From an uncultured Prevotellaceae bacterium (GTDB taxonomy: Bacteria; Bacteroidota; Bacteroidia; Bacteroidales; Bacteroidaceae), in NCBI GenBank assembly GCA_902764705.1, contig CACWWZ010000014.1, positions 1-55,268 of the forward strand: a stretch of 55,268 nt of DNA, written 5' to 3'. The notes under the pieces are model-generated. The model made no database searches and had not been told where the DNA came from. It saw only the letters and a program-made list of their open reading frames with translations. Positions 1 to 55,268 of this stretch are shown here, one piece after another; the first letter of the stretch is position 1, and every line of letters starts with the position of its first letter. Made by a program: the position numbers and the translations under genes.

Positions 1-11
1 TTACAAAATCA

Positions 12-107
12 AGTCCGTTTCATTTCAAAAACCTGCCTAATAGACTGAATTTCAATTATTTCAAAGAGCGATTAGTCCACTTTAACGGGACAGTAGTGAA
101 ACGGACT
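12..107. repeat. 11-bp inverted repeat upstream of the first gene
   Basis: AGTCCGTTTCA at 12-22 is repeated in inverted form (TGAAACGGACT) at 97-107. The 135 bp before the first start codon hold nothing else I can name. The pair could form a stem in a leader RNA or be the trace of an older insertion; no function is assigned. Confidence 0.4.
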
Positions 108-135
108 CAAATGTGTAAAATTTGAATGAGGAAGA

Positions 136-870
136 ATGGATAAAAGGATTGTATTGATAACTATAGCAGGATTGATTGCTGCTAATCTATCTTGCACCTA
201 CAAGACAGGAGGACAACAAAAGCAACAAGTCGAGGAAAAGAGCTGCTTGGCCTCGGAAGAATCCGACTCTGTTCAATTATCTGTATGTAAAAAGAGTAAA
301 GACTTCAGGATGACAGAAAAGGACGATTGTTACGTGTCTGTTTATAAGAAGCCCATAGAAAATGGGGTGTACTGCGATTTCTTTATTACTAACGGAGAGA
401 ACGGCTATCGATTTATGGTATATGATTCTTCTAAAGACAGGTACTATGACATCAACTTTAATGCAGATGATTATTTGAATGAAGGAGTTCCAGGAATGTC
501 TGGATTTGCAAGTCCAGACGGAAGGTATGTATATGTAGTTGGCGATATTCTTGCTAATAGTACAGGATGGGTAAGTACTTTTATCATCTACCAGATAGAT
601 ACTAAGACGCTTAAAGCCAAATTGGTGAATGCTGTGGCTGCAATCAGGTTGGAGAAAAATGGATTTACGGTCGCTTCTATGGCCAGAAGTATTACACCCG
701 AGGCGAGTTGCTCGGCAGAAATGGATTTTGCTTTTGAGGATATTACATACGGCTTTGACGGCAAAGTCAGAAAAAAGAGCAAGGAATATGCCAGTAGTGA
801 GATTGAAACGAGATATGGCAACAGCCTTTGCAATGTGAAGGGCTTAGGAATAAGAAGAGGAGAAAACTAA
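136..870 (+). CDS. Hypothetical lipoprotein or secreted protein
   Basis: This encodes 244 residues of unknown function. The N-terminus has a lysine-arginine pair, a hydrophobic stretch (residues 5-18) and a cysteine at 20 preceded by Asn-Leu-Ser, a weak lipobox, so export as a lipoprotein is likely but not certain. The body is beta-rich; a segment near residues 122-140 (GFASPDGRYVYVVGD) resembles one blade of a propeller-like fold, but no repeats follow. AT-rich codon use differs from the GC-richer genes that follow. It stands alone and converges on the beta-flower/GH5 pair; no promoter box was clear upstream. I do not recognise the family. Confidence 0.7.
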   Translation: MDKRIVLITIAGLIAANLSCTYKTGGQQKQQVEEKSCLASEESDSVQLSVCKKSKDFRMTEKDDCYVSVYKKPIENGVYCDFFITNGENGYRFMVYDSSKDRYYDINFNADDYLNEGVPGMSGFASPDGRYVYVVGDILANSTGWVSTFIIYQIDTKTLKAKLVNAVAAIRLEKNGFTVASMARSITPEASCSAEMDFAFEDITYGFDGKVRKKSKEYASSEIETRYGNSLCNVKGLGIRRGEN

Positions 871-890
871 ACCTCCGCAAGGTTTGTTTT
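869..890 (+). terminator. Weak hairpin terminator after the first gene
   Basis: A 6-bp stem (AAACCT / AGGTTT) with a 5-nt loop follows directly from the stop codon and ends in GTTTT. The stem is short, so this is a tentative call. Confidence 0.35.
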
Positions 891-923
891 CTACGTTTGC
901 CATTTTCCGAAAACGGGGGGATG

Positions 924-1331
924 TCAGAACACCTTGAAGAAGAAGTAGAGTGCGGCGTAGCGGACGGGGACGTCCTTGGCATAACCGATGACGGAGTTGT
1001 TGGAGTTGCGGACGGTGCCGTCGGCACAGACACGACCCAGAACGGAGTTGTTGCTGTTGCGCACAGTGCCGTCGGACTGGATGGTGCCAAGGGTGGAGTT
1101 GTTGCTGTTGCGCACGGTGTTGCCGTCGAGTCGGGCCACGAGGTGGTTGTTGGAGTCGCGGACGTCGCCATTGCTGTTGATGCGTGCCACGAGACTGCCA
1201 CTGCTGTTGCGTACTTCGCCACTGCTGCTGATGGTGGCCAGGGTGCTGTTGTTGCTGTTTCGGATGGTCTGGGCCGAGGCCATGGCGCACGAGCCCAGCA
1301 GCAGCATCATCCAAAGGAAAATGTGTTTCAT
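924..1331 (-). CDS. 5-fold beta-flower protein
   Basis: This 135-residue exported protein has a signal peptide (residues 1-21, ending ASA-Q). Its body is six tandem copies of a roughly 17-residue unit, TVRNSNNSxLGxIxxDG, and it ends in an aromatic tail (AALYFFFKVF). Repeats with DG turns and this Phe-rich end match what Bacteroidota annotation calls 5-fold beta-flower proteins, small beta-solenoid-like domains of unknown role. Its ATG overlaps the GH5 stop codon as ATGA, so it is very likely translated with GH5 and may act at the cell surface with it. Six copies rather than five is worth noting; copies 2 and 3 are the most divergent and copy 3 is shorter. Confidence 0.85.
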   Translation of the reverse strand: MKHIFLWMMLLLGSCAMASAQTIRNSNNSTLATISSSGEVRNSSGSLVARINSNGDVRDSNNHLVARLDGNTVRNSNNSTLGTIQSDGTVRNSNNSVLGRVCADGTVRNSNNSVIGYAKDVPVRYAALYFFFKVF

Positions 1332-2671
1332 TTGTTTATAACCTGTTTTCTGCCGTTTTGTATATAGATGCCCTTGGACAGGGGCTTTCCCACAAAGTTT
1401 TCGGTAACCAGCCTGCCCGACAAGTCATAGACTTTTGCGCTGGCGTGGGTTTTGTCGGTTTCCAGGGAAAAGATGGCGCTGATGGGGATATTCACCGCCT
1501 CCATCGCTTCGTGAATACCGTTGAGCATGTAGGAATTGAAGATAGTCAGATTCTTTCGATTGATAACGGTCATCGATGGCATGCCGCGATAGTTGGTGTC
1601 CCAGACGACAGGCACCATGCCTTTCTCCATGGCCTTTTGCAACACGACGCGATAGTGTGTCTGAATGGATGCGTTGTGCTTCGCCTGGTTCTCGCCGGCA
1701 GGCATCGTACGCCAGTTGGCACCAAACTCACCGATATAGACGGGTATGCCTTTGTCGCCAAACTGCTTCTTGATCTTCGCGAGTTGCTCTTCGACATACG
1801 ACTCCTCGCCCCAGGTGGCGTTATGCGCCGAACCGTTGACGTGGTTGCCCGAGCCCCAATAGTAAAAGACCTTGCCCCACGATTCGTCCTTCTCCATGCC
1901 CCAGAACTGCCACGGGGCATAGTAGTGCACCTCGATCATCAGTCTGTCGGCCGTGGGATCTGTGGGCAGGGTTTTCATGTAGTTGCAGGTGTGGTCGATA
2001 TTGGTGCTGGGTCCCTGGATAATCAGGATGCGCTGTTCGTTGTTGCCACCGGTCTGGCGGACGACATTGATGAATTCCTGCTCGTACTCCACCAGATTAT
2101 TCGTAGCTTCCTGTGTCTCGGCATTGGGTTCGTTGAGTCCGGCAAACAGCAGTCGCTCGTCGTAGTCGCGGAACGCAGTAGCTATCTGTTGCCATATCGT
2201 TTTCAGTATGGTCTTGTTCTTCGACAGCAGGTTCGTCTCCTGGATATGGTTTTCCAGCCAGCCGCCGTCCCAGTGCTGGTTGATGACCACGTAGAGTCCG
2301 GCATTCAGCGAGTAGTCGACAACCTGCTTCACACGGGCCATCCATGCAGGGTCAATCTCGTAGGTCTCGGCATTACTGATATGCCCCATCACCCATGCAC
2401 AGGGAATACGGATAGAGCGGAAGCCCTGCGCCTTCACGTAGTCGACGACGGCCTGCGTGGTCTTGGTGTCCTGCCAATAGGTCTCGGCAGAGAGTCCGGG
2501 ATTATTCGTAAAGAGAGCCGACTCACCATTACCTGCTTCCATGGTGTTTCCCAGATTCCATCCGGGCATCATGCGTTTAGCCACTTCCGTAGCGGTCAGT
2601 TCCATCTGCTGTTGCGCCACGACGGGCAGCAGGGCAAAGAGGCTCAACACTGTCAATGCGAAATGTTTCAT
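1328..2671 (-). CDS. GH5 family endoglucanase (cellulase)
   Basis: This is a secreted glycoside hydrolase family 5 enzyme of 447 residues that probably cleaves beta-1,4-glucan or a related polysaccharide. I chose the start at MKHF because it gives a clean signal peptide (cleavage near VVA-Q, residue 19-20) and lies just behind a promoter; an upstream in-frame ATG would put 46 extra residues before it. Visible motifs are the TIM-barrel start PGWNLGNT (36-43), RIPCAW (88-93), the acid/base Glu181 in LNEPN, HYY near 249-251, and nucleophile Glu315 in IGEFG. The last 45 residues (VYDLSGRLV...KGIYIQNGRK) look like a type IX secretion C-terminal sorting domain. The stop overlaps the next start as ATGA. 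Confidence 0.9.
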   Translation of the reverse strand: MKHFALTVLSLFALLPVVAQQQMELTATEVAKRMMPGWNLGNTMEAGNGESALFTNNPGLSAETYWQDTKTTQAVVDYVKAQGFRSIRIPCAWVMGHISNAETYEIDPAWMARVKQVVDYSLNAGLYVVINQHWDGGWLENHIQETNLLSKNKTILKTIWQQIATAFRDYDERLLFAGLNEPNAETQEATNNLVEYEQEFINVVRQTGGNNEQRILIIQGPSTNIDHTCNYMKTLPTDPTADRLMIEVHYYAPWQFWGMEKDESWGKVFYYWGSGNHVNGSAHNATWGEESYVEEQLAKIKKQFGDKGIPVYIGEFGANWRTMPAGENQAKHNASIQTHYRVVLQKAMEKGMVPVVWDTNYRGMPSMTVINRKNLTIFNSYMLNGIHEAMEAVNIPISAIFSLETDKTHASAKVYDLSGRLVTENFVGKPLSKGIYIQNGRKQVINK

Positions 2672-2698
2672 GTTCGTAGTATATTTATTATTTGCCTG

Positions 2699-2729
2699 CA
2701 AAGGTACGAAATAAATAGTAACTGACAAA
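2699..2729 (-). promoter_or_regulatory. Promoter of the GH5 operon
   Basis: Reading the minus strand, TTTG (2729-2726) and TACCTTTG (2706-2699) are 19 bp apart, matching the Bacteroidota -33/-7 consensus. It lies 28 bp before the chosen GH5 start and diverges from the ftsZ promoter. Confidence 0.7.
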
Positions 2730-2770
2730 CTCATATTCGATTTTTTTTCAAATCGCAAGGCTTGTGAACA

Positions 2771-2802
2771 TTTGGTGGTGTGACAAAAGTTTTGTAATTT
2801 TG
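2771..2802 (+). promoter_or_regulatory. Promoter of the ftsZ-like gene
   Basis: TTTG at 2771-2774 and TAATTTTG at 2795-2802, separated by 20 bp, match the Bacteroidota promoter consensus. The start codon is 27 bp further on. This position rules out the upstream in-frame ATG at 2764 as a start. Confidence 0.7.
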
Positions 2803-2829
2803 CCCCCACGAAATAATATAGAAGAAAAT

Positions 2830-4080
2830 ATGGGTGAGTTGTTGGATTTTGGACCTGTAGAGGACTTGATGCAGAATATCATCAAGGTGATTGGCGTGGG
2901 CGGCGGCGGATGTAACGCCGTGAGCCGCATGTATAAGGAAGGCATTCAGGGTGTGTCGTTTGCGGTGTGTAACACGGATAGTGCATCGCTGAAACACTCG
3001 TCGGTGCCTGTGAAGATTCAGCTGGGCGAAGGTCTCGGTGCTGGCGGCATACCTGAAAAGGGCCGTTCGGAAGCGGAGAGCAGCATAGACAGCATAGAAC
3101 GGCTATTGGACGACCAGACGAAGATGGTGTTCGTGACGGCAACGATGGGTGGCGGCACGGGAACGGGTGCGGCACCCGTGGTGGCAAAGGTAGCGAAAGA
3201 CCGCGGACTACTGACGATTGGCGTGGTGACGATACCCTTCTATTTCGAGCACCGCCGCAAAATTGTGAAGGCGCTGAAGGGCGTGGAAGAACTGCGGAAG
3301 AACGTGGACGCGATGCTGATTGTAAACAACGAACGGCTGTGTGACGTGTATTCGGACAGCGCCATGTCGCTGAAGGACGCGCTGGCAGAGGCCGACAACG
3401 TGTTGAAGAATGCGGTGAAGGGCATATCGGAGCTGATCACCATCAGTTCGGAGGGTAATATCAATCTGGACTTCCGCGACGTGGAGACGACGATGCGCAA
3501 TGGCGGCGGCGCCATCATGGCCATAGGACGGGCCAGCGGTGAACAGCGTGTAGAGCGCGCCATACTGGATGCACTGGACTCGCCACTGCTGCACGGCAGT
3601 GACATCAACCGTGCCAAACGTATCCTGTTCAACATCTATGCCAGCGACCAGGCTCCCATCCGCGTGCTGGAAATGCAGGAAATATCGGAATTCTTCGACC
3701 AGCTGGACCCCGACATTGACGTCATCTGGGGTACGTCGACGGACGACACGCTGGGCGAGGATGCGAAGGTGATTATCCTGGCGGCAGACATGGACAACGA
3801 GCTGAACATCGGGAAGACGGAGGAGGACCACGACGAGGAACACTACGAGCAGCTGATAGGCCAACTGTATCAGCCGCAACAGAAGCCCCCGAAGGAGGAA
3901 CCACAGCCGGAACCGGAATTCAAGGTGGAGGAGGCCCCTGAGCCGGAACCCGCCATAGCCGCCAGCCAGGCGCTGGAGCAGAAAGCGACGGAAGAGGAAG
4001 CGGAACCCGCCACGACACTGGGACGGTGGAGAAGCTGGCTGAACAAAAAACTGGGTGACATCATCAGCGAAGAGGAATAG
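2830..4080 (+). CDS. ftsZ: FtsZ-like tubulin GTPase
   Basis: This is a tubulin-family GTPase of 416 residues that forms or modulates the division ring. The N-terminal GTPase domain has the glycine loop VIGVGGGGCNAV (20-31), the tubulin signature GGGTGTG (107-113) and a complete T7 synergy loop (NLDFRD, 212-217, keeping the Asn and both Asp). The GTPase body ends near residue 330, followed by a Pro/Glu-rich linker and a basic-hydrophobic tail (GRWRSWLNKKLG). The start follows a good promoter. The neighbours are not ftsA, ftsQ or mur genes, so this is either a relocated ftsZ or a second paralogue; the catalytic residues suggest it is active. A 4-nt gap to the next gene implies one transcript. 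Confidence 0.85.
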   Translation: MGELLDFGPVEDLMQNIIKVIGVGGGGCNAVSRMYKEGIQGVSFAVCNTDSASLKHSSVPVKIQLGEGLGAGGIPEKGRSEAESSIDSIERLLDDQTKMVFVTATMGGGTGTGAAPVVAKVAKDRGLLTIGVVTIPFYFEHRRKIVKALKGVEELRKNVDAMLIVNNERLCDVYSDSAMSLKDALAEADNVLKNAVKGISELITISSEGNINLDFRDVETTMRNGGGAIMAIGRASGEQRVERAILDALDSPLLHGSDINRAKRILFNIYASDQAPIRVLEMQEISEFFDQLDPDIDVIWGTSTDDTLGEDAKVIILAADMDNELNIGKTEEDHDEEHYEQLIGQLYQPQQKPPKEEPQPEPEFKVEEAPEPEPAIAASQALEQKATEEEAEPATTLGRWRSWLNKKLGDIISEEE

Positions 4081-4084
4081 TGGT

Positions 4085-4663
4085 ATGGCCGACGAGTATC
4101 TGACCTTAGAGGACATGGCCAGCGACGTGGGGCGCATGGCACGGCATCTGCAGCGGGCTGGACGCACGGACCTGCTGATGAAAGCCATCGGTGTGCCCAT
4201 GCTGGAAGAGCTGCGCATTGAGGCCGCCAAGGGACAGCTGAGCAGGCTAATGATTACGCAGGACTACCGGTTCGTGCTGACGGACTACGACAACAAGGAG
4301 GTGGAATTGCAACCGGTGCACAAAGCGGTGTATCTGCTGTTTCTGGCACATCCCGAGGGCATCGAGTTCAAGCGGCTGGCGGACTATAGGGAGGAGCTGA
4401 CGCGATACTATATGGCGACGGCGAAGCTGATGGACAAGGAGAAAATCATAGAGGGTGTGGAGCACCTGGTGAATCCGCTGGACAATGCCATCAACGAGAA
4501 GTGTTCGCGCATCAAGAAGGCCTTCCTGGAACTGATGGACGAATACCGCGCAAGCTACTACATCATCAGCAGTCATACGCAGAAACACTTTGCCGGCTCG
4601 TCGCGTGTGTGGTACGAGCGGCTGAAGGTCATCACGCTGCCCCGAGAGTTGGTGGAGAGATAA
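4085..4663 (+). CDS. Conserved hypothetical protein downstream of ftsZ
   Basis: This encodes 192 residues with no signal peptide or membrane segment, so it should be cytosolic. It is mostly alpha-helical and charged, with a central block resembling a small winged-helix module (HKAVYLLFLAHPEGIEFKRLADYREELTRYY, split here by position around residues 79-110). I chose the ATG 4 bp after the ftsZ stop. The tight spacing suggests co-expression with the FtsZ-like GTPase and perhaps a role with it, but this is inference from position only. I do not recognise the family; it could be a DNA-binding or scaffold protein. Confidence 0.7.
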   Translation: MADEYLTLEDMASDVGRMARHLQRAGRTDLLMKAIGVPMLEELRIEAAKGQLSRLMITQDYRFVLTDYDNKEVELQPVHKAVYLLFLAHPEGIEFKRLADYREELTRYYMATAKLMDKEKIIEGVEHLVNPLDNAINEKCSRIKKAFLELMDEYRASYYIISSHTQKHFAGSSRVWYERLKVITLPRELVER

Positions 4664-4757
4664 CCATTTGCAAGTGGAAGGAGGTGGAAAAGTGTATTCA
4701 TTTGTTGAAATGATGCATTTTTTGAGAGAAAAAACATGATTTATTCATTTTTTTTCT

Positions 4758-4765
4758 TATCTTTG
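4758..4765 (+). promoter_or_regulatory. Promoter -7 box of the giant surface-protein gene
   Basis: TATCTTTG matches the TAnnTTTG box. No TTTG at the normal -33 distance is visible, so it may need an activator. It is followed by the leader hairpin at 4768-4790. Confidence 0.55.
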
Positions 4766-4767
4766 CA

Positions 4768-4790
4768 GCCAAAGGCTGCGAGCCTTGGCG
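4768..4790 (+). other. Leader hairpin before the giant gene
   Basis: GCCAA-(A)-GGCT pairs with AGCCTTGGC around a GCG loop: nine base pairs with one bulged A. It lies just behind the -7 box, in the 5' leader, 31 bp before the ATG. It could stabilise the 10-kb message or act in translation control. Confidence 0.5.
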
Positions 4791-4820
4791 GCAAAGATAT
4801 TATAAACCAAATCATAAATA

Positions 4821-7800
4821 TTGCTTATGAAACTATTGAAATTCTTGTGGATAGCCATCATGCTGACAGTGGCAGTAAAGCCAGTCATGGCCGACGATAA
4901 CCAGCCGCGATTCATGCTTCCCAACTTGGACATTCAGAACTTGGAACTGTATGGCTATGCGGCCGTTACGGAGCAGAACCCATGCTTTACCATCTATCTG
5001 TGGTATGGCAACTCGGACATGAACGACTCTTATTGGACCGATGCGCCTACCATCACCATTGACGGGAAGAGCATTAAACTGGAAGGGGTGCAGGGAAACC
5101 AGAAGGAGAATTTGAAATTAGACAAAGAATGGATGTGTTACGACGACGATAAGTTGTATTACACCATCCATGGCCACGACCCATTCGAAGCGAAGAAGAA
5201 CAAGGTGTTCTACAATACGTATAAAGGCAGCGAGGGGTTTAACAACAGCCCGAATTTCGATGATGACTGGTATGTGATACTCGACGTCTATATTCGCGAG
5301 AATGTAGACAGCGCCAAGCATAAGGTCAGCGTTAAGGGTTTATGCTGTATTGATGGAAACAAAAAAGATAACCCTTATTCGGCCAAAAATGAATTTAACA
5401 ATGACACTATCATCACCGGTAAGACGATATGTCCGTTTGAATACTTCGATCAAAACACGAAACTGGCATGGTCGGCCCCCCACAAACTGACGTACACTAC
5501 GGCGAGTTTCAAGCAGAAGCGCTGGGGTAAGTACCAGGCCATCTTCGACGGCATAGCCAGCGAGCTGGTTGAATCGGGTGTGGTGTCGATTACCAAAGAC
5601 TACGGCAGCAATGCCGACTATCAGAGCGATGCCGCGAAAAAGGTGACGTACCGCTATGACGGAGTCTTCAACCGGAAGGACACCCTGAACCGGTTCGGCT
5701 GGGGTACCGACACGCTGAGGGCTTCAAAATACGATACCAGGAAGCTGGCAATCGCCAGTCATTGGGAATATTCGGAAAAAGTTCTACTCACATGGAAGAA
5801 CGAGACTTTCGATAACACCGTGATCACAACCAATAATTCTTATGTGACATACGAAAATCTCAATTCCTATGATCTGTATAATTACTATTTCGTATTCCCG
5901 AAAAACGACCATGTTTCCATGCATTGTCTGGACAAGAATATCTGTAAGGTCAGGTTCCTGTTTGCGAATAAAAACAAGGACGGGAAGGTGACGTCGTGGA
6001 CTGTCGTCAAGGAGTGCAACAACAATACCCCTCAAGCGAAAATTGATATCGACATAGACAAAGATATGAAGGTCACGGACATAGAGATTACCTTCGACCA
6101 CAATCCTAACGGCTACGTCCTGACGTTTACGGGCACGTACGACAAGGCTCCCGAGACGCTGCCTTGTCCCGTAGATCTGATGACGAAGGAGTACAACGAA
6201 TGGGGCAAGACAGTCAAGCTGACGTGGAAGAATGGCAATTCGAAGTTCTTGGGCGAGAAAGGGAAATTCCTGGTGTACCGCAATGGCGAGTATCTGGACA
6301 CCGTCAAGGTGGCTGCTACAACGTCGGATGGATATTCATACACCGACAACATTAATTACGCCACCAACTATAAGTACGAGGTGACGTATGTCCCCCCGCA
6401 GTGGACGGACAGCGACCGCGAGGGTTCGCTCACGGCCAGCGTCGATGCTAAGCTGAACCGCACGGTATCCATCAACCATGTGGCAGCAAAAGCCCAGAAC
6501 AACAGCTACAAGCTGGACTGGAGCCTATCGACGAAAGTGAACAAGGCGGGATATAAGTTCAAGATATACCGTAAGGTCGTTACTGCCGACCAGCCGAACC
6601 CCACCATCAGCGATTTCGCCGGTCTGGATTCTATCCACATGGTAACCATCGACAATGTGGACGACCTGACTTACTCGTGGAAGGACGAGGATATCGCCAC
6701 CACGGAGACCTATGCCTACCTGTTGAAAATGGACAATATTCAGGACACTACGCTCTATGCGGGACCCGTGATTCCCGACGGACACCCCGGAACGTCGCAA
6801 ATCACGTCGCTGAAGGCAACGCGAGGAGCCTATACCGACCATGTGCACCTGGAATGGACAGAGGAGGTGATTGGCAGCGACAACCTGAACTACGACATCT
6901 ACCGTCACAAGATCAACGAGGGCGAGAACGACATCAACACCGTTGGAGATGCCGTACAACTGGACTGGGACCGACTGGCTAGTCTGGTGAGTACGAAAGA
7001 CAAGCCCGTGACCAGCTATGACGACAAAACGGCCAAGGGCGGCTACTATTATGTCTATGCCGTCATCGCACGTCCCAACGAATCGAAGGAAGTGTTCACC
7101 CGTAAGGTCATCGACGGCTTCGTGCGAAGCACGGGTACGGTATATGGCTCGGTGACCTATGCCGACGGCAAGTATGCCGTGCAGGGTGTGAAGATGCAAC
7201 TTGCAGCCAGTGCCACGACTAATGCCTCGACACTGTTCAACGCACTAGGCTTCAAGGGCGGCAGGGGCGGCATCCACTGGAATGTGAATCCGCAGCGTTA
7301 CAGCAACTATTTCTCGAAGGCATTCAGCATGCAGATGTATGTCCGTCCCGACGGCACGAACGAGGATGGTGCCTGTCTGCTCGACATGGGCGGACAGCTG
7401 CGCCTGGCACTGAGTGACTATGATGCCGAGAAGGGCTATCTGATAACGGCCAGTGCCGGTGGAAACAAGGCGAAGACAACCAACCGCATCAAAGCGGACC
7501 GCTATACGCACGTCACCTTCACCTACGACGGCAAAGGCCGCTGCAACATCTACCTGATAGCGGCCGACTCGTTGGGATGTCTCGCCACCGATAGCCTCAA
7601 CATGACGCTCAGCATCACCAACGAGATGCAAGGGGGCATCGCGGTGGCTGCTGCTACGGACAGCACGCAAGCCATCAGCGGATACGTGGACGAGATACGC
7701 TTCTTCAAGCGCCTACTGACGGAAGCCGACGTCGTTCAAAACTACTGCCACTATATGGGTGGAACGGAGAGCGGACTGGTGGCATACTGGCCATTCGACG

Positions 7801-10800
7801 AAAACATCAGCACCCTGCGCTGGGCCTACGACTACTCCAAGACGTCGGACACCGCCAACGAGAACCACGCTGCCATCATAGGCGGTCTGCGCAACAACAT
7901 TGAGGTGCCGACGGCCGACCAGCTGTCGCTCTTTGCCGTTACCGACACGCTGGGCGCCTACACGCTGCGCGGTATTCCGTTTGCCGGCGAGGGTACGACT
8001 TACTCGCTGGTTCCCTCGAAGGGTGCCCACAGCTTCACACCCATCAGCCGTACGCTGTATGTGTCGCAACAGACGCTGAGCTTCGACCCACAGAACTTCA
8101 CCGACAATAGCAGCTTCAACGTGAAGGGCGTGCTGTATTACGAGCACACCACCTATCCGGTGAAGGGTTGCAGATTCCGCGTGGACGACGTCGTGGTAAA
8201 AGACGAATGGGGCAAGGAAATCACCTCTGACGAGAACGGTGAATTCACCATCCCGGTAAGCATCGGCGAGCATGCCATCTTCGTAGAGAAGGACGGACAC
8301 CAGTTCCTGAACAGCGGACGCTACCCTGCCAAGGGCTTGCACAACTTCAACGACTCCATCAGCGGTCTGACGTTCACTGACCTGACAAAGGCAGTAGTCA
8401 TCGGTCGTGTGGCGGGTGGCAGCAAGGAGAAGAACAAGCCGATAGGCCTGGGTCTGGGCAATGCCAACATCGGTGCTGCCACACTGACGCTGCTGACCAG
8501 CAATTCGATAGAGGATTCGCGCCGCATGAATGTGAGACTCGACAGCGAGACGGGCACCTTCATCAGCAATACCGATTCCATGTGCTATGAGCAGGCCAAC
8601 CCGAAATACGTGGAGAGCAAGGCGTGGGTAGACGGTCTGAACAGCGGACCGGACGGAGTGAAACGCATCACTATCAAAACCGACCCGAAGAACGGCGAGT
8701 TTGCAGTACTCCTCCCGCCCGTACCTTATTATATAACCACCGTTGTCGACAACAACCAGCAGGCTACTACCTACTTTACCGGGCAGACCATGGTCGACTG
8801 CTCGGATGTCACCAAACCCAAGACGGTGACCGACGGGGACCTGAGCCTGACGTATCACACTGCCTTCGCGCAGACCTACTTCTCGACACCAGTCATCAAC
8901 GTGTCGCAGAGCGACAATACGGTGGGAGCATTCGGTGATGCCAGGGTACCAGCAGGTGAATTGGAAGATTCGGTAGACACCTACACGGTAAGTGAAGACG
9001 GACAGCTGACCTACAACTACGGCTTTCCCATCTTTACGTCGCCCAAGATCTACGAGTTCAACATCGAGGCCTACGAGAAATACCTGAACTACGATGCCGA
9101 TCCGGAGTATCCGAAGGAAGACAAGCAGCCGTCGACAGAAGGCTATTTGACGTTTACAAATCCGATGGTGCTGACTGAAGATGCCGCATACGCAGCAGCG
9201 CTCGACTCGCTGGGTTGCTTTACGTACCAGTTCCAAGCTATTGAACCCAACGAGGTGGCTCCTTATACGCAGCCCATAGCCATCACGCTGACCATAGGTG
9301 ACAACGTGTATCCGTGGACGTGGGAAGACGGTGAGGAGGAAGGTTCCTTACAGTGCGTGGTGTTTGGTACGAAGCTGACCGGCCAGACCAGTGTCACCGC
9401 CGCACCGGACGCGTTGGTAAATATCATTCGCGACCCCTTCGGCAGCCAATCCAACCAGGTATGGAATAGCGGGTCTACCAGCAGTGGAAGCTGGAAAGTC
9501 AAGTTTAACGGTTCATTCGGTATTAGTGGTAGTATTAACTCAGAAAATGGCGTAGTAGCAAAAGGTGGCACATACGCTCCCGGTATATTTATTTATAAAG
9601 GCTTTGGTTGTGCAGCAGGCAATTCTAGAGGAATGACCTTTAAAGCAAATGTCGATATTGATGGTGGTGCAACCTGGACGCATACCACCACGGAAGAGTT
9701 CTCGACCTCAGCGGAACCCATCTACGACGGTCCTGACGGCGACGTGTTTGTAGGCATGTCAACATCGCTCGTCTATGGCGACGGACTGCAGGTGATGCTG
9801 GTGAACGACCAACAGGGCGGCTACCGCATAGGTACACAGGAGATGGTGGCTGCTGGAAGCAGGATGGAAACCACATTCGCCTATACGCAGAAGTATATCA
9901 TCAACGACCTGATTCCCAACTACAAGCGGTTGCGCGAAGCACGACTCACACCGGTGAGCGAATCGCAGCTGGAACGGTATCGTTCGTCTTTCAAGAACAA
10001 TTCAGACTCCATTATCTACATGACCAGTCTGACGCCCGACGACCCGCGCTTCGGTACCTGCAACGACGATGAGGTGTGGGACGATCAGGCGCTGGATGAT
10101 TGGCATATAAAATATAGTGCCGACAGTCTGTGCTACTATGGTCCCAGCTACACCGCATTCCTGCCGGCAAGTGGCAATTACAGGGACGAAGAGGAAGTGT
10201 GGGACGCCATTGTCACCATCAATTCGAACATCAGCCTGTGGGAAGACTATCTGGCTATGAACGAAAGACGGAAGGTAGACACCTTCGTCAAAAATCCGAT
10301 GAAAAACTACAGTTTCGACACTGGTTCTCCTATTACCTTCACACAAGAGAGAGATACAACGAGTGCTGGAGAAGGAACACTCATGTTATCGCTCAGCCGT
10401 TACCATAAATTTGGTTGTGGAGTTGGAAAAGGTGATGATAGGAAAAGGGTAGGATCATTTGATCTTAATATTGAAATGTCACCAGGCTTTACACTGTCTG
10501 GAAGTAAAGGCGAGAAGACCACGTACACGGTGAACCTGACGGACAATGTGCCCGACAATTCGCATGAGGTAGAGATGTACCATGGTGACGGCTATGGCTA
10601 CATGTTCCGACAGGTGAGTGGCCAGACCAGCTGCTACTACGAGGGCGAGGAGCGCACGAAATATTACGAGCCGGGAGTGCACGTTCTGTCGAATGCCACC
10701 GTGCAGGTGCAGGTGCCGCACATTGACTGTGCACAGCCTGTGGTGACTGGCGTGCCTGACGGCGAACCTGCCGTGTTCGACCTGAAACTGAGCAATGCCA

Positions 10801-13800
10801 CCGTGGCCAACCTAACCCGCTATCAGGACTACAGCCTGCTGGTGGTGAAGGACAAGTGGGCCCAGATGGCCGAGGTGTCCGTCAACGGCCAGCCCGGCGT
10901 GAATGAATATGGTGTAGCACTAGGTCCCGGCGAGTCCTACAACGTCAAGGTGAAGGTGACACCGGCCAGCAAGGACGTGATCCACATCGACAGCCTGCAC
11001 CTGTCGTTCTATTCCGTTGGCGAGCCGGAGCTGAGCGACGACATCTGGCTGAAGGCTTACTTCCAGCCGAAGGCAGAGTCCGTGGCGCTGAAGGCTTCGC
11101 GGACGCTGGTCAACACGGCTACCGACACGACACTGGTGTTAACGGCCTCCGGCTATAACGCGAACAGCAGCATACTGAACGGAGTGAGTCTGCAACAGCG
11201 CAAGGCGGGTACCCCCGAGTGGACCACCATTCACAGCTGGGTGAAGGGTACACCAGCGGGCGACACCGAGAGTGCGCTGCCCAGTGAACGCATCGACACG
11301 CTCATCGACATGCATAGCAGCATCTTCTATCCTGATGCCACCTATGAGTTCCGTGCCGTCACCGACTGCACCGTGTCGGGCGAGAAGGTGCTTGGCGAAA
11401 GCGAGACGGTTACGGTGATTAAGGATGTGACGCTGCCGAAACCCATCCAGTTGCCGGAGCCAGCCGACGGCGTGCTGAACGAAGGCGACAACATCAGTGT
11501 GACGTTCAATGAGGACATCTATTCGCAGAGTCTGAACAAGGTCGACAACTTCATCATACAAAGTGTGCTAAACACTGACTCGGTGGCTCACGACGTGGCA
11601 CTGAAACTAGAAGGTGCCTCGACACCTGCCGCCACATCGCAAAGTGAGCTGACACTGGGCGGTACATCGTTCACGCTGTGTACGTGGGTAAAGAGCAGCG
11701 GTACTCTGGGAACACTGTTCAGACATGGCGAGGGTCCAGATGCCTTCCGAGTGAATATCGATGCCGACGGCTATCTATCGGCATGCATCAAGGATTCCAC
11801 CGATATCGTTAAGGTCTATCAGTCGAGCCTACCCCTGAAGAAGGATGTCTGGTCGTATGTAGCACTGGTGTACAACGTGAAAGCCGGCACGCTGTCGGCC
11901 TATAGTGCCAGCGGCGACCAAGAGCAGACGCTGATGACCGACGTGGTGGTAGGCAAGAAAGCCCATTCGACAGGTAATATCTATTTGGGAGAAGGTCTGA
12001 CAGGTGCCATGCACGAGCTGTCGTTGTTTAGCACCAACCTGACGTGGACCACCATCAAGGCTCAGATGTATTTGGGCAAGAGCAACTCTACCCCAGCCCT
12101 GATAGGCTACTGGCGACTTGACGAGGGTCACGGCACCAAGTCGGAAGACCGCGCCCGCAGCCGCCACATGATTCTTGCATCGAAGAACGGCTGGTATATG
12201 GAGAACGCCAACATCTCGATGAACCTGAACGGCACGAACTATCCGGCCATCCCGATGGGGCAGCTCTCGGCCACAGAGGGTGTCAGCTATCTGATAGAGA
12301 TGTGGGCACTGGCCGAAGAAAGTCAGAAGGACAACGCACAGCTGCTGAGTCTGGACAACGGCCAGAAGCTGGACTTGAACATGGTAGGCGGAAAGCTACA
12401 GCTCGTTGCCGACAGTGTAGCGTATGATGCTACACTGTCAACAGGCAGCGTGGCCGACCACCAGTGGCACCATGTGGCACTGAACGTGCTTAAGGGAGCC
12501 AGCGGACAGGCCAACCTGATTGTCGACGGCGTATCGGTGCTGACGGTAGCTGCCGACAAGATTCCGGCACTGGCCGGTGCGAAGCTCTGGCTGGGTAAGG
12601 ACATGAAGGGCATGCTGGACGAGGTACGCCTGTGGCACGGCACCAACACGCAGCAGACCATCAGCGAGCGCATGTACTACCGGCTGGACGGCAACAAGGA
12701 GCAAGGGCTGGTAGGCTACTGGCCTATGGAGAAAACCTATTACGACGAATACAACCAGCGCGTGTTTGTATTCTCGTTGGAGAACAAGGGCTATCAGGCG
12801 ACAGCAGCGACCACTCTCGTTCCTCATGACGAAGAGGCCAGCATAACTGAAGGCAGCGATGCTCCCGGACTGAAAACAGCTCCCAACAAGTCGAACCTCG
12901 ACTTCGACTTCGTGGCTGACGAGCGTACCGTATCCGTCAACCTCGAACACAGTGCCGAGGCCTTGGAGGGCTGCACCGTCAGCACAACGCTGCAAGACTA
13001 CTACGACCTGCACACTAATGTCGGCAACCCCATCACCTGGAGTTTTGTGGTGAAGCAGAACACGCTGAGTTGGAACACGGCAGAAGTGACACCCAGAGTG
13101 ACCGCAGGATGTAACGGCAGCTTCACCGCCACACTGTCAAACAACGGCGTTGCCGACCAGACATGGTCGTTTACCGAGCTGCCATCGTGGTTGGAGGCAA
13201 GTCCCGCATCGGGAACCATCTTTGCCCACGGCTCGCAGGAGGTGACATTCACCGTCAAGCAGGGTAATCCTATTGGAAAGTACTTCACCACCATCAGTGC
13301 TCGCGGCAACAAGGAACTGGATACGCCACTCGACATCTGTTTGACCGTGGAGGGAGCACAGCCCAACTGGAAGGTAGAACAGTATGAAGAGAGCATGACC
13401 ATGATTGGACAAATCAAGGTCAACGGCATCGTGTCGACAGATCCTGACGACATGGTCGGTGCCTTTACCAGCAAGAACGGTGATGTGCTTGGAGAGTGCG
13501 TAGGAATAGGCAAGCCCAAGTATAATTCGAACAAGGATGCCTACTTCGTAAGTATGATGGTGTATGGCAGCAAGGCGATGGAGGGCGACAGGATTCTCTT
13601 CAGAATCTATGATGCCTCAACGGGTCTGACCTATCCGCTCACCACCGTATCAGAGGAGGTCACATTCAAGGTTGATGGTTCGTATGGCTCAACATCGAAT
13701 CCTGTTATCTGGGAGAATTCCGACAAGTTGCTGCAGACATTCAACCTGACAGAGAAAACGCTGTGGATATCACTCTACCTGGATCCTGTCAGCAAAGACC

Positions 13801-14804
13801 TGCAACAGTTGTTCAAGCCTGTCAGCAGCATTATCAAGAGCGTTGAGACTGCAGACAGTCTCTATACCTGCGAGAACCAGGAATGGGACGGCAACAAGAG
13901 CATTAAACCTGGCGAGATGTTGAAGGTAACGATGAACCAGAACGGCTTGCTTCCAGTGATTGGTAGCGCCGTAGATCCGGCAGATTATCCAATAACGGTG
14001 AATCCCGGACCGAACTGGGTTGGCGTGCCTTGCGACAGCTATATGACACTCGACGAGGCCTTCGCAGGACTGTCGCCAGTAGACGGAGATATCGTCAAGG
14101 GCCAGGCTGCATTTGCCAGCTATGAGAACGGTAAGTGGGTTGGTGAGCTGGAGGCCATCGAACCTGGCAAGGGATATGTTTATACATCGATGGATGACAC
14201 GGAGAAGGTCTTCAGATTCCCATCAGACCCGACGACAGCTGGTATCGGTCAATGGCAAGGCGTTCAGGGTATTGCTGCCAACTTCAAGTACAGAAACAGC
14301 ATGGTCGTCGTCTGCACCGTACACGATGAATACGACCAGCCGATAACCGTTAACAACATTGGAGCGTTCGATCCTAATGGTGAGTTGCGCGGCTTAACGT
14401 CCAGATGCTTCAGAGACAGCATCTATTTCATCATCATCAGTGGTGATCTCCAAGACGAACTGATGCATCTCCGTCCGTCATTCAATGACGGCACCAGCGG
14501 CGTGAGCAGTACTGAAAACAGGAGCGGCATCAACGAAGAATTCATGCTGCCGTTCAGTAAAGACAAGATCATTGGCAGACTGAAGGAGCCCGTTGTCCTA
14601 CAGATATCCAATCCTACAGGCATCAGTGAGTTCTACAGAAATGCCAACAGCAGGCTGACAGTTTACAACACGCTTGGAAACTGTCTGTACAGTGGACGTG
14701 CCGCTGACTTTGACCGTCGCAAACTACCTGTCAATGTGATTTACATTATCAGTGAGGAAACAACTGACGGAAGAATCATTACTTATAAACGGATGAACAA
14801 GTAA
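4821..14804 (+). CDS. Giant secreted LamG/BACON-domain surface protein
   Basis: This 3,327-residue exported protein is probably a cell-surface adhesin or glycan-binding scaffold. A signal peptide covers residues 1-24 (cleavage after VMA); MKLL two codons later is an alternative start. Further domains by eye: two fibronectin-III-like segments (about 447-527 and 665-750); a short carboxypeptidase-regulatory-like strand (765-790) and another (1040-1170); three concanavalin/LamG-type domains (about 826-995, 2274-2437, 2466-2640), each ending in xxGYWxxDE-like motifs (VAYWPFDE, IGYWRLDEG, VGYWPMEK); a BACON-like Ig domain (2748-2845) and a C-terminal sorting-like domain (last 65 residues, YNTLGNCLYSGR...). 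No catalytic domain was found. Two AT-rich patches (about 9480-9670 and 10310-10510) encode glycine-rich beta segments unlike the rest. Confidence 0.85.
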   Translation: MLMKLLKFLWIAIMLTVAVKPVMADDNQPRFMLPNLDIQNLELYGYAAVTEQNPCFTIYLWYGNSDMNDSYWTDAPTITIDGKSIKLEGVQGNQKENLKLDKEWMCYDDDKLYYTIHGHDPFEAKKNKVFYNTYKGSEGFNNSPNFDDDWYVILDVYIRENVDSAKHKVSVKGLCCIDGNKKDNPYSAKNEFNNDTIITGKTICPFEYFDQNTKLAWSAPHKLTYTTASFKQKRWGKYQAIFDGIASELVESGVVSITKDYGSNADYQSDAAKKVTYRYDGVFNRKDTLNRFGWGTDTLRASKYDTRKLAIASHWEYSEKVLLTWKNETFDNTVITTNNSYVTYENLNSYDLYNYYFVFPKNDHVSMHCLDKNICKVRFLFANKNKDGKVTSWTVVKECNNNTPQAKIDIDIDKDMKVTDIEITFDHNPNGYVLTFTGTYDKAPETLPCPVDLMTKEYNEWGKTVKLTWKNGNSKFLGEKGKFLVYRNGEYLDTVKVAATTSDGYSYTDNINYATNYKYEVTYVPPQWTDSDREGSLTASVDAKLNRTVSINHVAAKAQNNSYKLDWSLSTKVNKAGYKFKIYRKVVTADQPNPTISDFAGLDSIHMVTIDNVDDLTYSWKDEDIATTETYAYLLKMDNIQDTTLYAGPVIPDGHPGTSQITSLKATRGAYTDHVHLEWTEEVIGSDNLNYDIYRHKINEGENDINTVGDAVQLDWDRLASLVSTKDKPVTSYDDKTAKGGYYYVYAVIARPNESKEVFTRKVIDGFVRSTGTVYGSVTYADGKYAVQGVKMQLAASATTNASTLFNALGFKGGRGGIHWNVNPQRYSNYFSKAFSMQMYVRPDGTNEDGACLLDMGGQLRLALSDYDAEKGYLITASAGGNKAKTTNRIKADRYTHVTFTYDGKGRCNIYLIAADSLGCLATDSLNMTLSITNEMQGGIAVAAATDSTQAISGYVDEIRFFKRLLTEADVVQNYCHYMGGTESGLVAYWPFDENISTLRWAYDYSKTSDTANENHAAIIGGLRNNIEVPTADQLSLFAVTDTLGAYTLRGIPFAGEGTTYSLVPSKGAHSFTPISRTLYVSQQTLSFDPQNFTDNSSFNVKGVLYYEHTTYPVKGCRFRVDDVVVKDEWGKEITSDENGEFTIPVSIGEHAIFVEKDGHQFLNSGRYPAKGLHNFNDSISGLTFTDLTKAVVIGRVAGGSKEKNKPIGLGLGNANIGAATLTLLTSNSIEDSRRMNVRLDSETGTFISNTDSMCYEQANPKYVESKAWVDGLNSGPDGVKRITIKTDPKNGEFAVLLPPVPYYITTVVDNNQQATTYFTGQTMVDCSDVTKPKTVTDGDLSLTYHTAFAQTYFSTPVINVSQSDNTVGAFGDARVPAGELEDSVDTYTVSEDGQLTYNYGFPIFTSPKIYEFNIEAYEKYLNYDADPEYPKEDKQPSTEGYLTFTNPMVLTEDAAYAAALDSLGCFTYQFQAIEPNEVAPYTQPIAITLTIGDNVYPWTWEDGEEEGSLQCVVFGTKLTGQTSVTAAPDALVNIIRDPFGSQSNQVWNSGSTSSGSWKVKFNGSFGISGSINSENGVVAKGGTYAPGIFIYKGFGCAAGNSRGMTFKANVDIDGGATWTHTTTEEFSTSAEPIYDGPDGDVFVGMSTSLVYGDGLQVMLVNDQQGGYRIGTQEMVAAGSRMETTFAYTQKYIINDLIPNYKRLREARLTPVSESQLERYRSSFKNNSDSIIYMTSLTPDDPRFGTCNDDEVWDDQALDDWHIKYSADSLCYYGPSYTAFLPASGNYRDEEEVWDAIVTINSNISLWEDYLAMNERRKVDTFVKNPMKNYSFDTGSPITFTQERDTTSAGEGTLMLSLSRYHKFGCGVGKGDDRKRVGSFDLNIEMSPGFTLSGSKGEKTTYTVNLTDNVPDNSHEVEMYHGDGYGYMFRQVSGQTSCYYEGEERTKYYEPGVHVLSNATVQVQVPHIDCAQPVVTGVPDGEPAVFDLKLSNATVANLTRYQDYSLLVVKDKWAQMAEVSVNGQPGVNEYGVALGPGESYNVKVKVTPASKDVIHIDSLHLSFYSVGEPELSDDIWLKAYFQPKAESVALKASRTLVNTATDTTLVLTASGYNANSSILNGVSLQQRKAGTPEWTTIHSWVKGTPAGDTESALPSERIDTLIDMHSSIFYPDATYEFRAVTDCTVSGEKVLGESETVTVIKDVTLPKPIQLPEPADGVLNEGDNISVTFNEDIYSQSLNKVDNFIIQSVLNTDSVAHDVALKLEGASTPAATSQSELTLGGTSFTLCTWVKSSGTLGTLFRHGEGPDAFRVNIDADGYLSACIKDSTDIVKVYQSSLPLKKDVWSYVALVYNVKAGTLSAYSASGDQEQTLMTDVVVGKKAHSTGNIYLGEGLTGAMHELSLFSTNLTWTTIKAQMYLGKSNSTPALIGYWRLDEGHGTKSEDRARSRHMILASKNGWYMENANISMNLNGTNYPAIPMGQLSATEGVSYLIEMWALAEESQKDNAQLLSLDNGQKLDLNMVGGKLQLVADSVAYDATLSTGSVADHQWHHVALNVLKGASGQANLIVDGVSVLTVAADKIPALAGAKLWLGKDMKGMLDEVRLWHGTNTQQTISERMYYRLDGNKEQGLVGYWPMEKTYYDEYNQRVFVFSLENKGYQATAATTLVPHDEEASITEGSDAPGLKTAPNKSNLDFDFVADERTVSVNLEHSAEALEGCTVSTTLQDYYDLHTNVGNPITWSFVVKQNTLSWNTAEVTPRVTAGCNGSFTATLSNNGVADQTWSFTELPSWLEASPASGTIFAHGSQEVTFTVKQGNPIGKYFTTISARGNKELDTPLDICLTVEGAQPNWKVEQYEESMTMIGQIKVNGIVSTDPDDMVGAFTSKNGDVLGECVGIGKPKYNSNKDAYFVSMMVYGSKAMEGDRILFRIYDASTGLTYPLTTVSEEVTFKVDGSYGSTSNPVIWENSDKLLQTFNLTEKTLWISLYLDPVSKDLQQLFKPVSSIIKSVETADSLYTCENQEWDGNKSIKPGEMLKVTMNQNGLLPVIGSAVDPADYPITVNPGPNWVGVPCDSYMTLDEAFAGLSPVDGDIVKGQAAFASYENGKWVGELEAIEPGKGYVYTSMDDTEKVFRFPSDPTTAGIGQWQGVQGIAANFKYRNSMVVVCTVHDEYDQPITVNNIGAFDPNGELRGLTSRCFRDSIYFIIISGDLQDELMHLRPSFNDGTSGVSSTENRSGINEEFMLPFSKDKIIGRLKEPVVLQISNPTGISEFYRNANSRLTVYNTLGNCLYSGRAADFDRRKLPVNVIYIISEETTDGRIITYKRMNK

Positions 14805-14840
14805 AATAAATCCCTCGCCGAATGTGGCGGGGGATTTATT
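14805..14840 (+). terminator. Strong hairpin terminator after the giant gene
   Basis: A 15-bp stem (14805-14819 with 14826-14840, one G-T pair) and a 6-nt loop begin right after the stop codon. The arms start in A/T runs on both sides, so it can serve both strands, including the tRNA transcript coming from the right. Confidence 0.9.
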
Positions 14841-14844
14841 GTTG

Positions 14845-14928
14845 TGCCGCGAGCGGGACTCGAACCCGCACAGCCGTTATGGCCAAGGGATTTTAAGTCC
14901 CTCGTGTCTACCATTCCACCATCGCGGC
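14845..14928 (-). tRNA. tRNA-Leu (UAA anticodon)
   Basis: The minus strand folds as a complete 84-nt tRNA with an acceptor stem GCCGCGA/TCGCGGC, discriminator A, a TGG...GTAGAC D-arm, anticodon loop CTTAAAA with TAA at 14893-14895, a long variable arm typical of class II tRNAs, and a T-loop GGTTCGAGTCC. The 3' CCA is not encoded. The anticodon and long variable arm give leucine. Confidence 0.96.
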
Positions 14929-14955
14929 AGCAGACTATTTTTTGCTTAGCGCCTG

Positions 14956-14963
14956 CAAAGGTA
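14956..14963 (-). promoter_or_regulatory. Promoter -7 box of tRNA-Leu
   Basis: On the minus strand TACCTTTG lies 28 bp before the tRNA 5' end, the expected distance for a Bacteroidota promoter with a short leader. A TGAAGAA repeat copy starts 10 bp further upstream, where the -33 box would be. Confidence 0.6.
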
Positions 14964-14972
14964 CAAAAATAA

Positions 14973-15012
14973 ATGAAGAATGAAGAATGAAGAATGAAGA
15001 ATTTGCTTTCGC
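14973..15012 (+). repeat. TGAAGAA-repeat family, copy A
   Basis: Four TGAAGAA-type heptamers followed by TTTGCTTTCGC, a variant of the family core TTTGCTACCGC. It lies between the lipoprotein stop codon and the tRNA promoter. Relative to the lipoprotein gene on the minus strand it is downstream of the stop codon, as other copies are to their genes. Confidence 0.8.
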
Positions 15013-15032
15013 AGTGCAAAATTTTCACTTTT

Positions 15033-15623
15033 TTATCGTTTTGTGCCCACGGAAAGGAAACCGTGAGGCCCTGTGGTGGTGGCGAGATACTTCTGCAAAC
15101 CGACGTCACCTTCTTCGCCATTCTGTATGAGGCCTCCGTTGTTGAGGTCGTATTTCTTGCCGCACTTGCCACAGGAGGCGATGCCGCTATTACTCATGGA
15201 CAGCGGGAATTTGGGGTTCAGGTAGTTGTTCTCGCGTCGCACGCAGTTGGGACACTGTGCGTCGTAAGCCACGAAACCGCCATTAGGCTGGGTATTCATG
15301 GTTTGGAAACCGACAATGATGCCATTGTTGAGTCCGAGGATGTAGTTAGACATGCGCTCCATCTCGGTAACGGTCTGATGGGTGGCATCACCACCCTGGT
15401 TGCTCTGGAAATGGAGTACGAGGCCACCCATGCTCGATTCCCAAATCTTGCAGAACACGCCGCGCGAATCGATATTCATGGCCGAAGCCAGCGTGGGGTC
15501 GAGGTGCAGGCTGTTGTCGTAAGTGAAACGACAAGGCCAGATGGAGTACTCGCCCTCCGCAGAGCAAGAGAAAAGTAAGAGGTAAGAGGTAAGAAGTAAG
15601 AGGTAAGAGAACAGCCGTTTCAT
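15033..15623 (-). CDS. Lipoprotein with paired-cysteine (zinc-ribbon or Rieske-like) domain
   Basis: This encodes 196 residues. The signal peptide is hydrophobic and ends in a lipobox (LLFSC, Cys20), so it should be membrane-anchored. The C-terminal half has two cysteine pairs, CPNC near residue 124 and CGKCG near 151, spaced like a metal site; the arrangement recalls a Rieske fold in which the two histidines are replaced by cysteines, or a zinc ribbon. The function is unknown. Its ATG overlaps the argH stop (ATGA). The signal-peptide core is encoded by five heptamer repeats (15575-15609), which makes this gene prone to slippage. Confidence 0.75.
   Translation of the reverse strand: MKRLFSYLLLLTSYLLLFSCSAEGEYSIWPCRFTYDNSLHLDPTLASAMNIDSRGVFCKIWESSMGGLVLHFQSNQGGDATHQTVTEMERMSNYILGLNNGIIVGFQTMNTQPNGGFVAYDAQCPNCVRRENNYLNPKFPLSMSNSGIASCGKCGKKYDLNNGGLIQNGEEGDVGLQKYLATTTGPHGFLSVGTKR
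15575..15609. repeat. Heptamer array inside a signal-peptide coding region
   Basis: Five units of GTAAGAG (one GTAAGAA) lie in the first codons of the lipoprotein gene, reading as leucine-rich signal peptide on the minus strand. Gain or loss of one unit would shift the frame. Confidence 0.85.
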
Positions 15624-16957
15624 TTCAACAATTCTTTTTCTGCTTCTAATACCCGCTCGAAGGCGAAACCTTCGAAGACGTTGTCCATGAGCGCCTGGAT
15701 GCGGTCGTTGCAGAGGTTACCGATAGAACCTTCGTGGGTGTGGTGGATGTCCTTGTCGGGGCGGAAGGTGCCCGCCTCGATGTCGAGACCGACCTTCTTG
15801 TACGCTTCTCTGAAGGGCAAACCTTCAGAAGCAAGCTTATTGACGGTTTCCACGCTGAACATGGGGTCGTACATGGGATTGTCGAGGATGTCGTCGCGTA
15901 CCTCTATCTTATTAATGATGTAGGCGGCCATCTGCAGACAGTCCTTCAACTCGCCAAAGGCGGGCAGGAAGACTTCCTTGATGATCTGCAGGTCGCGGAA
16001 GTAACCCACGGGCAGGTTGTTCATGATGAGCGTCACCTGCTGGGGCAGTGCCTGCAGCTTGTTGCACTTGGCACGGATGAGCTCGAAGACGTCGGGGTTC
16101 TTCTTATGCGGCATGATGCTGGAACCCGTGGTACACTCCTTGGGCAGACGGACAAACGAGAAGTTCTGCGAGTTGAACAGGCAGGCGTCGAAGGCCATCT
16201 TTGCTAACGTGCCAGCGATGGTGGCGATGGCGAAGCCCACGTTGCGCTCGGTCTTGCCACGGCCCATCTGGGCATAAATCACGTTATAGTCCATGGTGTC
16301 GAAACCTAACAGATCGGTGGTCATCTGGCGGTTCAGGGGGAACGACGAGCCATAGCCCGCGGCAGAGCCCAGAGGATTGCGGTTGGTCATCTTGTAGGCT
16401 GCCTGTAGGAACAGCATGTCGTCGGTGAGCGACTCGGCATAAGCGCCGAACCACAGTCCGAAGCTGGACGGCATGGCAACCTGCAGGTGCGTATAGCCCG
16501 GCATGAGGACATCCTTATACTGATTGCTCTTCTGGATGAGCTCGTCGAACAGCACACGGACGCCATCGGCCACCTCCATGAGTTCGTGGCGGGTGAAAAG
16601 CTTCAGGTCGACGAGCACCTGGTCGTTGCGCGAACGGCCCGAATGAATTTTCTTGCCGATGTCGCCCAAACGACGCGTCAGCATGAGTTCCACCTGCGAG
16701 TGGACGTCCTCGACGCCCTCCTCGATGACGAATTCGCCGCGTTCGCAGACGGCATAGATATTCTTGAGCTCTGCTAACAGCAGGGGCAGCTCGTCGTGGC
16801 CGATGAGCCCGATGGACTCGAGCATGGTGATATGTGCCATGGAACCCAGCACGTCGTACTTGGCCAGATAGAGGTCCATCTCGCGGTCGCGACCCACGGT
16901 GAAGCGCTCAATCTCGGCATTCACCTCGAAGTTTTTTTCCCAAAGTTTGTTTGCCAT
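15620..16957 (-). CDS. argH: Argininosuccinate lyase
   Basis: ArgH splits argininosuccinate into arginine and fumarate, the last step of arginine synthesis in the cytosol. The 445 residues are the usual family length. Motifs visible are HSGRSRNDQV (105-114), the TH pair in MPGYTHLQVAMP (catalytic His157), and the fumarase-superfamily signature GSSIMPHKKNPD (278-289) with its mobile catalytic serine. It sits in a minus-strand run behind pyrE and an SRPBCC gene, so it probably shares their transcript; none of the other arg genes is present here. The 3' end overlaps the lipoprotein start by ATGA. Confidence 0.97.
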   Translation of the reverse strand: MANKLWEKNFEVNAEIERFTVGRDREMDLYLAKYDVLGSMAHITMLESIGLIGHDELPLLLAELKNIYAVCERGEFVIEEGVEDVHSQVELMLTRRLGDIGKKIHSGRSRNDQVLVDLKLFTRHELMEVADGVRVLFDELIQKSNQYKDVLMPGYTHLQVAMPSSFGLWFGAYAESLTDDMLFLQAAYKMTNRNPLGSAAGYGSSFPLNRQMTTDLLGFDTMDYNVIYAQMGRGKTERNVGFAIATIAGTLAKMAFDACLFNSQNFSFVRLPKECTTGSSIMPHKKNPDVFELIRAKCNKLQALPQQVTLIMNNLPVGYFRDLQIIKEVFLPAFGELKDCLQMAAYIINKIEVRDDILDNPMYDPMFSVETVNKLASEGLPFREAYKKVGLDIEAGTFRPDKDIHHTHEGSIGNLCNDRIQALMDNVFEGFAFERVLEAEKELLK

Positions 16958-16967
16958 TGTTTTCTTT

Positions 16968-17012
16968 CTAGTATGACTAGTATGACTAGTTGGACTAGTC
17001 GGACTAGTTATT
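16968..17012. repeat. Nine-bp tandem array between argH and the SRPBCC gene
   Basis: Five units of CTAGTATGA and variants (CTAGTTGGA, CTAGTCGGA, CTAGTTATT) fill the gap, running into the SRPBCC stop codon. The ACTAGT core is palindromic. It lies 11 bp upstream of the argH start, so it may separate argH translation from the gene before. Confidence 0.85.
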
Positions 17013-17424
17013 AAACGTAAGGAATCTGCGCCAGGGCGTCGGCAATTTTCTCGACGCCGTCCTGCAGGGGACCGGCCACCATGCCTTTCAGCATGAAGGG
17101 GATGTCGGCCTGGACGGTGACCTTCATCTTGCTGGTTTCAGCGGTCACGGGCAACACCTGAATCCACAGGTTGAAGGGCACGGGCGACTGCACGGACTCG
17201 AACTTGACGCAACGGTTCTCTTCGCGCTCGATGATGTGAAGCTTGATGGTGCCCACGGGGGCAGCACTGACCTCTACGGAGTCGCTGTCGAACTTGAAGT
17301 CCTGCAACTTGTCGGCAGGGACACGGTCGCGGACACGCTCCAAATTACTCAGGTCACTGATATTGCGATAAACAGCCTCAACGGGATAGTTGATGGGCTT
17401 AATGCTACTTTCGAATTTGGTCAT
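17011..17424 (-). CDS. SRPBCC family (START/polyketide-cyclase-like) protein
   Basis: This is a small cytosolic protein of 137 residues with the helix-grip fold expected for the SRPBCC superfamily: an N-terminal strand (TKFESSIKPINYPVEAVYRNISDL), a central run of antiparallel strands, and a long C-terminal helix (GPLQDGVEKIADALAQI). Such proteins bind hydrophobic ligands or act as cyclases or dehydratases; nothing here fixes the ligand. It lies between pyrE and argH on one transcript, flanked by two tandem-repeat arrays. I am confident about the fold but not the role. Confidence 0.75.
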   Translation of the reverse strand: MTKFESSIKPINYPVEAVYRNISDLSNLERVRDRVPADKLQDFKFDSDSVEVSAAPVGTIKLHIIEREENRCVKFESVQSPVPFNLWIQVLPVTAETSKMKVTVQADIPFMLKGMVAGPLQDGVEKIADALAQIPYV

Positions 17425-17430
17425 ATTACT

Positions 17431-17465
17431 GTTTAGAGTTTAGAGATGAAAGTTTAGAGAAAGGG
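17431..17465. repeat. Heptamer array between pyrE and the SRPBCC gene
   Basis: Five period-7 units (GTTTAGA, GTTTAGA, GATGAAA, GTTTAGA, GAAAGGG) fill almost the whole gap between the two genes. Confidence 0.8.
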
Positions 17466-17467
17466 GG

Positions 17468-18109
17468 TTACTGCTTCCAGGTTGAGGGTGATTTGCGCCA
17501 TTCCTTCAACACCTCGATGTCGGAGGGTTTGATGTAACCCGTCTCGGCAGCTTGTTCGAGGACGGCATTATAGTCACTGAGGGTGATGAGTTTGACACCA
17601 GCCTCGCGGAAAGCCTCTTCGGCCACAGGGAAGCCATAGGTGAACGATGCCACCATGCCGATGACTTCAACGCCATATTCGCGCAGGGCAGCAACAGCCT
17701 TCAGGCTGGATCCGCCCGTCGAGATGAGGTCCTCGACAACGATGACCTTGGCACCTTTTTTCAGTTCGCCTTCCACCTGATTGCCCATGCCATGATCTTT
17801 TGGCTTCGGACGCACATAAGCGTAGGGCAGTCCCAACTCGTCGGCCACCAGTGCACCTTGTGCGATGGCACCTGTTGCCACACCTGCCACAGCCTCAGCC
17901 TCAGGGAAGTGTTCCTGAATGGCATGGCACAGCTCGAGTTTGACAAACGAACGGACATCGGCAAAACCCAGTGTCTTGCGGTTGTCCGTATAGATTGGCG
18001 ACTTCCAGCCGCTGGCCCATGTGAAGGGCTCTTCGGGCTGCAACTTGATGGCTTTGATATCCATCAGTTTTTGAGCAAACAGTTTCTTGATAGCATCCAT
18101 ATATCTCAA
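17468..18109 (-). CDS. pyrE: Orotate phosphoribosyltransferase
   Basis: PyrE joins orotate to PRPP to make OMP in pyrimidine synthesis. The 213 residues include the type I phosphoribosyltransferase PRPP loop VIVVEDLISTGGSS (122-135) and the PKPKDHG segment (101-107) of the flexible catalytic loop. An in-frame ATG three codons later (MDAIKKLF) is an equally good start. The gene follows the flippase-like gene by 11 bp, so it is probably expressed from the promoters near 21250-21340, unless an internal promoter exists that I did not recognise. Other pyr genes are absent here. Confidence 0.96.
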   Translation of the reverse strand: MRYMDAIKKLFAQKLMDIKAIKLQPEEPFTWASGWKSPIYTDNRKTLGFADVRSFVKLELCHAIQEHFPEAEAVAGVATGAIAQGALVADELGLPYAYVRPKPKDHGMGNQVEGELKKGAKVIVVEDLISTGGSSLKAVAALREYGVEVIGMVASFTYGFPVAEEAFREAGVKLITLSDYNAVLEQAAETGYIKPSDIEVLKEWRKSPSTWKQ

Positions 18110-18120
18110 ACAATTTTAGT

Positions 18121-19176
18121 TTATTTCAGTTTCATGAGGAGTATGCCCACGAGAATCCAGATGATTTCGCGCACACGGCAGATGATGCTCACAAAGATGC
18201 CCAGGGCTGCTGAGAGTCCCAAGGCGGCAATGGAGAGCACGAAGCCACCCTCCTGTACGCCAATCTGCATGGGCAGAAAGCCGATGAGGTTGGCAAAGAG
18301 TGTGGTGAACGACACAATCAGTATGGAGTGTAGAAACGTCAGGGTGAGTCCACCCAGTCCTCCTCCGCAGTCGATGCCAAAAAGCAGGAGCATGAACATC
18401 ACCTCGGAACTCTGTACGACACGCGAGAGGTATTCCAGCACGAGGCTCTTGTAGAAAGCCGTCGTATCCTGGCCATAGAGCGCCGCAATCTGCTGGTCGA
18501 TATTCTGAATGGATTCCGAATGGCGTGCCCAAAATCTGAGCGTCCACCGTTTCATGCCGGGAATACGGCTCACCACGCCCAGCACATATTTCACGAGGCC
18601 CTTGCGATAGCCCTGTGAGAAGAGGTAGAAGAAAAAGAGGCAGAACACGACGATGACGCCCAGCGTGATGCCAATGGTGGTATTGATGGGCAGATCGCCA
18701 ATCAGTACGAGTCCCAGATAGATGAAAATGCTGAGGAACCAGAACCAAAAATGGGCAAAGAAATGCATCATGGCATAGAGGATAACACTGGACGTGGCAT
18801 GCTGGTTGTCGATGTCCTTCGACAGTTCCATGATGCGGTAAGGCTCGCCGCCCAGTCCTCCTACGGGTGTGGCATAGTTTAGGGCATAACCCGTGATGGT
18901 GAGTCTGTAGATGCGCCAGAAATACCTGCTGCTTGCCAATTTACGATGTACCGTTTCTTCTTTGCAGTTGCCCAAGATGATGGCTCGCCATGCCAGGGCG
19001 TTCAATCCGTAAACGATGAACCAAACCCCGATGATGGGCACCAGCCAATAGCCTGCGTGGCAGATGTGCTCCCAGAGTTCGATGAAGCTGACATCGAACG
19101 TCAGCAACATCACCACGACAGCGGCAATGCCCAGAAAGAAGAACAGATTGTTCAATCGTTGTTTAGTCCACTTCAT
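18121..19176 (-). CDS. Flippase-like membrane protein (LPG synthase TM / UPF0104 family)
   Basis: This 351-residue integral membrane protein has about eight hydrophobic helices and no signal peptide. The conserved region NYATPVGGLGGEPYRIMELSKD (about 118-140) is typical of the lysylphosphatidylglycerol synthase transmembrane / YbhN-like family, whose members are thought to move lipids or lipid-linked sugars across the membrane. It lacks the soluble aminoacyl-transferase half of MprF. It follows a CDP-alcohol phosphotransferase by 18 bp, which fits a role in exporting the lipid that enzyme makes; this is inference from position. Confidence 0.85.
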   Translation of the reverse strand: MKWTKQRLNNLFFFLGIAAVVVMLLTFDVSFIELWEHICHAGYWLVPIIGVWFIVYGLNALAWRAIILGNCKEETVHRKLASSRYFWRIYRLTITGYALNYATPVGGLGGEPYRIMELSKDIDNQHATSSVILYAMMHFFAHFWFWFLSIFIYLGLVLIGDLPINTTIGITLGVIVVFCLFFFYLFSQGYRKGLVKYVLGVVSRIPGMKRWTLRFWARHSESIQNIDQQIAALYGQDTTAFYKSLVLEYLSRVVQSSEVMFMLLLFGIDCGGGLGGLTLTFLHSILIVSFTTLFANLIGFLPMQIGVQEGGFVLSIAALGLSAALGIFVSIICRVREIIWILVGILLMKLK

Positions 19177-19194
19177 CCAGTTAAACGTTGGGGG

Positions 19195-20175
19195 TTACAG
19201 ACTCTCAGCGATTTTCTTGCAGAAGTTCTCGTGACGGCGGTTGACATAGAGATAGAGCAGTCCCATGCCCACAATTTCCCATAGGAAATTCATGACGGGA
19301 ACGTCGAGCAAACAGAACAGGAAGAGCCAGAAGGAGCGGAAATTAAAGGTCAGCAGTCCATTCCAGAAGATGACGGGCAGCGACTTGTCGTGGAACTCCT
19401 TGCGGACACTCTCAGGGATGTTTTCCGTAGCACCGAATTTCTCACGCAGTTTCTGCATCAGGCGCTGGAACTGCGGCGTCACCTTCTCCTGCTTCTTCGT
19501 ATAGTCGATGTACGACTTCTGGAAATAGCGCTCCGCCCACGGGGTATCGGTAGTCATCTGGTCGTAAATTTCCTGTTGGCGCTTGGAATTGTCGAGCTCG
19601 GAGCCCTTCTCGCCCTTCAGGAAGAACAGGTGTACCTGGATGTAGTAGTCGGCCAAGCGCTGTTGTCCGGCCAGTCCGGCAACACCCGAGATGATGCCCA
19701 GGATATAGACAATGACGGTGGCGATGATGGTATTCTGCTGCGTGTTATCAATGCCCAAGAATGCAAACTCGATGTCGTGGTGCATGTAGAAACGGTACAC
19801 CAGGGCATGGTAGATGGGAATGAACCAGGCAAAGCCTGCCACACCGTCGAGGATGCGCCCCATACGGCTCTTCTTACCCGTCATACGTGCCAACTGACCG
19901 TCGGTACAGTCGAAGATGTCGGCAATCATCAACAGGATGATGGCGACGATGTTCATCACGACTCCCCATGTGCCACTATAGTAGAAGCTGCCGCAGGCAA
20001 AGAAGAATGCACTGGCAGCGCCAATAATCATTGACCAGATGGTGACGGTGTTGGGATGCACGTCGAACTTATTGAAAGCCAACGCACAATAATAACAGAA
20101 AGGACGGATGACATGGAGGTCAAGCCAGTCTTCCGTCTCTGATGATTTTAGGGTTGCTTTAAATCCTTCAGTCAT
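19195..20175 (-). CDS. CDP-alcohol phosphatidyltransferase family protein
   Basis: This membrane enzyme of 326 residues should transfer a phospho-alcohol or phosphatidyl group from a CDP-linked donor. It carries the family motif D-x2-DG-x2-AR-x8-G-x3-D at residues 89-110 (DCTDGQLARMTGKK...GRILD), but the position where the eighth, final Asp is expected (114) holds Gly, with Phe at 115. In the family that Asp is considered the catalytic base. Hydrophobic helices flank the motif. I start it at the ATG overlapping the upstream stop codon (ATGA), not at the ATG 39 bp earlier. It lies between a PLP enzyme and a flippase-like protein, which suggests a small head-group pathway. Confidence 0.85.
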   Translation of the reverse strand: MTEGFKATLKSSETEDWLDLHVIRPFCYYCALAFNKFDVHPNTVTIWSMIIGAASAFFFACGSFYYSGTWGVVMNIVAIILLMIADIFDCTDGQLARMTGKKSRMGRILDGVAGFAWFIPIYHALVYRFYMHHDIEFAFLGIDNTQQNTIIATVIVYILGIISGVAGLAGQQRLADYYIQVHLFFLKGEKGSELDNSKRQQEIYDQMTTDTPWAERYFQKSYIDYTKKQEKVTPQFQRLMQKLREKFGATENIPESVRKEFHDKSLPVIFWNGLLTFNFRSFWLFLFCLLDVPVMNFLWEIVGMGLLYLYVNRRHENFCKKIAESL

Positions 20176-21215
20176 TTCTTCAAGTCTTCGTAACACTTCT
20201 TGATGGTGTCGCAAACCACCTGCGTCTGTTCCTTACGTCCAAGGGTGATGCGCAGACACGACTCCAGGCCCTTGTCACCCATGAACTTAATCTTGTAATC
20301 TTGTACCTTCAAGGCTTCCATCAGGGCATCCTTGATTTCCAAGGGATACTTGATGAGGATGAAGTTGGCCACCGACTTGTATACCTTGAAACCGGGCAGG
20401 TTGTCGAGTTCCTTCTTGTACAACTGACGTCCCCATTCCATATCGTTAGCAACCTGGCGATAGTGATCGTCGCTGTCGAGAGCGGCCAGTGCCACAGCCT
20501 CAGAAAAGCGGTTGTAGCCCAGATACTTGTTGACGTAGCTCAGGAACTGATCGTGACCCTTGCCGATGAATCCGAAACCACAGCGCAGGCCGGGCAGTCC
20601 GTAGAACTTCGACAGGGTGCGCGAGATGATGAGGTTGTTGTATTTCTCGATCAACGGAGCGATGTATGCCGTGTCTGTCGAGATGAAGCTGGCATAAGCC
20701 TCGTCGATGAGTACCATCGTGTCGGAGGGGATGTTCTCCATGATGCGGCCAATCTCATCGGGCGTCAAGCCGTTACCCGTAGGATTGTTGGGCGAAGCCA
20801 GCAACAGCATGCGGGGATGCACGCGGTTAGTGTACTCGATGACCTCGTCGACATCGTAGGCGAAGGTATCCTCCTGCTCGTGCAGGGGGTACATCTCGAA
20901 TACGCCGTCGCACTCGCTGGCTACACGGTTGTAGTACCACCATGAGAACTCGGGGATGAGAATCTTCTTGTTGTCGCCCTTGCTGAGGAAATAGTGGATG
21001 GAATTCTTCAACATGTCCTCACCACCATACGTCAGCAACACCTGTTCTTCGGGAACACCGTAAATCTCACTGACACGTACACTAATCACACTCTTTTTGC
21101 CCTGATCGTATATGCGGGTGTAGAAGCAAAGATCCTTTGGATTGAAGTTCTTCACAGCATCAACAACCTTCTTACTAGGCTCAAAATTGAATTCGTTTCT
21201 ATCAAGATAATTCAT
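20172..21215 (-). CDS. Histidinol-phosphate-aminotransferase-like PLP enzyme
   Basis: This class I/II aminotransferase-fold enzyme has 347 residues, with SPNNPTG (141-147), the Asp-Glu-Ala-Tyr motif (171-174) and the PLP lysine Lys203 in SRTLSKFYGLPGLR. It is most like HisC and threonine-phosphate decarboxylase (CobD). No his genes are nearby. Since its stop codon overlaps the start of a CDP-alcohol phosphotransferase, it may instead make or modify an amino-alcohol phosphate for a lipid head group. Which reaction it performs cannot be told from sequence alone. It heads the minus-strand operon reading to tRNA-Leu. Confidence 0.85.
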   Translation of the reverse strand: MNYLDRNEFNFEPSKKVVDAVKNFNPKDLCFYTRIYDQGKKSVISVRVSEIYGVPEEQVLLTYGGEDMLKNSIHYFLSKGDNKKILIPEFSWWYYNRVASECDGVFEMYPLHEQEDTFAYDVDEVIEYTNRVHPRMLLLASPNNPTGNGLTPDEIGRIMENIPSDTMVLIDEAYASFISTDTAYIAPLIEKYNNLIISRTLSKFYGLPGLRCGFGFIGKGHDQFLSYVNKYLGYNRFSEAVALAALDSDDHYRQVANDMEWGRQLYKKELDNLPGFKVYKSVANFILIKYPLEIKDALMEALKVQDYKIKFMGDKGLESCLRITLGRKEQTQVVCDTIKKCYEDLKK

Positions 21216-21246
21216 TTTCTTCTTTATTTTGTTACTTTACAGCCTG

Positions 21247-21274
21247 CAAAGGTACGAATAAGTGAGCAAAAAAC
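21247..21274 (-). promoter_or_regulatory. Direct repeat 1 with promoter -7 box
   Basis: This is the first copy of a perfect 28-bp direct repeat. On the minus strand its end reads TACCTTTG, a Bacteroidota -7 box, 32 bp before the PLP enzyme start. Confidence 0.65.
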
Positions 21275-21330
21275 AAAGGGAAAACCCGTTTTTCTTTGTT
21301 TTTTCGAACGAAAGTGCCTTCGAGCTTGCT

Positions 21331-21358
21331 CAAAGGTACGAATAAGTGAGCAAAAAAC
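21331..21358 (-). promoter_or_regulatory. Direct repeat 2 with promoter -7 box
   Basis: This is a second, identical 28-bp copy, 84 bp upstream of the first, also offering TACCTTTG on the minus strand. The pair looks like a duplicated promoter cassette for the minus-strand operon. Confidence 0.6.
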
Positions 21359-21397
21359 CAAGAGAAATATCTTTTTTTTGCTTTTTCTCTTAATACA

Positions 21398-21429
21398 TTT
21401 GCTCAATTGGATAAAAAAGTGTACTTTTG
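21398..21429 (+). promoter_or_regulatory. Promoter of the iorA operon
   Basis: TTTG (21398-21401) and TACTTTTG (21422-21429) are 20 bp apart. The start codon of iorA follows after 39 bp. This is the only clear promoter before the nine-gene plus-strand cluster. Confidence 0.7.
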
Positions 21430-21468
21430 CAACCTAAACGAGCAAAAACGTAACAAAATGACACAAAT

Positions 21469-23070
21469 ATGGCAAAAAAACTATTATTAGGAGACGAAGC
21501 AATTGCATTAGGAGCCATCCATGCCGGTCTTTCTGGCGTGTATGCTTATCCTGGCACCCCGTCAACCGAGATTACTGAGTTCATTCAGGGCAATGCTCTG
21601 GCGAAGGAACGCGGCATTCACAGCCGCTGGAGTACCAATGAAAAAACGGCTATGGAAGCCGCTCTGGGTATGTCGTTTATGGGCAAGCGCGCTTTGGTAT
21701 GTATGAAACACGTGGGACTGAACGTCTGTGCCGATCCGTTTGTGAACAGCGGTATGACGGGTGTCAACGGTGGTGTCATCGTGCTGGTGGCCGACGATCC
21801 GTCGATGCACTCATCACAGGACGAGCAGGACTCGCGTTTCTATGGTAAGTTCGCCATGATTCCCACTTTCGAGCCTTCGAACCAGCAGGAAGCCTACGAC
21901 ATGATGGAAGCTGCTTTCGAATATTCCGAGCAGCAGAAGCTGCCCGTGCTGATGCGTGTCACCACCCGTATGGCGCATAGCCGCGCCGTGGTGGAGGTGA
22001 AGGACGAAGCCCGTCAGCAGAACGAGCTGAACTACAATGCCGTTGCTGCCAACTGGGTGTTGCTGCCTGCCAATGCACGTAAGCGCAATGATGTGGTAAC
22101 GGCCCAACAGGCTCAGCTTGAGGACGATGCCGCCAAGTCGGCTTATAATATCTATTGCGAGGGTCAGGACAAGTCGCTGGGTATTATCGCCAGCGGCATT
22201 GGTTTTAACTATGTCAATGAATGTTTCCCCAAGGGTAGTCCCTACCCCATCCTGAAGATTTCGCAGTATCCATTGCCCAAGAAACTGGTGCGCCGACTTT
22301 TGGACGAGTGCGAAAAGGTGCTTATCGTCGAAGAAGGCCAGCCGTTCATTGAGGATATCGTTCGAGGTGTGGCAGAGAGCCAGAACATCAAGGGTAAGCT
22401 CGACGGAACCCTGCCCCGTACGGGTGAGTTGAACCCCGACATCGTAAAGAAGGCACTGGGCATGGAGTGCGGACAGTGCTTCGACCCCTGTGCCGATGTG
22501 GCTCCCCGTCCCCCGGCATTGTGTCAGGGCTGTGGTCACCGTGATGTGTATGCAGCCCTGAACGAGGTGCTGAAAGAGTACGAGAATCCCCGTGTCTTCG
22601 GTGACATCGGTTGTTACACGCTGGGCTTCCTGCCTCCGTTCCGTGCCATCCACTCTTGTGTCGACATGGGTGCTTCGATTACGATGGCGAAAGGTGCTGC
22701 CGATGCCGGTCAGTGGCCAGCCGTTGCCATCATCGGAGATTCGACCTTTACCCACAGCGGTATGACGGGTCTGCTCGATGCCATCAACGAGAATGCCAAC
22801 ATCACCGTTATCATCTCTGATAACCTGACGACGGGTATGACGGGTGGACAGGACTCTGCCGGTACGAACAAATTCGAGGCTATCTGTCGTGGTTTGGGCT
22901 TGAGCGACGAACACCTGAAGGTCGTTGTTCCCCTGCCGAAGAACATGCCCGAGATTACGCAGATTATCCGCGACGAGATTAACTACAAGGGCACCAGCGT
23001 GATTATTCCACGCCGTGAGTGCATGCAGACGTTGCAGCGTCATTTGAAGCAGAAAAAAGCCCAAAAGTGA
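21469..23070 (+). CDS. iorA: Indolepyruvate:ferredoxin oxidoreductase, alpha subunit
   Basis: IorA is the TPP-containing subunit that, with IorB, oxidatively decarboxylates aryl-pyruvates to aryl-acetyl-CoA using ferredoxin, or runs the reverse carboxylation. The 533 residues carry the N-terminal pyruvate-oxidoreductase domain (YAYPGTPSTEITE, 24-36), a Cys-rich segment RPPALCQGCGHRD with further cysteines just before it (about 332-360), and the TPP/Mg motif starting GDST at 423. The C-terminal 2[4Fe-4S] ferredoxin domain of archaeal IorA, about 70 residues, is missing; the protein ends soon after the TPP domain. It heads a cluster with iorB, an aminotransferase and two aryl-CoA ligases. Confidence 0.93.
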   Translation: MAKKLLLGDEAIALGAIHAGLSGVYAYPGTPSTEITEFIQGNALAKERGIHSRWSTNEKTAMEAALGMSFMGKRALVCMKHVGLNVCADPFVNSGMTGVNGGVIVLVADDPSMHSSQDEQDSRFYGKFAMIPTFEPSNQQEAYDMMEAAFEYSEQQKLPVLMRVTTRMAHSRAVVEVKDEARQQNELNYNAVAANWVLLPANARKRNDVVTAQQAQLEDDAAKSAYNIYCEGQDKSLGIIASGIGFNYVNECFPKGSPYPILKISQYPLPKKLVRRLLDECEKVLIVEEGQPFIEDIVRGVAESQNIKGKLDGTLPRTGELNPDIVKKALGMECGQCFDPCADVAPRPPALCQGCGHRDVYAALNEVLKEYENPRVFGDIGCYTLGFLPPFRAIHSCVDMGASITMAKGAADAGQWPAVAIIGDSTFTHSGMTGLLDAINENANITVIISDNLTTGMTGGQDSAGTNKFEAICRGLGLSDEHLKVVVPLPKNMPEITQIIRDEINYKGTSVIIPRRECMQTLQRHLKQKKAQK

Positions 23071-23106
23071 AGAATGAAGAATGAAGAGTGAAGAATTTGC
23101 TACCGC
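23067..23106 (+). repeat. TGAAGAA-repeat family, copy B
   Basis: Four TGAAGAA-type heptamers, then TTTGCTACCGC. The iorA stop TGA is the first part of the repeat. The following bases (CTACCGCTCGGTAG, 23100-23113) form a small perfect palindrome, as if the core of a right-hand copy had been fused on with everything else deleted. Confidence 0.85.
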
Positions 23107-23132
23107 TCGGTAGTTTTATAATTTCGATAAAT

Positions 23133-23705
23133 ATGAAAACAGATATAATTCTTTGCGGTGTAGGAGGACAGGGTATCCTCTCAATAGCAACCATTATCGG
23201 TGAAGCCGCCATGAACGAGAACCTATACATCAAACAGGCCGAGGTGCACGGAATGAGCCAGCGTGGCGGTGACGTACAGTCGAACCTGCGCATTTCGAGC
23301 GACCCCATCGCCAGCGACCTCATTGCCAAAGGCGGTGCCGACGTCATCATTTCGATGGAACCCATGGAGGCTCTGCGCTACCTGCCCTTCCTGTCGAAGG
23401 AGGGTTGGATCATCACCAGCAGCGCCCCGTTTGAGAATATTCCCAACTATCCTGACATGAATGTGATTAATGCCGATCTGGCGAAGCTGCCCCACGTCAT
23501 TACCCTCGACATCGAGCAGATGGCGAAGGATAACGGTGTGCCCCGTTCGGCTAACGTCATCCTGTTGGGCGCCGCCCAGAAGGCTCTCGGCATTGAGTAC
23601 GAGAAGCTGGAAGATGCCATCCGCCGTGTCTTCGGACGCAAGGGCGAGGCTATCGTGGAAGCAAACATCAAAGCATTAGCCTTAGGTCGCGAGGCACAGA
23701 AATAA
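23133..23705 (+). CDS. iorB: Indolepyruvate:ferredoxin oxidoreductase, beta subunit
   Basis: IorB is the pyruvate-oxidoreductase gamma-type subunit that pairs with IorA. The 190 residues begin with the family pattern MKTDIILCGVGGQG (GVGGQG at 9-14) and contain QAEVHGMSQRGGDVQSNLRI (33-52), both diagnostic. I chose this ATG over an in-frame one 45 bp earlier, which lies within the repeat B region and would add a non-conserved tail. It is separated from iorA by repeat copy B. Confidence 0.93.
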   Translation: MKTDIILCGVGGQGILSIATIIGEAAMNENLYIKQAEVHGMSQRGGDVQSNLRISSDPIASDLIAKGGADVIISMEPMEALRYLPFLSKEGWIITSSAPFENIPNYPDMNVINADLAKLPHVITLDIEQMAKDNGVPRSANVILLGAAQKALGIEYEKLEDAIRRVFGRKGEAIVEANIKALALGREAQK

Positions 23706-23708
23706 AGT

Positions 23709-23756
23709 CGTTATAACGTCATAACGAAATGTCGAAATAACGAAATATCGTAAACA
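23709..23756. repeat. Octamer array abutting an aminotransferase start codon
   Basis: Six 8-bp units (CGTTATAA, CGTCATAA, CGAAATGT, CGAAATAA, CGAAATAT, CGTAAACA) fill the iorB-aminotransferase gap exactly up to the ATG. Confidence 0.8.
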
Positions 23757-25073
23757 ATGAAAGAAACTCCGATAAGAAAAGAAATCGTCGACGGACTGAT
23801 TGCCAAGCTGGGCATTCAGGACTTTGCCAAAGCCACCATCCGTGAGGTGAAGCAGGTGGCTGCGATGGCCGAGAAAGAGAGTGGCGTAGAATTCATTAAG
23901 ATGGAAATGGGCATTCCCGGACTCCCTGCCGCACAGGTTGGTGTCGATGCCCAAATCAAGGCGTTGCAGGACGGCATCGCACACAGTTATCCCGATATCC
24001 AGGGCTATCCGGAATTGAAAAAACAGGCCTCGCGCTTCGTCAAGGCCTTTATCAATGTCGATATCGCCCCTGAGGGTTGTGTACCCGTTACCGGTTCCAT
24101 GCAGGGCACGTTTGCCTCGTTCCTGACCTGTTCGCAGGCCAACAAGGCCAAAGATACTGTACTGTTCATCGACCCTGGATTCCCTGTGCAGAAGATGCAG
24201 TTGCAGGTTCAGGGCGTGAAGTATGAGACCTTCGACGTGTACGACTTCCGCGGTGAGAAGCTGGGACCGAAATTAGAGAAATACCTCAAGGTAGGCAACA
24301 TCTGTGCCATCGTCTATTCGAATCCCAACAACCCCGCCTGGATTTGCTTGACCGAGGAAGAGCTGAAGACTATTGGCACACTGGCTACGAAATACGATGC
24401 CATCGTGATGGAAGATTTGGCTTATTTCGCTATGGACTTCCGCCAGGATCTGAGCAAACCCTTCGAGGCTCCTTTCCAGCCTACAGTAGCTCACTACACG
24501 GAGAACTACATGCTGCTGATTTCGGGTTCGAAGGCGTTTAGCTATGCCGGAGAACGTATCGGTGTGGTATGTATCAGTGATAAGCTGTTCCGTCGTCATT
24601 TCGACGACCTCTCTGCGCGTTATGAAGGCCTGCCTTTCGGACTGGTTTTCTCCACCCGCATGCTCTATGCCCTGTCGTCAGGCACCAGCCACTCGGCCCA
24701 GTATGCGATGGCAGCTATGTTGAAGGCCGCCTGCGACGGAACATATAATTTCCGTTCCGAGGTTAAGGTCTATGGTGACCGTGCTCACAAGCTGAAGGAA
24801 ATTTTCCTGCGTCACAACTTCCACATCGTCTACGACAAAGACCTCGATCAGCCTGTTGCCGACGGCTTCTACTTCACTATTGGCTACAAAGGCATGACCT
24901 CTGGGCAGCTGGCCCAGGAACTGATGTACTATGGTGTTTCGGCCATTTGTCTGATCACCACTGGCTCCCATCAGGAAGGCTTGCGCGTGTGTACCTCTTT
25001 TATTGAGGACCACCAGTACGAGCAGCTGGAGGAGCGCATGCAGGTATTTGCAGAGAATAATCCTATCAAATAA
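23757..25073 (+). CDS. Class I/II aminotransferase
   Basis: This PLP-dependent aminotransferase of 438 residues has VYSNPNNPAW (Asn-Pro-Asn-Asn-Pro, near 186), an Asp-Leu-Ala-Tyr motif, and PLP lysine in SGSKAFSYAGERIG. The cluster suggests it interconverts aromatic amino acids and aryl-pyruvates, supplying or consuming the substrate of IorAB, though the sequence does not fix substrate choice. It starts exactly where an octamer array ends. Confidence 0.88.
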   Translation: MKETPIRKEIVDGLIAKLGIQDFAKATIREVKQVAAMAEKESGVEFIKMEMGIPGLPAAQVGVDAQIKALQDGIAHSYPDIQGYPELKKQASRFVKAFINVDIAPEGCVPVTGSMQGTFASFLTCSQANKAKDTVLFIDPGFPVQKMQLQVQGVKYETFDVYDFRGEKLGPKLEKYLKVGNICAIVYSNPNNPAWICLTEEELKTIGTLATKYDAIVMEDLAYFAMDFRQDLSKPFEAPFQPTVAHYTENYMLLISGSKAFSYAGERIGVVCISDKLFRRHFDDLSARYEGLPFGLVFSTRMLYALSSGTSHSAQYAMAAMLKAACDGTYNFRSEVKVYGDRAHKLKEIFLRHNFHIVYDKDLDQPVADGFYFTIGYKGMTSGQLAQELMYYGVSAICLITTGSHQEGLRVCTSFIEDHQYEQLEERMQVFAENNPIK

Positions 25074-25101
25074 TGTTTCATTTCAAAAAATAAAAAATAC
25101 A

Positions 25102-26202
25102 ATGACTTTCAAAAATCTTTTCAGACAGTCTGCCCTCGCATTGCTGCTGGCATTCGTCAGCACGAGTGTGATGGCGCAAGAGAAGAAATCCACTAAAGAG
25201 ATTGACTGGTTTCAGGAGCTGAAGAGCCGCATCACGCTCAATGGTTATGCTCAGGCAGGCTACTCCTACACAGATCAAGAAGAGGCCATGCGCGGCGGAG
25301 CGCCTAAAAGCAGTTACAACCTGAAGCGCACCCTGCTGTGGGCAAAGGCCCGCATCACCGACCGCTGGTTCTTCCTCTTCATGCACGACTTCAACAGCGT
25401 GGTACAGGAGTTCTACACCGATTATCGTATCACCAAAGGCAATGAACTCACCGTTCGTCTGGGCCAGTTCAAAAACTCGTTCTCAATGGAGAATCCCTTG
25501 TCGCCCGTACAGCTCGAACTCATCGACGTCTGTTCGCAGGCCGTCACCTGTTACGCAGGTTGCTACGACCCCCTCTATGGCCTGCACTACGGTCGTGACC
25601 TCGGACTGGAATTCTATGGTGACCTGTTCAAAGGCCAGCTGCACTACGAATTAGGCATCATGAACGGACAGGGCATCAACCGCAAGGACGGCAACGATGA
25701 CAAGGACGTCATCCTGAAGTTGGAGTATCGTCCCTCAGATCAGTTCCGTTTCGTTGTCAGCGGACAAAAGGGTCGCGGACATGCCGTCAACGAGAAACCC
25801 GTATTCTGGAACCCCACCATACAAAATGGCGATGACTATCGTCGTGACCGCTATAGCGTAGGTATGGAAATCAAGAGCGCCCCCTACTCTCCCAGCAAAT
25901 ATAAGGAGGCCCGTCCACTGAAGGTTCGCGCCGAGTGGCTGGGCGGTAAGGACGGTGACGTGGGTAGCATGGGTGGCTATGTCACCTCAACCATCCCCAT
26001 CACCGACGGTCTCGATGCTGTTGCCTCTGTCGACTATTTCGACCGCAACACCGACATGAAGTACAACCAGACGCAAGCCACTGCCGGATTGCAGTACTGG
26101 TTCTACAAAAACTGCCGTATCCAATTGCAATATACCCGCACGTGGAGCAACTACCAGAAGGACTACAACTGGCTGCAAGGTCAGGTGCAGGTGGCATTCT
26201 AA
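25102..26202 (+). CDS. Outer-membrane porin (OprO/OprP-type)
   Basis: This outer-membrane beta-barrel protein of 366 residues has a signal peptide (1-19, cleavage after VMA). Its start region ITLNGYAQAGYSY and alternating aromatic strands, ending in QGQVQVAF with a terminal Phe, match phosphate-selective porin O/P-like proteins. I start at MTFKNLF because an upstream ATG lies inside the preceding gene. Located next to a sodium symporter in an aryl-acid gene cluster, it may admit small anions such as aryl-acetates; the ligand is inferred from context only. Confidence 0.85.
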   Translation: MTFKNLFRQSALALLLAFVSTSVMAQEKKSTKEIDWFQELKSRITLNGYAQAGYSYTDQEEAMRGGAPKSSYNLKRTLLWAKARITDRWFFLFMHDFNSVVQEFYTDYRITKGNELTVRLGQFKNSFSMENPLSPVQLELIDVCSQAVTCYAGCYDPLYGLHYGRDLGLEFYGDLFKGQLHYELGIMNGQGINRKDGNDDKDVILKLEYRPSDQFRFVVSGQKGRGHAVNEKPVFWNPTIQNGDDYRRDRYSVGMEIKSAPYSPSKYKEARPLKVRAEWLGGKDGDVGSMGGYVTSTIPITDGLDAVASVDYFDRNTDMKYNQTQATAGLQYWFYKNCRIQLQYTRTWSNYQKDYNWLQGQVQVAF

Positions 26203-26235
26203 ATGAAGAATGAAGAATGAAAAATTTGCTACCGC
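26203..26235 (+). repeat. TGAAGAA-repeat family, copy C
   Basis: Three heptamers (the last TGAAAAA) then TTTGCTACCGC. It begins at the base after the porin stop codon and ends 30 bp before the symporter start. Confidence 0.85.
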
Positions 26236-26265
26236 AATAATAACGAAAAAAAACAAAAATAAAAT

Positions 26266-27789
26266 ATGCTAATCAAAGTTCTATTAACGATTGTTTTCTT
26301 TGCCGTCATGCTGGGCGTGGGAATCTACTCGCGCAAACAGGCCAGCAGTGTCGACGGCTTTGTGTTAGGCGGACGCTCTGTGGGTCCCTGGCTGACAGCC
26401 TTTGCCTTCGGTACGTCCTATTTCTCGGCAGTAGTCTTCGTGGGCTATGCCGGACAGTTTGGTTGGAAATACGGACTCTCCAGCGCTTGGATCGGTATCG
26501 GTAACGCTATCATCGGTTCGTTGCTGGCATGGCTCATCCTGGGTCGTCGTACGAAGCTGATGACACAGCACATCGAGAGCCGTACGATGCCCGATTTCTT
26601 TGGTACACGTTTCAGCGATCAGGGTCTTCGTGTGGTGGCTTCCGTCATTGCCTTCGTATTCCTGATTCCCTATACCGCTGGTGTCTATAGCGGTATCTCG
26701 CGACTCTTCGAGATGGGCTTCGACATTCCCTACGAGTATTGCGTCATCATCATGTCCATCCTGACGGCTGTCTATGTGATTATCGGCGGTTACAAGGCTA
26801 CGGCCATGAACGACTTCATTCAGGGTATCATCATGCTCTTCGGCATTCTGGCGGTCATCTTCGCCGTGCTAAATGCCCAGGGCGGACTGACGGCTGCCGT
26901 CGATAAACTCGCTGCACTGCCTTCTGATGCCGATCCTACTATCAATGGCGGCTTTGCCTCGTGGTTCGGCCCTGATCCCTGGGGACTGCTGGGCGTGGTG
27001 ATTCTCACCTCGTTGGGTACCATGGGACTGCCACAGATGGTGGGTAAGTTCTATTCGATTACCGATGAGAGTGCCATCAAGCGCGGTACCGTCATTTCTA
27101 CCATCTTCGCTTTCATCGTGGCTGGTGGCTGCTACTTCCTCGGTGGTTTCGGACGTCTCTACGACCCCGTCATCAATGAAGCGACAGGCAAGATTGCCTT
27201 CGACTCCATCGTACCGGCCATGCTGGTCACCCTACCCGATGTGCTCATCGCCCTCGTGGTATTGCTCGTACTCTCAGCCTCGATGTCTACGCTTGCCTCA
27301 TTGGTATTGACATCGTCGTCTACTATGACGCTCGACCTGATCTATCGCGACAAGAAATCGCTGCCTGGCGAAGTCGAGGAAGGTACCATCGACGATATCG
27401 TGGCCGAGAAGATCGAGCGCCGTAAGGTCGTCGTCATGCGTGTGCTCATTATGTTCTTCATCGCCATCTCACTGCTCATTGCCCTCAATCCCCCGACGTT
27501 CATTGCACAGCTCATGGGCATCTCGTGGGGTGCGTTGGCTGGTGCCTTCCTGGCTCCATTTATGCTGGGTCTCTACTGGCGTGGCGTCACCAAGGCTGCC
27601 GTCTGGGCTTGCTTCATCTGGGGTGTGGGACTCACCGTCATCAACATGTTGGCTGGCAACCCCATCAATCCCATCAACTGCGGTGCCATCGCGATGGTTG
27701 GTGGCTTCCCCGTCGTCTGGCTGGTAAGTCTCTTCACCAAGAAACTCCCTGCACAAACCGTCGACAAGATTTTCGAGTGCTACGACTAA
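26266..27789 (+). CDS. Sodium:solute symporter (SSS family)
   Basis: This 507-residue inner-membrane protein has about 13 transmembrane helices. The early segments (GRSVGPWLTAFAFGTSYFSA, near 37-56; a WKYGLSSAWIGIGNAI stretch) match the SSS/SLC5 family, in which sodium entry drives uptake of organic solutes. Which solute is unknown; position next to two phenylacetate-CoA ligases and a porin suggests an aryl-acid or aromatic amino acid. No fused sensor domain is present. Confidence 0.9.
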   Translation: MLIKVLLTIVFFAVMLGVGIYSRKQASSVDGFVLGGRSVGPWLTAFAFGTSYFSAVVFVGYAGQFGWKYGLSSAWIGIGNAIIGSLLAWLILGRRTKLMTQHIESRTMPDFFGTRFSDQGLRVVASVIAFVFLIPYTAGVYSGISRLFEMGFDIPYEYCVIIMSILTAVYVIIGGYKATAMNDFIQGIIMLFGILAVIFAVLNAQGGLTAAVDKLAALPSDADPTINGGFASWFGPDPWGLLGVVILTSLGTMGLPQMVGKFYSITDESAIKRGTVISTIFAFIVAGGCYFLGGFGRLYDPVINEATGKIAFDSIVPAMLVTLPDVLIALVVLLVLSASMSTLASLVLTSSSTMTLDLIYRDKKSLPGEVEEGTIDDIVAEKIERRKVVVMRVLIMFFIAISLLIALNPPTFIAQLMGISWGALAGAFLAPFMLGLYWRGVTKAAVWACFIWGVGLTVINMLAGNPINPINCGAIAMVGGFPVVWLVSLFTKKLPAQTVDKIFECYD

Positions 27790-27792
27790 ACA

Positions 27793-28289
27793 ATGAAGAG
27801 TGAAGAATGAAGAATGAAGAATTTGCTTCCGCACAGACAACTTCTTACAAAAGAAACGAATCTGTACTTCACATCAAGAGTTATGCATTTGGTGTGCGGA
27901 TAGTAAAGATGTTTTTGCACTTTTCTGAGGGTGACTGGAAATTACAGACCTTATACAAACAGATATTAAGGTCTGGAACTTCTATTTCTGCTAATGTCCA
28001 TGAATCGGAATTTGCACAAAGTCCTTCGGACTTCGCTTCAAAACTTCATATTGCTCTCAAGGAAGCCAATGAAACTATGAACTGGCTCAATCTTTTACAT
28101 GATGTATCTATCCTTGAAGATAATGCTTACGAAAGCATGTCAAAAGATTGTAGTGAGATCATAGATCTATTGGTTGCATCTGTTAAAACAATAAAAAAGA
28201 ATAATCCTAAAAAACAAAAGAATGAAGAGAATGAGGACGAGGAGATGCGGTAGCAAATTCTTCATTCTTCATTTTTCATTCTTCATTTT
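27793..28289 (+). mobile_element. Candidate mobile element: inverted repeats flanking a four-helix-bundle gene
   Basis: Two near-identical repeats of about 41 bp in inverted orientation (27793-27832 and 28247-28289; one mismatch in the core and a few in the heptamers) enclose one gene. The gene's start codon lies in the left repeat and its stop codon TAG is part of the right repeat's CGGTAG. The layout, an inverted-repeat stem around an IVP-type gene, is that of an rRNA intervening sequence, but it sits between a symporter gene and an aryl-CoA ligase gene. No target-site duplication was recognised. Confidence 0.65.
27807..28253 (+). CDS. Four-helix-bundle protein (23S rRNA intervening-sequence protein family)
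   Basis: This 148-residue protein has the hallmarks of the IVP/S23-like four-helix-bundle family: SYAFGVRIVKMF (about 26-37), KQILRSGTSISANVHESEFAQS (52-73), FASKLHIALKEANETMNWL (76-94) and a final helix. Related proteins are encoded in intervening sequences of some 23S rRNAs and in Avd proteins of diversity-generating retroelements, and bind nucleic acid. The first ten residues (MKNEEFASAQ) are encoded by the left repeat and the last codon plus stop by the right one. The C-terminus is a charged, low-complexity tail. AT-rich codon use contrasts with its neighbours, which supports transfer. Confidence 0.88.
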   Translation: MKNEEFASAQTTSYKRNESVLHIKSYAFGVRIVKMFLHFSEGDWKLQTLYKQILRSGTSISANVHESEFAQSPSDFASKLHIALKEANETMNWLNLLHDVSILEDNAYESMSKDCSEIIDLLVASVKTIKKNNPKKQKNEENEDEEMR

Positions 28290-28295
28290 AAAACT

Positions 28296-29603
28296 ATGAT
28301 TTGGAATCCGAATAAAGAATGCATGAGTCGCGACGAGATGAGCGCGCTCCAAGGCAAACGACTGCACAAAATTGTGGAGTATGTCTACCACAATGTGCCG
28401 TTCTATCGTAATAAACTCCAAGAGCTGGATATCCGTCCTGACGATATCCAAACCATCGAGGACATCAAGAAGCTGCCCTTCACCACCAAGAAGGACCTGC
28501 GCGACAACTACCCCTTCGGTTTGCAGGCTGCTCCGCAGAGCGAGATTATCCGCGTACACGCTTCTTCTGGTACGACGGGTAATCCTACCATCGTCGGTTA
28601 CACCCGCAAGGACATCGGTGTGTGGAGCGAGTGCATGGCGCGCTGTCTGACGGCCTATGGTGTTACCCGCGACGACATTTTCTCTGTAGCTTACGGCTAT
28701 GGTCTCTTTACGGGCGGTCTGGGCGCACATTATGGCGTGGAGCATCTGGGAGCATCGGTTATCCCCGCTGGTACGGGAAACACCGAGAAGCACCTGAAGT
28801 TGATTCGCGACCTGGGTATTACGGGCATCGCCTGTACCCCGTCGTACGCCCTCTATCTGGCCGAGACCATGGATAAGATTGGTATCACGAAAGACCAGAT
28901 CAAGCTGCGCATCGGTGCCTTTGGCGCTGAGCCTTGGACCGAAAGCATGCGTAAGGAGATTGAGGAGCGTTTGGGCCTGAAAGGTTTCAACATCTATGGT
29001 CTCTCCGAGGTCATGGGACCCAGCGTCAGCTACGAGTGCCAGATGCAGCACGGCTCGCACATCTGCGAAGACCATTTCTATCCTGAGATCATCAACCCCG
29101 TCACGCTGGAGTCAGTCCCCAACGGACAACAGGGCGAGCTCGTGTTCACCACGTTGACCAAGGAAGGTATGCCCGTCATCCGTTACCGCACGCGCGACCT
29201 CTGTTCGCTGATGCCCGGCACCTGCGACTGCGGACGTACCAGCATCCGCATGGGACGCATCGAGGGCCGTTCCGACGACATGCTCATCATCCGAGGCATC
29301 AACGTATTCCCGTCACAGGTCGAGAGTGTCATCCTCTCACTGCCGGAGTTCGCTCCTCACTACATGCTGGTGGTCGACCGCGTCAACAACCTCGACACCC
29401 TGCAGGTTCAGGCCGAGCTGCGTCAGGAGGTGTTCACCTCTACCTTCGACACGCCCGCTGCCGTCGAGGCCCTCGAGAAAAAGCTCGCTGCCAAGCTGAA
29501 GAGCGTGCTCAGCATCGCCGCAAAAGTACAGCTGAAGGCTCCCGGCTCTATTGAGCGTTCACAGGGAAAGAGTGCCCACGTCATTGATAATCGTAAACTA
29601 TAA
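28296..29603 (+). CDS. paaK: Phenylacetate-CoA ligase (first copy)
   Basis: This cytosolic AMP-forming ligase activates phenylacetate or a similar aryl-acetate to its CoA thioester. The 435 residues have the AMP-binding motif SSGTTGNPT (90-98), the Y-G-L-S-E region (NIYGLSEVMGPS) and the hinge R-T-R-D-L-C / GRSDDMLIIRGINVFPSQVES. It is shorter than acyl-CoA synthetases in general, as PaaK enzymes are. No aerobic paa genes are present, and the neighbours (iorAB, aminotransferase, ACT) point to anaerobic aryl-acid use. A second copy follows 9 bp later, about half identical by eye. Confidence 0.93.
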   Translation: MIWNPNKECMSRDEMSALQGKRLHKIVEYVYHNVPFYRNKLQELDIRPDDIQTIEDIKKLPFTTKKDLRDNYPFGLQAAPQSEIIRVHASSGTTGNPTIVGYTRKDIGVWSECMARCLTAYGVTRDDIFSVAYGYGLFTGGLGAHYGVEHLGASVIPAGTGNTEKHLKLIRDLGITGIACTPSYALYLAETMDKIGITKDQIKLRIGAFGAEPWTESMRKEIEERLGLKGFNIYGLSEVMGPSVSYECQMQHGSHICEDHFYPEIINPVTLESVPNGQQGELVFTTLTKEGMPVIRYRTRDLCSLMPGTCDCGRTSIRMGRIEGRSDDMLIIRGINVFPSQVESVILSLPEFAPHYMLVVDRVNNLDTLQVQAELRQEVFTSTFDTPAAVEALEKKLAAKLKSVLSIAAKVQLKAPGSIERSQGKSAHVIDNRKL

Positions 29604-29612
29604 ATATCTTTT

Positions 29613-30926
29613 ATGATGGAACAATCCAAGTATTTTAATCCTGAGTTCGAAACGATGTCGCGCGAACAGATCGAGGCTCTCCAGCTGGAGCGTCTGCAGA
29701 AAACTGTGCGCCACTGCATGAACTCGCCCTTCTACAAGAAACGCTTCGAGGAAATCGGGCTTCGTCCTGAGGACATCAAAAGCCTGGATGACTTGAAGAA
29801 GATTCCCTTTACTACGAAACAGGACCTGCGCGACACCTATCCCTTCGGCATCGCCAGCGCTCCGCTTCGCGATTGTGTACGCCTGCACTCTTCGTCAGGC
29901 ACCACGGGTAACCCTACCGTCATCCTGCACACGCAGAAAGACCTTGACGAGTGGGCAAACCAGGTGGCTCGTAACCTGTGGATGGTTGGCCTACGCCCCG
30001 ACGACGTATTCCAGAACTCCTCTGGTTATGGTATGTTCACCGGCGGTCTGGGCTTCCAGTATGGTGCCGAGAAGTTGGGCATGCTCACTATTCCTGCCGC
30101 TGCCGGTAACTCGCTGCGTCAGATCAAGTTCATCACCGACTTCGGCACGACAGCTATCCATGCCATTCCTTCCTATGTCACCCGTCTCTACGAGGTCATG
30201 AAGGAAAATGGCGTAGACCCCCGTCGCGACACCAAACTGAAGGTTCTCGCTATCGGTGCCGAGCCCCACTCTGAGGAGCAGCGCAAGCGTATAGAGGAGA
30301 TGCTGGGTGTCAAAGCTTACAACTCGTTCGGTATGAGCGAAATGTGCGGTCCTGGCGTAGGCTTCGAGTGTCCGGAGCAGAATGGCTTACACTTCTGGGA
30401 GGACTACTACATCGTCGAGATTGTCGACCCCGAGACGCTGGAGCCCGTGCCCGACGGCGAGATTGGCGAACTGGTGCTCACCACACTCTGTCGCGAAGCT
30501 ATGCCGCTGCTGCGTTATCGCACCCGCGACTTGACTCGTGTACTGGGTCGTACGTGTCCTTGTGGCCGCAATCATATCCGCCTCGACCGCATGCGCGGCC
30601 GTTCCGACGACATGATTGTGCTGCGTGGTGTCAACATCTTCCCCATTCAGGTCGAGAAGATCCTCATGAAGTTCCCTGAACTGGGTACGAATTATCTCAT
30701 CACCCTCACCACTGAGGACAACAACGATCAGATGACCATCGAGGTAGAGCTGAACGAGGGTACCGACGACTATGGCAAGCTGCAGGCGCTCGAAAAGGAA
30801 ATCCGCCACCAGGTAGGCGACGAAATCCTGCTGAAGCCCAGAATCCGTCTTGTACCTAAGGGTACCCTCCCCGTCAGCGAAGGCAAGGCCGTCCGCGTCG
30901 TCGACAAGCGCAAAGTATATCAGTAA
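29613..30926 (+). CDS. paaK: Phenylacetate-CoA ligase (second copy)
   Basis: This is a second PaaK-type ligase of 437 residues, with SSGTTGNPT (94-102), SFGMSEMCGPGV, and RSDDMIVLRGVNIFP. It is clearly paralogous to the gene before it but diverged, so the two may prefer different aryl-acids, such as phenylacetate against indole- or hydroxyphenyl-acetate. An in-frame ATG one codon later is an alternative start. It is followed closely by a repeat copy and then a tandem-ACT gene. Confidence 0.93.
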   Translation: MMEQSKYFNPEFETMSREQIEALQLERLQKTVRHCMNSPFYKKRFEEIGLRPEDIKSLDDLKKIPFTTKQDLRDTYPFGIASAPLRDCVRLHSSSGTTGNPTVILHTQKDLDEWANQVARNLWMVGLRPDDVFQNSSGYGMFTGGLGFQYGAEKLGMLTIPAAAGNSLRQIKFITDFGTTAIHAIPSYVTRLYEVMKENGVDPRRDTKLKVLAIGAEPHSEEQRKRIEEMLGVKAYNSFGMSEMCGPGVGFECPEQNGLHFWEDYYIVEIVDPETLEPVPDGEIGELVLTTLCREAMPLLRYRTRDLTRVLGRTCPCGRNHIRLDRMRGRSDDMIVLRGVNIFPIQVEKILMKFPELGTNYLITLTTEDNNDQMTIEVELNEGTDDYGKLQALEKEIRHQVGDEILLKPRIRLVPKGTLPVSEGKAVRVVDKRKVYQ

Positions 30927-30930
30927 CAAA

Positions 30931-31118
30931 ATGAAGAATGAAGAATGAAGAGTGAAGAATTTGCTACCGCTTTGGTGATGCCAAGCGAACATGCTGCGCC
31001 TTCATGCTTCTCTTCAGTCTTCTCATGTAAAGAAAAAAAATAATAATGTTAAAAATGAGTGATGATGCAAGCAATGTCGTGCGGTAGCAAATTCTTCATT
31101 CTTCATTCTTCACTCTTA
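30931..31118 (+). mobile_element. Gene-less inverted pair of TGAAGAA repeats
   Basis: A forward copy (30931-30970, heptamers plus TTTGCTACCGC) and an inverted copy (31081-31118) enclose 110 bp with no protein gene. A reading frame opening in the left copy begins MKSEEFATAL and runs 32 codons; the right copy again supplies a CGG-TAG end. This looks like a deleted, non-autonomous relative of the 27793-28289 element. Confidence 0.6.
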
Positions 31119-31129
31119 ACTAAAAAAAT

Positions 31130-31558
31130 ATGACTATCAATCAGTTATCCATTTTCATCGAGAACCGTTCGGGTACGCTTATCAAGGTGCTCAACATTCT
31201 CAAGCAGGCAGGCATTCAGATTGTCGCCTCAACCATTGCCGATACGGCAGAGTACGGTATCTACCGCCTCATTTGTTCAGAACCCATTCGCGCTTGCGAG
31301 GAACTCAAGAAGGGCGGTGTGGCCGTTGCGCTCAGCAATGTCTTCGCCCTCGAGCTCGACGACGAGCCCGGACGTGCTGCAGACGCCGTAGAGACCTTCT
31401 CGAAGGCCGGCATCAGCATTGCCTACATGTACACCTTCCTGCTGCGCGGAAAGGGCATCATGGTGTTCCGCACCGAGAATGCTCCCGCTGCCGAGCAAGT
31501 CATCCTCGAAAACAAGCTCCGCTACATCGAGGAGCCCGACCTCTCAAAACTCGTATAA
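31130..31558 (+). CDS. Tandem ACT-domain amino-acid-binding protein
   Basis: This 142-residue cytosolic protein is made of two ACT domains (about 1-70 and 71-142), the first starting INQLSIFIENRSGTLIKVLNIL and the second VFALELDDEPGRAADAVETF, both with the usual beta-alpha-beta turn. ACT domains bind amino acids and regulate enzymes. Stand-alone ACT proteins next to PaaK genes occur in anaerobes; here it probably senses an aromatic amino acid or end product and tunes the ligases or IorAB, an inference from context. It is the last gene of the cluster and is followed by a strong terminator. Confidence 0.88.
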   Translation: MTINQLSIFIENRSGTLIKVLNILKQAGIQIVASTIADTAEYGIYRLICSEPIRACEELKKGGVAVALSNVFALELDDEPGRAADAVETFSKAGISIAYMYTFLLRGKGIMVFRTENAPAAEQVILENKLRYIEEPDLSKLV

Positions 31559-31571
31559 CAACAGCGACGTA

Positions 31572-31612
31572 ATAAAAAGGAGGCCCGAGCAAAATGCCCG
31601 GGCCTTTTTATT
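31572..31612 (+). terminator. Terminator at the end of the ior/paa cluster
   Basis: GGCCCG (31582-31587) pairs with CGGGCC (31599-31604), extended by TAAAAAGG on the left and TTTTTA on the right. The following T run makes it a good bidirectional terminator, shared with the convergent cysS gene. Confidence 0.9.
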
Positions 31613-31629
31613 TTTACAGCTGTTAAACC

Positions 31630-33135
31630 TTATTTGTTCAGTTTCCACGTGACACCGTCTTTGGTGTCCTTGACTTCGAAACCGGCAGCAGCGAGTTCAT
31701 CACGGATCTTGTCACTGGTAGCCCAGTCCTTATCGGCCTTGGCCTTGGCACGCAGTTCGAGCACCATGTCAACTACCTTGCCGAAGGCTTCCTCACGGGC
31801 GGCGTTGCCGCCAGTTGAGAGTTGAGAGTTGAGAGTTGAAAGTCCAAGGATGTCGAAAGCGAAGAGGTGCATCACCTCCTTCAGCTCCTTCAGGCAGTCG
31901 GCACAGATGGTTGCCTTATGGTCTGTCAGTTTATTAATCGTAGTGCATGCCTCGAACAAATAGCTCAACACCAGCGGTGTGGCGAGGTCGTCGTTCATAG
32001 CGTCGTAGCACTTCTCGCGCAGGGTCTTTACCACGCGCTCGGTCTCAGCATCACACTTGTCGCTAACCGGAACGCGCTCCAGGTCGTTGATAGCATTCAT
32101 CAGTTTCTCGTAACCCTTCTCGGCAGCCTGCAGGGCCTCATTCGAGAAATCTACAGTGCCACGATAGTGGGCTGAGAGCACGAAGAAACGGATAGTCATG
32201 GGCGAATAAGCCTTCTCGAGCAGAGGATGATTGCCCGTAAAGAACTGCTCGAGCGTGATGAAGTTGTTGTACGACTTACCCATCTTCTGTCCGTTGATGG
32301 TGAGCATGTTGTTGTGCATCCAGTATTTGACGGCTGGATGACCCATCGAGGCCTGAGCCTGAGCAATCTCACACTCATGGTGGGGGAAGATGAGGTCCAT
32401 GCCACCTCCGTGAATGTCGAACTCCTCGCCCAGATACTTTCGACCCATGGCTGTGCACTCACAGTGCCAACCTGGGAAACCGTCGCTCCAGGGTGATGGC
32501 CAGCGCATGATGTGCTCGGGCTGAGCTTTCTTCCACAGGGCGAAGTCGGCCTGATTGTGCTTTTCGCCGACACCATCGAGGTTGTCGCGTGAGGCATCTT
32601 TGATATTCTCCAACGAACGTCCGGAGAGAATACCATACTTATATTGTTTATTATACGCTTCGATATCAAAGTAAATGGAACCGTTCGACTCGTAAGCAAA
32701 ACCGTTGTCGAGAATCTGCTGTACCAACTGCTGTTGCTCGATGATATGACCCGTGGCGTGCGGCTCAATAGAGGGACGCAACACGTTCAGTGCATCCATG
32801 AACTGGTGGTAGCGGTTGGTATAGTACTGGGCAATCTCCATGGGTTCGAGCTGCTCCAAGCGAGCCTTCTTAGCTATCTTGTCCTCGCCCTCGTCGGCAT
32901 CGTGCTCCAGATGGCCCACGTCGGTGATGTTGCGTACATAACGCACCTTATAGCCCAGATGCCTCAGATAGCGGAACACCAGGTCGAAGGTGATGGCGGG
33001 ACGGGCGTGTCCCAGATGGGGGTCTCCGTAAACGGTAGGACCACATACATACATGCCCACATTGGGGGCGTGCAACGGTTCGAAACGCTCCTTCTGGCGC
33101 GTTAACGTATTATAAATTACTAACTTCGATTCCAT
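31630..33135 (-). CDS. cysS: Cysteinyl-tRNA synthetase
   Basis: This class Ia synthetase charges tRNA-Cys. The 501 residues include the zinc-binding cysteine in [19 protein letters not shown], whose HLGH is the HIGH motif; further ligands [10 protein letters not shown] and HHECEIAQ; and [11 protein letters not shown], the KMSKS motif with Gly in place of the first Ser. The C-terminal region carries an in-frame heptamer insertion encoding [12 protein letters not shown] (31814-31848) between the anticodon-binding helical bundle and the terminal domain. A TATCTTTG promoter box lies just upstream. Confidence 0.97.
31814..31848. repeat. Heptamer array inside cysS
   Basis: Three GTTGAGA units, then GTTGAAA and GTCCAAG lie within the coding strand of an essential gene. 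They read as a short Ser/Thr/Leu linker. The unit is not a multiple of three, so only changes by three units keep the frame. Confidence 0.85.
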
Positions 33136-33155
33136 ACTTTTTGTAATTTTGGGTG

Positions 33156-33163
33156 CAAAGATA
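33156..33163 (-). promoter_or_regulatory. cysS promoter -7 box
   Basis: TATCTTTG on the minus strand, 20 bp before the cysS start. Confidence 0.6.
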
Positions 33164-33170
33164 CAAATAA

Positions 33171-33198
33171 ATTAAGAATTAAGAATTAAGAATTAAGA
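33171..33198. repeat. Heptamer array between divergent promoters
   Basis: Four perfect ATTAAGA units lie between the cysS promoter box and that of the neighbouring lipoprotein gene, so a change in copy number would alter spacing of both. Confidence 0.85.
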
Positions 33199-33207
33199 AA
33201 TATTTCG

Positions 33208-33215
33208 TACCTTTG
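33208..33215 (+). promoter_or_regulatory. Promoter -7 box of the lipoprotein gene
   Basis: TACCTTTG, 18 bp before the start at 33234; divergent to the cysS promoter. Confidence 0.6.
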
Positions 33216-33233
33216 CACAAAAATAATAGCGAT

Positions 33234-34457
33234 ATGATGAAAACTATAAAATCCTTTTTCCCGATGCTATTGCTGACGGCAGGACTCATCGTATGGTCTG
33301 GTTGCAGCAAGGACGACGATTATGAACAGACTGTAAGCAAAGAGATTCCTGCCAGTCCATTGCTGGATGCGGCCAACACATTCAATGAACAAATGGCCGG
33401 ACTGAACTTTCAGGAGTTGGCTCCTTTGGCTGAAGTAGTTCCAGCTACAACACGTGCTAATAATGGTACCCGTGGTGAGTTCGAGACAAAGTTGTCGACA
33501 CTGCTAACACTATTACAGGCTGAACAAGCTACAACACGTTCTGTTACGTTGGGGCACCGGTTCTCGTTCCATTCGTTTAACAGCGCCTTACAGCTGGCAT
33601 GGGACCTGTCGGTCATCTTGGGCGACGAGGGCGAGAGCTGTTCTTCTTGGTTTGGCTTGAACTCGACCAAGAAGGGAGAGGTCTACTATACGGCCAAGAA
33701 CGGTAGTCTATATACGGTGAAAGGCCTCATCGACAAAGAGGTTACGATACAGTTCCGGGGCTTCAACACGAAGGTTGTGGTCAAGAAAGCCTGCGAATTC
33801 TTTATCTTTAAGGACGGAGAACAAGTGCTGAAGATACAGTCTGGTTCGGAAGACAACCGTCCTGTATGGCTCCCCATTCTTATCAAGGATATCTTCTATA
33901 CTGGTCAGATGTACTATCGCGACTACGAAATCAACCTGACGTACGACAAACATAGCGCACACAACCGGACGCTGGACCTTGTTTACGGCAAGACGGGCGA
34001 AGAAGTGCCGTTGCTGACGATGAGCGCCCAGTTGGAAGACGATGCCGACATCCTAAAAATCATCAAGCACGACGTGAATGTACGCGCCAACTTTACCGTA
34101 ACGGCCATGAATATGCTTACCTTTGAGGGTACGTCGAACAATGTGAACTATCTGGTGATCGACGGCGTGCGCCTTTCCCGCTGCATGAAGGAAGGTACCA
34201 CCGAACAGGAGTGCAAGGAAATGGTGGATCAGTTCAACGAGAACCTCACACTGAACCTGCTACTGGCAGACGTCCCAATGGGTTGGCTATATATGGGGGT
34301 ACAGCAGGACGCCAGAACCAACCTGTACTTCCCAACCGTTATGATACACACGACTATATTGGGCGAAGGCGACTACCCCGTTACGACCCTTCTGCAGATG
34401 ATGGGTGTGGACATTCCCGACATACTCTTAACAGCCGCACAGATTAACGAAGAATAA
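33234..34457 (+). CDS. Hypothetical lipoprotein
   Basis: This encodes 407 residues of unknown function. The first 20 residues are a signal peptide ending in a lipobox-like WSGC (Cys at about 26), followed by SKDDD, an acidic stretch common in surface-exposed Bacteroidota lipoproteins. The rest is soluble, without recognisable domains, with a beta-rich centre (ITIQFRGFNTKVVVKKACEF, shortened) suggesting a sandwich-like fold. An ATG three bases downstream is an alternative start. It stands alone between cysS and the CoA-transferase gene with its own promoter. Confidence 0.75.
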   Translation: MMKTIKSFFPMLLLTAGLIVWSGCSKDDDYEQTVSKEIPASPLLDAANTFNEQMAGLNFQELAPLAEVVPATTRANNGTRGEFETKLSTLLTLLQAEQATTRSVTLGHRFSFHSFNSALQLAWDLSVILGDEGESCSSWFGLNSTKKGEVYYTAKNGSLYTVKGLIDKEVTIQFRGFNTKVVVKKACEFFIFKDGEQVLKIQSGSEDNRPVWLPILIKDIFYTGQMYYRDYEINLTYDKHSAHNRTLDLVYGKTGEEVPLLTMSAQLEDDADILKIIKHDVNVRANFTVTAMNMLTFEGTSNNVNYLVIDGVRLSRCMKEGTTEQECKEMVDQFNENLTLNLLLADVPMGWLYMGVQQDARTNLYFPTVMIHTTILGEGDYPVTTLLQMMGVDIPDILLTAAQINEE

Positions 34458-34476
34458 GGAAAAGATACTTCGTTTT

Positions 34477-34508
34477 GGCAAAAAAAGAAATAATTCTTTT
34501 GTTTTGCC
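34477..34508 (+). other. Hairpin overlapping the CoA-transferase promoter
   Basis: GGCAAAA pairs with TTTTGCC, and AAAGAA with TTCTTT, around a short loop. It follows the lipoprotein stop by about 20 bp and overlaps the region where the -33 box of the next promoter lies. There is no T run, so it may be a terminator only in part. Confidence 0.5.
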
Positions 34509-34520
34509 CTCAACTTTTCG

Positions 34521-34528
34521 TACCTTTG
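34521..34528 (+). promoter_or_regulatory. Promoter -7 box of the CoA-transferase gene
   Basis: TACCTTTG with TTTG at 34498-34501, 19 bp upstream. A leader with near-heptamer repeats (34548-34576) leads to the ATG. Confidence 0.7.
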
Positions 34529-34547
34529 CAGGCAAAATATACAAATT

Positions 34548-34576
34548 GTAAATAGTAAATCGTCAAATCGTAAATA
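34548..34576. repeat. Heptamer-like array in the CoA-transferase leader
   Basis: Units GTAAATA, GTAAATC, GTCAAATC, GTAAATA (7, 7, 8, 7 bp) end two bases before the start codon. Confidence 0.6.
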
Positions 34577-34578
34577 AT

Positions 34579-36084
34579 ATGGCTTATACACGTATGACTG
34601 CTGCAGAGGCTGCAGCACTGATTAAGAATGGCGAGCACATCGCCATGAGTGGCTTCACACCTGCCGGTGTGGCCAAGGCAACTACCAAAGAGTTAGCAAA
34701 GATTGCTGTGGCTGAGCACGAGGCCGGCCGCGAGTTCAAGGTGGCTATCTTCACCGGTGCCTCTACCGGACAGAGCACCGATGGTGACCTGGCAAACGCT
34801 CAGGCAATACTCTATCGTGCTCCTTACACCACGAACCCCGATTTCCGCAAGCACGTGAACATGGGCGAAATTCCCTACAACGACCTGCACCTAAGTCACA
34901 TGGCACAGGAGTTGCGCTATGGTTTCTACGGTCCGTTGGACTGGGCCATCCTCGAGGTGTGCGACATCGAAGAAGTGGGCAACGACTATCGTGTCTACCT
35001 GACTGCCGCTGGCGGTATTTCTCCCACGGCTGCCCGTCTGGCCAAGCACGTCATTCTGGAGCTGAACAGCTTCCACAATCCCAATGCGAAGTATATCCAC
35101 GACGTGTATGAGCCGTTGGATCCCCCTTACCGCAAGGCTATCCCCATCGAACATGTTGGTGACCGCATCGGACAGCCGTTTGTCTCTATCCCCAAGGAGA
35201 AGGTCGTTGGTGTCGTAGAGTGTAACATCCCCGACGAGGCCCGTTCCTTCAAGGACAGCGACCCAGTAACCGATAAGATCGGTTTCCTGACAGCAGAGTT
35301 CCTCGTAGAGGAAATGCACAAGGGCCGTATTCCCAAGGAGTTCCTGCCGCTGCAGAGTGGCGTGGGTTCTACTGCTAATGCCATCCTCGGTGCTCTTGGA
35401 CAGGACAAACATGTGCCCGACTTCAACATCTATACCGAGGTGCTGCAGGACGCAGTGGTAGGTATGATGCTCAATGGTCGTGTGAAGGATGCTTCGGCAT
35501 GCTCGCTGACTGTATCGAACGAGTGTCTGATGCAGGTGTACGACAATATGGACTACTTCAAGAACCACCTGACGCTGCGTCAGAGCGAGATTTCGAACTC
35601 GCCTGAGATTATCCGTCGCTTAGGTGTGATCGCCATTAATACTGCCATCGAGGCTGACCTCTATGGTAACGTGAACTCTACACACATCAGCGGTACGAAG
35701 ATGATGAATGGTATCGGTGGTTCGGGTGACTTCATCCGCAACGCATACCTCTCTATCTTCACTTGTCCTTCTGTGGCCAAGGGTGGCGTGATTTCTTCTA
35801 TCGTTCCTTTCGTCAGCCATCAGGACAGCTCAGAGCACGACGTGAACATCATCGTGACAGAGCAGGGTATCGCCGACCTTCGTGGCAAGGGTCCCATCCA
35901 GCGTGCAGAGACGATCATCGAGAACTGTGCACATCCCGACTACAAGCAGTTGCTGTGGGACTACCTGAAGATTGCGAAGATGGGCCAGACCCGTCACAAC
36001 CTGCCCGCTGCCTTCGCCATGCACGACACGCTGGCTCGCAAGGGCGACATGAAGTTGACTGACTTTGCAGAATACGTGAAGTGA
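34579..36084 (+). CDS. Acetyl-CoA hydrolase / succinate CoA-transferase
   Basis: This cytosolic enzyme of 501 residues exchanges CoA between acetyl-CoA and succinate or hydrolyses acetyl-CoA, part of acetate and succinate fermentation. It has the two-domain acetyl-CoA hydrolase/transferase layout: an N-terminal domain (GEHIAMSGFTPAGVAKATTKEL), the catalytic Glu in NTAIEADLYGNVNST (the family's thioester-forming residue), GSGDFIRNAYLS and the C-terminal TEQGIADLRGKGP. The product assignment (CoA transferase rather than hydrolase) follows from Bacteroidota practice and is not proven by sequence. Its stop overlaps the queH start as GTGA. Confidence 0.92.
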   Translation: MAYTRMTAAEAAALIKNGEHIAMSGFTPAGVAKATTKELAKIAVAEHEAGREFKVAIFTGASTGQSTDGDLANAQAILYRAPYTTNPDFRKHVNMGEIPYNDLHLSHMAQELRYGFYGPLDWAILEVCDIEEVGNDYRVYLTAAGGISPTAARLAKHVILELNSFHNPNAKYIHDVYEPLDPPYRKAIPIEHVGDRIGQPFVSIPKEKVVGVVECNIPDEARSFKDSDPVTDKIGFLTAEFLVEEMHKGRIPKEFLPLQSGVGSTANAILGALGQDKHVPDFNIYTEVLQDAVVGMMLNGRVKDASACSLTVSNECLMQVYDNMDYFKNHLTLRQSEISNSPEIIRRLGVIAINTAIEADLYGNVNSTHISGTKMMNGIGGSGDFIRNAYLSIFTCPSVAKGGVISSIVPFVSHQDSSEHDVNIIVTEQGIADLRGKGPIQRAETIIENCAHPDYKQLLWDYLKIAKMGQTRHNLPAAFAMHDTLARKGDMKLTDFAEYVK

Positions 36085-36659
36085 AGCAACCCGCTATTAT
36101 CATACCACAAGGAGCGCACGAGGTGCTGTTGCACGCTTGCTGCGCTCCTTGTTCATCAGCCATCGTAGAGTGGATGTTGGCACACGACGTCCGCCCAACC
36201 ATATTCTATTATAACCCCAACATCTACCCCCGCGAGGAATACGACATCCGAAAGAACGAGAGCAAACGGCATGCCGACTCTTTGGGCATCCGCTGGATTG
36301 ACGGCGACTACAACCACGAGGCGTGGCTCAATAGTGTTCATGGGTTGGAATGCGAACCGGAACGGGGCAGCCGCTGTGCACTTTGTTTCCGACTGCGTCT
36401 GACGGCAGCAGCCCGCGAAGCACGCCGACAGGGTTTGCGGTTCTTTACCACCACCCTCGCCTCTTCCCGTTGGAAGAGCATCGAACAGATTACTGCTGCC
36501 GGACTGCAGGCACAGGCAGCCGTGCCCGACACCGAATTCTGGGCACAAAACTGGCGCAAGGGCGGTCTCTACGAACGCCGCAACCAACTCCTAAAAGAAT
36601 ACGATTTCTACAACCAGCAGTACTGCGGCTGCGAGTTCTCTCTAAACCCTAAACTCTAA
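36081..36659 (+). CDS. queH: Epoxyqueuosine reductase QueH
   Basis: QueH converts epoxyqueuosine to queuosine in tRNA modification and is the alternative to QueG. The 192 residues carry an N-terminal Cys pair and third Cys (HACCAPC, Cys20/21/24), GSRCALCFRLRL and a C-terminal YCGCEF, which together hold an iron-sulfur cluster. It starts with GTG overlapping the preceding stop codon, so translation is coupled to the CoA-transferase. The last six residues are encoded by a heptamer array. Confidence 0.92.
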   Translation: MKQPAIIIPQGAHEVLLHACCAPCSSAIVEWMLAHDVRPTIFYYNPNIYPREEYDIRKNESKRHADSLGIRWIDGDYNHEAWLNSVHGLECEPERGSRCALCFRLRLTAAAREARRQGLRFFTTTLASSRWKSIEQITAAGLQAQAAVPDTEFWAQNWRKGGLYERRNQLLKEYDFYNQQYCGCEFSLNPKL

Positions 36660-36674
36660 ACTCTCAACTTTAGA
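36640..36674. repeat. Heptamer array at the 3' end of queH
   Basis: Period-7 units CTCTAAA, CCCTAAA, CTCTAAA, CTCTCAA, CTTTAGA run from the end of queH through its stop into the end of the convergent hemolysin-III gene. Confidence 0.8.
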
Positions 36675-37356
36675 GGTACTCCATCAGCACATCCCACACA
36701 GCAATGATGTGACACAGGCTTCCGGCCAGCACGAAGAAGTGGAACACGGAGTGCATATACTTCTTTTTATTCAGCGAATAGAACACCGCTCCCGTGATGT
36801 AGCACACGCCCTCGGCCACAATCCAGATAAAGGCTGCTGTCGACACCGAGTCTATCAACGGCTTGAAGGCCACCAACACACTCAGTCCCATGCCGATAAA
36901 ACAGAAGGTCTCAATGTTCGAGTGCTCTTTCAGTCGGGCAAAACTCACGATGGTTCCCGCAATGGCACAGAGCCATACGAACGAAAACAACGACCAGCCC
37001 CAATAGCCCTGGGTGCGCAAGGCCACCAGCGTTAACGGGGAGTACGAACCCGCAATATGCCAATAGATGGCGGCGTGATCCCAGTGGCGCAGACGCTCCT
37101 TCCATTTTGAACGGTGTCCCACCAGTCCTTGTCCACGTCGGCGCCCGTAAATGGGTAGGGCATGATAGACTGTCGACGCCACATAGCTGGCCAGCATGCC
37201 AAACAGATAGAGGCAGACACCCAGACGCGCCCAGGGATTCTCCCCCCGGAACGCCATCCACAGGAAGACGATGCCAAAGGCGACACCCATAATGATGCCT
37301 CCTGCATGGCTCCACGCATTCCACAGCTCTTCCTTATGTGTATATCTGATGGGCAT
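36670..37356 (-). CDS. Hemolysin III / PAQR-family membrane protein
   Basis: This 228-residue inner-membrane protein has seven predicted helices. It keeps the family motifs: NAWSHAGGI near the start (a conserved His), STVYHALP in helix 2, LRHWDHAAIYWHIAGSYSPLTL and the C-terminal MHSVFHFFVLAGSLCHIIAV, whose histidines bind zinc in the PAQR fold. The physiological role is unclear; the hemolysin name is historical. I start at MPIRYTH because an upstream ATG would overlap the symmetric promoter. It diverges from the MIP18-like gene. Confidence 0.9.
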   Translation of the reverse strand: MPIRYTHKEELWNAWSHAGGIIMGVAFGIVFLWMAFRGENPWARLGVCLYLFGMLASYVASTVYHALPIYGRRRGQGLVGHRSKWKERLRHWDHAAIYWHIAGSYSPLTLVALRTQGYWGWSLFSFVWLCAIAGTIVSFARLKEHSNIETFCFIGMGLSVLVAFKPLIDSVSTAAFIWIVAEGVCYITGAVFYSLNKKKYMHSVFHFFVLAGSLCHIIAVWDVLMEYL

Positions 37357-37380
37357 AAATGCACTTTTTTTCGCTCGGCT

Positions 37381-37413
37381 TGCAAAATTACGGATTTTTT
37401 TCGTAATTTTGCA
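37381..37413. promoter_or_regulatory. Palindromic divergent promoter
   Basis: TGCAAAATTACG (37381-37392) and CGTAATTTTGCA (37402-37413) form a perfect 12-bp inverted repeat with a 9-bp T-rich spacer. Each arm holds a TAATTTTG (-7) box, pointing left to the hemolysin-III gene and right to the MIP18 gene, so both are served by one symmetric site. Confidence 0.8.
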
Positions 37414-37432
37414 CAAAATAAAGCAGAAATCA

Positions 37433-37753
37433 ATGACACAAGAAGAAAAGACCCTTTTAGAAGAGCGCATCGTCGACGTACTGAAGACCGTCTACGACCC
37501 GGAAATCCCAGTCAACATCTATGATCTGGGCATGATTTACAAAATCGACGTGCAGGACGACAGTTCTGTCGAGTTGGACATGACTTTTACCGCCCCCAAC
37601 TGTCCTGCTGCCGACTTCATCCTGGAAGATGTGCGCACGAAAGTGGAGTCTGTCGAGGGCATCACGTCAGCGAATGTCAACCTCGTTTTCGAACCCGCCT
37701 GGGACCAGAATATGATGAGCGAAGAAGCAAGAGTCGAACTGGGATTCGACTAA
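37433..37753 (+). CDS. MIP18 (DUF59) family metal-sulfur assembly factor
   Basis: This is a cytosolic protein of 106 residues with the MIP18-fold signature: VYDPEIPVNIYDLGMIYKIDV near residues 18-38 and TFTAPNCPAADFILEDV, containing the conserved Cys. Relatives (SufT, Cia2, PaaD-like proteins) help build or load iron-sulfur clusters. No suf or isc genes are adjacent here, so the partner is unclear. I chose the ATG just behind the palindromic promoter, ignoring an in-frame one inside the hemolysin-III gene. Confidence 0.9.
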   Translation: MTQEEKTLLEERIVDVLKTVYDPEIPVNIYDLGMIYKIDVQDDSSVELDMTFTAPNCPAADFILEDVRTKVESVEGITSANVNLVFEPAWDQNMMSEEARVELGFD

Positions 37754-37861
37754 TCATAAAGTTCAACTTTTGAAGCAGCGAACGCCATCATGCTTGCATG
37801 TTTGGCTGAGTCGCAACAAAAGTCAACAACGTTAAAGGTCAATGTTCAAAATTCAAAGACT

Positions 37862-38626
37862 ATGAAGAACGTCTATTTCCTTTCCGACGCGCACTTAGGT
37901 TCGCTGGCCATTCCGCATCAAAGGATGCAGGAGCGCCGACTGGTGCGCTTTCTCGACAGCATCAAGGAGAAAGCCGCCGCCGTCTATCTGTTAGGCGACA
38001 TGTTCGACTTCTGGTACGAATACAAATACGTGGTCCCCAAGGGCTTCACGCGCTTTCTGGGCAAACTGTCGGAACTTACCGACATGGGGGTCGAGGTGCA
38101 CTACTTTACAGGCAACCACGACATCTGGGCCTACGACTACCTGGCCAAGGAGTGTGGCGTCATCCTGCACAAACAGCCCGAGACCACCGAGATATACGGT
38201 CATGAGTTCTACCTGGCTCATGGCGACGGCATGGGCGATCCCAACAAGTCGTTCAAACTCATTCGCGCCATCTTCCACAACCGTCTCTGCCAGTGGCTCT
38301 TCTCAGGGCTCCATCCGCGTTGGGGAATGAGTTTCGGACTCACCTGGGCCCGTCACAGCTATATCAAGCATAAGGAAACGGACGAGCCACAATATATGGG
38401 TGAGGACCGTGAACACCTGGTGCTCTATGCCAAGAAGTATATCGAGAGTCATCCCAATATCGACTATTTCATCTTCGGACACCGTCACATTGAACTCGAC
38501 ATCAAGCTAGCACGCCATACGCGCCTGATGATTCTGGGTGACTGGATCAGTCAGTTCACATATGCCGTCTACGACGGTGAGCACATGTTCCTGGAACAAT
38601 ATATCGAGGGCGAAAGTCGACCTTAA
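37862..38626 (+). CDS. lpxH: UDP-2,3-diacylglucosamine diphosphatase (LpxH)
   Basis: LpxH removes UMP from UDP-2,3-diacylglucosamine to give lipid X in lipid A synthesis, at the inner membrane. The 254 residues show calcineurin-like phosphoesterase motifs in order: LSDAHLG (7-13), GDMFDFW, GNHDIW, HGDGMG and GHRH, which together bind two Mn ions. I start at MKNVYFLSD; an upstream in-frame ATG would add 24 non-conserved residues. A heptamer-like leader repeat lies just upstream. The stop overlaps the stop of the convergent phosphatase gene in the tetramer TTAA. Confidence 0.9.
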   Translation: MKNVYFLSDAHLGSLAIPHQRMQERRLVRFLDSIKEKAAAVYLLGDMFDFWYEYKYVVPKGFTRFLGKLSELTDMGVEVHYFTGNHDIWAYDYLAKECGVILHKQPETTEIYGHEFYLAHGDGMGDPNKSFKLIRAIFHNRLCQWLFSGLHPRWGMSFGLTWARHSYIKHKETDEPQYMGEDREHLVLYAKKYIESHPNIDYFIFGHRHIELDIKLARHTRLMILGDWISQFTYAVYDGEHMFLEQYIEGESRP

Positions 38627-39921
38627 CGCTTTCTGCGTTTTTCATACTGGTCCAACTTCTTCAGGTAGTGACGCCTGAAGTCGCGCCAGTGGTAAAAGGG
38701 GGCACAGTTTGTCCGGATAGGCAGTCGCGCCTCCTGCTCGTTCAGCAGCACCTTGAAGAGCACGTCCTTGTCGTTGGGATTGCGGCGATAGAAGATAAAC
38801 TGCACATTCGATCCCATGGGGAACACGCTGGAACTCCACCATCCTCGGGCCTCGATTTCGTCGAGGTTGCTGGTCTGCAGGTCATAACCGTTAATACCCA
38901 GCAGACAAACCAGTGGTAACAGCACTGTATCGTGTCCAAAGCGCAATTGTGCTCCAGGACGGTCCAGGCGCAGACAACTGTCAGCATCGGCAATCATCTG
39001 GCGCAACAGGTGGCGCTGACTGTAGGGATAATCGCCCCCGTTCAGCGGACAGAATCCGTATCGCATATACCACAGCACATTGTCAATCTGCCACATGCGA
39101 TAGAGGTCCTCAGCCGTAAACAGATCGGTAATGAAAGTCTCCTTATTCAGATGTGTGTTCAACTGGAAGAGTCCCATCTTCATCAGGTAGTAGCTGAAGA
39201 AGGTCTCGTCAACCAGTTCTTTGACGATATCGGGATTCTTGAAGAGCATCTCCATCAGTCGACTGTTACCCACACGACTGGCGGTATAGGCGTCGTAGGC
39301 CTTCTGTGCCTCGGGAGTTAAGTCATTACGGTGCAACAAGGGATCCTGATGGTTCATGTATCGCTGTGTACGTTTCGAGGCGTCCATCGTGATGTGCAAC
39401 TTCGGATTCCACTGAGCCAGCTCTATCAGCGCCGACTCCATCGACATGATACAACGCGGCACTACCGTACTGATGGCCGACACACAAGCCGAATCGGCAA
39501 AGACCTCAGGGAATCGTGTAATCATACGACGAGCAATCTGTCGGTGCTGGTTCGTTCCAATGGCTGTCAGATCGCCCCATCGGTCTTCAGAGTCACTCAG
39601 AATGAAGTTCATCTCGCTGAGCACCCGTTTGCCCATAGTGGTCAGCTCGTCCACACCATTGGCCTGCACTATCATCTTATAGGGAATATCATATCCCGAA
39701 CGACGGTTGATATATCGCGAACCGTGACGTCCGTAATGTGAGATATAGAAAGGTCGCTTGCCCTGAGGGGCTGGCGTCAGATTGTCTGCAACGCTGTCAG
39801 GATAGATGTCGTAGTTGCACGAAGAGAAGCCCGGACTCTCTCTGATAATGTCGAGCACCACCTGTCCCCGTGCCACGCACAGCGAACAGCATGCAACCAA
39901 TATCGCGAGTTTATTCCTCAT
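38623..39921 (-). CDS. Histidine acid phosphatase, MINPP-like (active motif)
   Basis: This exported enzyme of 432 residues (signal peptide 1-20, cleaved after ARG-Q) belongs to the histidine-acid-phosphatase clan, most like multiple inositol polyphosphate phosphatase, which dephosphorylates phytate. It keeps SHYGRHGSRY (61-70, nucleophile His66) and the proton donor region RFGHDT (His330-Asp331). Its start overlaps the stop of an upstream paralogue by 11 bp, so the two are co-translated. The upstream paralogue has lost the RHG motif. Confidence 0.9.
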   Translation of the reverse strand: MRNKLAILVACCSLCVARGQVVLDIIRESPGFSSCNYDIYPDSVADNLTPAPQGKRPFYISHYGRHGSRYINRRSGYDIPYKMIVQANGVDELTTMGKRVLSEMNFILSDSEDRWGDLTAIGTNQHRQIARRMITRFPEVFADSACVSAISTVVPRCIMSMESALIELAQWNPKLHITMDASKRTQRYMNHQDPLLHRNDLTPEAQKAYDAYTASRVGNSRLMEMLFKNPDIVKELVDETFFSYYLMKMGLFQLNTHLNKETFITDLFTAEDLYRMWQIDNVLWYMRYGFCPLNGGDYPYSQRHLLRQMIADADSCLRLDRPGAQLRFGHDTVLLPLVCLLGINGYDLQTSNLDEIEARGWWSSSVFPMGSNVQFIFYRRNPNDKDVLFKVLLNEQEARLPIRTNCAPFYHWRDFRRHYLKKLDQYEKRRKR

Positions 39922-41260
39922 CCCACTCCTTAGCATAAGCATACAGTTTACGCAAATAATAGCGTTTCACATCCACCCAATGATAGTAGGGTGCCAGGTC
40001 CGACTCGATGGGCAGCCGTGCCTCCTGTCCGTTCAGCAGCACACGCACCAGCGGGTCCGGATCGTCCTTATCCTTCCGGTAGTGAATCATCATCATGCTG
40101 CCGCCCATTGGGGCTATGCGGTAGTCCACCCACCCCAGTGCTTCCAGCGAGTCGAGCTGTCCCGTCCGCAAACCGAATCCGTTCAGTTCCAACAGACAAA
40201 TCAGCGACATCACCGTTGTTTCGTGGGTATAGCGCAAGTGCACCACAGGATAGTCGAGCGTCATCACGCTGTCGCACTGATGTATCAGGTTCCACAGGGG
40301 CTTACGCTGTATGTAGGGCTGATGTCCGCCATTCAGCGTACACCCTCCGTAGCGGATGTATGCCCATGCATTGCGGCGCATCCAGTGGCGATGGATATCC
40401 TCCAACTCAAAGACATCATAGAGCGACATACTCAACTCCTTACTCCCCTTCGCAACGCCACACTCTCCAAGAGAGAACTCCTCAGTATACTGCGTACAGC
40501 CCGCCAAATCAAACAACTGTCTGCTCAGCGCGGCAGCATCAATCGACTTGGCATATTCAGCATCATTGAACAGCGTGGCCATCAGGTGCGTATTGTCTGG
40601 TGCCCATCGGGCAGCGAATTCGTTATAGCGCGCCATAGCGGTAGTATCGTCGCGCAATGCCTCCAGACGTTTGTCTTGCGGATTCATCCAAGGCTGCGAA
40701 CGGTGCGATGCCGAGATTTTCATACGCAGGGGATGGTGGGTAAACGACATCTGCAAGGCCGCCTCACCGGACGTCAACAGACAGTGGTTCTGAACGACGG
40801 AACGTACGTCGACAAATGTGCTGTCCGTAAACATCTCCGGCAGTCGTTGCGTCAACTGGCGCGAAATCTCTTTGATCTGCAACTTGCCGGCCTCCGTCAA
40901 CTCTCCCGTACGGTCTCGCGATTCGCGTCGCAGCTGCGCCACCTTGTGCAGAGCCTTCTTGCCCATCTCGGTCAGCTTCCCCAAGCTATCGGCACACAAC
41001 AGCGTACGATACGGGTCATCATAGAACTCAGGACGCTCCAGATAATATGCCGACGGACAACCGTAGTGATTCACGTAGAAAGGTCGTTTACCTGCCGGCG
41101 GAGGCGTGTCGTGCACCCCCTGCAGCGGCAGTGCATAGTGCATGCCAGCAGCCCGTCGCACGTCCTCGCGCAACTCCTCAGCCACCGACTGTGCCCTCAC
41201 ACCGACTGCACCCCAGCAGCACATAATTCCAACCAGCATCCAAGACTTCACAAGCCTCAT
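39911..41260 (-). CDS. Histidine-phosphatase paralogue with a lost catalytic motif
   Basis: This exported protein of 449 residues (signal peptide to about 24) is clearly paralogous to the gene after it, sharing PPPAGKRPFYVNHYG, LNGQEARLP and the C-terminal YYHWVDVKRYYLRKL. In the catalytic motif SHYG-RHGSR the bases RHGSR have become CPSAY (68-72), so the nucleophile His is Pro; the later HD pair is HE. It should not work as this type of phosphatase. The reading frame is intact, so it is a pseudoenzyme, perhaps a phytate- or phosphate-binding partner, rather than a decayed gene. Confidence 0.88.
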   Translation of the reverse strand: MRLVKSWMLVGIMCCWGAVGVRAQSVAEELREDVRRAAGMHYALPLQGVHDTPPPAGKRPFYVNHYGCPSAYYLERPEFYDDPYRTLLCADSLGKLTEMGKKALHKVAQLRRESRDRTGELTEAGKLQIKEISRQLTQRLPEMFTDSTFVDVRSVVQNHCLLTSGEAALQMSFTHHPLRMKISASHRSQPWMNPQDKRLEALRDDTTAMARYNEFAARWAPDNTHLMATLFNDAEYAKSIDAAALSRQLFDLAGCTQYTEEFSLGECGVAKGSKELSMSLYDVFELEDIHRHWMRRNAWAYIRYGGCTLNGGHQPYIQRKPLWNLIHQCDSVMTLDYPVVHLRYTHETTVMSLICLLELNGFGLRTGQLDSLEALGWVDYRIAPMGGSMMMIHYRKDKDDPDPLVRVLLNGQEARLPIESDLAPYYHWVDVKRYYLRKLYAYAKEWDEE

Positions 41261-41288
41261 AACGATAATAACCTTTATACTTCGTTTG

Positions 41289-41296
41289 CAAAATTA
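41289..41296 (-). promoter_or_regulatory. Promoter -7 box of the histidine-phosphatase pair
   Basis: TAATTTTG on the minus strand, 28 bp upstream of the start of the dead paralogue. Confidence 0.65.
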
Positions 41297-41392
41297 CAAA
41301 AAAAAATAGAAACGTACAACATTTTTCTAAAATATCTTTCATAACTTTGCATCATGCGAACAGAAATGAGAAATGAGAAAGTGACAGGCAAT

Positions 41393-43189
41393 TTATTGCA
41401 ACGGTGTTAACGGATAAACGATGTTGACAATGAAGATGTTGGCGGCGAGAATGATGAGGTTCATCAGTAGGCCGATGCGCATGAAGTCGCTGAAGCGGTA
41501 ACCGCCAGGGCCATAGACCAGCATGTGGGTGGGCGAACCGATAGGCGTAGCGAAACTGCTGCTGACGCTGATCATCAGGGCGATGAGGAAGGGATAGGGC
41601 TCATAACCCAGTTTCTCGGCTGCCTCGTACATGATGGGGAAGAACATGGCACCTGCCGCCGTATTCGAAATAAACTCAGTGATAAACGTGCCGACAAAGC
41701 AAACGGCTGTCATTACCACTATCGGGTTGGTGCCACACACATCAAGAATGCCGTTGGCCAGCCACTCGGCGATGCCCGTTTTCTGGATGGCAAGACCGAG
41801 GACGGCACTGCCGGCAAAGACCATGAGAATATCCCAGTTGACAGCCTTCATGGCTTGCTCCATGTTGCAGCAGCGGCAGATGAGCATGGCGGCGGCAGCA
41901 AGGAAAGCACACTGCAGCAGCGGCATGATGCCGAGGGCCGAGACCACTACCATAGCAATCATGATGAGGGTGGAGATGATGGTGCCGTTGCCAATGTTGG
42001 GCACGTCACTAGAGTCGAAGAAGCGGAGGTCTCTCTCCAAAGAAGAAGTGTTGAGTTTTACGTTGTTGGGACAAATTAACAGCAACGTGTCGCCAGCCTG
42101 TAGCACCACGTTTCGTGGTGCCTCTTCGATGCGCTCGCCGCGTCGTGCCACAGCCGCCAATACCACATTGTTATCTTTTTCAAACGAACTACTGCCGATG
42201 GCCGTTCCTATGAGTCTGCTGCCAAAATCGACGTATGCCGTGCGCAATTTGGAATTATTATCTAACTCGCTCATAGAGAAGATATGGTGGTCCGAACTCA
42301 CCAACTTGTGAGTATATGCCAACTCCATCAGTTCGTCTATCTGTCCCGCATAGATCAGATGGTCACCGCCCATGATAGGTTCGTTCTCGGTGACAGGCAA
42401 CGGGATATCGTCGAAGTGATACATCTCTATCAGGCTACCGCCTTTGACATGGAAGAGACCGGCCTCGCCCAGCGTCTGGCCGATATAAGGATTGTCCGAC
42501 GGAACCTGCAGTTCCACCGTGTAGTCGCCTGTCGATTCGAAGGCGCTCTCAGGCGCCTTACGGTCGGGCAGCAGCCTACGCATGGCAATAATCGACAGCA
42601 CGCCCACAGCCAGACAGAACAGTCCCGGGACGGTTGTCGTCAGGATGTTCATAGCCACACCCGTCTTCTCTTCGTAGAGTCCACTGATGATGAGGTTCGG
42701 CGGCGTACCAATCAGCGTACACACACCACCCATACCAGAGGCATAGCTCAGGGGAATGAGCAGTTTCGAGGGCGACACACCGAGTTTCTTGGCCCACATC
42801 TTGACGATGTTGACGAAGAGCGACACGACTGTCGTGTTGCTGAGGAACGAACTGAGCACAGCCACTGGCAGCATCAATCGCGTAACCGCCTTCGAGTAAC
42901 TGTCTGGCGAGCCGAGCAAATGTTTCACAATCCATTGCAGCACGCCGGTATACGTCAGTCCCGCAACAACCACGAACAGCACACCGACGGTGATGACCGA
43001 CGTACTGCTGAAGCCCGAGAATGCATCCTTTGCATCAAGCACACCCGTCACATAAAGCACGCCGATGGCTCCGAGAAACACCAGGTCGCTGCGCCATTTG
43101 GTAAATAGCAGTACAGTGAACATCGTCAGCACCGTGACAATCGTAATCCAAGCATACAGGCTAAAGCCTAAGAATTCAATTGTTTCCAT
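41393..43189 (-). CDS. SLC13/DASS-family transporter with TrkA-C domains
   Basis: This inner-membrane transporter of 598 residues has roughly ten helices in two halves with two soluble TrkA-C (RCK_C) domains between them (about 205-290 and 300-380). The layout matches the YfbS-type branch of the divalent-anion:sodium symporters, which take up dicarboxylates or sulfate; ligand unknown. The membrane halves each carry conserved helix breaks (SNTTVVSLFVNIV, SNTAAGAMFFPIMYE). A lipoprotein gene ends 15 bp upstream, suggesting the two act together. Confidence 0.9.
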   Translation of the reverse strand: METIEFLGFSLYAWITIVTVLTMFTVLLFTKWRSDLVFLGAIGVLYVTGVLDAKDAFSGFSSTSVITVGVLFVVVAGLTYTGVLQWIVKHLLGSPDSYSKAVTRLMLPVAVLSSFLSNTTVVSLFVNIVKMWAKKLGVSPSKLLIPLSYASGMGGVCTLIGTPPNLIISGLYEEKTGVAMNILTTTVPGLFCLAVGVLSIIAMRRLLPDRKAPESAFESTGDYTVELQVPSDNPYIGQTLGEAGLFHVKGGSLIEMYHFDDIPLPVTENEPIMGGDHLIYAGQIDELMELAYTHKLVSSDHHIFSMSELDNNSKLRTAYVDFGSRLIGTAIGSSSFEKDNNVVLAAVARRGERIEEAPRNVVLQAGDTLLLICPNNVKLNTSSLERDLRFFDSSDVPNIGNGTIISTLIMIAMVVVSALGIMPLLQCAFLAAAAMLICRCCNMEQAMKAVNWDILMVFAGSAVLGLAIQKTGIAEWLANGILDVCGTNPIVVMTAVCFVGTFITEFISNTAAGAMFFPIMYEAAEKLGYEPYPFLIALMISVSSSFATPIGSPTHMLVYGPGGYRFSDFMRIGLLMNLIILAANIFIVNIVYPLTPLQ

Positions 43190-43204
43190 ACTTAATTCAA
43201 CAAG

Positions 43205-43849
43205 TTACTCTGCGTAATTACTCAGATCGGTTTCTTCGTGTTCTTCAGCGTCAGCCGTGGGGTCGTCGTAGAAGTTCTGCATCCAGTTGAAGAGGGCACC
43301 GAAGGGATATACGTCGGTGTCAATCCAGTTATGCACCTTCCAGGCACCATTTTCGAGATAGAGGGTCATCTCGAGATAACCTTTATTGCCGCGTTTGTCC
43401 CTCAGCCACACCTCAGCCTGAGCCTGATCACCCGTCAGCAATTCGGACTTCACGGAATCGATGGTCATGGGCGTTCCGATGTTTGGCACCCAGTGGTATC
43501 CGTCGTCGCCGTCGAACATCAGCTGTCCCTTGCTCTCACGGACTTTCTTGTAGAGTTTTTCTTTCAGCTCAAGGAAATCCTCCGAACAGTATTTCAGGTC
43601 GAGGAGCGTGATGTCGATACCATCGTCAGCAGCCATTTGGTTGACCTCAGCGAAGCAGGCACGGATTTGGGCTTCTACTGCCTCTGTAGTCCACAGGTCT
43701 GCGGGATCGGATGCCACGCTGTCGGCAACCATCAGGGAATCAACCCGAGTGGAGTCGGACTCCGCCTCCCCACCCTTTGTCTTGTTTCCACACGAGGCCA
43801 TCATCAGTACGGCCATCACGGTTAGAATAAGATTTATCTTTTTCTTCAT
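43205..43849 (-). CDS. Hypothetical lipoprotein upstream of the SLC13 transporter
   Basis: This encodes 214 residues; the signal peptide ends in a lipobox (LMMASC, Cys20) and is followed by a Gly/Lys/Glu-rich spacer. The start at MKKKIN is just behind a TACCTTTG promoter box on the minus strand. The mature part has a helical stretch and a beta-rich C-terminus, resembling NTF2-like lipoproteins of Bacteroidota by general layout, but I do not recognise the family. A tight gap to the transporter suggests one transcript. Confidence 0.75.
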   Translation of the reverse strand: MKKKINLILTVMAVLMMASCGNKTKGGEAESDSTRVDSLMVADSVASDPADLWTTEAVEAQIRACFAEVNQMAADDGIDITLLDLKYCSEDFLELKEKLYKKVRESKGQLMFDGDDGYHWVPNIGTPMTIDSVKSELLTGDQAQAEVWLRDKRGNKGYLEMTLYLENGAWKVHNWIDTDVYPFGALFNWMQNFYDDPTADAEEHEETDLSNYAE

Positions 43850-43875
43850 CGTCGTTTTTATGTTCCTTTTGGGTA

Positions 43876-43883
43876 CAAAGGTA
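43876..43883 (-). promoter_or_regulatory. Promoter -7 box of the lipoprotein-SLC13 operon
   Basis: TACCTTTG on the minus strand, 26 bp before the lipoprotein start. Confidence 0.65.
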
Positions 43884-43964
43884 GTGTTTTTCTGCGAATC
43901 TTGCAAACAAATTCCACAGAATCTTATGTATGCATAAAGAAGCACTGGGTACTTACTGTTTCGT

Positions 43965-44762
43965 TTACTTAATCACCTTCTTGCGACCTTTGTAGATGTA
44001 CACGCCCTTCTGCGTAGGTTGCTTGACGTGTTGTCCTGCCAGGTTGTAGACCTCGGTGCTCTGTGTTACGTGCTCACCGTTCAACGTGCTGATGCCGGTC
44101 GGAACTGGATATTGCAACGTCTCACCGATATTTACGGTGACTTCCAGAAGTCGCTTGGTACGTCCGTCACACAAGGTTTCATCGAGGGTAAATGTGACGG
44201 GATTATATTCTGTCTGCGTACCGTCATACTTTATGGTAGCCTCACTGCCATGAGGAATGTCGATTTTATGGGTTTCGGTCTGGTTTAACAATTCTCCGTC
44301 GTAGTAGTAAACCGAAAAGAAGTCTTTCTTGTTGACGTATTTGGGCCAGTCGGTGTTGGGATTATTATTCTTCAGCGTCACCTCGTAATAGAATTGCCAG
44401 TCGTCAGGATTATTAAATAATTTGTATGACACAACCTCCAGATCGGCAAATTCGAACTCATAGTTCTTGTCGAATGCAACGGTGACGGTATCGAGCAGTA
44501 CTTCAGAATCGTCCTCGTACAGCAGGAACAGATAGTTTCCTGCATCTCCCAATTGAGAGAGAGAGATGATCATCTCTTCAGTGCTTGCTGCCCTCAGGTA
44601 TCCACCCATCTTGATATTACGGAGCATCTCAGATACCGGTGGCAGTTCCTTGCAGGCTTCCTGTGAGGTCTTGTCGCCTAGTGGCATGATGCGCAGGCGC
44701 AGATTGCCATTATACTCATGACCTTTGTTGTTTACCACCAATGCTACGTCGTTAGGCTCCAT
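43965..44762 (-). pseudogene. C-terminal fragment of a broken C10 peptidase gene
   Basis: This 265-residue frame has no signal peptide. It starts MEPND, which matches the point just after a C10 catalytic domain, goes on with beta-rich segments and ends in a sorting-like domain (VYNLAGQHVKQPTQKGVYIYKGRK). It is in the same frame as the N-terminal fragment upstream, separated only by a TAA and five codons. Both are best read as one gene damaged by an internal deletion. Confidence 0.75.
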
Positions 44763-44777
44763 GGCTATTTTTGTTCC

Positions 44778-45587
44778 TTAGCCGAAATAGAGCCTCAGGG
44801 CGTCGGCAATGTAGTGGCCTTCAGTCACTGACTCCGCAGGACCATAGGACATTTTCACGCTCAGTCCGCAGTATTGCATCAGAGTGGCAACGGCGGCTGC
44901 CTGTTCGTCGGTGTAACTTCCAGAATAGTCGTTTAGCATATTGTCCCAGTCGAATGTTGTAGCTGGCAATGCATCGAGTGGAAAGGGTTTATCTATGTAT
45001 GTGAACGAATGAGCAGGTATGGGCTCGCAGGATGCCTCAGGCCAGCGATGATATTTCATAACCTGAGCCATAGCAGTGGCCACACAGCCAGTCATCGAAG
45101 AGCCTAGGATTAACTTCGGACAGTTGTTGTTATATGGTGAATCCTGATACCATGTGGTTTTTAGTAAGGGAGCTATTGCTTGACGAGGTACAGAGGTTGG
45201 CTCGCTGCCATTCATCGTGGCACTGCCTAAATTGCTAATGGCTTGTGCGTAACTGGTGAGCCATGCCCGCATGTTGGCTGGCATCTGATTCCAGTCGATA
45301 TCACCGCTGTCGCTGTATCCCAGAACAGGGCGTGTGCGCTCGTCGGCCGAGACAATGACAAAGCCACCATCCTCGCGGTTAAAGGCATAAATGCCGCTGA
45401 TGCCCAGCTTTATCCTCTTCAGTTGGGATAATCGGGCGGGCGCCCTGTGTCCATGAAGTACTGCTGACGTACGGTTGTTGATAAACTGCAGGGCCTTTTC
45501 CTTGGCCTCTTGTTCGCTAATGACTTGTGCAAAGAGTGCCATCTGGCAGCAAAGGATGGTAAGGAGTGTTGTCAGAATCTTTTTCAT
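44778..45587 (-). pseudogene. N-terminal fragment of a C10 (streptopain-like) peptidase
   Basis: These 269 residues comprise a signal peptide (1-20), a propeptide-like domain (about 22-135) and the first part of a C10 catalytic domain with the catalytic cysteine at Cys168 (SSMTGCVATAMAQVMKYHRWP, cut here). The frame ends at TAA right after RLYFG, where intact enzymes continue to the catalytic His and Asn. About a hundred residues with those two appear deleted. It cannot be an active protease. A promoter box (45630-45637) and start are intact, so a truncated product may still be made. Confidence 0.8.
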
Positions 45588-45629
45588 TGTTGTCGTTTTT
45601 TGTTATTGGCAAATTTCACATTCTGCCTA

Positions 45630-45637
45630 CAAAGGTA
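45630..45637 (-). promoter_or_regulatory. Promoter -7 box of the C10 peptidase remnant
   Basis: TACCTTTG on the minus strand, 43 bp upstream of the fragment's start. Confidence 0.6.
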
Positions 45638-45762
45638 GTAATAATAATCAAAATGCCAAAATATTTCACTATATTTTGGCATTTTACTCTATTTAGTCAA
45701 CTTTCTCACGCTCAGAAATGAAAATATATTCTCATTTCCTTCGCTTAATCGAAATTTTGCAC

Positions 45763-45770
45763 TATCTTTG
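45763..45770 (+). promoter_or_regulatory. Promoter -7 box of the GH10 xylanase gene
   Basis: TATCTTTG 34 bp before the start codon. It drives the xylanase and, through an ATGA overlap, the beta-helix gene. Confidence 0.65.
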
Positions 45771-45804
45771 CAGCGGAAAATAATTATTATTAGCTTTCTT
45801 TTTT

Positions 45805-47649
45805 ATGAAAAAATTTTACCTACTATTTATTGCGGGCTGTTTGTCGGTTTCGGCAATGGCTCAGGAACATTTCGAGCTGGGCAAGCCTAACAACGACAAC
45901 TACCGATACCTTGATGCATATCAGGGTCTTAAGGAGTACATCGACTATTCAAAGTATCCTAACTTTAAGCTGGGCGCAGGTACCACCGTAAGCGACTATC
46001 TCAAAAAAACTACGGTCTATAAGATGACCAATGCCAACTTCACGGAGACGGTGGCAGGTAACGCCATGAAGATGGGTAGTTGCGTAGACGGCAATGGTAA
46101 CATGAACTTCACAACGGTAAAAAATTATGTAAAAACAGCCACCGATGCCGGTCTTAACGTCTATGGTCACACGCTGGCTTGGCACTCACAGCAGCCCATC
46201 GGCTGGTTGACGAAACTTATTGCCGACAAGCCAGACCCATCGGGAGAAGGGGAATATACAGTAGTGGCCAGCAAGGATTTCCGCACCCAAAAAAACGTTG
46301 GCTGGAAAGCTGACGAATCTACATATGGCTATACCATCACCTTCGATGCCACCAATGGTTTAAAAGTAAAAACCACGAAGAGTTATTCATGGGAGGTGCA
46401 GTTTGTACCAATGGATAACATCCAACTCACGAAAGGCCAGGACTACAAAATGACGTTCACTGTAAAGGGTTCGAAGTCAGGCAAGCTGGACGGTCGTCTT
46501 GGCGACTGGGGTGGCGGTGCTAATTTCAGCATCAATTTCACCTCCGAGTGGCAAGATGTATTTGTCGACATCAAGCCCACTATGGATGCCAACTTCATTC
46601 TGCTGCACGTGCCCAACTACGTGGGCGACGTGTATATCAAGCAGATTAAGTTCGAGGGTACTAAGGTGAAGACCGTTCCTCAGACCGCTCAGGAGAAGCA
46701 CGACACCCTCGTGTATGCAATGGACAAATGGATTCACGGCATGATGGATGCCTGCGAGGGCAAGTGTAAGGCATGGGACCTCGTCAACGAAGCCATCAGC
46801 GGTGGCGGCAACGACGGTCAGGGCAACTATGTGTTACAGAGCTCTACGCAAGAAAATAGCGGCTCTTGGGACGTAGGAGGCAGTGCCTTCTACTGGCAGG
46901 ACTATATGGGCGACCTGGAATACGTTCGTCAGGCCTGTCGTTTGGCTCGCAAGTATGGCCCGTCGGACATCAAGTTGTTCATCAACGACTACAATCTGGA
47001 ATCTGACTGGGATAACAACAAGAAGGTGAAGTCGCTCATCAACTGGATTAAGAAGTGGGAAGCCGACGGTGTGACCTATATCGATGGTATCGGCACGCAG
47101 ATGCACATCAGCTGCTTTGAAAACGCAAATATTCAGAATACTATCAAATCGCACATCACCACGATGTTCCAGCTCATGGCCAATTCAGGCAAGCTGGTTC
47201 GCGTCAGCGAGATGGATATGGGTTATGTACGAGGAAGCAACAGATGGGGAAGCTCAGTCAAGACCGACCAGCTGACCGAGGCCGAGCACAAGAAGATGGC
47301 CGACTTCTACGAGTGGATTATCAAGCAGTACCTCACCATCATTCCTGCCGAGCAGCAGTGGGGCATCTGCCAGTGGTGTACGACCGACTCTCCTACAAAC
47401 AGCGGTTGGCGCGGTGGTGAGCCCGTCGGCATCTGGGATCTCAACTACTACCGCAAGCATGCCTATGCCGGATTTGTGCGTGGACTGAACGGCGGTGAAC
47501 CCAGCGGCATTGAGAAGGTTGAAGCTAACCATACCATCGACACTTCAAAGGGCATCTACAACCTCAACGGTATGCGCCTGTCGGCAACCTCGTTGGACGA
47601 GCTGCCTTCCGGCCTCTACATCGTGAACGGCAAGAAGATTATCAAATGA
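45805..47649 (+). CDS. GH10 endo-1,4-beta-xylanase with internal carbohydrate-binding insert
   Basis: This secreted xylanase of 614 residues has a signal peptide (1-19). The GH10 barrel opens with the N-terminal half (FKLGAGTTVSDYL; NGNMNFTTVKNY) and resumes after an insert of about 145 residues (145-288) that looks like a carbohydrate-binding module, as in other Prevotella GH10 enzymes. Catalytic residues are Glu329 in WDLVNEA (acid/base) and Glu469 in VSEMD (nucleophile). The C-terminal 45 residues (YNLNGMRLSATS...GLYIVNGKK) are a sorting-like domain. The stop overlaps the next start as ATGA. Confidence 0.93.
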   Translation: MKKFYLLFIAGCLSVSAMAQEHFELGKPNNDNYRYLDAYQGLKEYIDYSKYPNFKLGAGTTVSDYLKKTTVYKMTNANFTETVAGNAMKMGSCVDGNGNMNFTTVKNYVKTATDAGLNVYGHTLAWHSQQPIGWLTKLIADKPDPSGEGEYTVVASKDFRTQKNVGWKADESTYGYTITFDATNGLKVKTTKSYSWEVQFVPMDNIQLTKGQDYKMTFTVKGSKSGKLDGRLGDWGGGANFSINFTSEWQDVFVDIKPTMDANFILLHVPNYVGDVYIKQIKFEGTKVKTVPQTAQEKHDTLVYAMDKWIHGMMDACEGKCKAWDLVNEAISGGGNDGQGNYVLQSSTQENSGSWDVGGSAFYWQDYMGDLEYVRQACRLARKYGPSDIKLFINDYNLESDWDNNKKVKSLINWIKKWEADGVTYIDGIGTQMHISCFENANIQNTIKSHITTMFQLMANSGKLVRVSEMDMGYVRGSNRWGSSVKTDQLTEAEHKKMADFYEWIIKQYLTIIPAEQQWGICQWCTTDSPTNSGWRGGEPVGIWDLNYYRKHAYAGFVRGLNGGEPSGIEKVEANHTIDTSKGIYNLNGMRLSATSLDELPSGLYIVNGKKIIK

Positions 47650-49055
47650 GAAAGAGATTCACATTAACGATACTGGCCTTCTGCTGCGTGATAGCACAGG
47701 GCTGGGGCTATAAGACGAAAGGCGACGGCACGACGTACACTTTCGACAGTCTGTGCGAACAGGAGGGCAGTGGTGTGACCTACGAGGTACAGCAAGGCAT
47801 CAGGATATACACGATGAGCGTGAACGACACCATTGCTGCCGGCGACCGCTTTGAAGTGGGTGATGCCCGAATCGTGTGTATGACCGACGACGTGACATTC
47901 GTCATCGAAGGCACGGCCGACTTCTTTAGTCCGGCGGGCTGTCTGTTTGCCAACATGGCTACTCTGACTCCTGCTAACGGCATTCTGATGAAGGACGTCA
48001 GTGTGTCGACAACCTTTTCCAGCTGTTACTTTGTCGGTGTGGGACTGAAATTCGTAGGCTGTGCAGGTGGTACGCTAAGCAATTGCACCTTCCAGGAGAA
48101 CAATGGCGCCATAGGTCAGTCGGCCCTGGTGCTGGCCTCTGACGGTGCGACATTCACCATCGACCACAGTGCATTCCTGGATAACCCCAAGGCAGCTGTT
48201 TCGAGCGCTGCCAACATCAGTTGCAATCTGGCCATTACGAACTGTACGTTGACAAATAATGGTACGCTGAACGGCAATACGCCGCAGCTGAACCTGACGG
48301 TGGCCGACAACATCGTCATTGACCACTGCACCATTACAGGCAACCCCGAGCACACGATGGTGGGTGCCATCGGCATCTCGAACTTCTATAGCCGTACGGG
48401 CAACAACATCACCATCAGCAACTGCACCATTCGTGACAACCGCTATGGCATCGGCACTGTGGGATCGATGGACATCGTCATCAAGGACAACACACTCGTC
48501 GACAACAAATACGAGGTGAATCCCATGAACGGTGGCAGCGGCATCAGCCTCTATGACCCCTACCAACTGACGAACGCCATGATTAGCGGCAACCACATCG
48601 AGGGGTCGCTATGGGGCGTAACGGTCATCGGTTGCAAGAACGTCAATCTGGGACGTACCAATGTCGGCGTCGACAATCCCGACTACAACGAAGGTCGAAA
48701 TACCTTCAAAGACAACGGCAACAACGGACTGCTGTACGACCTGTATAACAATTCGGCGAACACTGTCTACGCCCAGAACAACACGTGGAACGTCAGTCAT
48801 CAGACACAGGAGGAGATCGAGAACGTCATCTTCCACAAGGCCGACGACGCTTCACTTGGCGAGGTCATCTACTGGCCCGCAGCAGCACCCGCAGGAATCA
48901 GGGAAGTTGAAGGTTCCGAGTTCCAAGATTCAAGTTCCGAGTTCTACGACCTGCGTGGCGTACAACACAACAATCCACAGAAAGGCATCAACATCGTGAG
49001 GAAAAACGGTCGCGCGAACCTATTATTACTTCGCACGCGAGGAAATGTTAAATAG
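47646..49055 (+). CDS. Secreted right-handed beta-helix (pectate-lyase-like) protein
   Basis: This protein of 469 residues has a signal peptide (1-21) and then successive roughly 22-25-residue turns with Asn ladders (for example ITISNCTIRDNRYGIG), the mark of a right-handed parallel beta-helix as in pectate lyases, NosD and related sugar-acting proteins. No catalytic set is clear. Coupled by ATGA to the xylanase, it probably acts on a plant polysaccharide or binds one. The C-terminus (YDLRGVQHNNPQKGINIV) is a sorting-like domain, joined through a linker encoded by heptamers (48905-48947). Confidence 0.82.
   Translation: MRKRFTLTILAFCCVIAQGWGYKTKGDGTTYTFDSLCEQEGSGVTYEVQQGIRIYTMSVNDTIAAGDRFEVGDARIVCMTDDVTFVIEGTADFFSPAGCLFANMATLTPANGILMKDVSVSTTFSSCYFVGVGLKFVGCAGGTLSNCTFQENNGAIGQSALVLASDGATFTIDHSAFLDNPKAAVSSAANISCNLAITNCTLTNNGTLNGNTPQLNLTVADNIVIDHCTITGNPEHTMVGAIGISNFYSRTGNNITISNCTIRDNRYGIGTVGSMDIVIKDNTLVDNKYEVNPMNGGSGISLYDPYQLTNAMISGNHIEGSLWGVTVIGCKNVNLGRTNVGVDNPDYNEGRNTFKDNGNNGLLYDLYNNSANTVYAQNNTWNVSHQTQEEIENVIFHKADDASLGEVIYWPAAAPAGIREVEGSEFQDSSSEFYDLRGVQHNNPQKGINIVRKNGRANLLLLRTRGNVK
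48905..48947. repeat. Heptamer array in the beta-helix gene linker
   Basis: Period-7 units (GTTGAAG, then GTTCCGA, GTTCCAA, GATTCAA, GTTCCGA, GTTCTAC) run through the coding region between the beta-helix and the sorting domain, encoding a Ser/Glu-rich linker. Confidence 0.8.
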
Positions 49056-49066
49056 TTCATTTTAGC

Positions 49067-49108
49067 AAAAAAAATCCCGATATTTTCTTGGAACGTATCG
49101 GGATTTTT
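49067..49108 (+). terminator. Terminator after the beta-helix gene
   Basis: AAAATCCCGATA (49071-49082) pairs with TATCGGGATTTT (49096-49107), a 12-bp stem with T-rich tail. It ends three bases before the next promoter box. Confidence 0.85.
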
Positions 49109-49110
49109 CA

Positions 49111-49118
49111 TACCTTTG
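49111..49118 (+). promoter_or_regulatory. Promoter -7 box of the AAA+ operon leader
   Basis: TACCTTTG, about 355 bp before the ATPase start codon, so the transcript would begin with a long leader (see 49131-49350). Confidence 0.65.
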
Positions 49119-49130
49119 CCCCGCAAAATT

Positions 49131-49350
49131 AAAAATCTATCACAAAAGTAATTTATGCAAGTTAAGACCAACAAGCGTTTTGTCAGTTGCCGAACGGTAC
49201 AACTGAGGAGGTAGCTTCGGCTATTGTGCTCTTTGAGGCTTCGCCTCGAAGAACAGTTGCGCTCGAAAGAGTATGAAAGCATGCTTTCACTCTTTACTCG
49301 CTTACGTGTTCTTTGACATATTGCTACAATTACGGTTTGTGATAGAAATT
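49131..49350 (+). ncRNA. Candidate structured RNA / long leader
   Basis: TCTATCACAAA (49136-49146) pairs with TTTGTGATAGA (49336-49346), closing a 211-nt domain. Within it are three clear hairpins: CAGTTG...CAACTG (49184-49205), CTT-GAGGC...GCCTC-AAG (49231-49251), and AAAGAGT...ACTCTTT with GAAA/TTTC inside (49266-49295). It is not coding. It could be a cis-acting leader of the ATPase operon or a separate RNA. I could not match it to tmRNA, RNase P RNA, SRP RNA or a riboswitch I know. The remaining leader to 49473 has one more hairpin (GCCCTT...AAGGGC near 49415). Confidence 0.55.
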
Positions 49351-49473
49351 TCGGGTAAGTTTCTATGAAACGCACTGGACAACGGTCTGCGGGCCTTGTC
49401 CGGTAAACTCTTGCGCCCTTTTCACGAAGGGCATACCAAAACACATTCATTATTCGTTTTTCAACCTTATTTT

Positions 49474-51804
49474 ATGCAAAAGGATTTATTTCCGCTCGAC
49501 AACGAGCCAAATGATGACGATTTTGACAAGATGCTCCAGGAATTCATCGACGAAGAATTCAACAGCGATGATGACAACCTGGAGGATGATGACGACCTTG
49601 ATGATGATGATACCGATGAAGATGATGGTGACGACCAATCGTCCGATGGTGAACTCCCATCATTTGAAACCAGTGACGTTTCGGCCAACGATGGCGAGGA
49701 CATACTCCTGCGCGTCGGAGGCGAACGCAACTACATGCCGGAAATCACAAAGGTGGAGATTGCTGTCCAGCCTCTGCTTCCCGGTTCTCTCTATGTCAAC
49801 GGTCAAGTGGTGGTAACCATCCACGGGAAAGAGGATTCGTCTTTCGCGGATGACCGTTTCCAATTCAACATTTTTGGTGAAGGCGACTACCCGATGGCCA
49901 ACACCAAGCGCTACGGCAAGCGCGATCACCCCTCGCCTGCCGTTATCACAACCACAATGCTGAGCCGACAGGTGTGGCTGCCTGGACGTTACACGCTCTA
50001 TGTGCGCGACTCCAGCGATGATTCACTCATCCGAATGCCGTTCACACTCGACGCTCAGCTGAAGGCGACTATCGGTCAGCCGGAGCCCTGCAAGATTTGC
50101 AGCACAGACGACATCCTGACATCGTTGGTCGACACCGGGAAGTACGAATGGGAAGTCATGGCTCTGCGACCGGGAAACGCCCAGCTGCGGCGCTTTGTCG
50201 TCCAGAGCAGGCAGTTCGCCGTCTACAACGACTACCGCAAGGCCATGAACGGCGAAGCACTCAAGTCGAAAGGTCACCTGCTGGTTTCTGCCCGCAACAA
50301 GGACATCGACGACCAGATGTACGGACTGTACCGCATGGTGGCCAGCGATTTCGACATCAGCCGCATCGACTGCAGCACACTCTTCGATGCCTCGCGCAAC
50401 AATCCCTACGAGCAGCTCTTCGAAGAGATGTCGATGACGGGCAAGCGCATCTTCTGTCTGACGAATGTCGGCGCCCTGCTCTCGACAGGCGGTAAGGTCA
50501 TCGTCAAGAAGGTGCTCGAGAAAATCCGTCTCGACGAAGAGCGCTACCTGCTCTGGATGTGCGGATACAAGCAGGACATCGACGCCGTACTGAACATGTA
50601 TCCCTCGATGAACGAGCTCTTCCCCGCCGACCGACGACTCGAGCAGGAGCCCTACAAGGACTTCGAACTGGTGCAGGCATTCTTCATCGAACTGCGCAAC
50701 CAGTTCCTGTACTGCTCGACCGAAGCGATGGACGCGCTGGCACGGGCACTCATCCAGGGCTGGCAACGGGGCGTGCTCTCCACCTGGACACTGGCTGACA
50801 TCCGACAGTTTGTCACCGATCAGGTCAAGCCACGCTATCTGGACCGCTGCTATCGGGAAATCGAGAGCGACGACCTGCCGGCAGTCGAAATCGAAGACCT
50901 CTGCTTCGACCAGATTACCAGCACCGAAGCCACCACAGAAGAGTGTTTCGCAGACCTCGACCGGATGATTGGTCTGGACAAAGTGAAGAAAGGCATCCAC
51001 GCGATGGCCGACAACACCAAGTTCTATGCCGAGCGCCGACGTCGCGGACTACCCACCTCGCAGGAAGCCTCGTTCCACTGCGTATTTACCGGCAACCCCG
51101 GAACGGGCAAGACCACCGTCGCCAAGAAACTGGGACGCATCTACCGCTCGCTGGGACTGCTCTCGCGGGGCGAGGTCATCGCCGTCGACCGCACCCGACT
51201 GGTAGGGCGCTACATCGGTGAGACCGAGGAGAACATGAAGGCCGTACTCGAAGAGGCACGCGGCAACGTGCTCTTCATCGACGAGGCCTACACGCTCTAC
51301 GACGGATCCAGCGACCGCAAGGACTTCGGAGCACGCGTTATCGACTCCCTGCTCACCGTGCTCTCGCAACCCGACCCCGACATGCTGGTCATCTTTGCCG
51401 GCTACCTGAAGGAGATGGATGCCATGCTCAGCACCAACCAAGGACTGATGGGGCGCTTCCCCTACAAATATCAGTTCGAGGACTACAATGCCGACCAGCT
51501 CTACGACATTGCCTGCAGCCTGCTGAAGCGCGACGCATACATCCTCTCGCCCGATGCCGACGCAGAGCTCCGCGAGTCCGTTGCCAAGGCCTATGCCCAG
51601 CGCGACGAGCACTTCAGCAACGCCCGGTGGGTCGAGCAGTTCGTCAACAACGGCATTATCCCCGCAATGGCCAGCCGCATCTCTCGCACCGCCTGCGACG
51701 ACTATCAGACCATCGAGTTCACTGACGTCTGTCAGGCATACGCCAAATTCAATCCACGAGCCACAGCACTGAGGCCCCGCCACAAGGTGGGCTTCAGCGC
51801 CTGA
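49474..51804 (+). CDS. CbxX/SpoVK-type AAA+ ATPase with degenerate first AAA domain
   Basis: This 776-residue cytosolic protein has four parts. A very acidic N-terminus (residues 1-70, many Asp); a beta-rich domain (about 75-215, ending WLPGRYTLYVRD); a first AAA-like domain (about 215-470) with no Walker A, but with sensor-like YLLWMCGYKQDIDAVL; and a second AAA+ domain (480-776) with Walker A GNPGTGKTT at 540 and Walker B LFIDEAY near 600, plus VIFAGYLKEMDAML. The second domain is of the CbxX/CfqX type, chaperone-like remodelling ATPases. The next gene is a paralogue of the first two parts, so the two probably form one complex. Confidence 0.87.
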   Translation: MQKDLFPLDNEPNDDDFDKMLQEFIDEEFNSDDDNLEDDDDLDDDDTDEDDGDDQSSDGELPSFETSDVSANDGEDILLRVGGERNYMPEITKVEIAVQPLLPGSLYVNGQVVVTIHGKEDSSFADDRFQFNIFGEGDYPMANTKRYGKRDHPSPAVITTTMLSRQVWLPGRYTLYVRDSSDDSLIRMPFTLDAQLKATIGQPEPCKICSTDDILTSLVDTGKYEWEVMALRPGNAQLRRFVVQSRQFAVYNDYRKAMNGEALKSKGHLLVSARNKDIDDQMYGLYRMVASDFDISRIDCSTLFDASRNNPYEQLFEEMSMTGKRIFCLTNVGALLSTGGKVIVKKVLEKIRLDEERYLLWMCGYKQDIDAVLNMYPSMNELFPADRRLEQEPYKDFELVQAFFIELRNQFLYCSTEAMDALARALIQGWQRGVLSTWTLADIRQFVTDQVKPRYLDRCYREIESDDLPAVEIEDLCFDQITSTEATTEECFADLDRMIGLDKVKKGIHAMADNTKFYAERRRRGLPTSQEASFHCVFTGNPGTGKTTVAKKLGRIYRSLGLLSRGEVIAVDRTRLVGRYIGETEENMKAVLEEARGNVLFIDEAYTLYDGSSDRKDFGARVIDSLLTVLSQPDPDMLVIFAGYLKEMDAMLSTNQGLMGRFPYKYQFEDYNADQLYDIACSLLKRDAYILSPDADAELRESVAKAYAQRDEHFSNARWVEQFVNNGIIPAMASRISRTACDDYQTIEFTDVCQAYAKFNPRATALRPRHKVGFSA

Positions 51805-51838
51805 GGGCGAAATCAACTTTCAACTTTACAAAACACCC

Positions 51839-53044
51839 ATGAAATTAGTATTGAAAGCCGTTCCCCAGAGCGGCAGAAACGATTTAGCCTATTTTACCGG
51901 AAAACCCTATGTCATTCTCGATCTCGACCAGGCGCCGGAATCCTCCGACACCTGTACCTTCTCACTCTATAACGACCAGCTCTGGCTGATGTTCTCTGCC
52001 AAGACGGGCGACAAGCTGGTGAAACAGAAAGACAACCGGTTCGTTGTCGTCGTCAACAAAAGCGACATATGGATTCCCGGACATTACTTCCTGCTGTTCC
52101 GCAATGGCGACACCATCCACCGCTTCGACCTGCAACTCGACGAGCAGGGAGCCTTCTCGCAGCAATCAGTCACCCAGTGTACCCCGCTCAGCGACGAGGA
52201 CATCCTCTCGGGAGCACTGTTGGAACACGGCAGCTGGTCTTACCTCTCGCGCACTCCCGGACTCATGCAGTGGAAACGCTGGCTCATCACCCGACTGCAG
52301 GAACGCAAGCTGAACACCCTGCGGGCAGAAAACCTCCACCCCATTCTGGCCTTCTGCAACAACCTCCTGCTGGCCTCACCGTCCGACGACTATTTCAGCC
52401 GTAATGTCACCCTGCTGAAGTACCTTGCACAAATCAAGTGCGAGTACGAAAATGCCGACTGCCGCAAACTCTACGACCCGTCCAGAGCCAATCCCTACGA
52501 AAAGCTCGAGGAAGTGTTCAGCAATCAGTCCAGCTACGACAAAGTCCTCAACATGGACCTGCCCGTCATGAAAGACCGCCTGTACTGTTTCAACCACATC
52601 TGGGCACTGTTTGAGCCAGGTTGGGAATATGTGCTGAAGAAACTCGTCTCGCACTGTCCGCGCTGCTACGATTCCGTCATCTTCTGCGGCACACAGGAAG
52701 ATATCGACCGCCTGCTCGAGCGTGTCCCCTCCCTGCAGTCCTACTTCCCACAGCGCAACCGGCTGACCGTAGAGCCCTATGCCCTCGACGACATCATCCG
52801 GCTGTTCTTCCATGAAGTCGAAGAGGCCCGCCTCCAGTTCTCACCCGAAGCCACCGATGCCGCCTGTCGCCTGCTGACGCAGCGCTTCCATCAGGGCACC
52901 ATCCGCCAGTGGACCCTCACCGACATCCGCCACTACATCCGCGGCGAAATCCTGCCCGCCTACACCCGTCGTGCCATCGCTGCCATCCAGCACGGCACCG
53001 CACCCAAAGAAGTCCTCGAGGTCATCCCCGAGGACCTTGGGTAA
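51839..53044 (+). CDS. Paralogue of the AAA+ ATPase without the ATPase domain
   Basis: This 401-residue protein aligns by eye to the first half of the gene upstream: a beta-rich start (WIPGHYFLLFRNG matching WLPGRYTLYVRD), then the degenerate AAA domain (SRANPYEKLEEVFS, YDSVIFCGTQEDIDRLLERVPSLQSYFP, RQWTLTDIRHYI matching STWTLADIRQFV). The acidic N-terminus and the active AAA+ half are missing. It has no Walker motif, so it cannot hydrolyse ATP. Placed 34 bp downstream, it is a plausible adaptor or regulator of the ATPase. A short heptamer-like repeat (TCAACTT) precedes its start. Confidence 0.8.
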   Translation: MKLVLKAVPQSGRNDLAYFTGKPYVILDLDQAPESSDTCTFSLYNDQLWLMFSAKTGDKLVKQKDNRFVVVVNKSDIWIPGHYFLLFRNGDTIHRFDLQLDEQGAFSQQSVTQCTPLSDEDILSGALLEHGSWSYLSRTPGLMQWKRWLITRLQERKLNTLRAENLHPILAFCNNLLLASPSDDYFSRNVTLLKYLAQIKCEYENADCRKLYDPSRANPYEKLEEVFSNQSSYDKVLNMDLPVMKDRLYCFNHIWALFEPGWEYVLKKLVSHCPRCYDSVIFCGTQEDIDRLLERVPSLQSYFPQRNRLTVEPYALDDIIRLFFHEVEEARLQFSPEATDAACRLLTQRFHQGTIRQWTLTDIRHYIRGEILPAYTRRAIAAIQHGTAPKEVLEVIPEDLG

Positions 53045-53073
53045 CCCCGACAACGTTTAAATACCAGGAAAGT

Positions 53074-53105
53074 TTTGGTGACTTCGGAGATTTTTGCTAA
53101 CTTTG
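53074..53105 (+). promoter_or_regulatory. Promoter upstream of the conserved hypothetical gene
   Basis: TTTG (53074-53077) and TAACTTTG (53098-53105) with 20 bp between. The leader to 53343 contains the 11-bp array and a large hairpin. Confidence 0.7.
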
Positions 53106-53172
53106 CAGCATCATTGTGCAGGAACTAAACAACGAGTAGCACCTAAGTAACGAGGTGTTATCCTCAATTAGT

Positions 53173-53216
53173 GTTCAGTTGTTGTTCGGTTATTGTCCAG
53201 TTGTTGTCCAGTATTT
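53173..53216. repeat. Eleven-bp tandem array with long-range hairpin
   Basis: Four units (GTTCAGTTGTT, GTTCGGTTATT, GTCCAGTTGTT, GTCCAGTATTT) are exactly 11 bp each. Bases 53194-53211 pair with 53252-53269 (16 of 18), and GTTGTTGTTC with GAACAACAAC further in. The 298-bp gap has no gene. Confidence 0.8.
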
Positions 53217-53342
53217 AACTGAACAACAACAGTAGAAAGACAGAAGATGAATTGGACAAGAACTGGACATGAATTGAGAGAACACCAAGACTAGGGCGAG
53301 GCTACACGATGGATAGAACGAAATTTAACAAAAGAATGCGAT

Positions 53343-54062
53343 ATGAAGACAAAAGGAACAAGCAAGGGAATCATGATTATTGGCAGTCTACGATCAGCAG
53401 GAGTGACAACCTACATGAAACAAGGGAAACTGATTACACGCACTTCGAGTTCTATCGAGAGGCGAAGCAATACGTTGCCACAGTTCATCCAGCGACAAAA
53501 GATGCGTCACACCATAGCCCTCTGGAAGATTCTGAAATACTGTAAGCCGATGTTTACAGAACATCAGACGGCTTATCTGAATTTTTCGTCGCTGGCTAAC
53601 CGGCTACCGGTCGTATATGTTCCTAAATACCTGTCCGATCTGTCATTCTTGATGCCTGGCATCCCAATGAGCGACGGCAAGTTGCCAGCTGTCAGCGAAC
53701 AGCTAGGCGAGGTAGACGGCATGCCAGCGCTGGTGACAGACCTCAAGGCTGATGCCTGGCAAAACCGGGCAAAGCTATGGCTCTTCACCGCTGACCAACA
53801 AGATGATGGGAGACCAAGAGTGTGTTTCAGCAAGCGCGAGGTGTCGTGGCAAGAGATGACACTGGCTGACGGCCACTACGTGCTGAAGGACGAGGTGTTT
53901 GCCGACCCGATGAAAGGGTGGGCACTGGTATTGGTGAAGGGGGAACGCTGCTCACCACAGACAATCGTCACCCACTGCACGTTATATGAACAGTATATGA
54001 CCGACGAGGCCCTACAGACGGCTGCCAAGAGCTACGGCGGTCTGACTCCCACGGTTTTCTAA
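53343..54062 (+). CDS. Conserved hypothetical protein (small Bacteroidota family)
   Basis: This encodes 239 residues with no signal peptide. The N-terminus GTSKGIMIIGSLRSAGVTTYMKQGKLI, followed by a basic segment RRSNTLPQFIQRQKMRHTIALW, resembles the opening of small Bacteroidota proteins in the DUF6266-type group (a guess by pattern, not a match I can verify). Such genes often occur in repeated or variable form. The body is beta-rich and the function is unknown. An alternative reading frame at 53309 is a shadow of this gene. It converges on the Fic gene. Confidence 0.6.
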   Translation: MKTKGTSKGIMIIGSLRSAGVTTYMKQGKLITRTSSSIERRSNTLPQFIQRQKMRHTIALWKILKYCKPMFTEHQTAYLNFSSLANRLPVVYVPKYLSDLSFLMPGIPMSDGKLPAVSEQLGEVDGMPALVTDLKADAWQNRAKLWLFTADQQDDGRPRVCFSKREVSWQEMTLADGHYVLKDEVFADPMKGWALVLVKGERCSPQTIVTHCTLYEQYMTDEALQTAAKSYGGLTPTVF

Positions 54063-54087
54063 TCATCACGGGGTCTGTCCTAGGGTG

Positions 54088-55131
54088 TTACTTCTTGGTG
54101 TATGTTCTGTTCTTATTGCCACCATGCGGCTCCAGATAACCGAACTCCGTGAGCTGGCGCAGGTAACGCTTGGCGGTGGTGGGAGTGAAGCCGAAGTGAG
54201 AGACAATGGCTTCTGTGGTAATCTGGTCCTTATCTGCTACGAAATCCAAAATATCGACCATTTTCTCTGCCAAAGAGGGTTTTATCGACCATTTATCGAC
54301 CATTTTGTGCTTCAAATCCTGTTTATCGACTATTTTCTCCGAAGTCGATTTTATAAATTGGTCGATATCTGCCTGGAGGTGCTGACAGTGATGGCGGGCC
54401 ATACAATCGAGGAAAACGTTGAGGTCTTCGCTCTCGCGGGTGTCTATCAGCGCCTGGATATATTCAGCCTTGTCTTCCTTAAGTACCTTGGTCGGTAGCA
54501 CATCGAACTCCCACTGCAGCAGGTTCATCAGCAGGCGACAGGTACGCCCGTTGCCGTCTGCCCAAGGATGAATGGTAACCAGCTCGAAGTGTGCCCAGAA
54601 ACTAAGGTCATAGACGGCAGCTACGTCGGTAGGATCAATGGCTTTGCGACGTTGATTTAATTCTTCGCAGAAGGCCGCGAGACGTGCAGGCACTTTCTGA
54701 TAGTCCATATACGACTTGCCGCCTGTACCGGCAGTGACATTCAGTTTACGCAACTCACCCTTTGCGGCAGAGAAGTCTCCACCAATAGAGTGATACTCGC
54801 TACCTGTGCGAGCCATCACCTTTGATGCCAAGAGAACAAGCCAATCCACCGTGATAGGCTCATGACGACGAATCCATTCGCGGCCGTAGTCGTAGGCCAC
54901 TTTCAGGTCGAGATTCATCTGCTGCTCCAACATGGTGCGCTTGCTGCTGGTTATGCCTTCGTCGAACAGCAACTGCGCCTCCACCTCCGTCACCGTAGAG
55001 CCCTCGATGGCTGTAGAATGCGTGATGATGGAGTAGAGATAGAACTTGTCGAAGTCTATCTGGTCGGATATGCCCAGCACCTTGTGTTGCTGGAGCAATC
55101 GCAGTAATCTGTCTTTATTCTCTTGCGTCAT
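54088..55131 (-). CDS. Fic family protein (AMP-transferase-like)
   Basis: This cytosolic protein of 347 residues carries the catalytic Fic motif HPWADGNGRTCR and, near the N-terminus, the inhibitory helix motif STAIEG ([S/T]xxxEG), making it a class II, self-inhibited Fic enzyme that may AMPylate a target. The C-terminus (SHFGFTPTTAKRYLRQLTEFGYL) is a winged-helix DNA-binding domain, preceded by repeats of KMVDK/KIVDK. The target is unknown; class II Fic proteins sit in many Bacteroidota genomes, not always as toxins. No antitoxin gene is adjacent. Confidence 0.9.
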   Translation of the reverse strand: MTQENKDRLLRLLQQHKVLGISDQIDFDKFYLYSIITHSTAIEGSTVTEVEAQLLFDEGITSSKRTMLEQQMNLDLKVAYDYGREWIRRHEPITVDWLVLLASKVMARTGSEYHSIGGDFSAAKGELRKLNVTAGTGGKSYMDYQKVPARLAAFCEELNQRRKAIDPTDVAAVYDLSFWAHFELVTIHPWADGNGRTCRLLMNLLQWEFDVLPTKVLKEDKAEYIQALIDTRESEDLNVFLDCMARHHCQHLQADIDQFIKSTSEKIVDKQDLKHKMVDKWSIKPSLAEKMVDILDFVADKDQITTEAIVSHFGFTPTTAKRYLRQLTEFGYLEPHGGNKNRTYTKK

Positions 55132-55168
55132 GTTATTCCTTAGTGATGGTAATCAATGATCTAAGTTG

Positions 55169-55176
55169 CAAAATTA
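55169..55176 (-). promoter_or_regulatory. Promoter -7 box of the Fic gene
   Basis: TAATTTTG on the minus strand, 37 bp before the Fic start. The remaining bases to 55268 are AT-rich and show no gene. Confidence 0.6.
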
Positions 55177-55268
55177 CGAACTAATTATGTATATTACAAA
55201 TTTTCAGCCAATTTTTATTCATACTTCCAAATTTTACTGATAGAATTTGAATTTATCCCGCATGCCCC

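What the first reader, a model, noticed from the sequence alone, without database searches (positions are those of the whole stretch)
27793..28289. Intervening-sequence-like element placed between protein genes
Seen: two inverted repeats of about 41 bp bracket one IVP-type four-helix-bundle gene, and they are so close-fitting that the start codon lies in the left copy and the stop codon (TAG) in the right copy's CGGTAG. Known: related proteins are encoded in 23S rRNA intervening sequences, whose ORFs are also flanked by stem-forming repeats. Inferred: this is a unit of the same architecture that lives in ordinary DNA between genes, moving as a unit. Codon use is AT-richer than its neighbours. 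I know of no named mobile element with this layout.
Basis: partly seen in the sequence, partly recalled or inferred. Interest (0 to 1): 0.88.

Follow-up and report, generated by a model that had tools for sequence, protein, structure and literature searches.

The report
Mobile four-helix gene with heptamer ends
A small bacterial gene family, best known from odd inserts inside ribosomal RNA genes, often sits between inverted arrays of seven- or eight-letter repeats and can move together with them, which offers a source for short repeats that have long lain unexplained in many bacterial genomes.

Summary
Confirmed, and larger than reported. Window 27792-28287 holds a PF05635 (23S rRNA IVP / S23) gene between two 42-nt inverted arms, each a heptamer array (AATGAAG)n plus an inner tail AATTTGCTWCCGC. 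The layout is general: inverted 7/8-mer arrays flank 42 of 53 Bacteroidales IVP genes (shifted controls 0 of 106) and 36 of 66 from many phyla (0 of 132). Unit length follows the protein tree. Arms also occur without the gene, as solos and close inverted pairs; genomes with the matching gene hold more copies, but orphan arm families exist. The three relatives that keep the window's neighbours adjacent lack the gene; close orthologs sit in seven contexts. On near-identical cyanobacterial plasmids, occupied and empty sites show arms plus gene arriving together, with 5-bp target duplications at two sites. No transposase lies in the unit. Arms show no RNA-wobble excess. Best reading: a single-gene mobile element that works like REPIN-RAYT with an unrelated protein. 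Movement as a unit is shown for the cyanobacterial relatives and inferred for the window's copy; that the IVP protein drives it is inferred.

The parts
27792..27833 (+). left arm: heptamer array (AATGAAG)n, inner tail 27820-27832 AATTTGCTTCCGC
27807..28253 (+). PF05635 / TIGR02436 gene, 148 aa (IVP, S23, four helix bundle protein)
28246..28287 (-). right arm, inverted: tail 28247-28259 GCGGTAGCAAATT, then array (CTTCATT)n
30930..31121 (.). gene-less pair of the same arms (110 nt between the tails); shared with G120, and the site where G144 has a complete IVP element
23066..23106 (+). solo arm between two oxidoreductase subunit genes; absent in the five relatives in which this gene pair was read
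26202..26235 (+). solo arm before the symporter gene; a similar one is present in G120, the only relative read there
14972..15012 (+). solo arm (tail with one change)

Best explanation
The feature is a compact mobile element of about 0.4-0.5 kb. Its ends are two inverted arms made of tandem 7- or 8-mers, in some families with a short inner tail, and its only gene encodes a PF05635 (IVP/S23) four-helix-bundle protein. Shown: in cyanobacterial relatives arms and gene insert together into arm-free sites between genes, with a 5-bp target duplication at two sites; arm-only copies (solo, or close inverted pairs) are dispersed in the genome; arm type follows the protein clade. Inferred: the window's copy arrived in the same way; the protein (its solved relative from Xanthomonas is a homopentamer) recognises its cognate arms, perhaps as a folded single strand of DNA, and promotes insertion or copying of arm-bounded units, gene-less ones included, much as RAYT proteins are thought to act on REPINs. 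A 5-nt staggered cut would explain the duplication. Whether the IVP protein or a host enzyme makes the cut is open.
For: Layout: 42 of 53 against 0 of 106 shifted windows, and 36 of 66 against 0 of 132; 11 of 12 on cyanobacterial plasmids. Empty and occupied sites with 5-bp duplications GTAAT and TTCTA. Elements 78-83% identical at three sites whose flanks are unrelated. Empty window site in three relatives and a complete element at a second site in G144. Seven contexts for 29 orthologs. Arm period follows the protein tree: 5 changes against 13.1 shuffled, 0 of 500 as low. Arm copies go with the cognate gene. Protein under purifying selection.
Against: No known catalytic domain in the protein. 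Orphan arm families: 8 of 12 copy-rich genomes without a close ortholog show no tail-flanked IVP among the loci read. 14 of 61 and 37 of 80 IVP loci lack an arm pair above threshold. 18 of 29 orthologs share one locus, so movement is rare there. The 5-bp duplication rests on two sites; a third gave 3 bp and others were not clean. No movement was observed experimentally.
Confidence: 0.62

Rival explanations
1. Passenger model: the inverted arms are a MITE/REPIN-like family moved by an unrelated enzyme encoded elsewhere, and the IVP gene is cargo.
For: No transposase-like domain in the only gene. Gene-less pairs multiply: two share one insert, and G034 has 12 compact pairs among the stretches read. 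Orphan arm families.
Against: Arm sequence and period change with the IVP clade and copy number goes with the cognate IVP gene. The protein is conserved. I did not search for an enzyme in trans.
Confidence: 0.22
2. Recombination model: arrays arise first by slippage or other means, and IVP genes are carried between array pairs by homologous recombination.
For: Short arrays of many kinds lie between genes, and array types differ at the same site in relatives.
Against: The empty sites C1 and C2b have no array, so arms and gene arrived together, with duplicated target bases.
Confidence: 0.08
3. RNA-level intervening sequence: the arms are kept for a stem in the transcript that is processed as in rRNA intervening sequences, so that insertion is harmless.
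For: Same protein family and stem layout as 23S rRNA intervening sequences (PMC4990558, passages).
Against: G-U 29 against A-C 49 sense-strand mismatches in 69 arm pairs, the reverse of what RNA pairing predicts. The element lies between protein genes.
Confidence: 0.05
4. Resident gene: an ordinary host gene, for instance a regulator that binds the repeats, with repeats kept for regulation.
For: Home locus kept in 18 of 29 orthologs; purifying selection.
Against: Sporadic presence, several contexts, target duplications.
Confidence: 0.03

Closest known systems
23S rRNA intervening sequences with an S23/IVP ORF (Coxiella; Leptospira named in the same paper)
   Same: Protein family, size and flanking inverted stem; the Coxiella one has tandem heptamers (GACAGAT) before the ORF (PMC4990558, passages seen)
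   Different: This one lies between protein genes; its arms are dispersed in the genome; no sign of RNA-level selection
REPIN-RAYT (PMC3116915: abstract, outline and passages seen)
   Same: Dispersed inverted doublets and singlets that go with particular proteins; gene-less units multiply
   Different: RAYTs are tyrosine transposases; here the protein is a four-helix bundle and the repeats are 7/8-mer arrays
Cyanobacterial STRR sequences (PMC2670836, one passage seen: usually 7-bp repeats, function unknown, can form a hairpin)
   Same: 7-bp tandem repeats between genes in heterocystous cyanobacteria; arms of IVP elements there are such repeats
   Different: I found no statement in the passages and listings seen that ties STRRs to S23/IVP genes; published STRR sequences were not compared
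TAACTGA heptamer repeats of Beggiatoaceae, Cyanobacteria and Bacteroidetes (PMC4679880, passages seen)
   Same: Intergenic heptamer arrays with patchy distribution and no known mechanism
   Different: Described mostly as direct repeats before start codons; S23 and four helix are not mentioned in that text
IVP genes in cas loci (PMC3936711, passages seen)
   Same: 18 IVP genes reported in cas loci, often beside cas4 or cas6; seen here between cas6 and cas4 and inside a cmr operon
   Different: Here read as insertions between genes: the three copies seen have inverted arrays, and a plasmid with 98-99% identical flanks lacks the gene at cas6-cas4

Membership tests
PF05635 23S_rRNA_IVP protein family | Profile score above the curated cut-off | tested here: met
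   75.2 bits, cut-off 33.8
PF05635 23S_rRNA_IVP protein family | Pentamer of four-helix bundles | not testable with these tools
   Sequence match to solved chain 2rld, E 6.2e-25; five chains per entry listed, assembly not examined
23S rRNA intervening sequence | Located inside a 23S rRNA gene | tested here: not met
   Lies between a sodium:solute symporter and an AMP-binding ligase gene
23S rRNA intervening sequence | S23/IVP ORF inside inverted stem sequences | tested here: met
23S rRNA intervening sequence | Excision from RNA by RNase III | not testable with these tools
   Indirect test of sense-RNA pairing negative
REPIN-RAYT | Dispersed inverted doublets and singlets of a short repeat | tested here: met
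REPIN-RAYT | Cognate gene is a tyrosine (Y1, HUH) transposase | tested here: not met
   Only PF05635 found in the protein
Insertion sequence / DNA transposon | Target-site duplication | tested here: met
   5 bp at two cyanobacterial plasmid sites; 3 bp at a third; not resolvable for the window's copy
Insertion sequence / DNA transposon | Encodes a known transposase | tested here: not met
   Single gene, PF05635
MITE (gene-less arm pairs such as window 30930-31121) | Short non-coding unit with terminal inverted repeats in several copies | tested here: met
MITE (gene-less arm pairs such as window 30930-31121) | Target duplication and known helper transposase | tested here: inconclusive
   No clean empty site for a gene-less pair; helper not searched for
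Cyanobacterial STRR | 7-bp tandem repeats between genes | tested here: inconclusive
   Arms on cyanobacterial plasmids fit the description; published STRR sequences not compared
Diversity-generating retroelement Avd protein | Linked reverse transcriptase and template/variable repeats | not tested
   Resemblance of Avd to S23 proteins is recalled only

The most novel reading that the evidence does not exclude
PF05635/S23 proteins are the mobilising proteins, perhaps the recombinase itself, of a cross-phylum class of mobile DNA whose ends are clade-specific 7/8-mer arrays. Cyanobacterial STRRs, Bacteroidales heptamer arrays and 23S rRNA intervening sequences would all be products of this one system.
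Probability: 0.35. Interest if true: 0.95.

Novelty: categorically new. Interest (0 to 1): 0.87.

Why it matters
It ties together three unexplained things: what the widespread S23/IVP proteins do (79 of 100 genomes searched here, own included, up to 15 per genome), where intergenic heptamer arrays in Bacteroidetes and Cyanobacteria come from, and where rRNA intervening sequences come from. It gives a prediction that can be tested in harmless laboratory strains: the unit moves with its arms, leaves 5-bp duplications, and needs the four-helix protein. If the protein proves catalytic it would be a new kind of DNA-moving enzyme.

Tried and rejected
Considered and rejected: selection for a stem in the sense RNA (G-U 29, A-C 49, other 102 mismatches in 69 arm pairs). 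Arrays as pre-existing landing sites (empty sites C1 and C2b have none). A phage origin: no match of one IVP query (L015) among 50,697 phage records, and none for the window protein in PHROGs. A catalogued defence gene: none in PADLOC. Strict one-to-one pairing of gene and arms: orphan arm families exist.

Led nowhere: exact insertion ends in the window's own relatives, because the intergenic DNA is too diverged. Junctions at the Aulosira and Calothrix plasmid sites did not resolve, and at cas6-cas4 the comparison plasmid holds 273 nt of other sequence. The first synteny script read minus-strand loci in the wrong direction and was replaced. In one search minus-strand loci were not turned either, which does not affect a test for inverted repeats; one search turned them. 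Literature: searches found no paper; others showed (listings, at most 20 rows each) none that links S23/IVP genes to flanking heptamer arrays. Only open PMC papers are held, so novelty is not proven.

Limits of the samples and rows dropped: the 61 loci are the two own genes and the best-scoring 30 and 29, not random draws; the 80 loci are the best of 586. Dropped for incomplete flanks: 8 of 61 and 14 of 80. No clear period: 4 of 53. Saturated dS: 145 of 171 pairs. Of the 30 plasmid records with a match 12 were fetched first. In one search the second-type test used 52 genomes without the protein; recounting (60 genomes, own included) gives 51, with 2 positive.

Full report
1. What is there. Window 27792-28287 contains a 148-aa ORF (27807-28253) between two inverted 42-nt arms, 39 of 42 positions complementary. 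Each arm is a tandem heptamer array (AATGAAG, 4.4 copies) followed on the inside by AATTTGCTWCCGC. The protein matches PF05635 (75.2 bits, cut-off 33.8) and TIGR02436; the one solved chain found by sequence is 2rld. A profile of 13 relatives finds 2gsc and 2rld; the Xanthomonas relative is described as a homopentamer in PMC4990558 (passage). GC is 35.4% inside against about 55% next door.

2. The arms are a dispersed repeat family. The own genome has 33 exact copies of the 15-nt arm core AGAATTTGCTWCCGC (16 forward, 17 reverse; reversed-pattern control 0) but only two PF05635 genes. Copies are solo arms or inverted pairs with 18-136 nt of other DNA between them. Two pairs share a related 109-nt insert (L125, L126), so gene-less pairs multiply too. 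In G034, 12 of the 13 pairs found in the stretches read have 20-23 nt between the tails (stretches chosen because one search listed close pairs). The second own IVP gene (L010) also has inverted heptamer arms, of another sequence (ATTAAAC).

3. The layout is general. With a fixed test (ungapped, +1/-2, 250 nt of flank), 47 of 61 IVP loci score 14 or more; CoA-ligase (paaK) loci of the genus 0 of 29; left flank of one gene against right flank of another 22 of 366, some of which share an arm family. With windows shifted by 800-1000 nt as control: 42 of 53 against 0 of 106 in Bacteroidales, and 36 of 66 against 0 of 132 among the named loci. Over all 80 named loci 43 reach 14, mismatched flanks 4 of 320; those that reach it include records titled Fibrobacter, Geobacter, Alphaproteobacteria, Acidobacteriaceae, Planctomycetales, Kiritimatiellaeota, Omnitrophica and Clostridia. 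Periods of the arms: 7 in 24 and 24, 8 in 12 and 5, 9 in 0 and 2, 4 in 0 and 1, unclear in 6 and 4. On cyanobacterial plasmids 11 of 12 fetched IVP genes have such arms, 10 of them with period 7 (no shifted control there). Against: 14 of 61 and 37 of 80 fall below threshold.

4. Arms and protein belong together. On a tree of 53 Bacteroidales proteins, period 7 (34 rows) versus 8 (15 rows) needs 5 changes; shuffled labels need 13.1 on average, none of 500 as few (near-copies help such clustering). Of 299 genus genomes, own included, the 22 with a close ortholog (68% identity or more) hold the arm core in 17, median 6.5 copies; the other 277 in 87, median 0 (an ortholog's own arms count among the copies). 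The 16 orthologs with a tail in at least one arm all live in genomes with at least one copy; of the six without a tail, one does. A second arm type occurs in 6 of 9 genomes with the matching protein and 2 of 51 without, with 35 copies in the genome of its gene. A third core was found in 3 of 60 genomes, two of which carry the cognate gene. Exceptions are real: of 12 copy-rich genomes without a close ortholog, four have a tail-flanked IVP of another subclade (one on one side only), eight have none among the loci read (30 of 47 matches); G034 and G290, whose two matches each were all read, look like orphans.

5. The unit moves. (a) Window site: three relatives keep symporter and ligase adjacent and have 70, 54 and 29 nt there instead of 506, no IVP (two re-read, flanks 96/93% and 86/90% identical in amino acids). 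(b) Next site, at 31 kb: G144 has a complete IVP element (88% identical over 109 aa) where the own genome and G120 have a gene-less arm pair; 15 other relatives have 8-139 nt with neither gene nor tail, some with other short arrays. (c) The 29 orthologs with E of 1e-30 or less (own included, of 299 genomes) lie in seven contexts by flank comparison; 18 share one home locus; 28 of 29 have arms, the other lies at a contig end. (d) Base level: at site C1 T. variabilis plasmid C and a Scytonema plasmid carry the element, and three plasmids about 97-98% identical in the flanks do not; empty AAAAAGTAATTAAC becomes AAAAAGTAAT-element-GTAATTAAC (5 bp; up to 8 with one mismatch). At C2b Nostoc plasmid pNsp_a reads GGTTCTA-element-TTCTAGTTATGC against GGTTCTAGGTTATGC in pNsp_c (5 bp); C052_D has the same insertion with one change in the right copy. 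At C2a only 3 bp overlap and about 36 nt are extra. The elements at C1, C2b and an Aulosira site are 78-83% identical over about 400 nt while their flanks show no similarity. Gene-less arm pairs also differ between these plasmids.

6. What keeps the arms alike. In 69 arm pairs the mismatches are G-U 29, A-C 49, other 102, so pairing in the sense RNA is not what is selected. At the home locus the A/G state of the units changes in both arms together across 17 orthologs (Pearson 0.98, not corrected for kinship), and in 28 of 28 orthologs the own arms match at least as well as the median foreign pair. This points to renewal or conversion of the arms at DNA level. The protein is constrained: dN/dS median 0.058, range 0.024-0.135, in 26 of 171 pairs with usable dS.

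7. How it probably works. Shown: insertion as a unit and a 5-bp duplication at two cyanobacterial sites, dispersal of arms without the gene, matching of arms and protein. Inferred: the window's copy came the same way, and the protein binds its own arm type and promotes movement. Open: which enzyme cuts. There is no transposase in the unit. Invariant polar residues agree with the motif GxxRxxxSxxxNxxE noted for this family in PMC3936711 (passage); whether they are catalytic is unknown.

8. Known relatives. By location it is not a 23S intervening sequence; by protein it is neither a RAYT nor an IS. It works most like REPIN-RAYT (PMC3116915: abstract, outline and passages). Two observations in print fit: tandem heptamers before the S23 ORF of the Coxiella intervening sequence (PMC4990558, passages) and IVP genes in cas loci (PMC3936711, passages), which look here like insertions. 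Cyanobacterial STRRs, usually 7-bp repeats of unknown function (PMC2670836, one passage), are the likely counterpart of the arms there; published STRR sequences were not compared. I call it categorically new because no known family passed all its defining tests; the library searched is partial.

Noticed in passing
window 15575-15609, 31813-31843, 33170-33199, 36640-36669: Further 7-bp arrays of other sequences (GTAAGAG, AGTTGAG, AATTAAG, CTCTAAA), perhaps arms of other IVP families.
   Followed up: no
L010 (G000:C43:35838-36071): The genome's second IVP gene has ATTAAAC-type inverted arms; the protein search reads it with two stop codons inside, so it may be decayed.
   Followed up: partly
L155:10736-11238 and the same gap in L154: A DUF559 gene lies between the two ligase genes, with CTCCCCTCCCT / AGGGAGGGGAG repeats on both sides; G051 has such repeats there without the gene. 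A second gene-plus-repeat unit of another kind?
   Followed up: partly
L110:1016-1944 (G000:C7): Two inverted arms 873 nt apart with a long open frame running between them on the minus strand; they seem to lie in or beside a coding gene.
   Followed up: partly
L264, L267, L274: IVP elements sit between cas6 and cas4 (two plasmids) and inside a type III-B cmr operon, which may explain IVP genes listed as cas-associated.
   Followed up: partly
L313, L314, L320, L321: Weak partial PF05635 matches inside open frames of about 230-290 codons, below the family cut-off; perhaps a related longer protein.
   Followed up: no
L288:1097-1700: A Riemerella plasmid IVP gene has AAGGTTC/GGTTTAA-like repeats upstream and their inverted counterpart downstream (by eye).
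   Followed up: no
L101, L102, L106, L121, window 14972-15012: Solo arms close to GCAAAGGTA / TACCTTTGC, which resembles the Bacteroidetes promoter box (box recalled; sequences). Possible effect on transcription.
   Followed up: no
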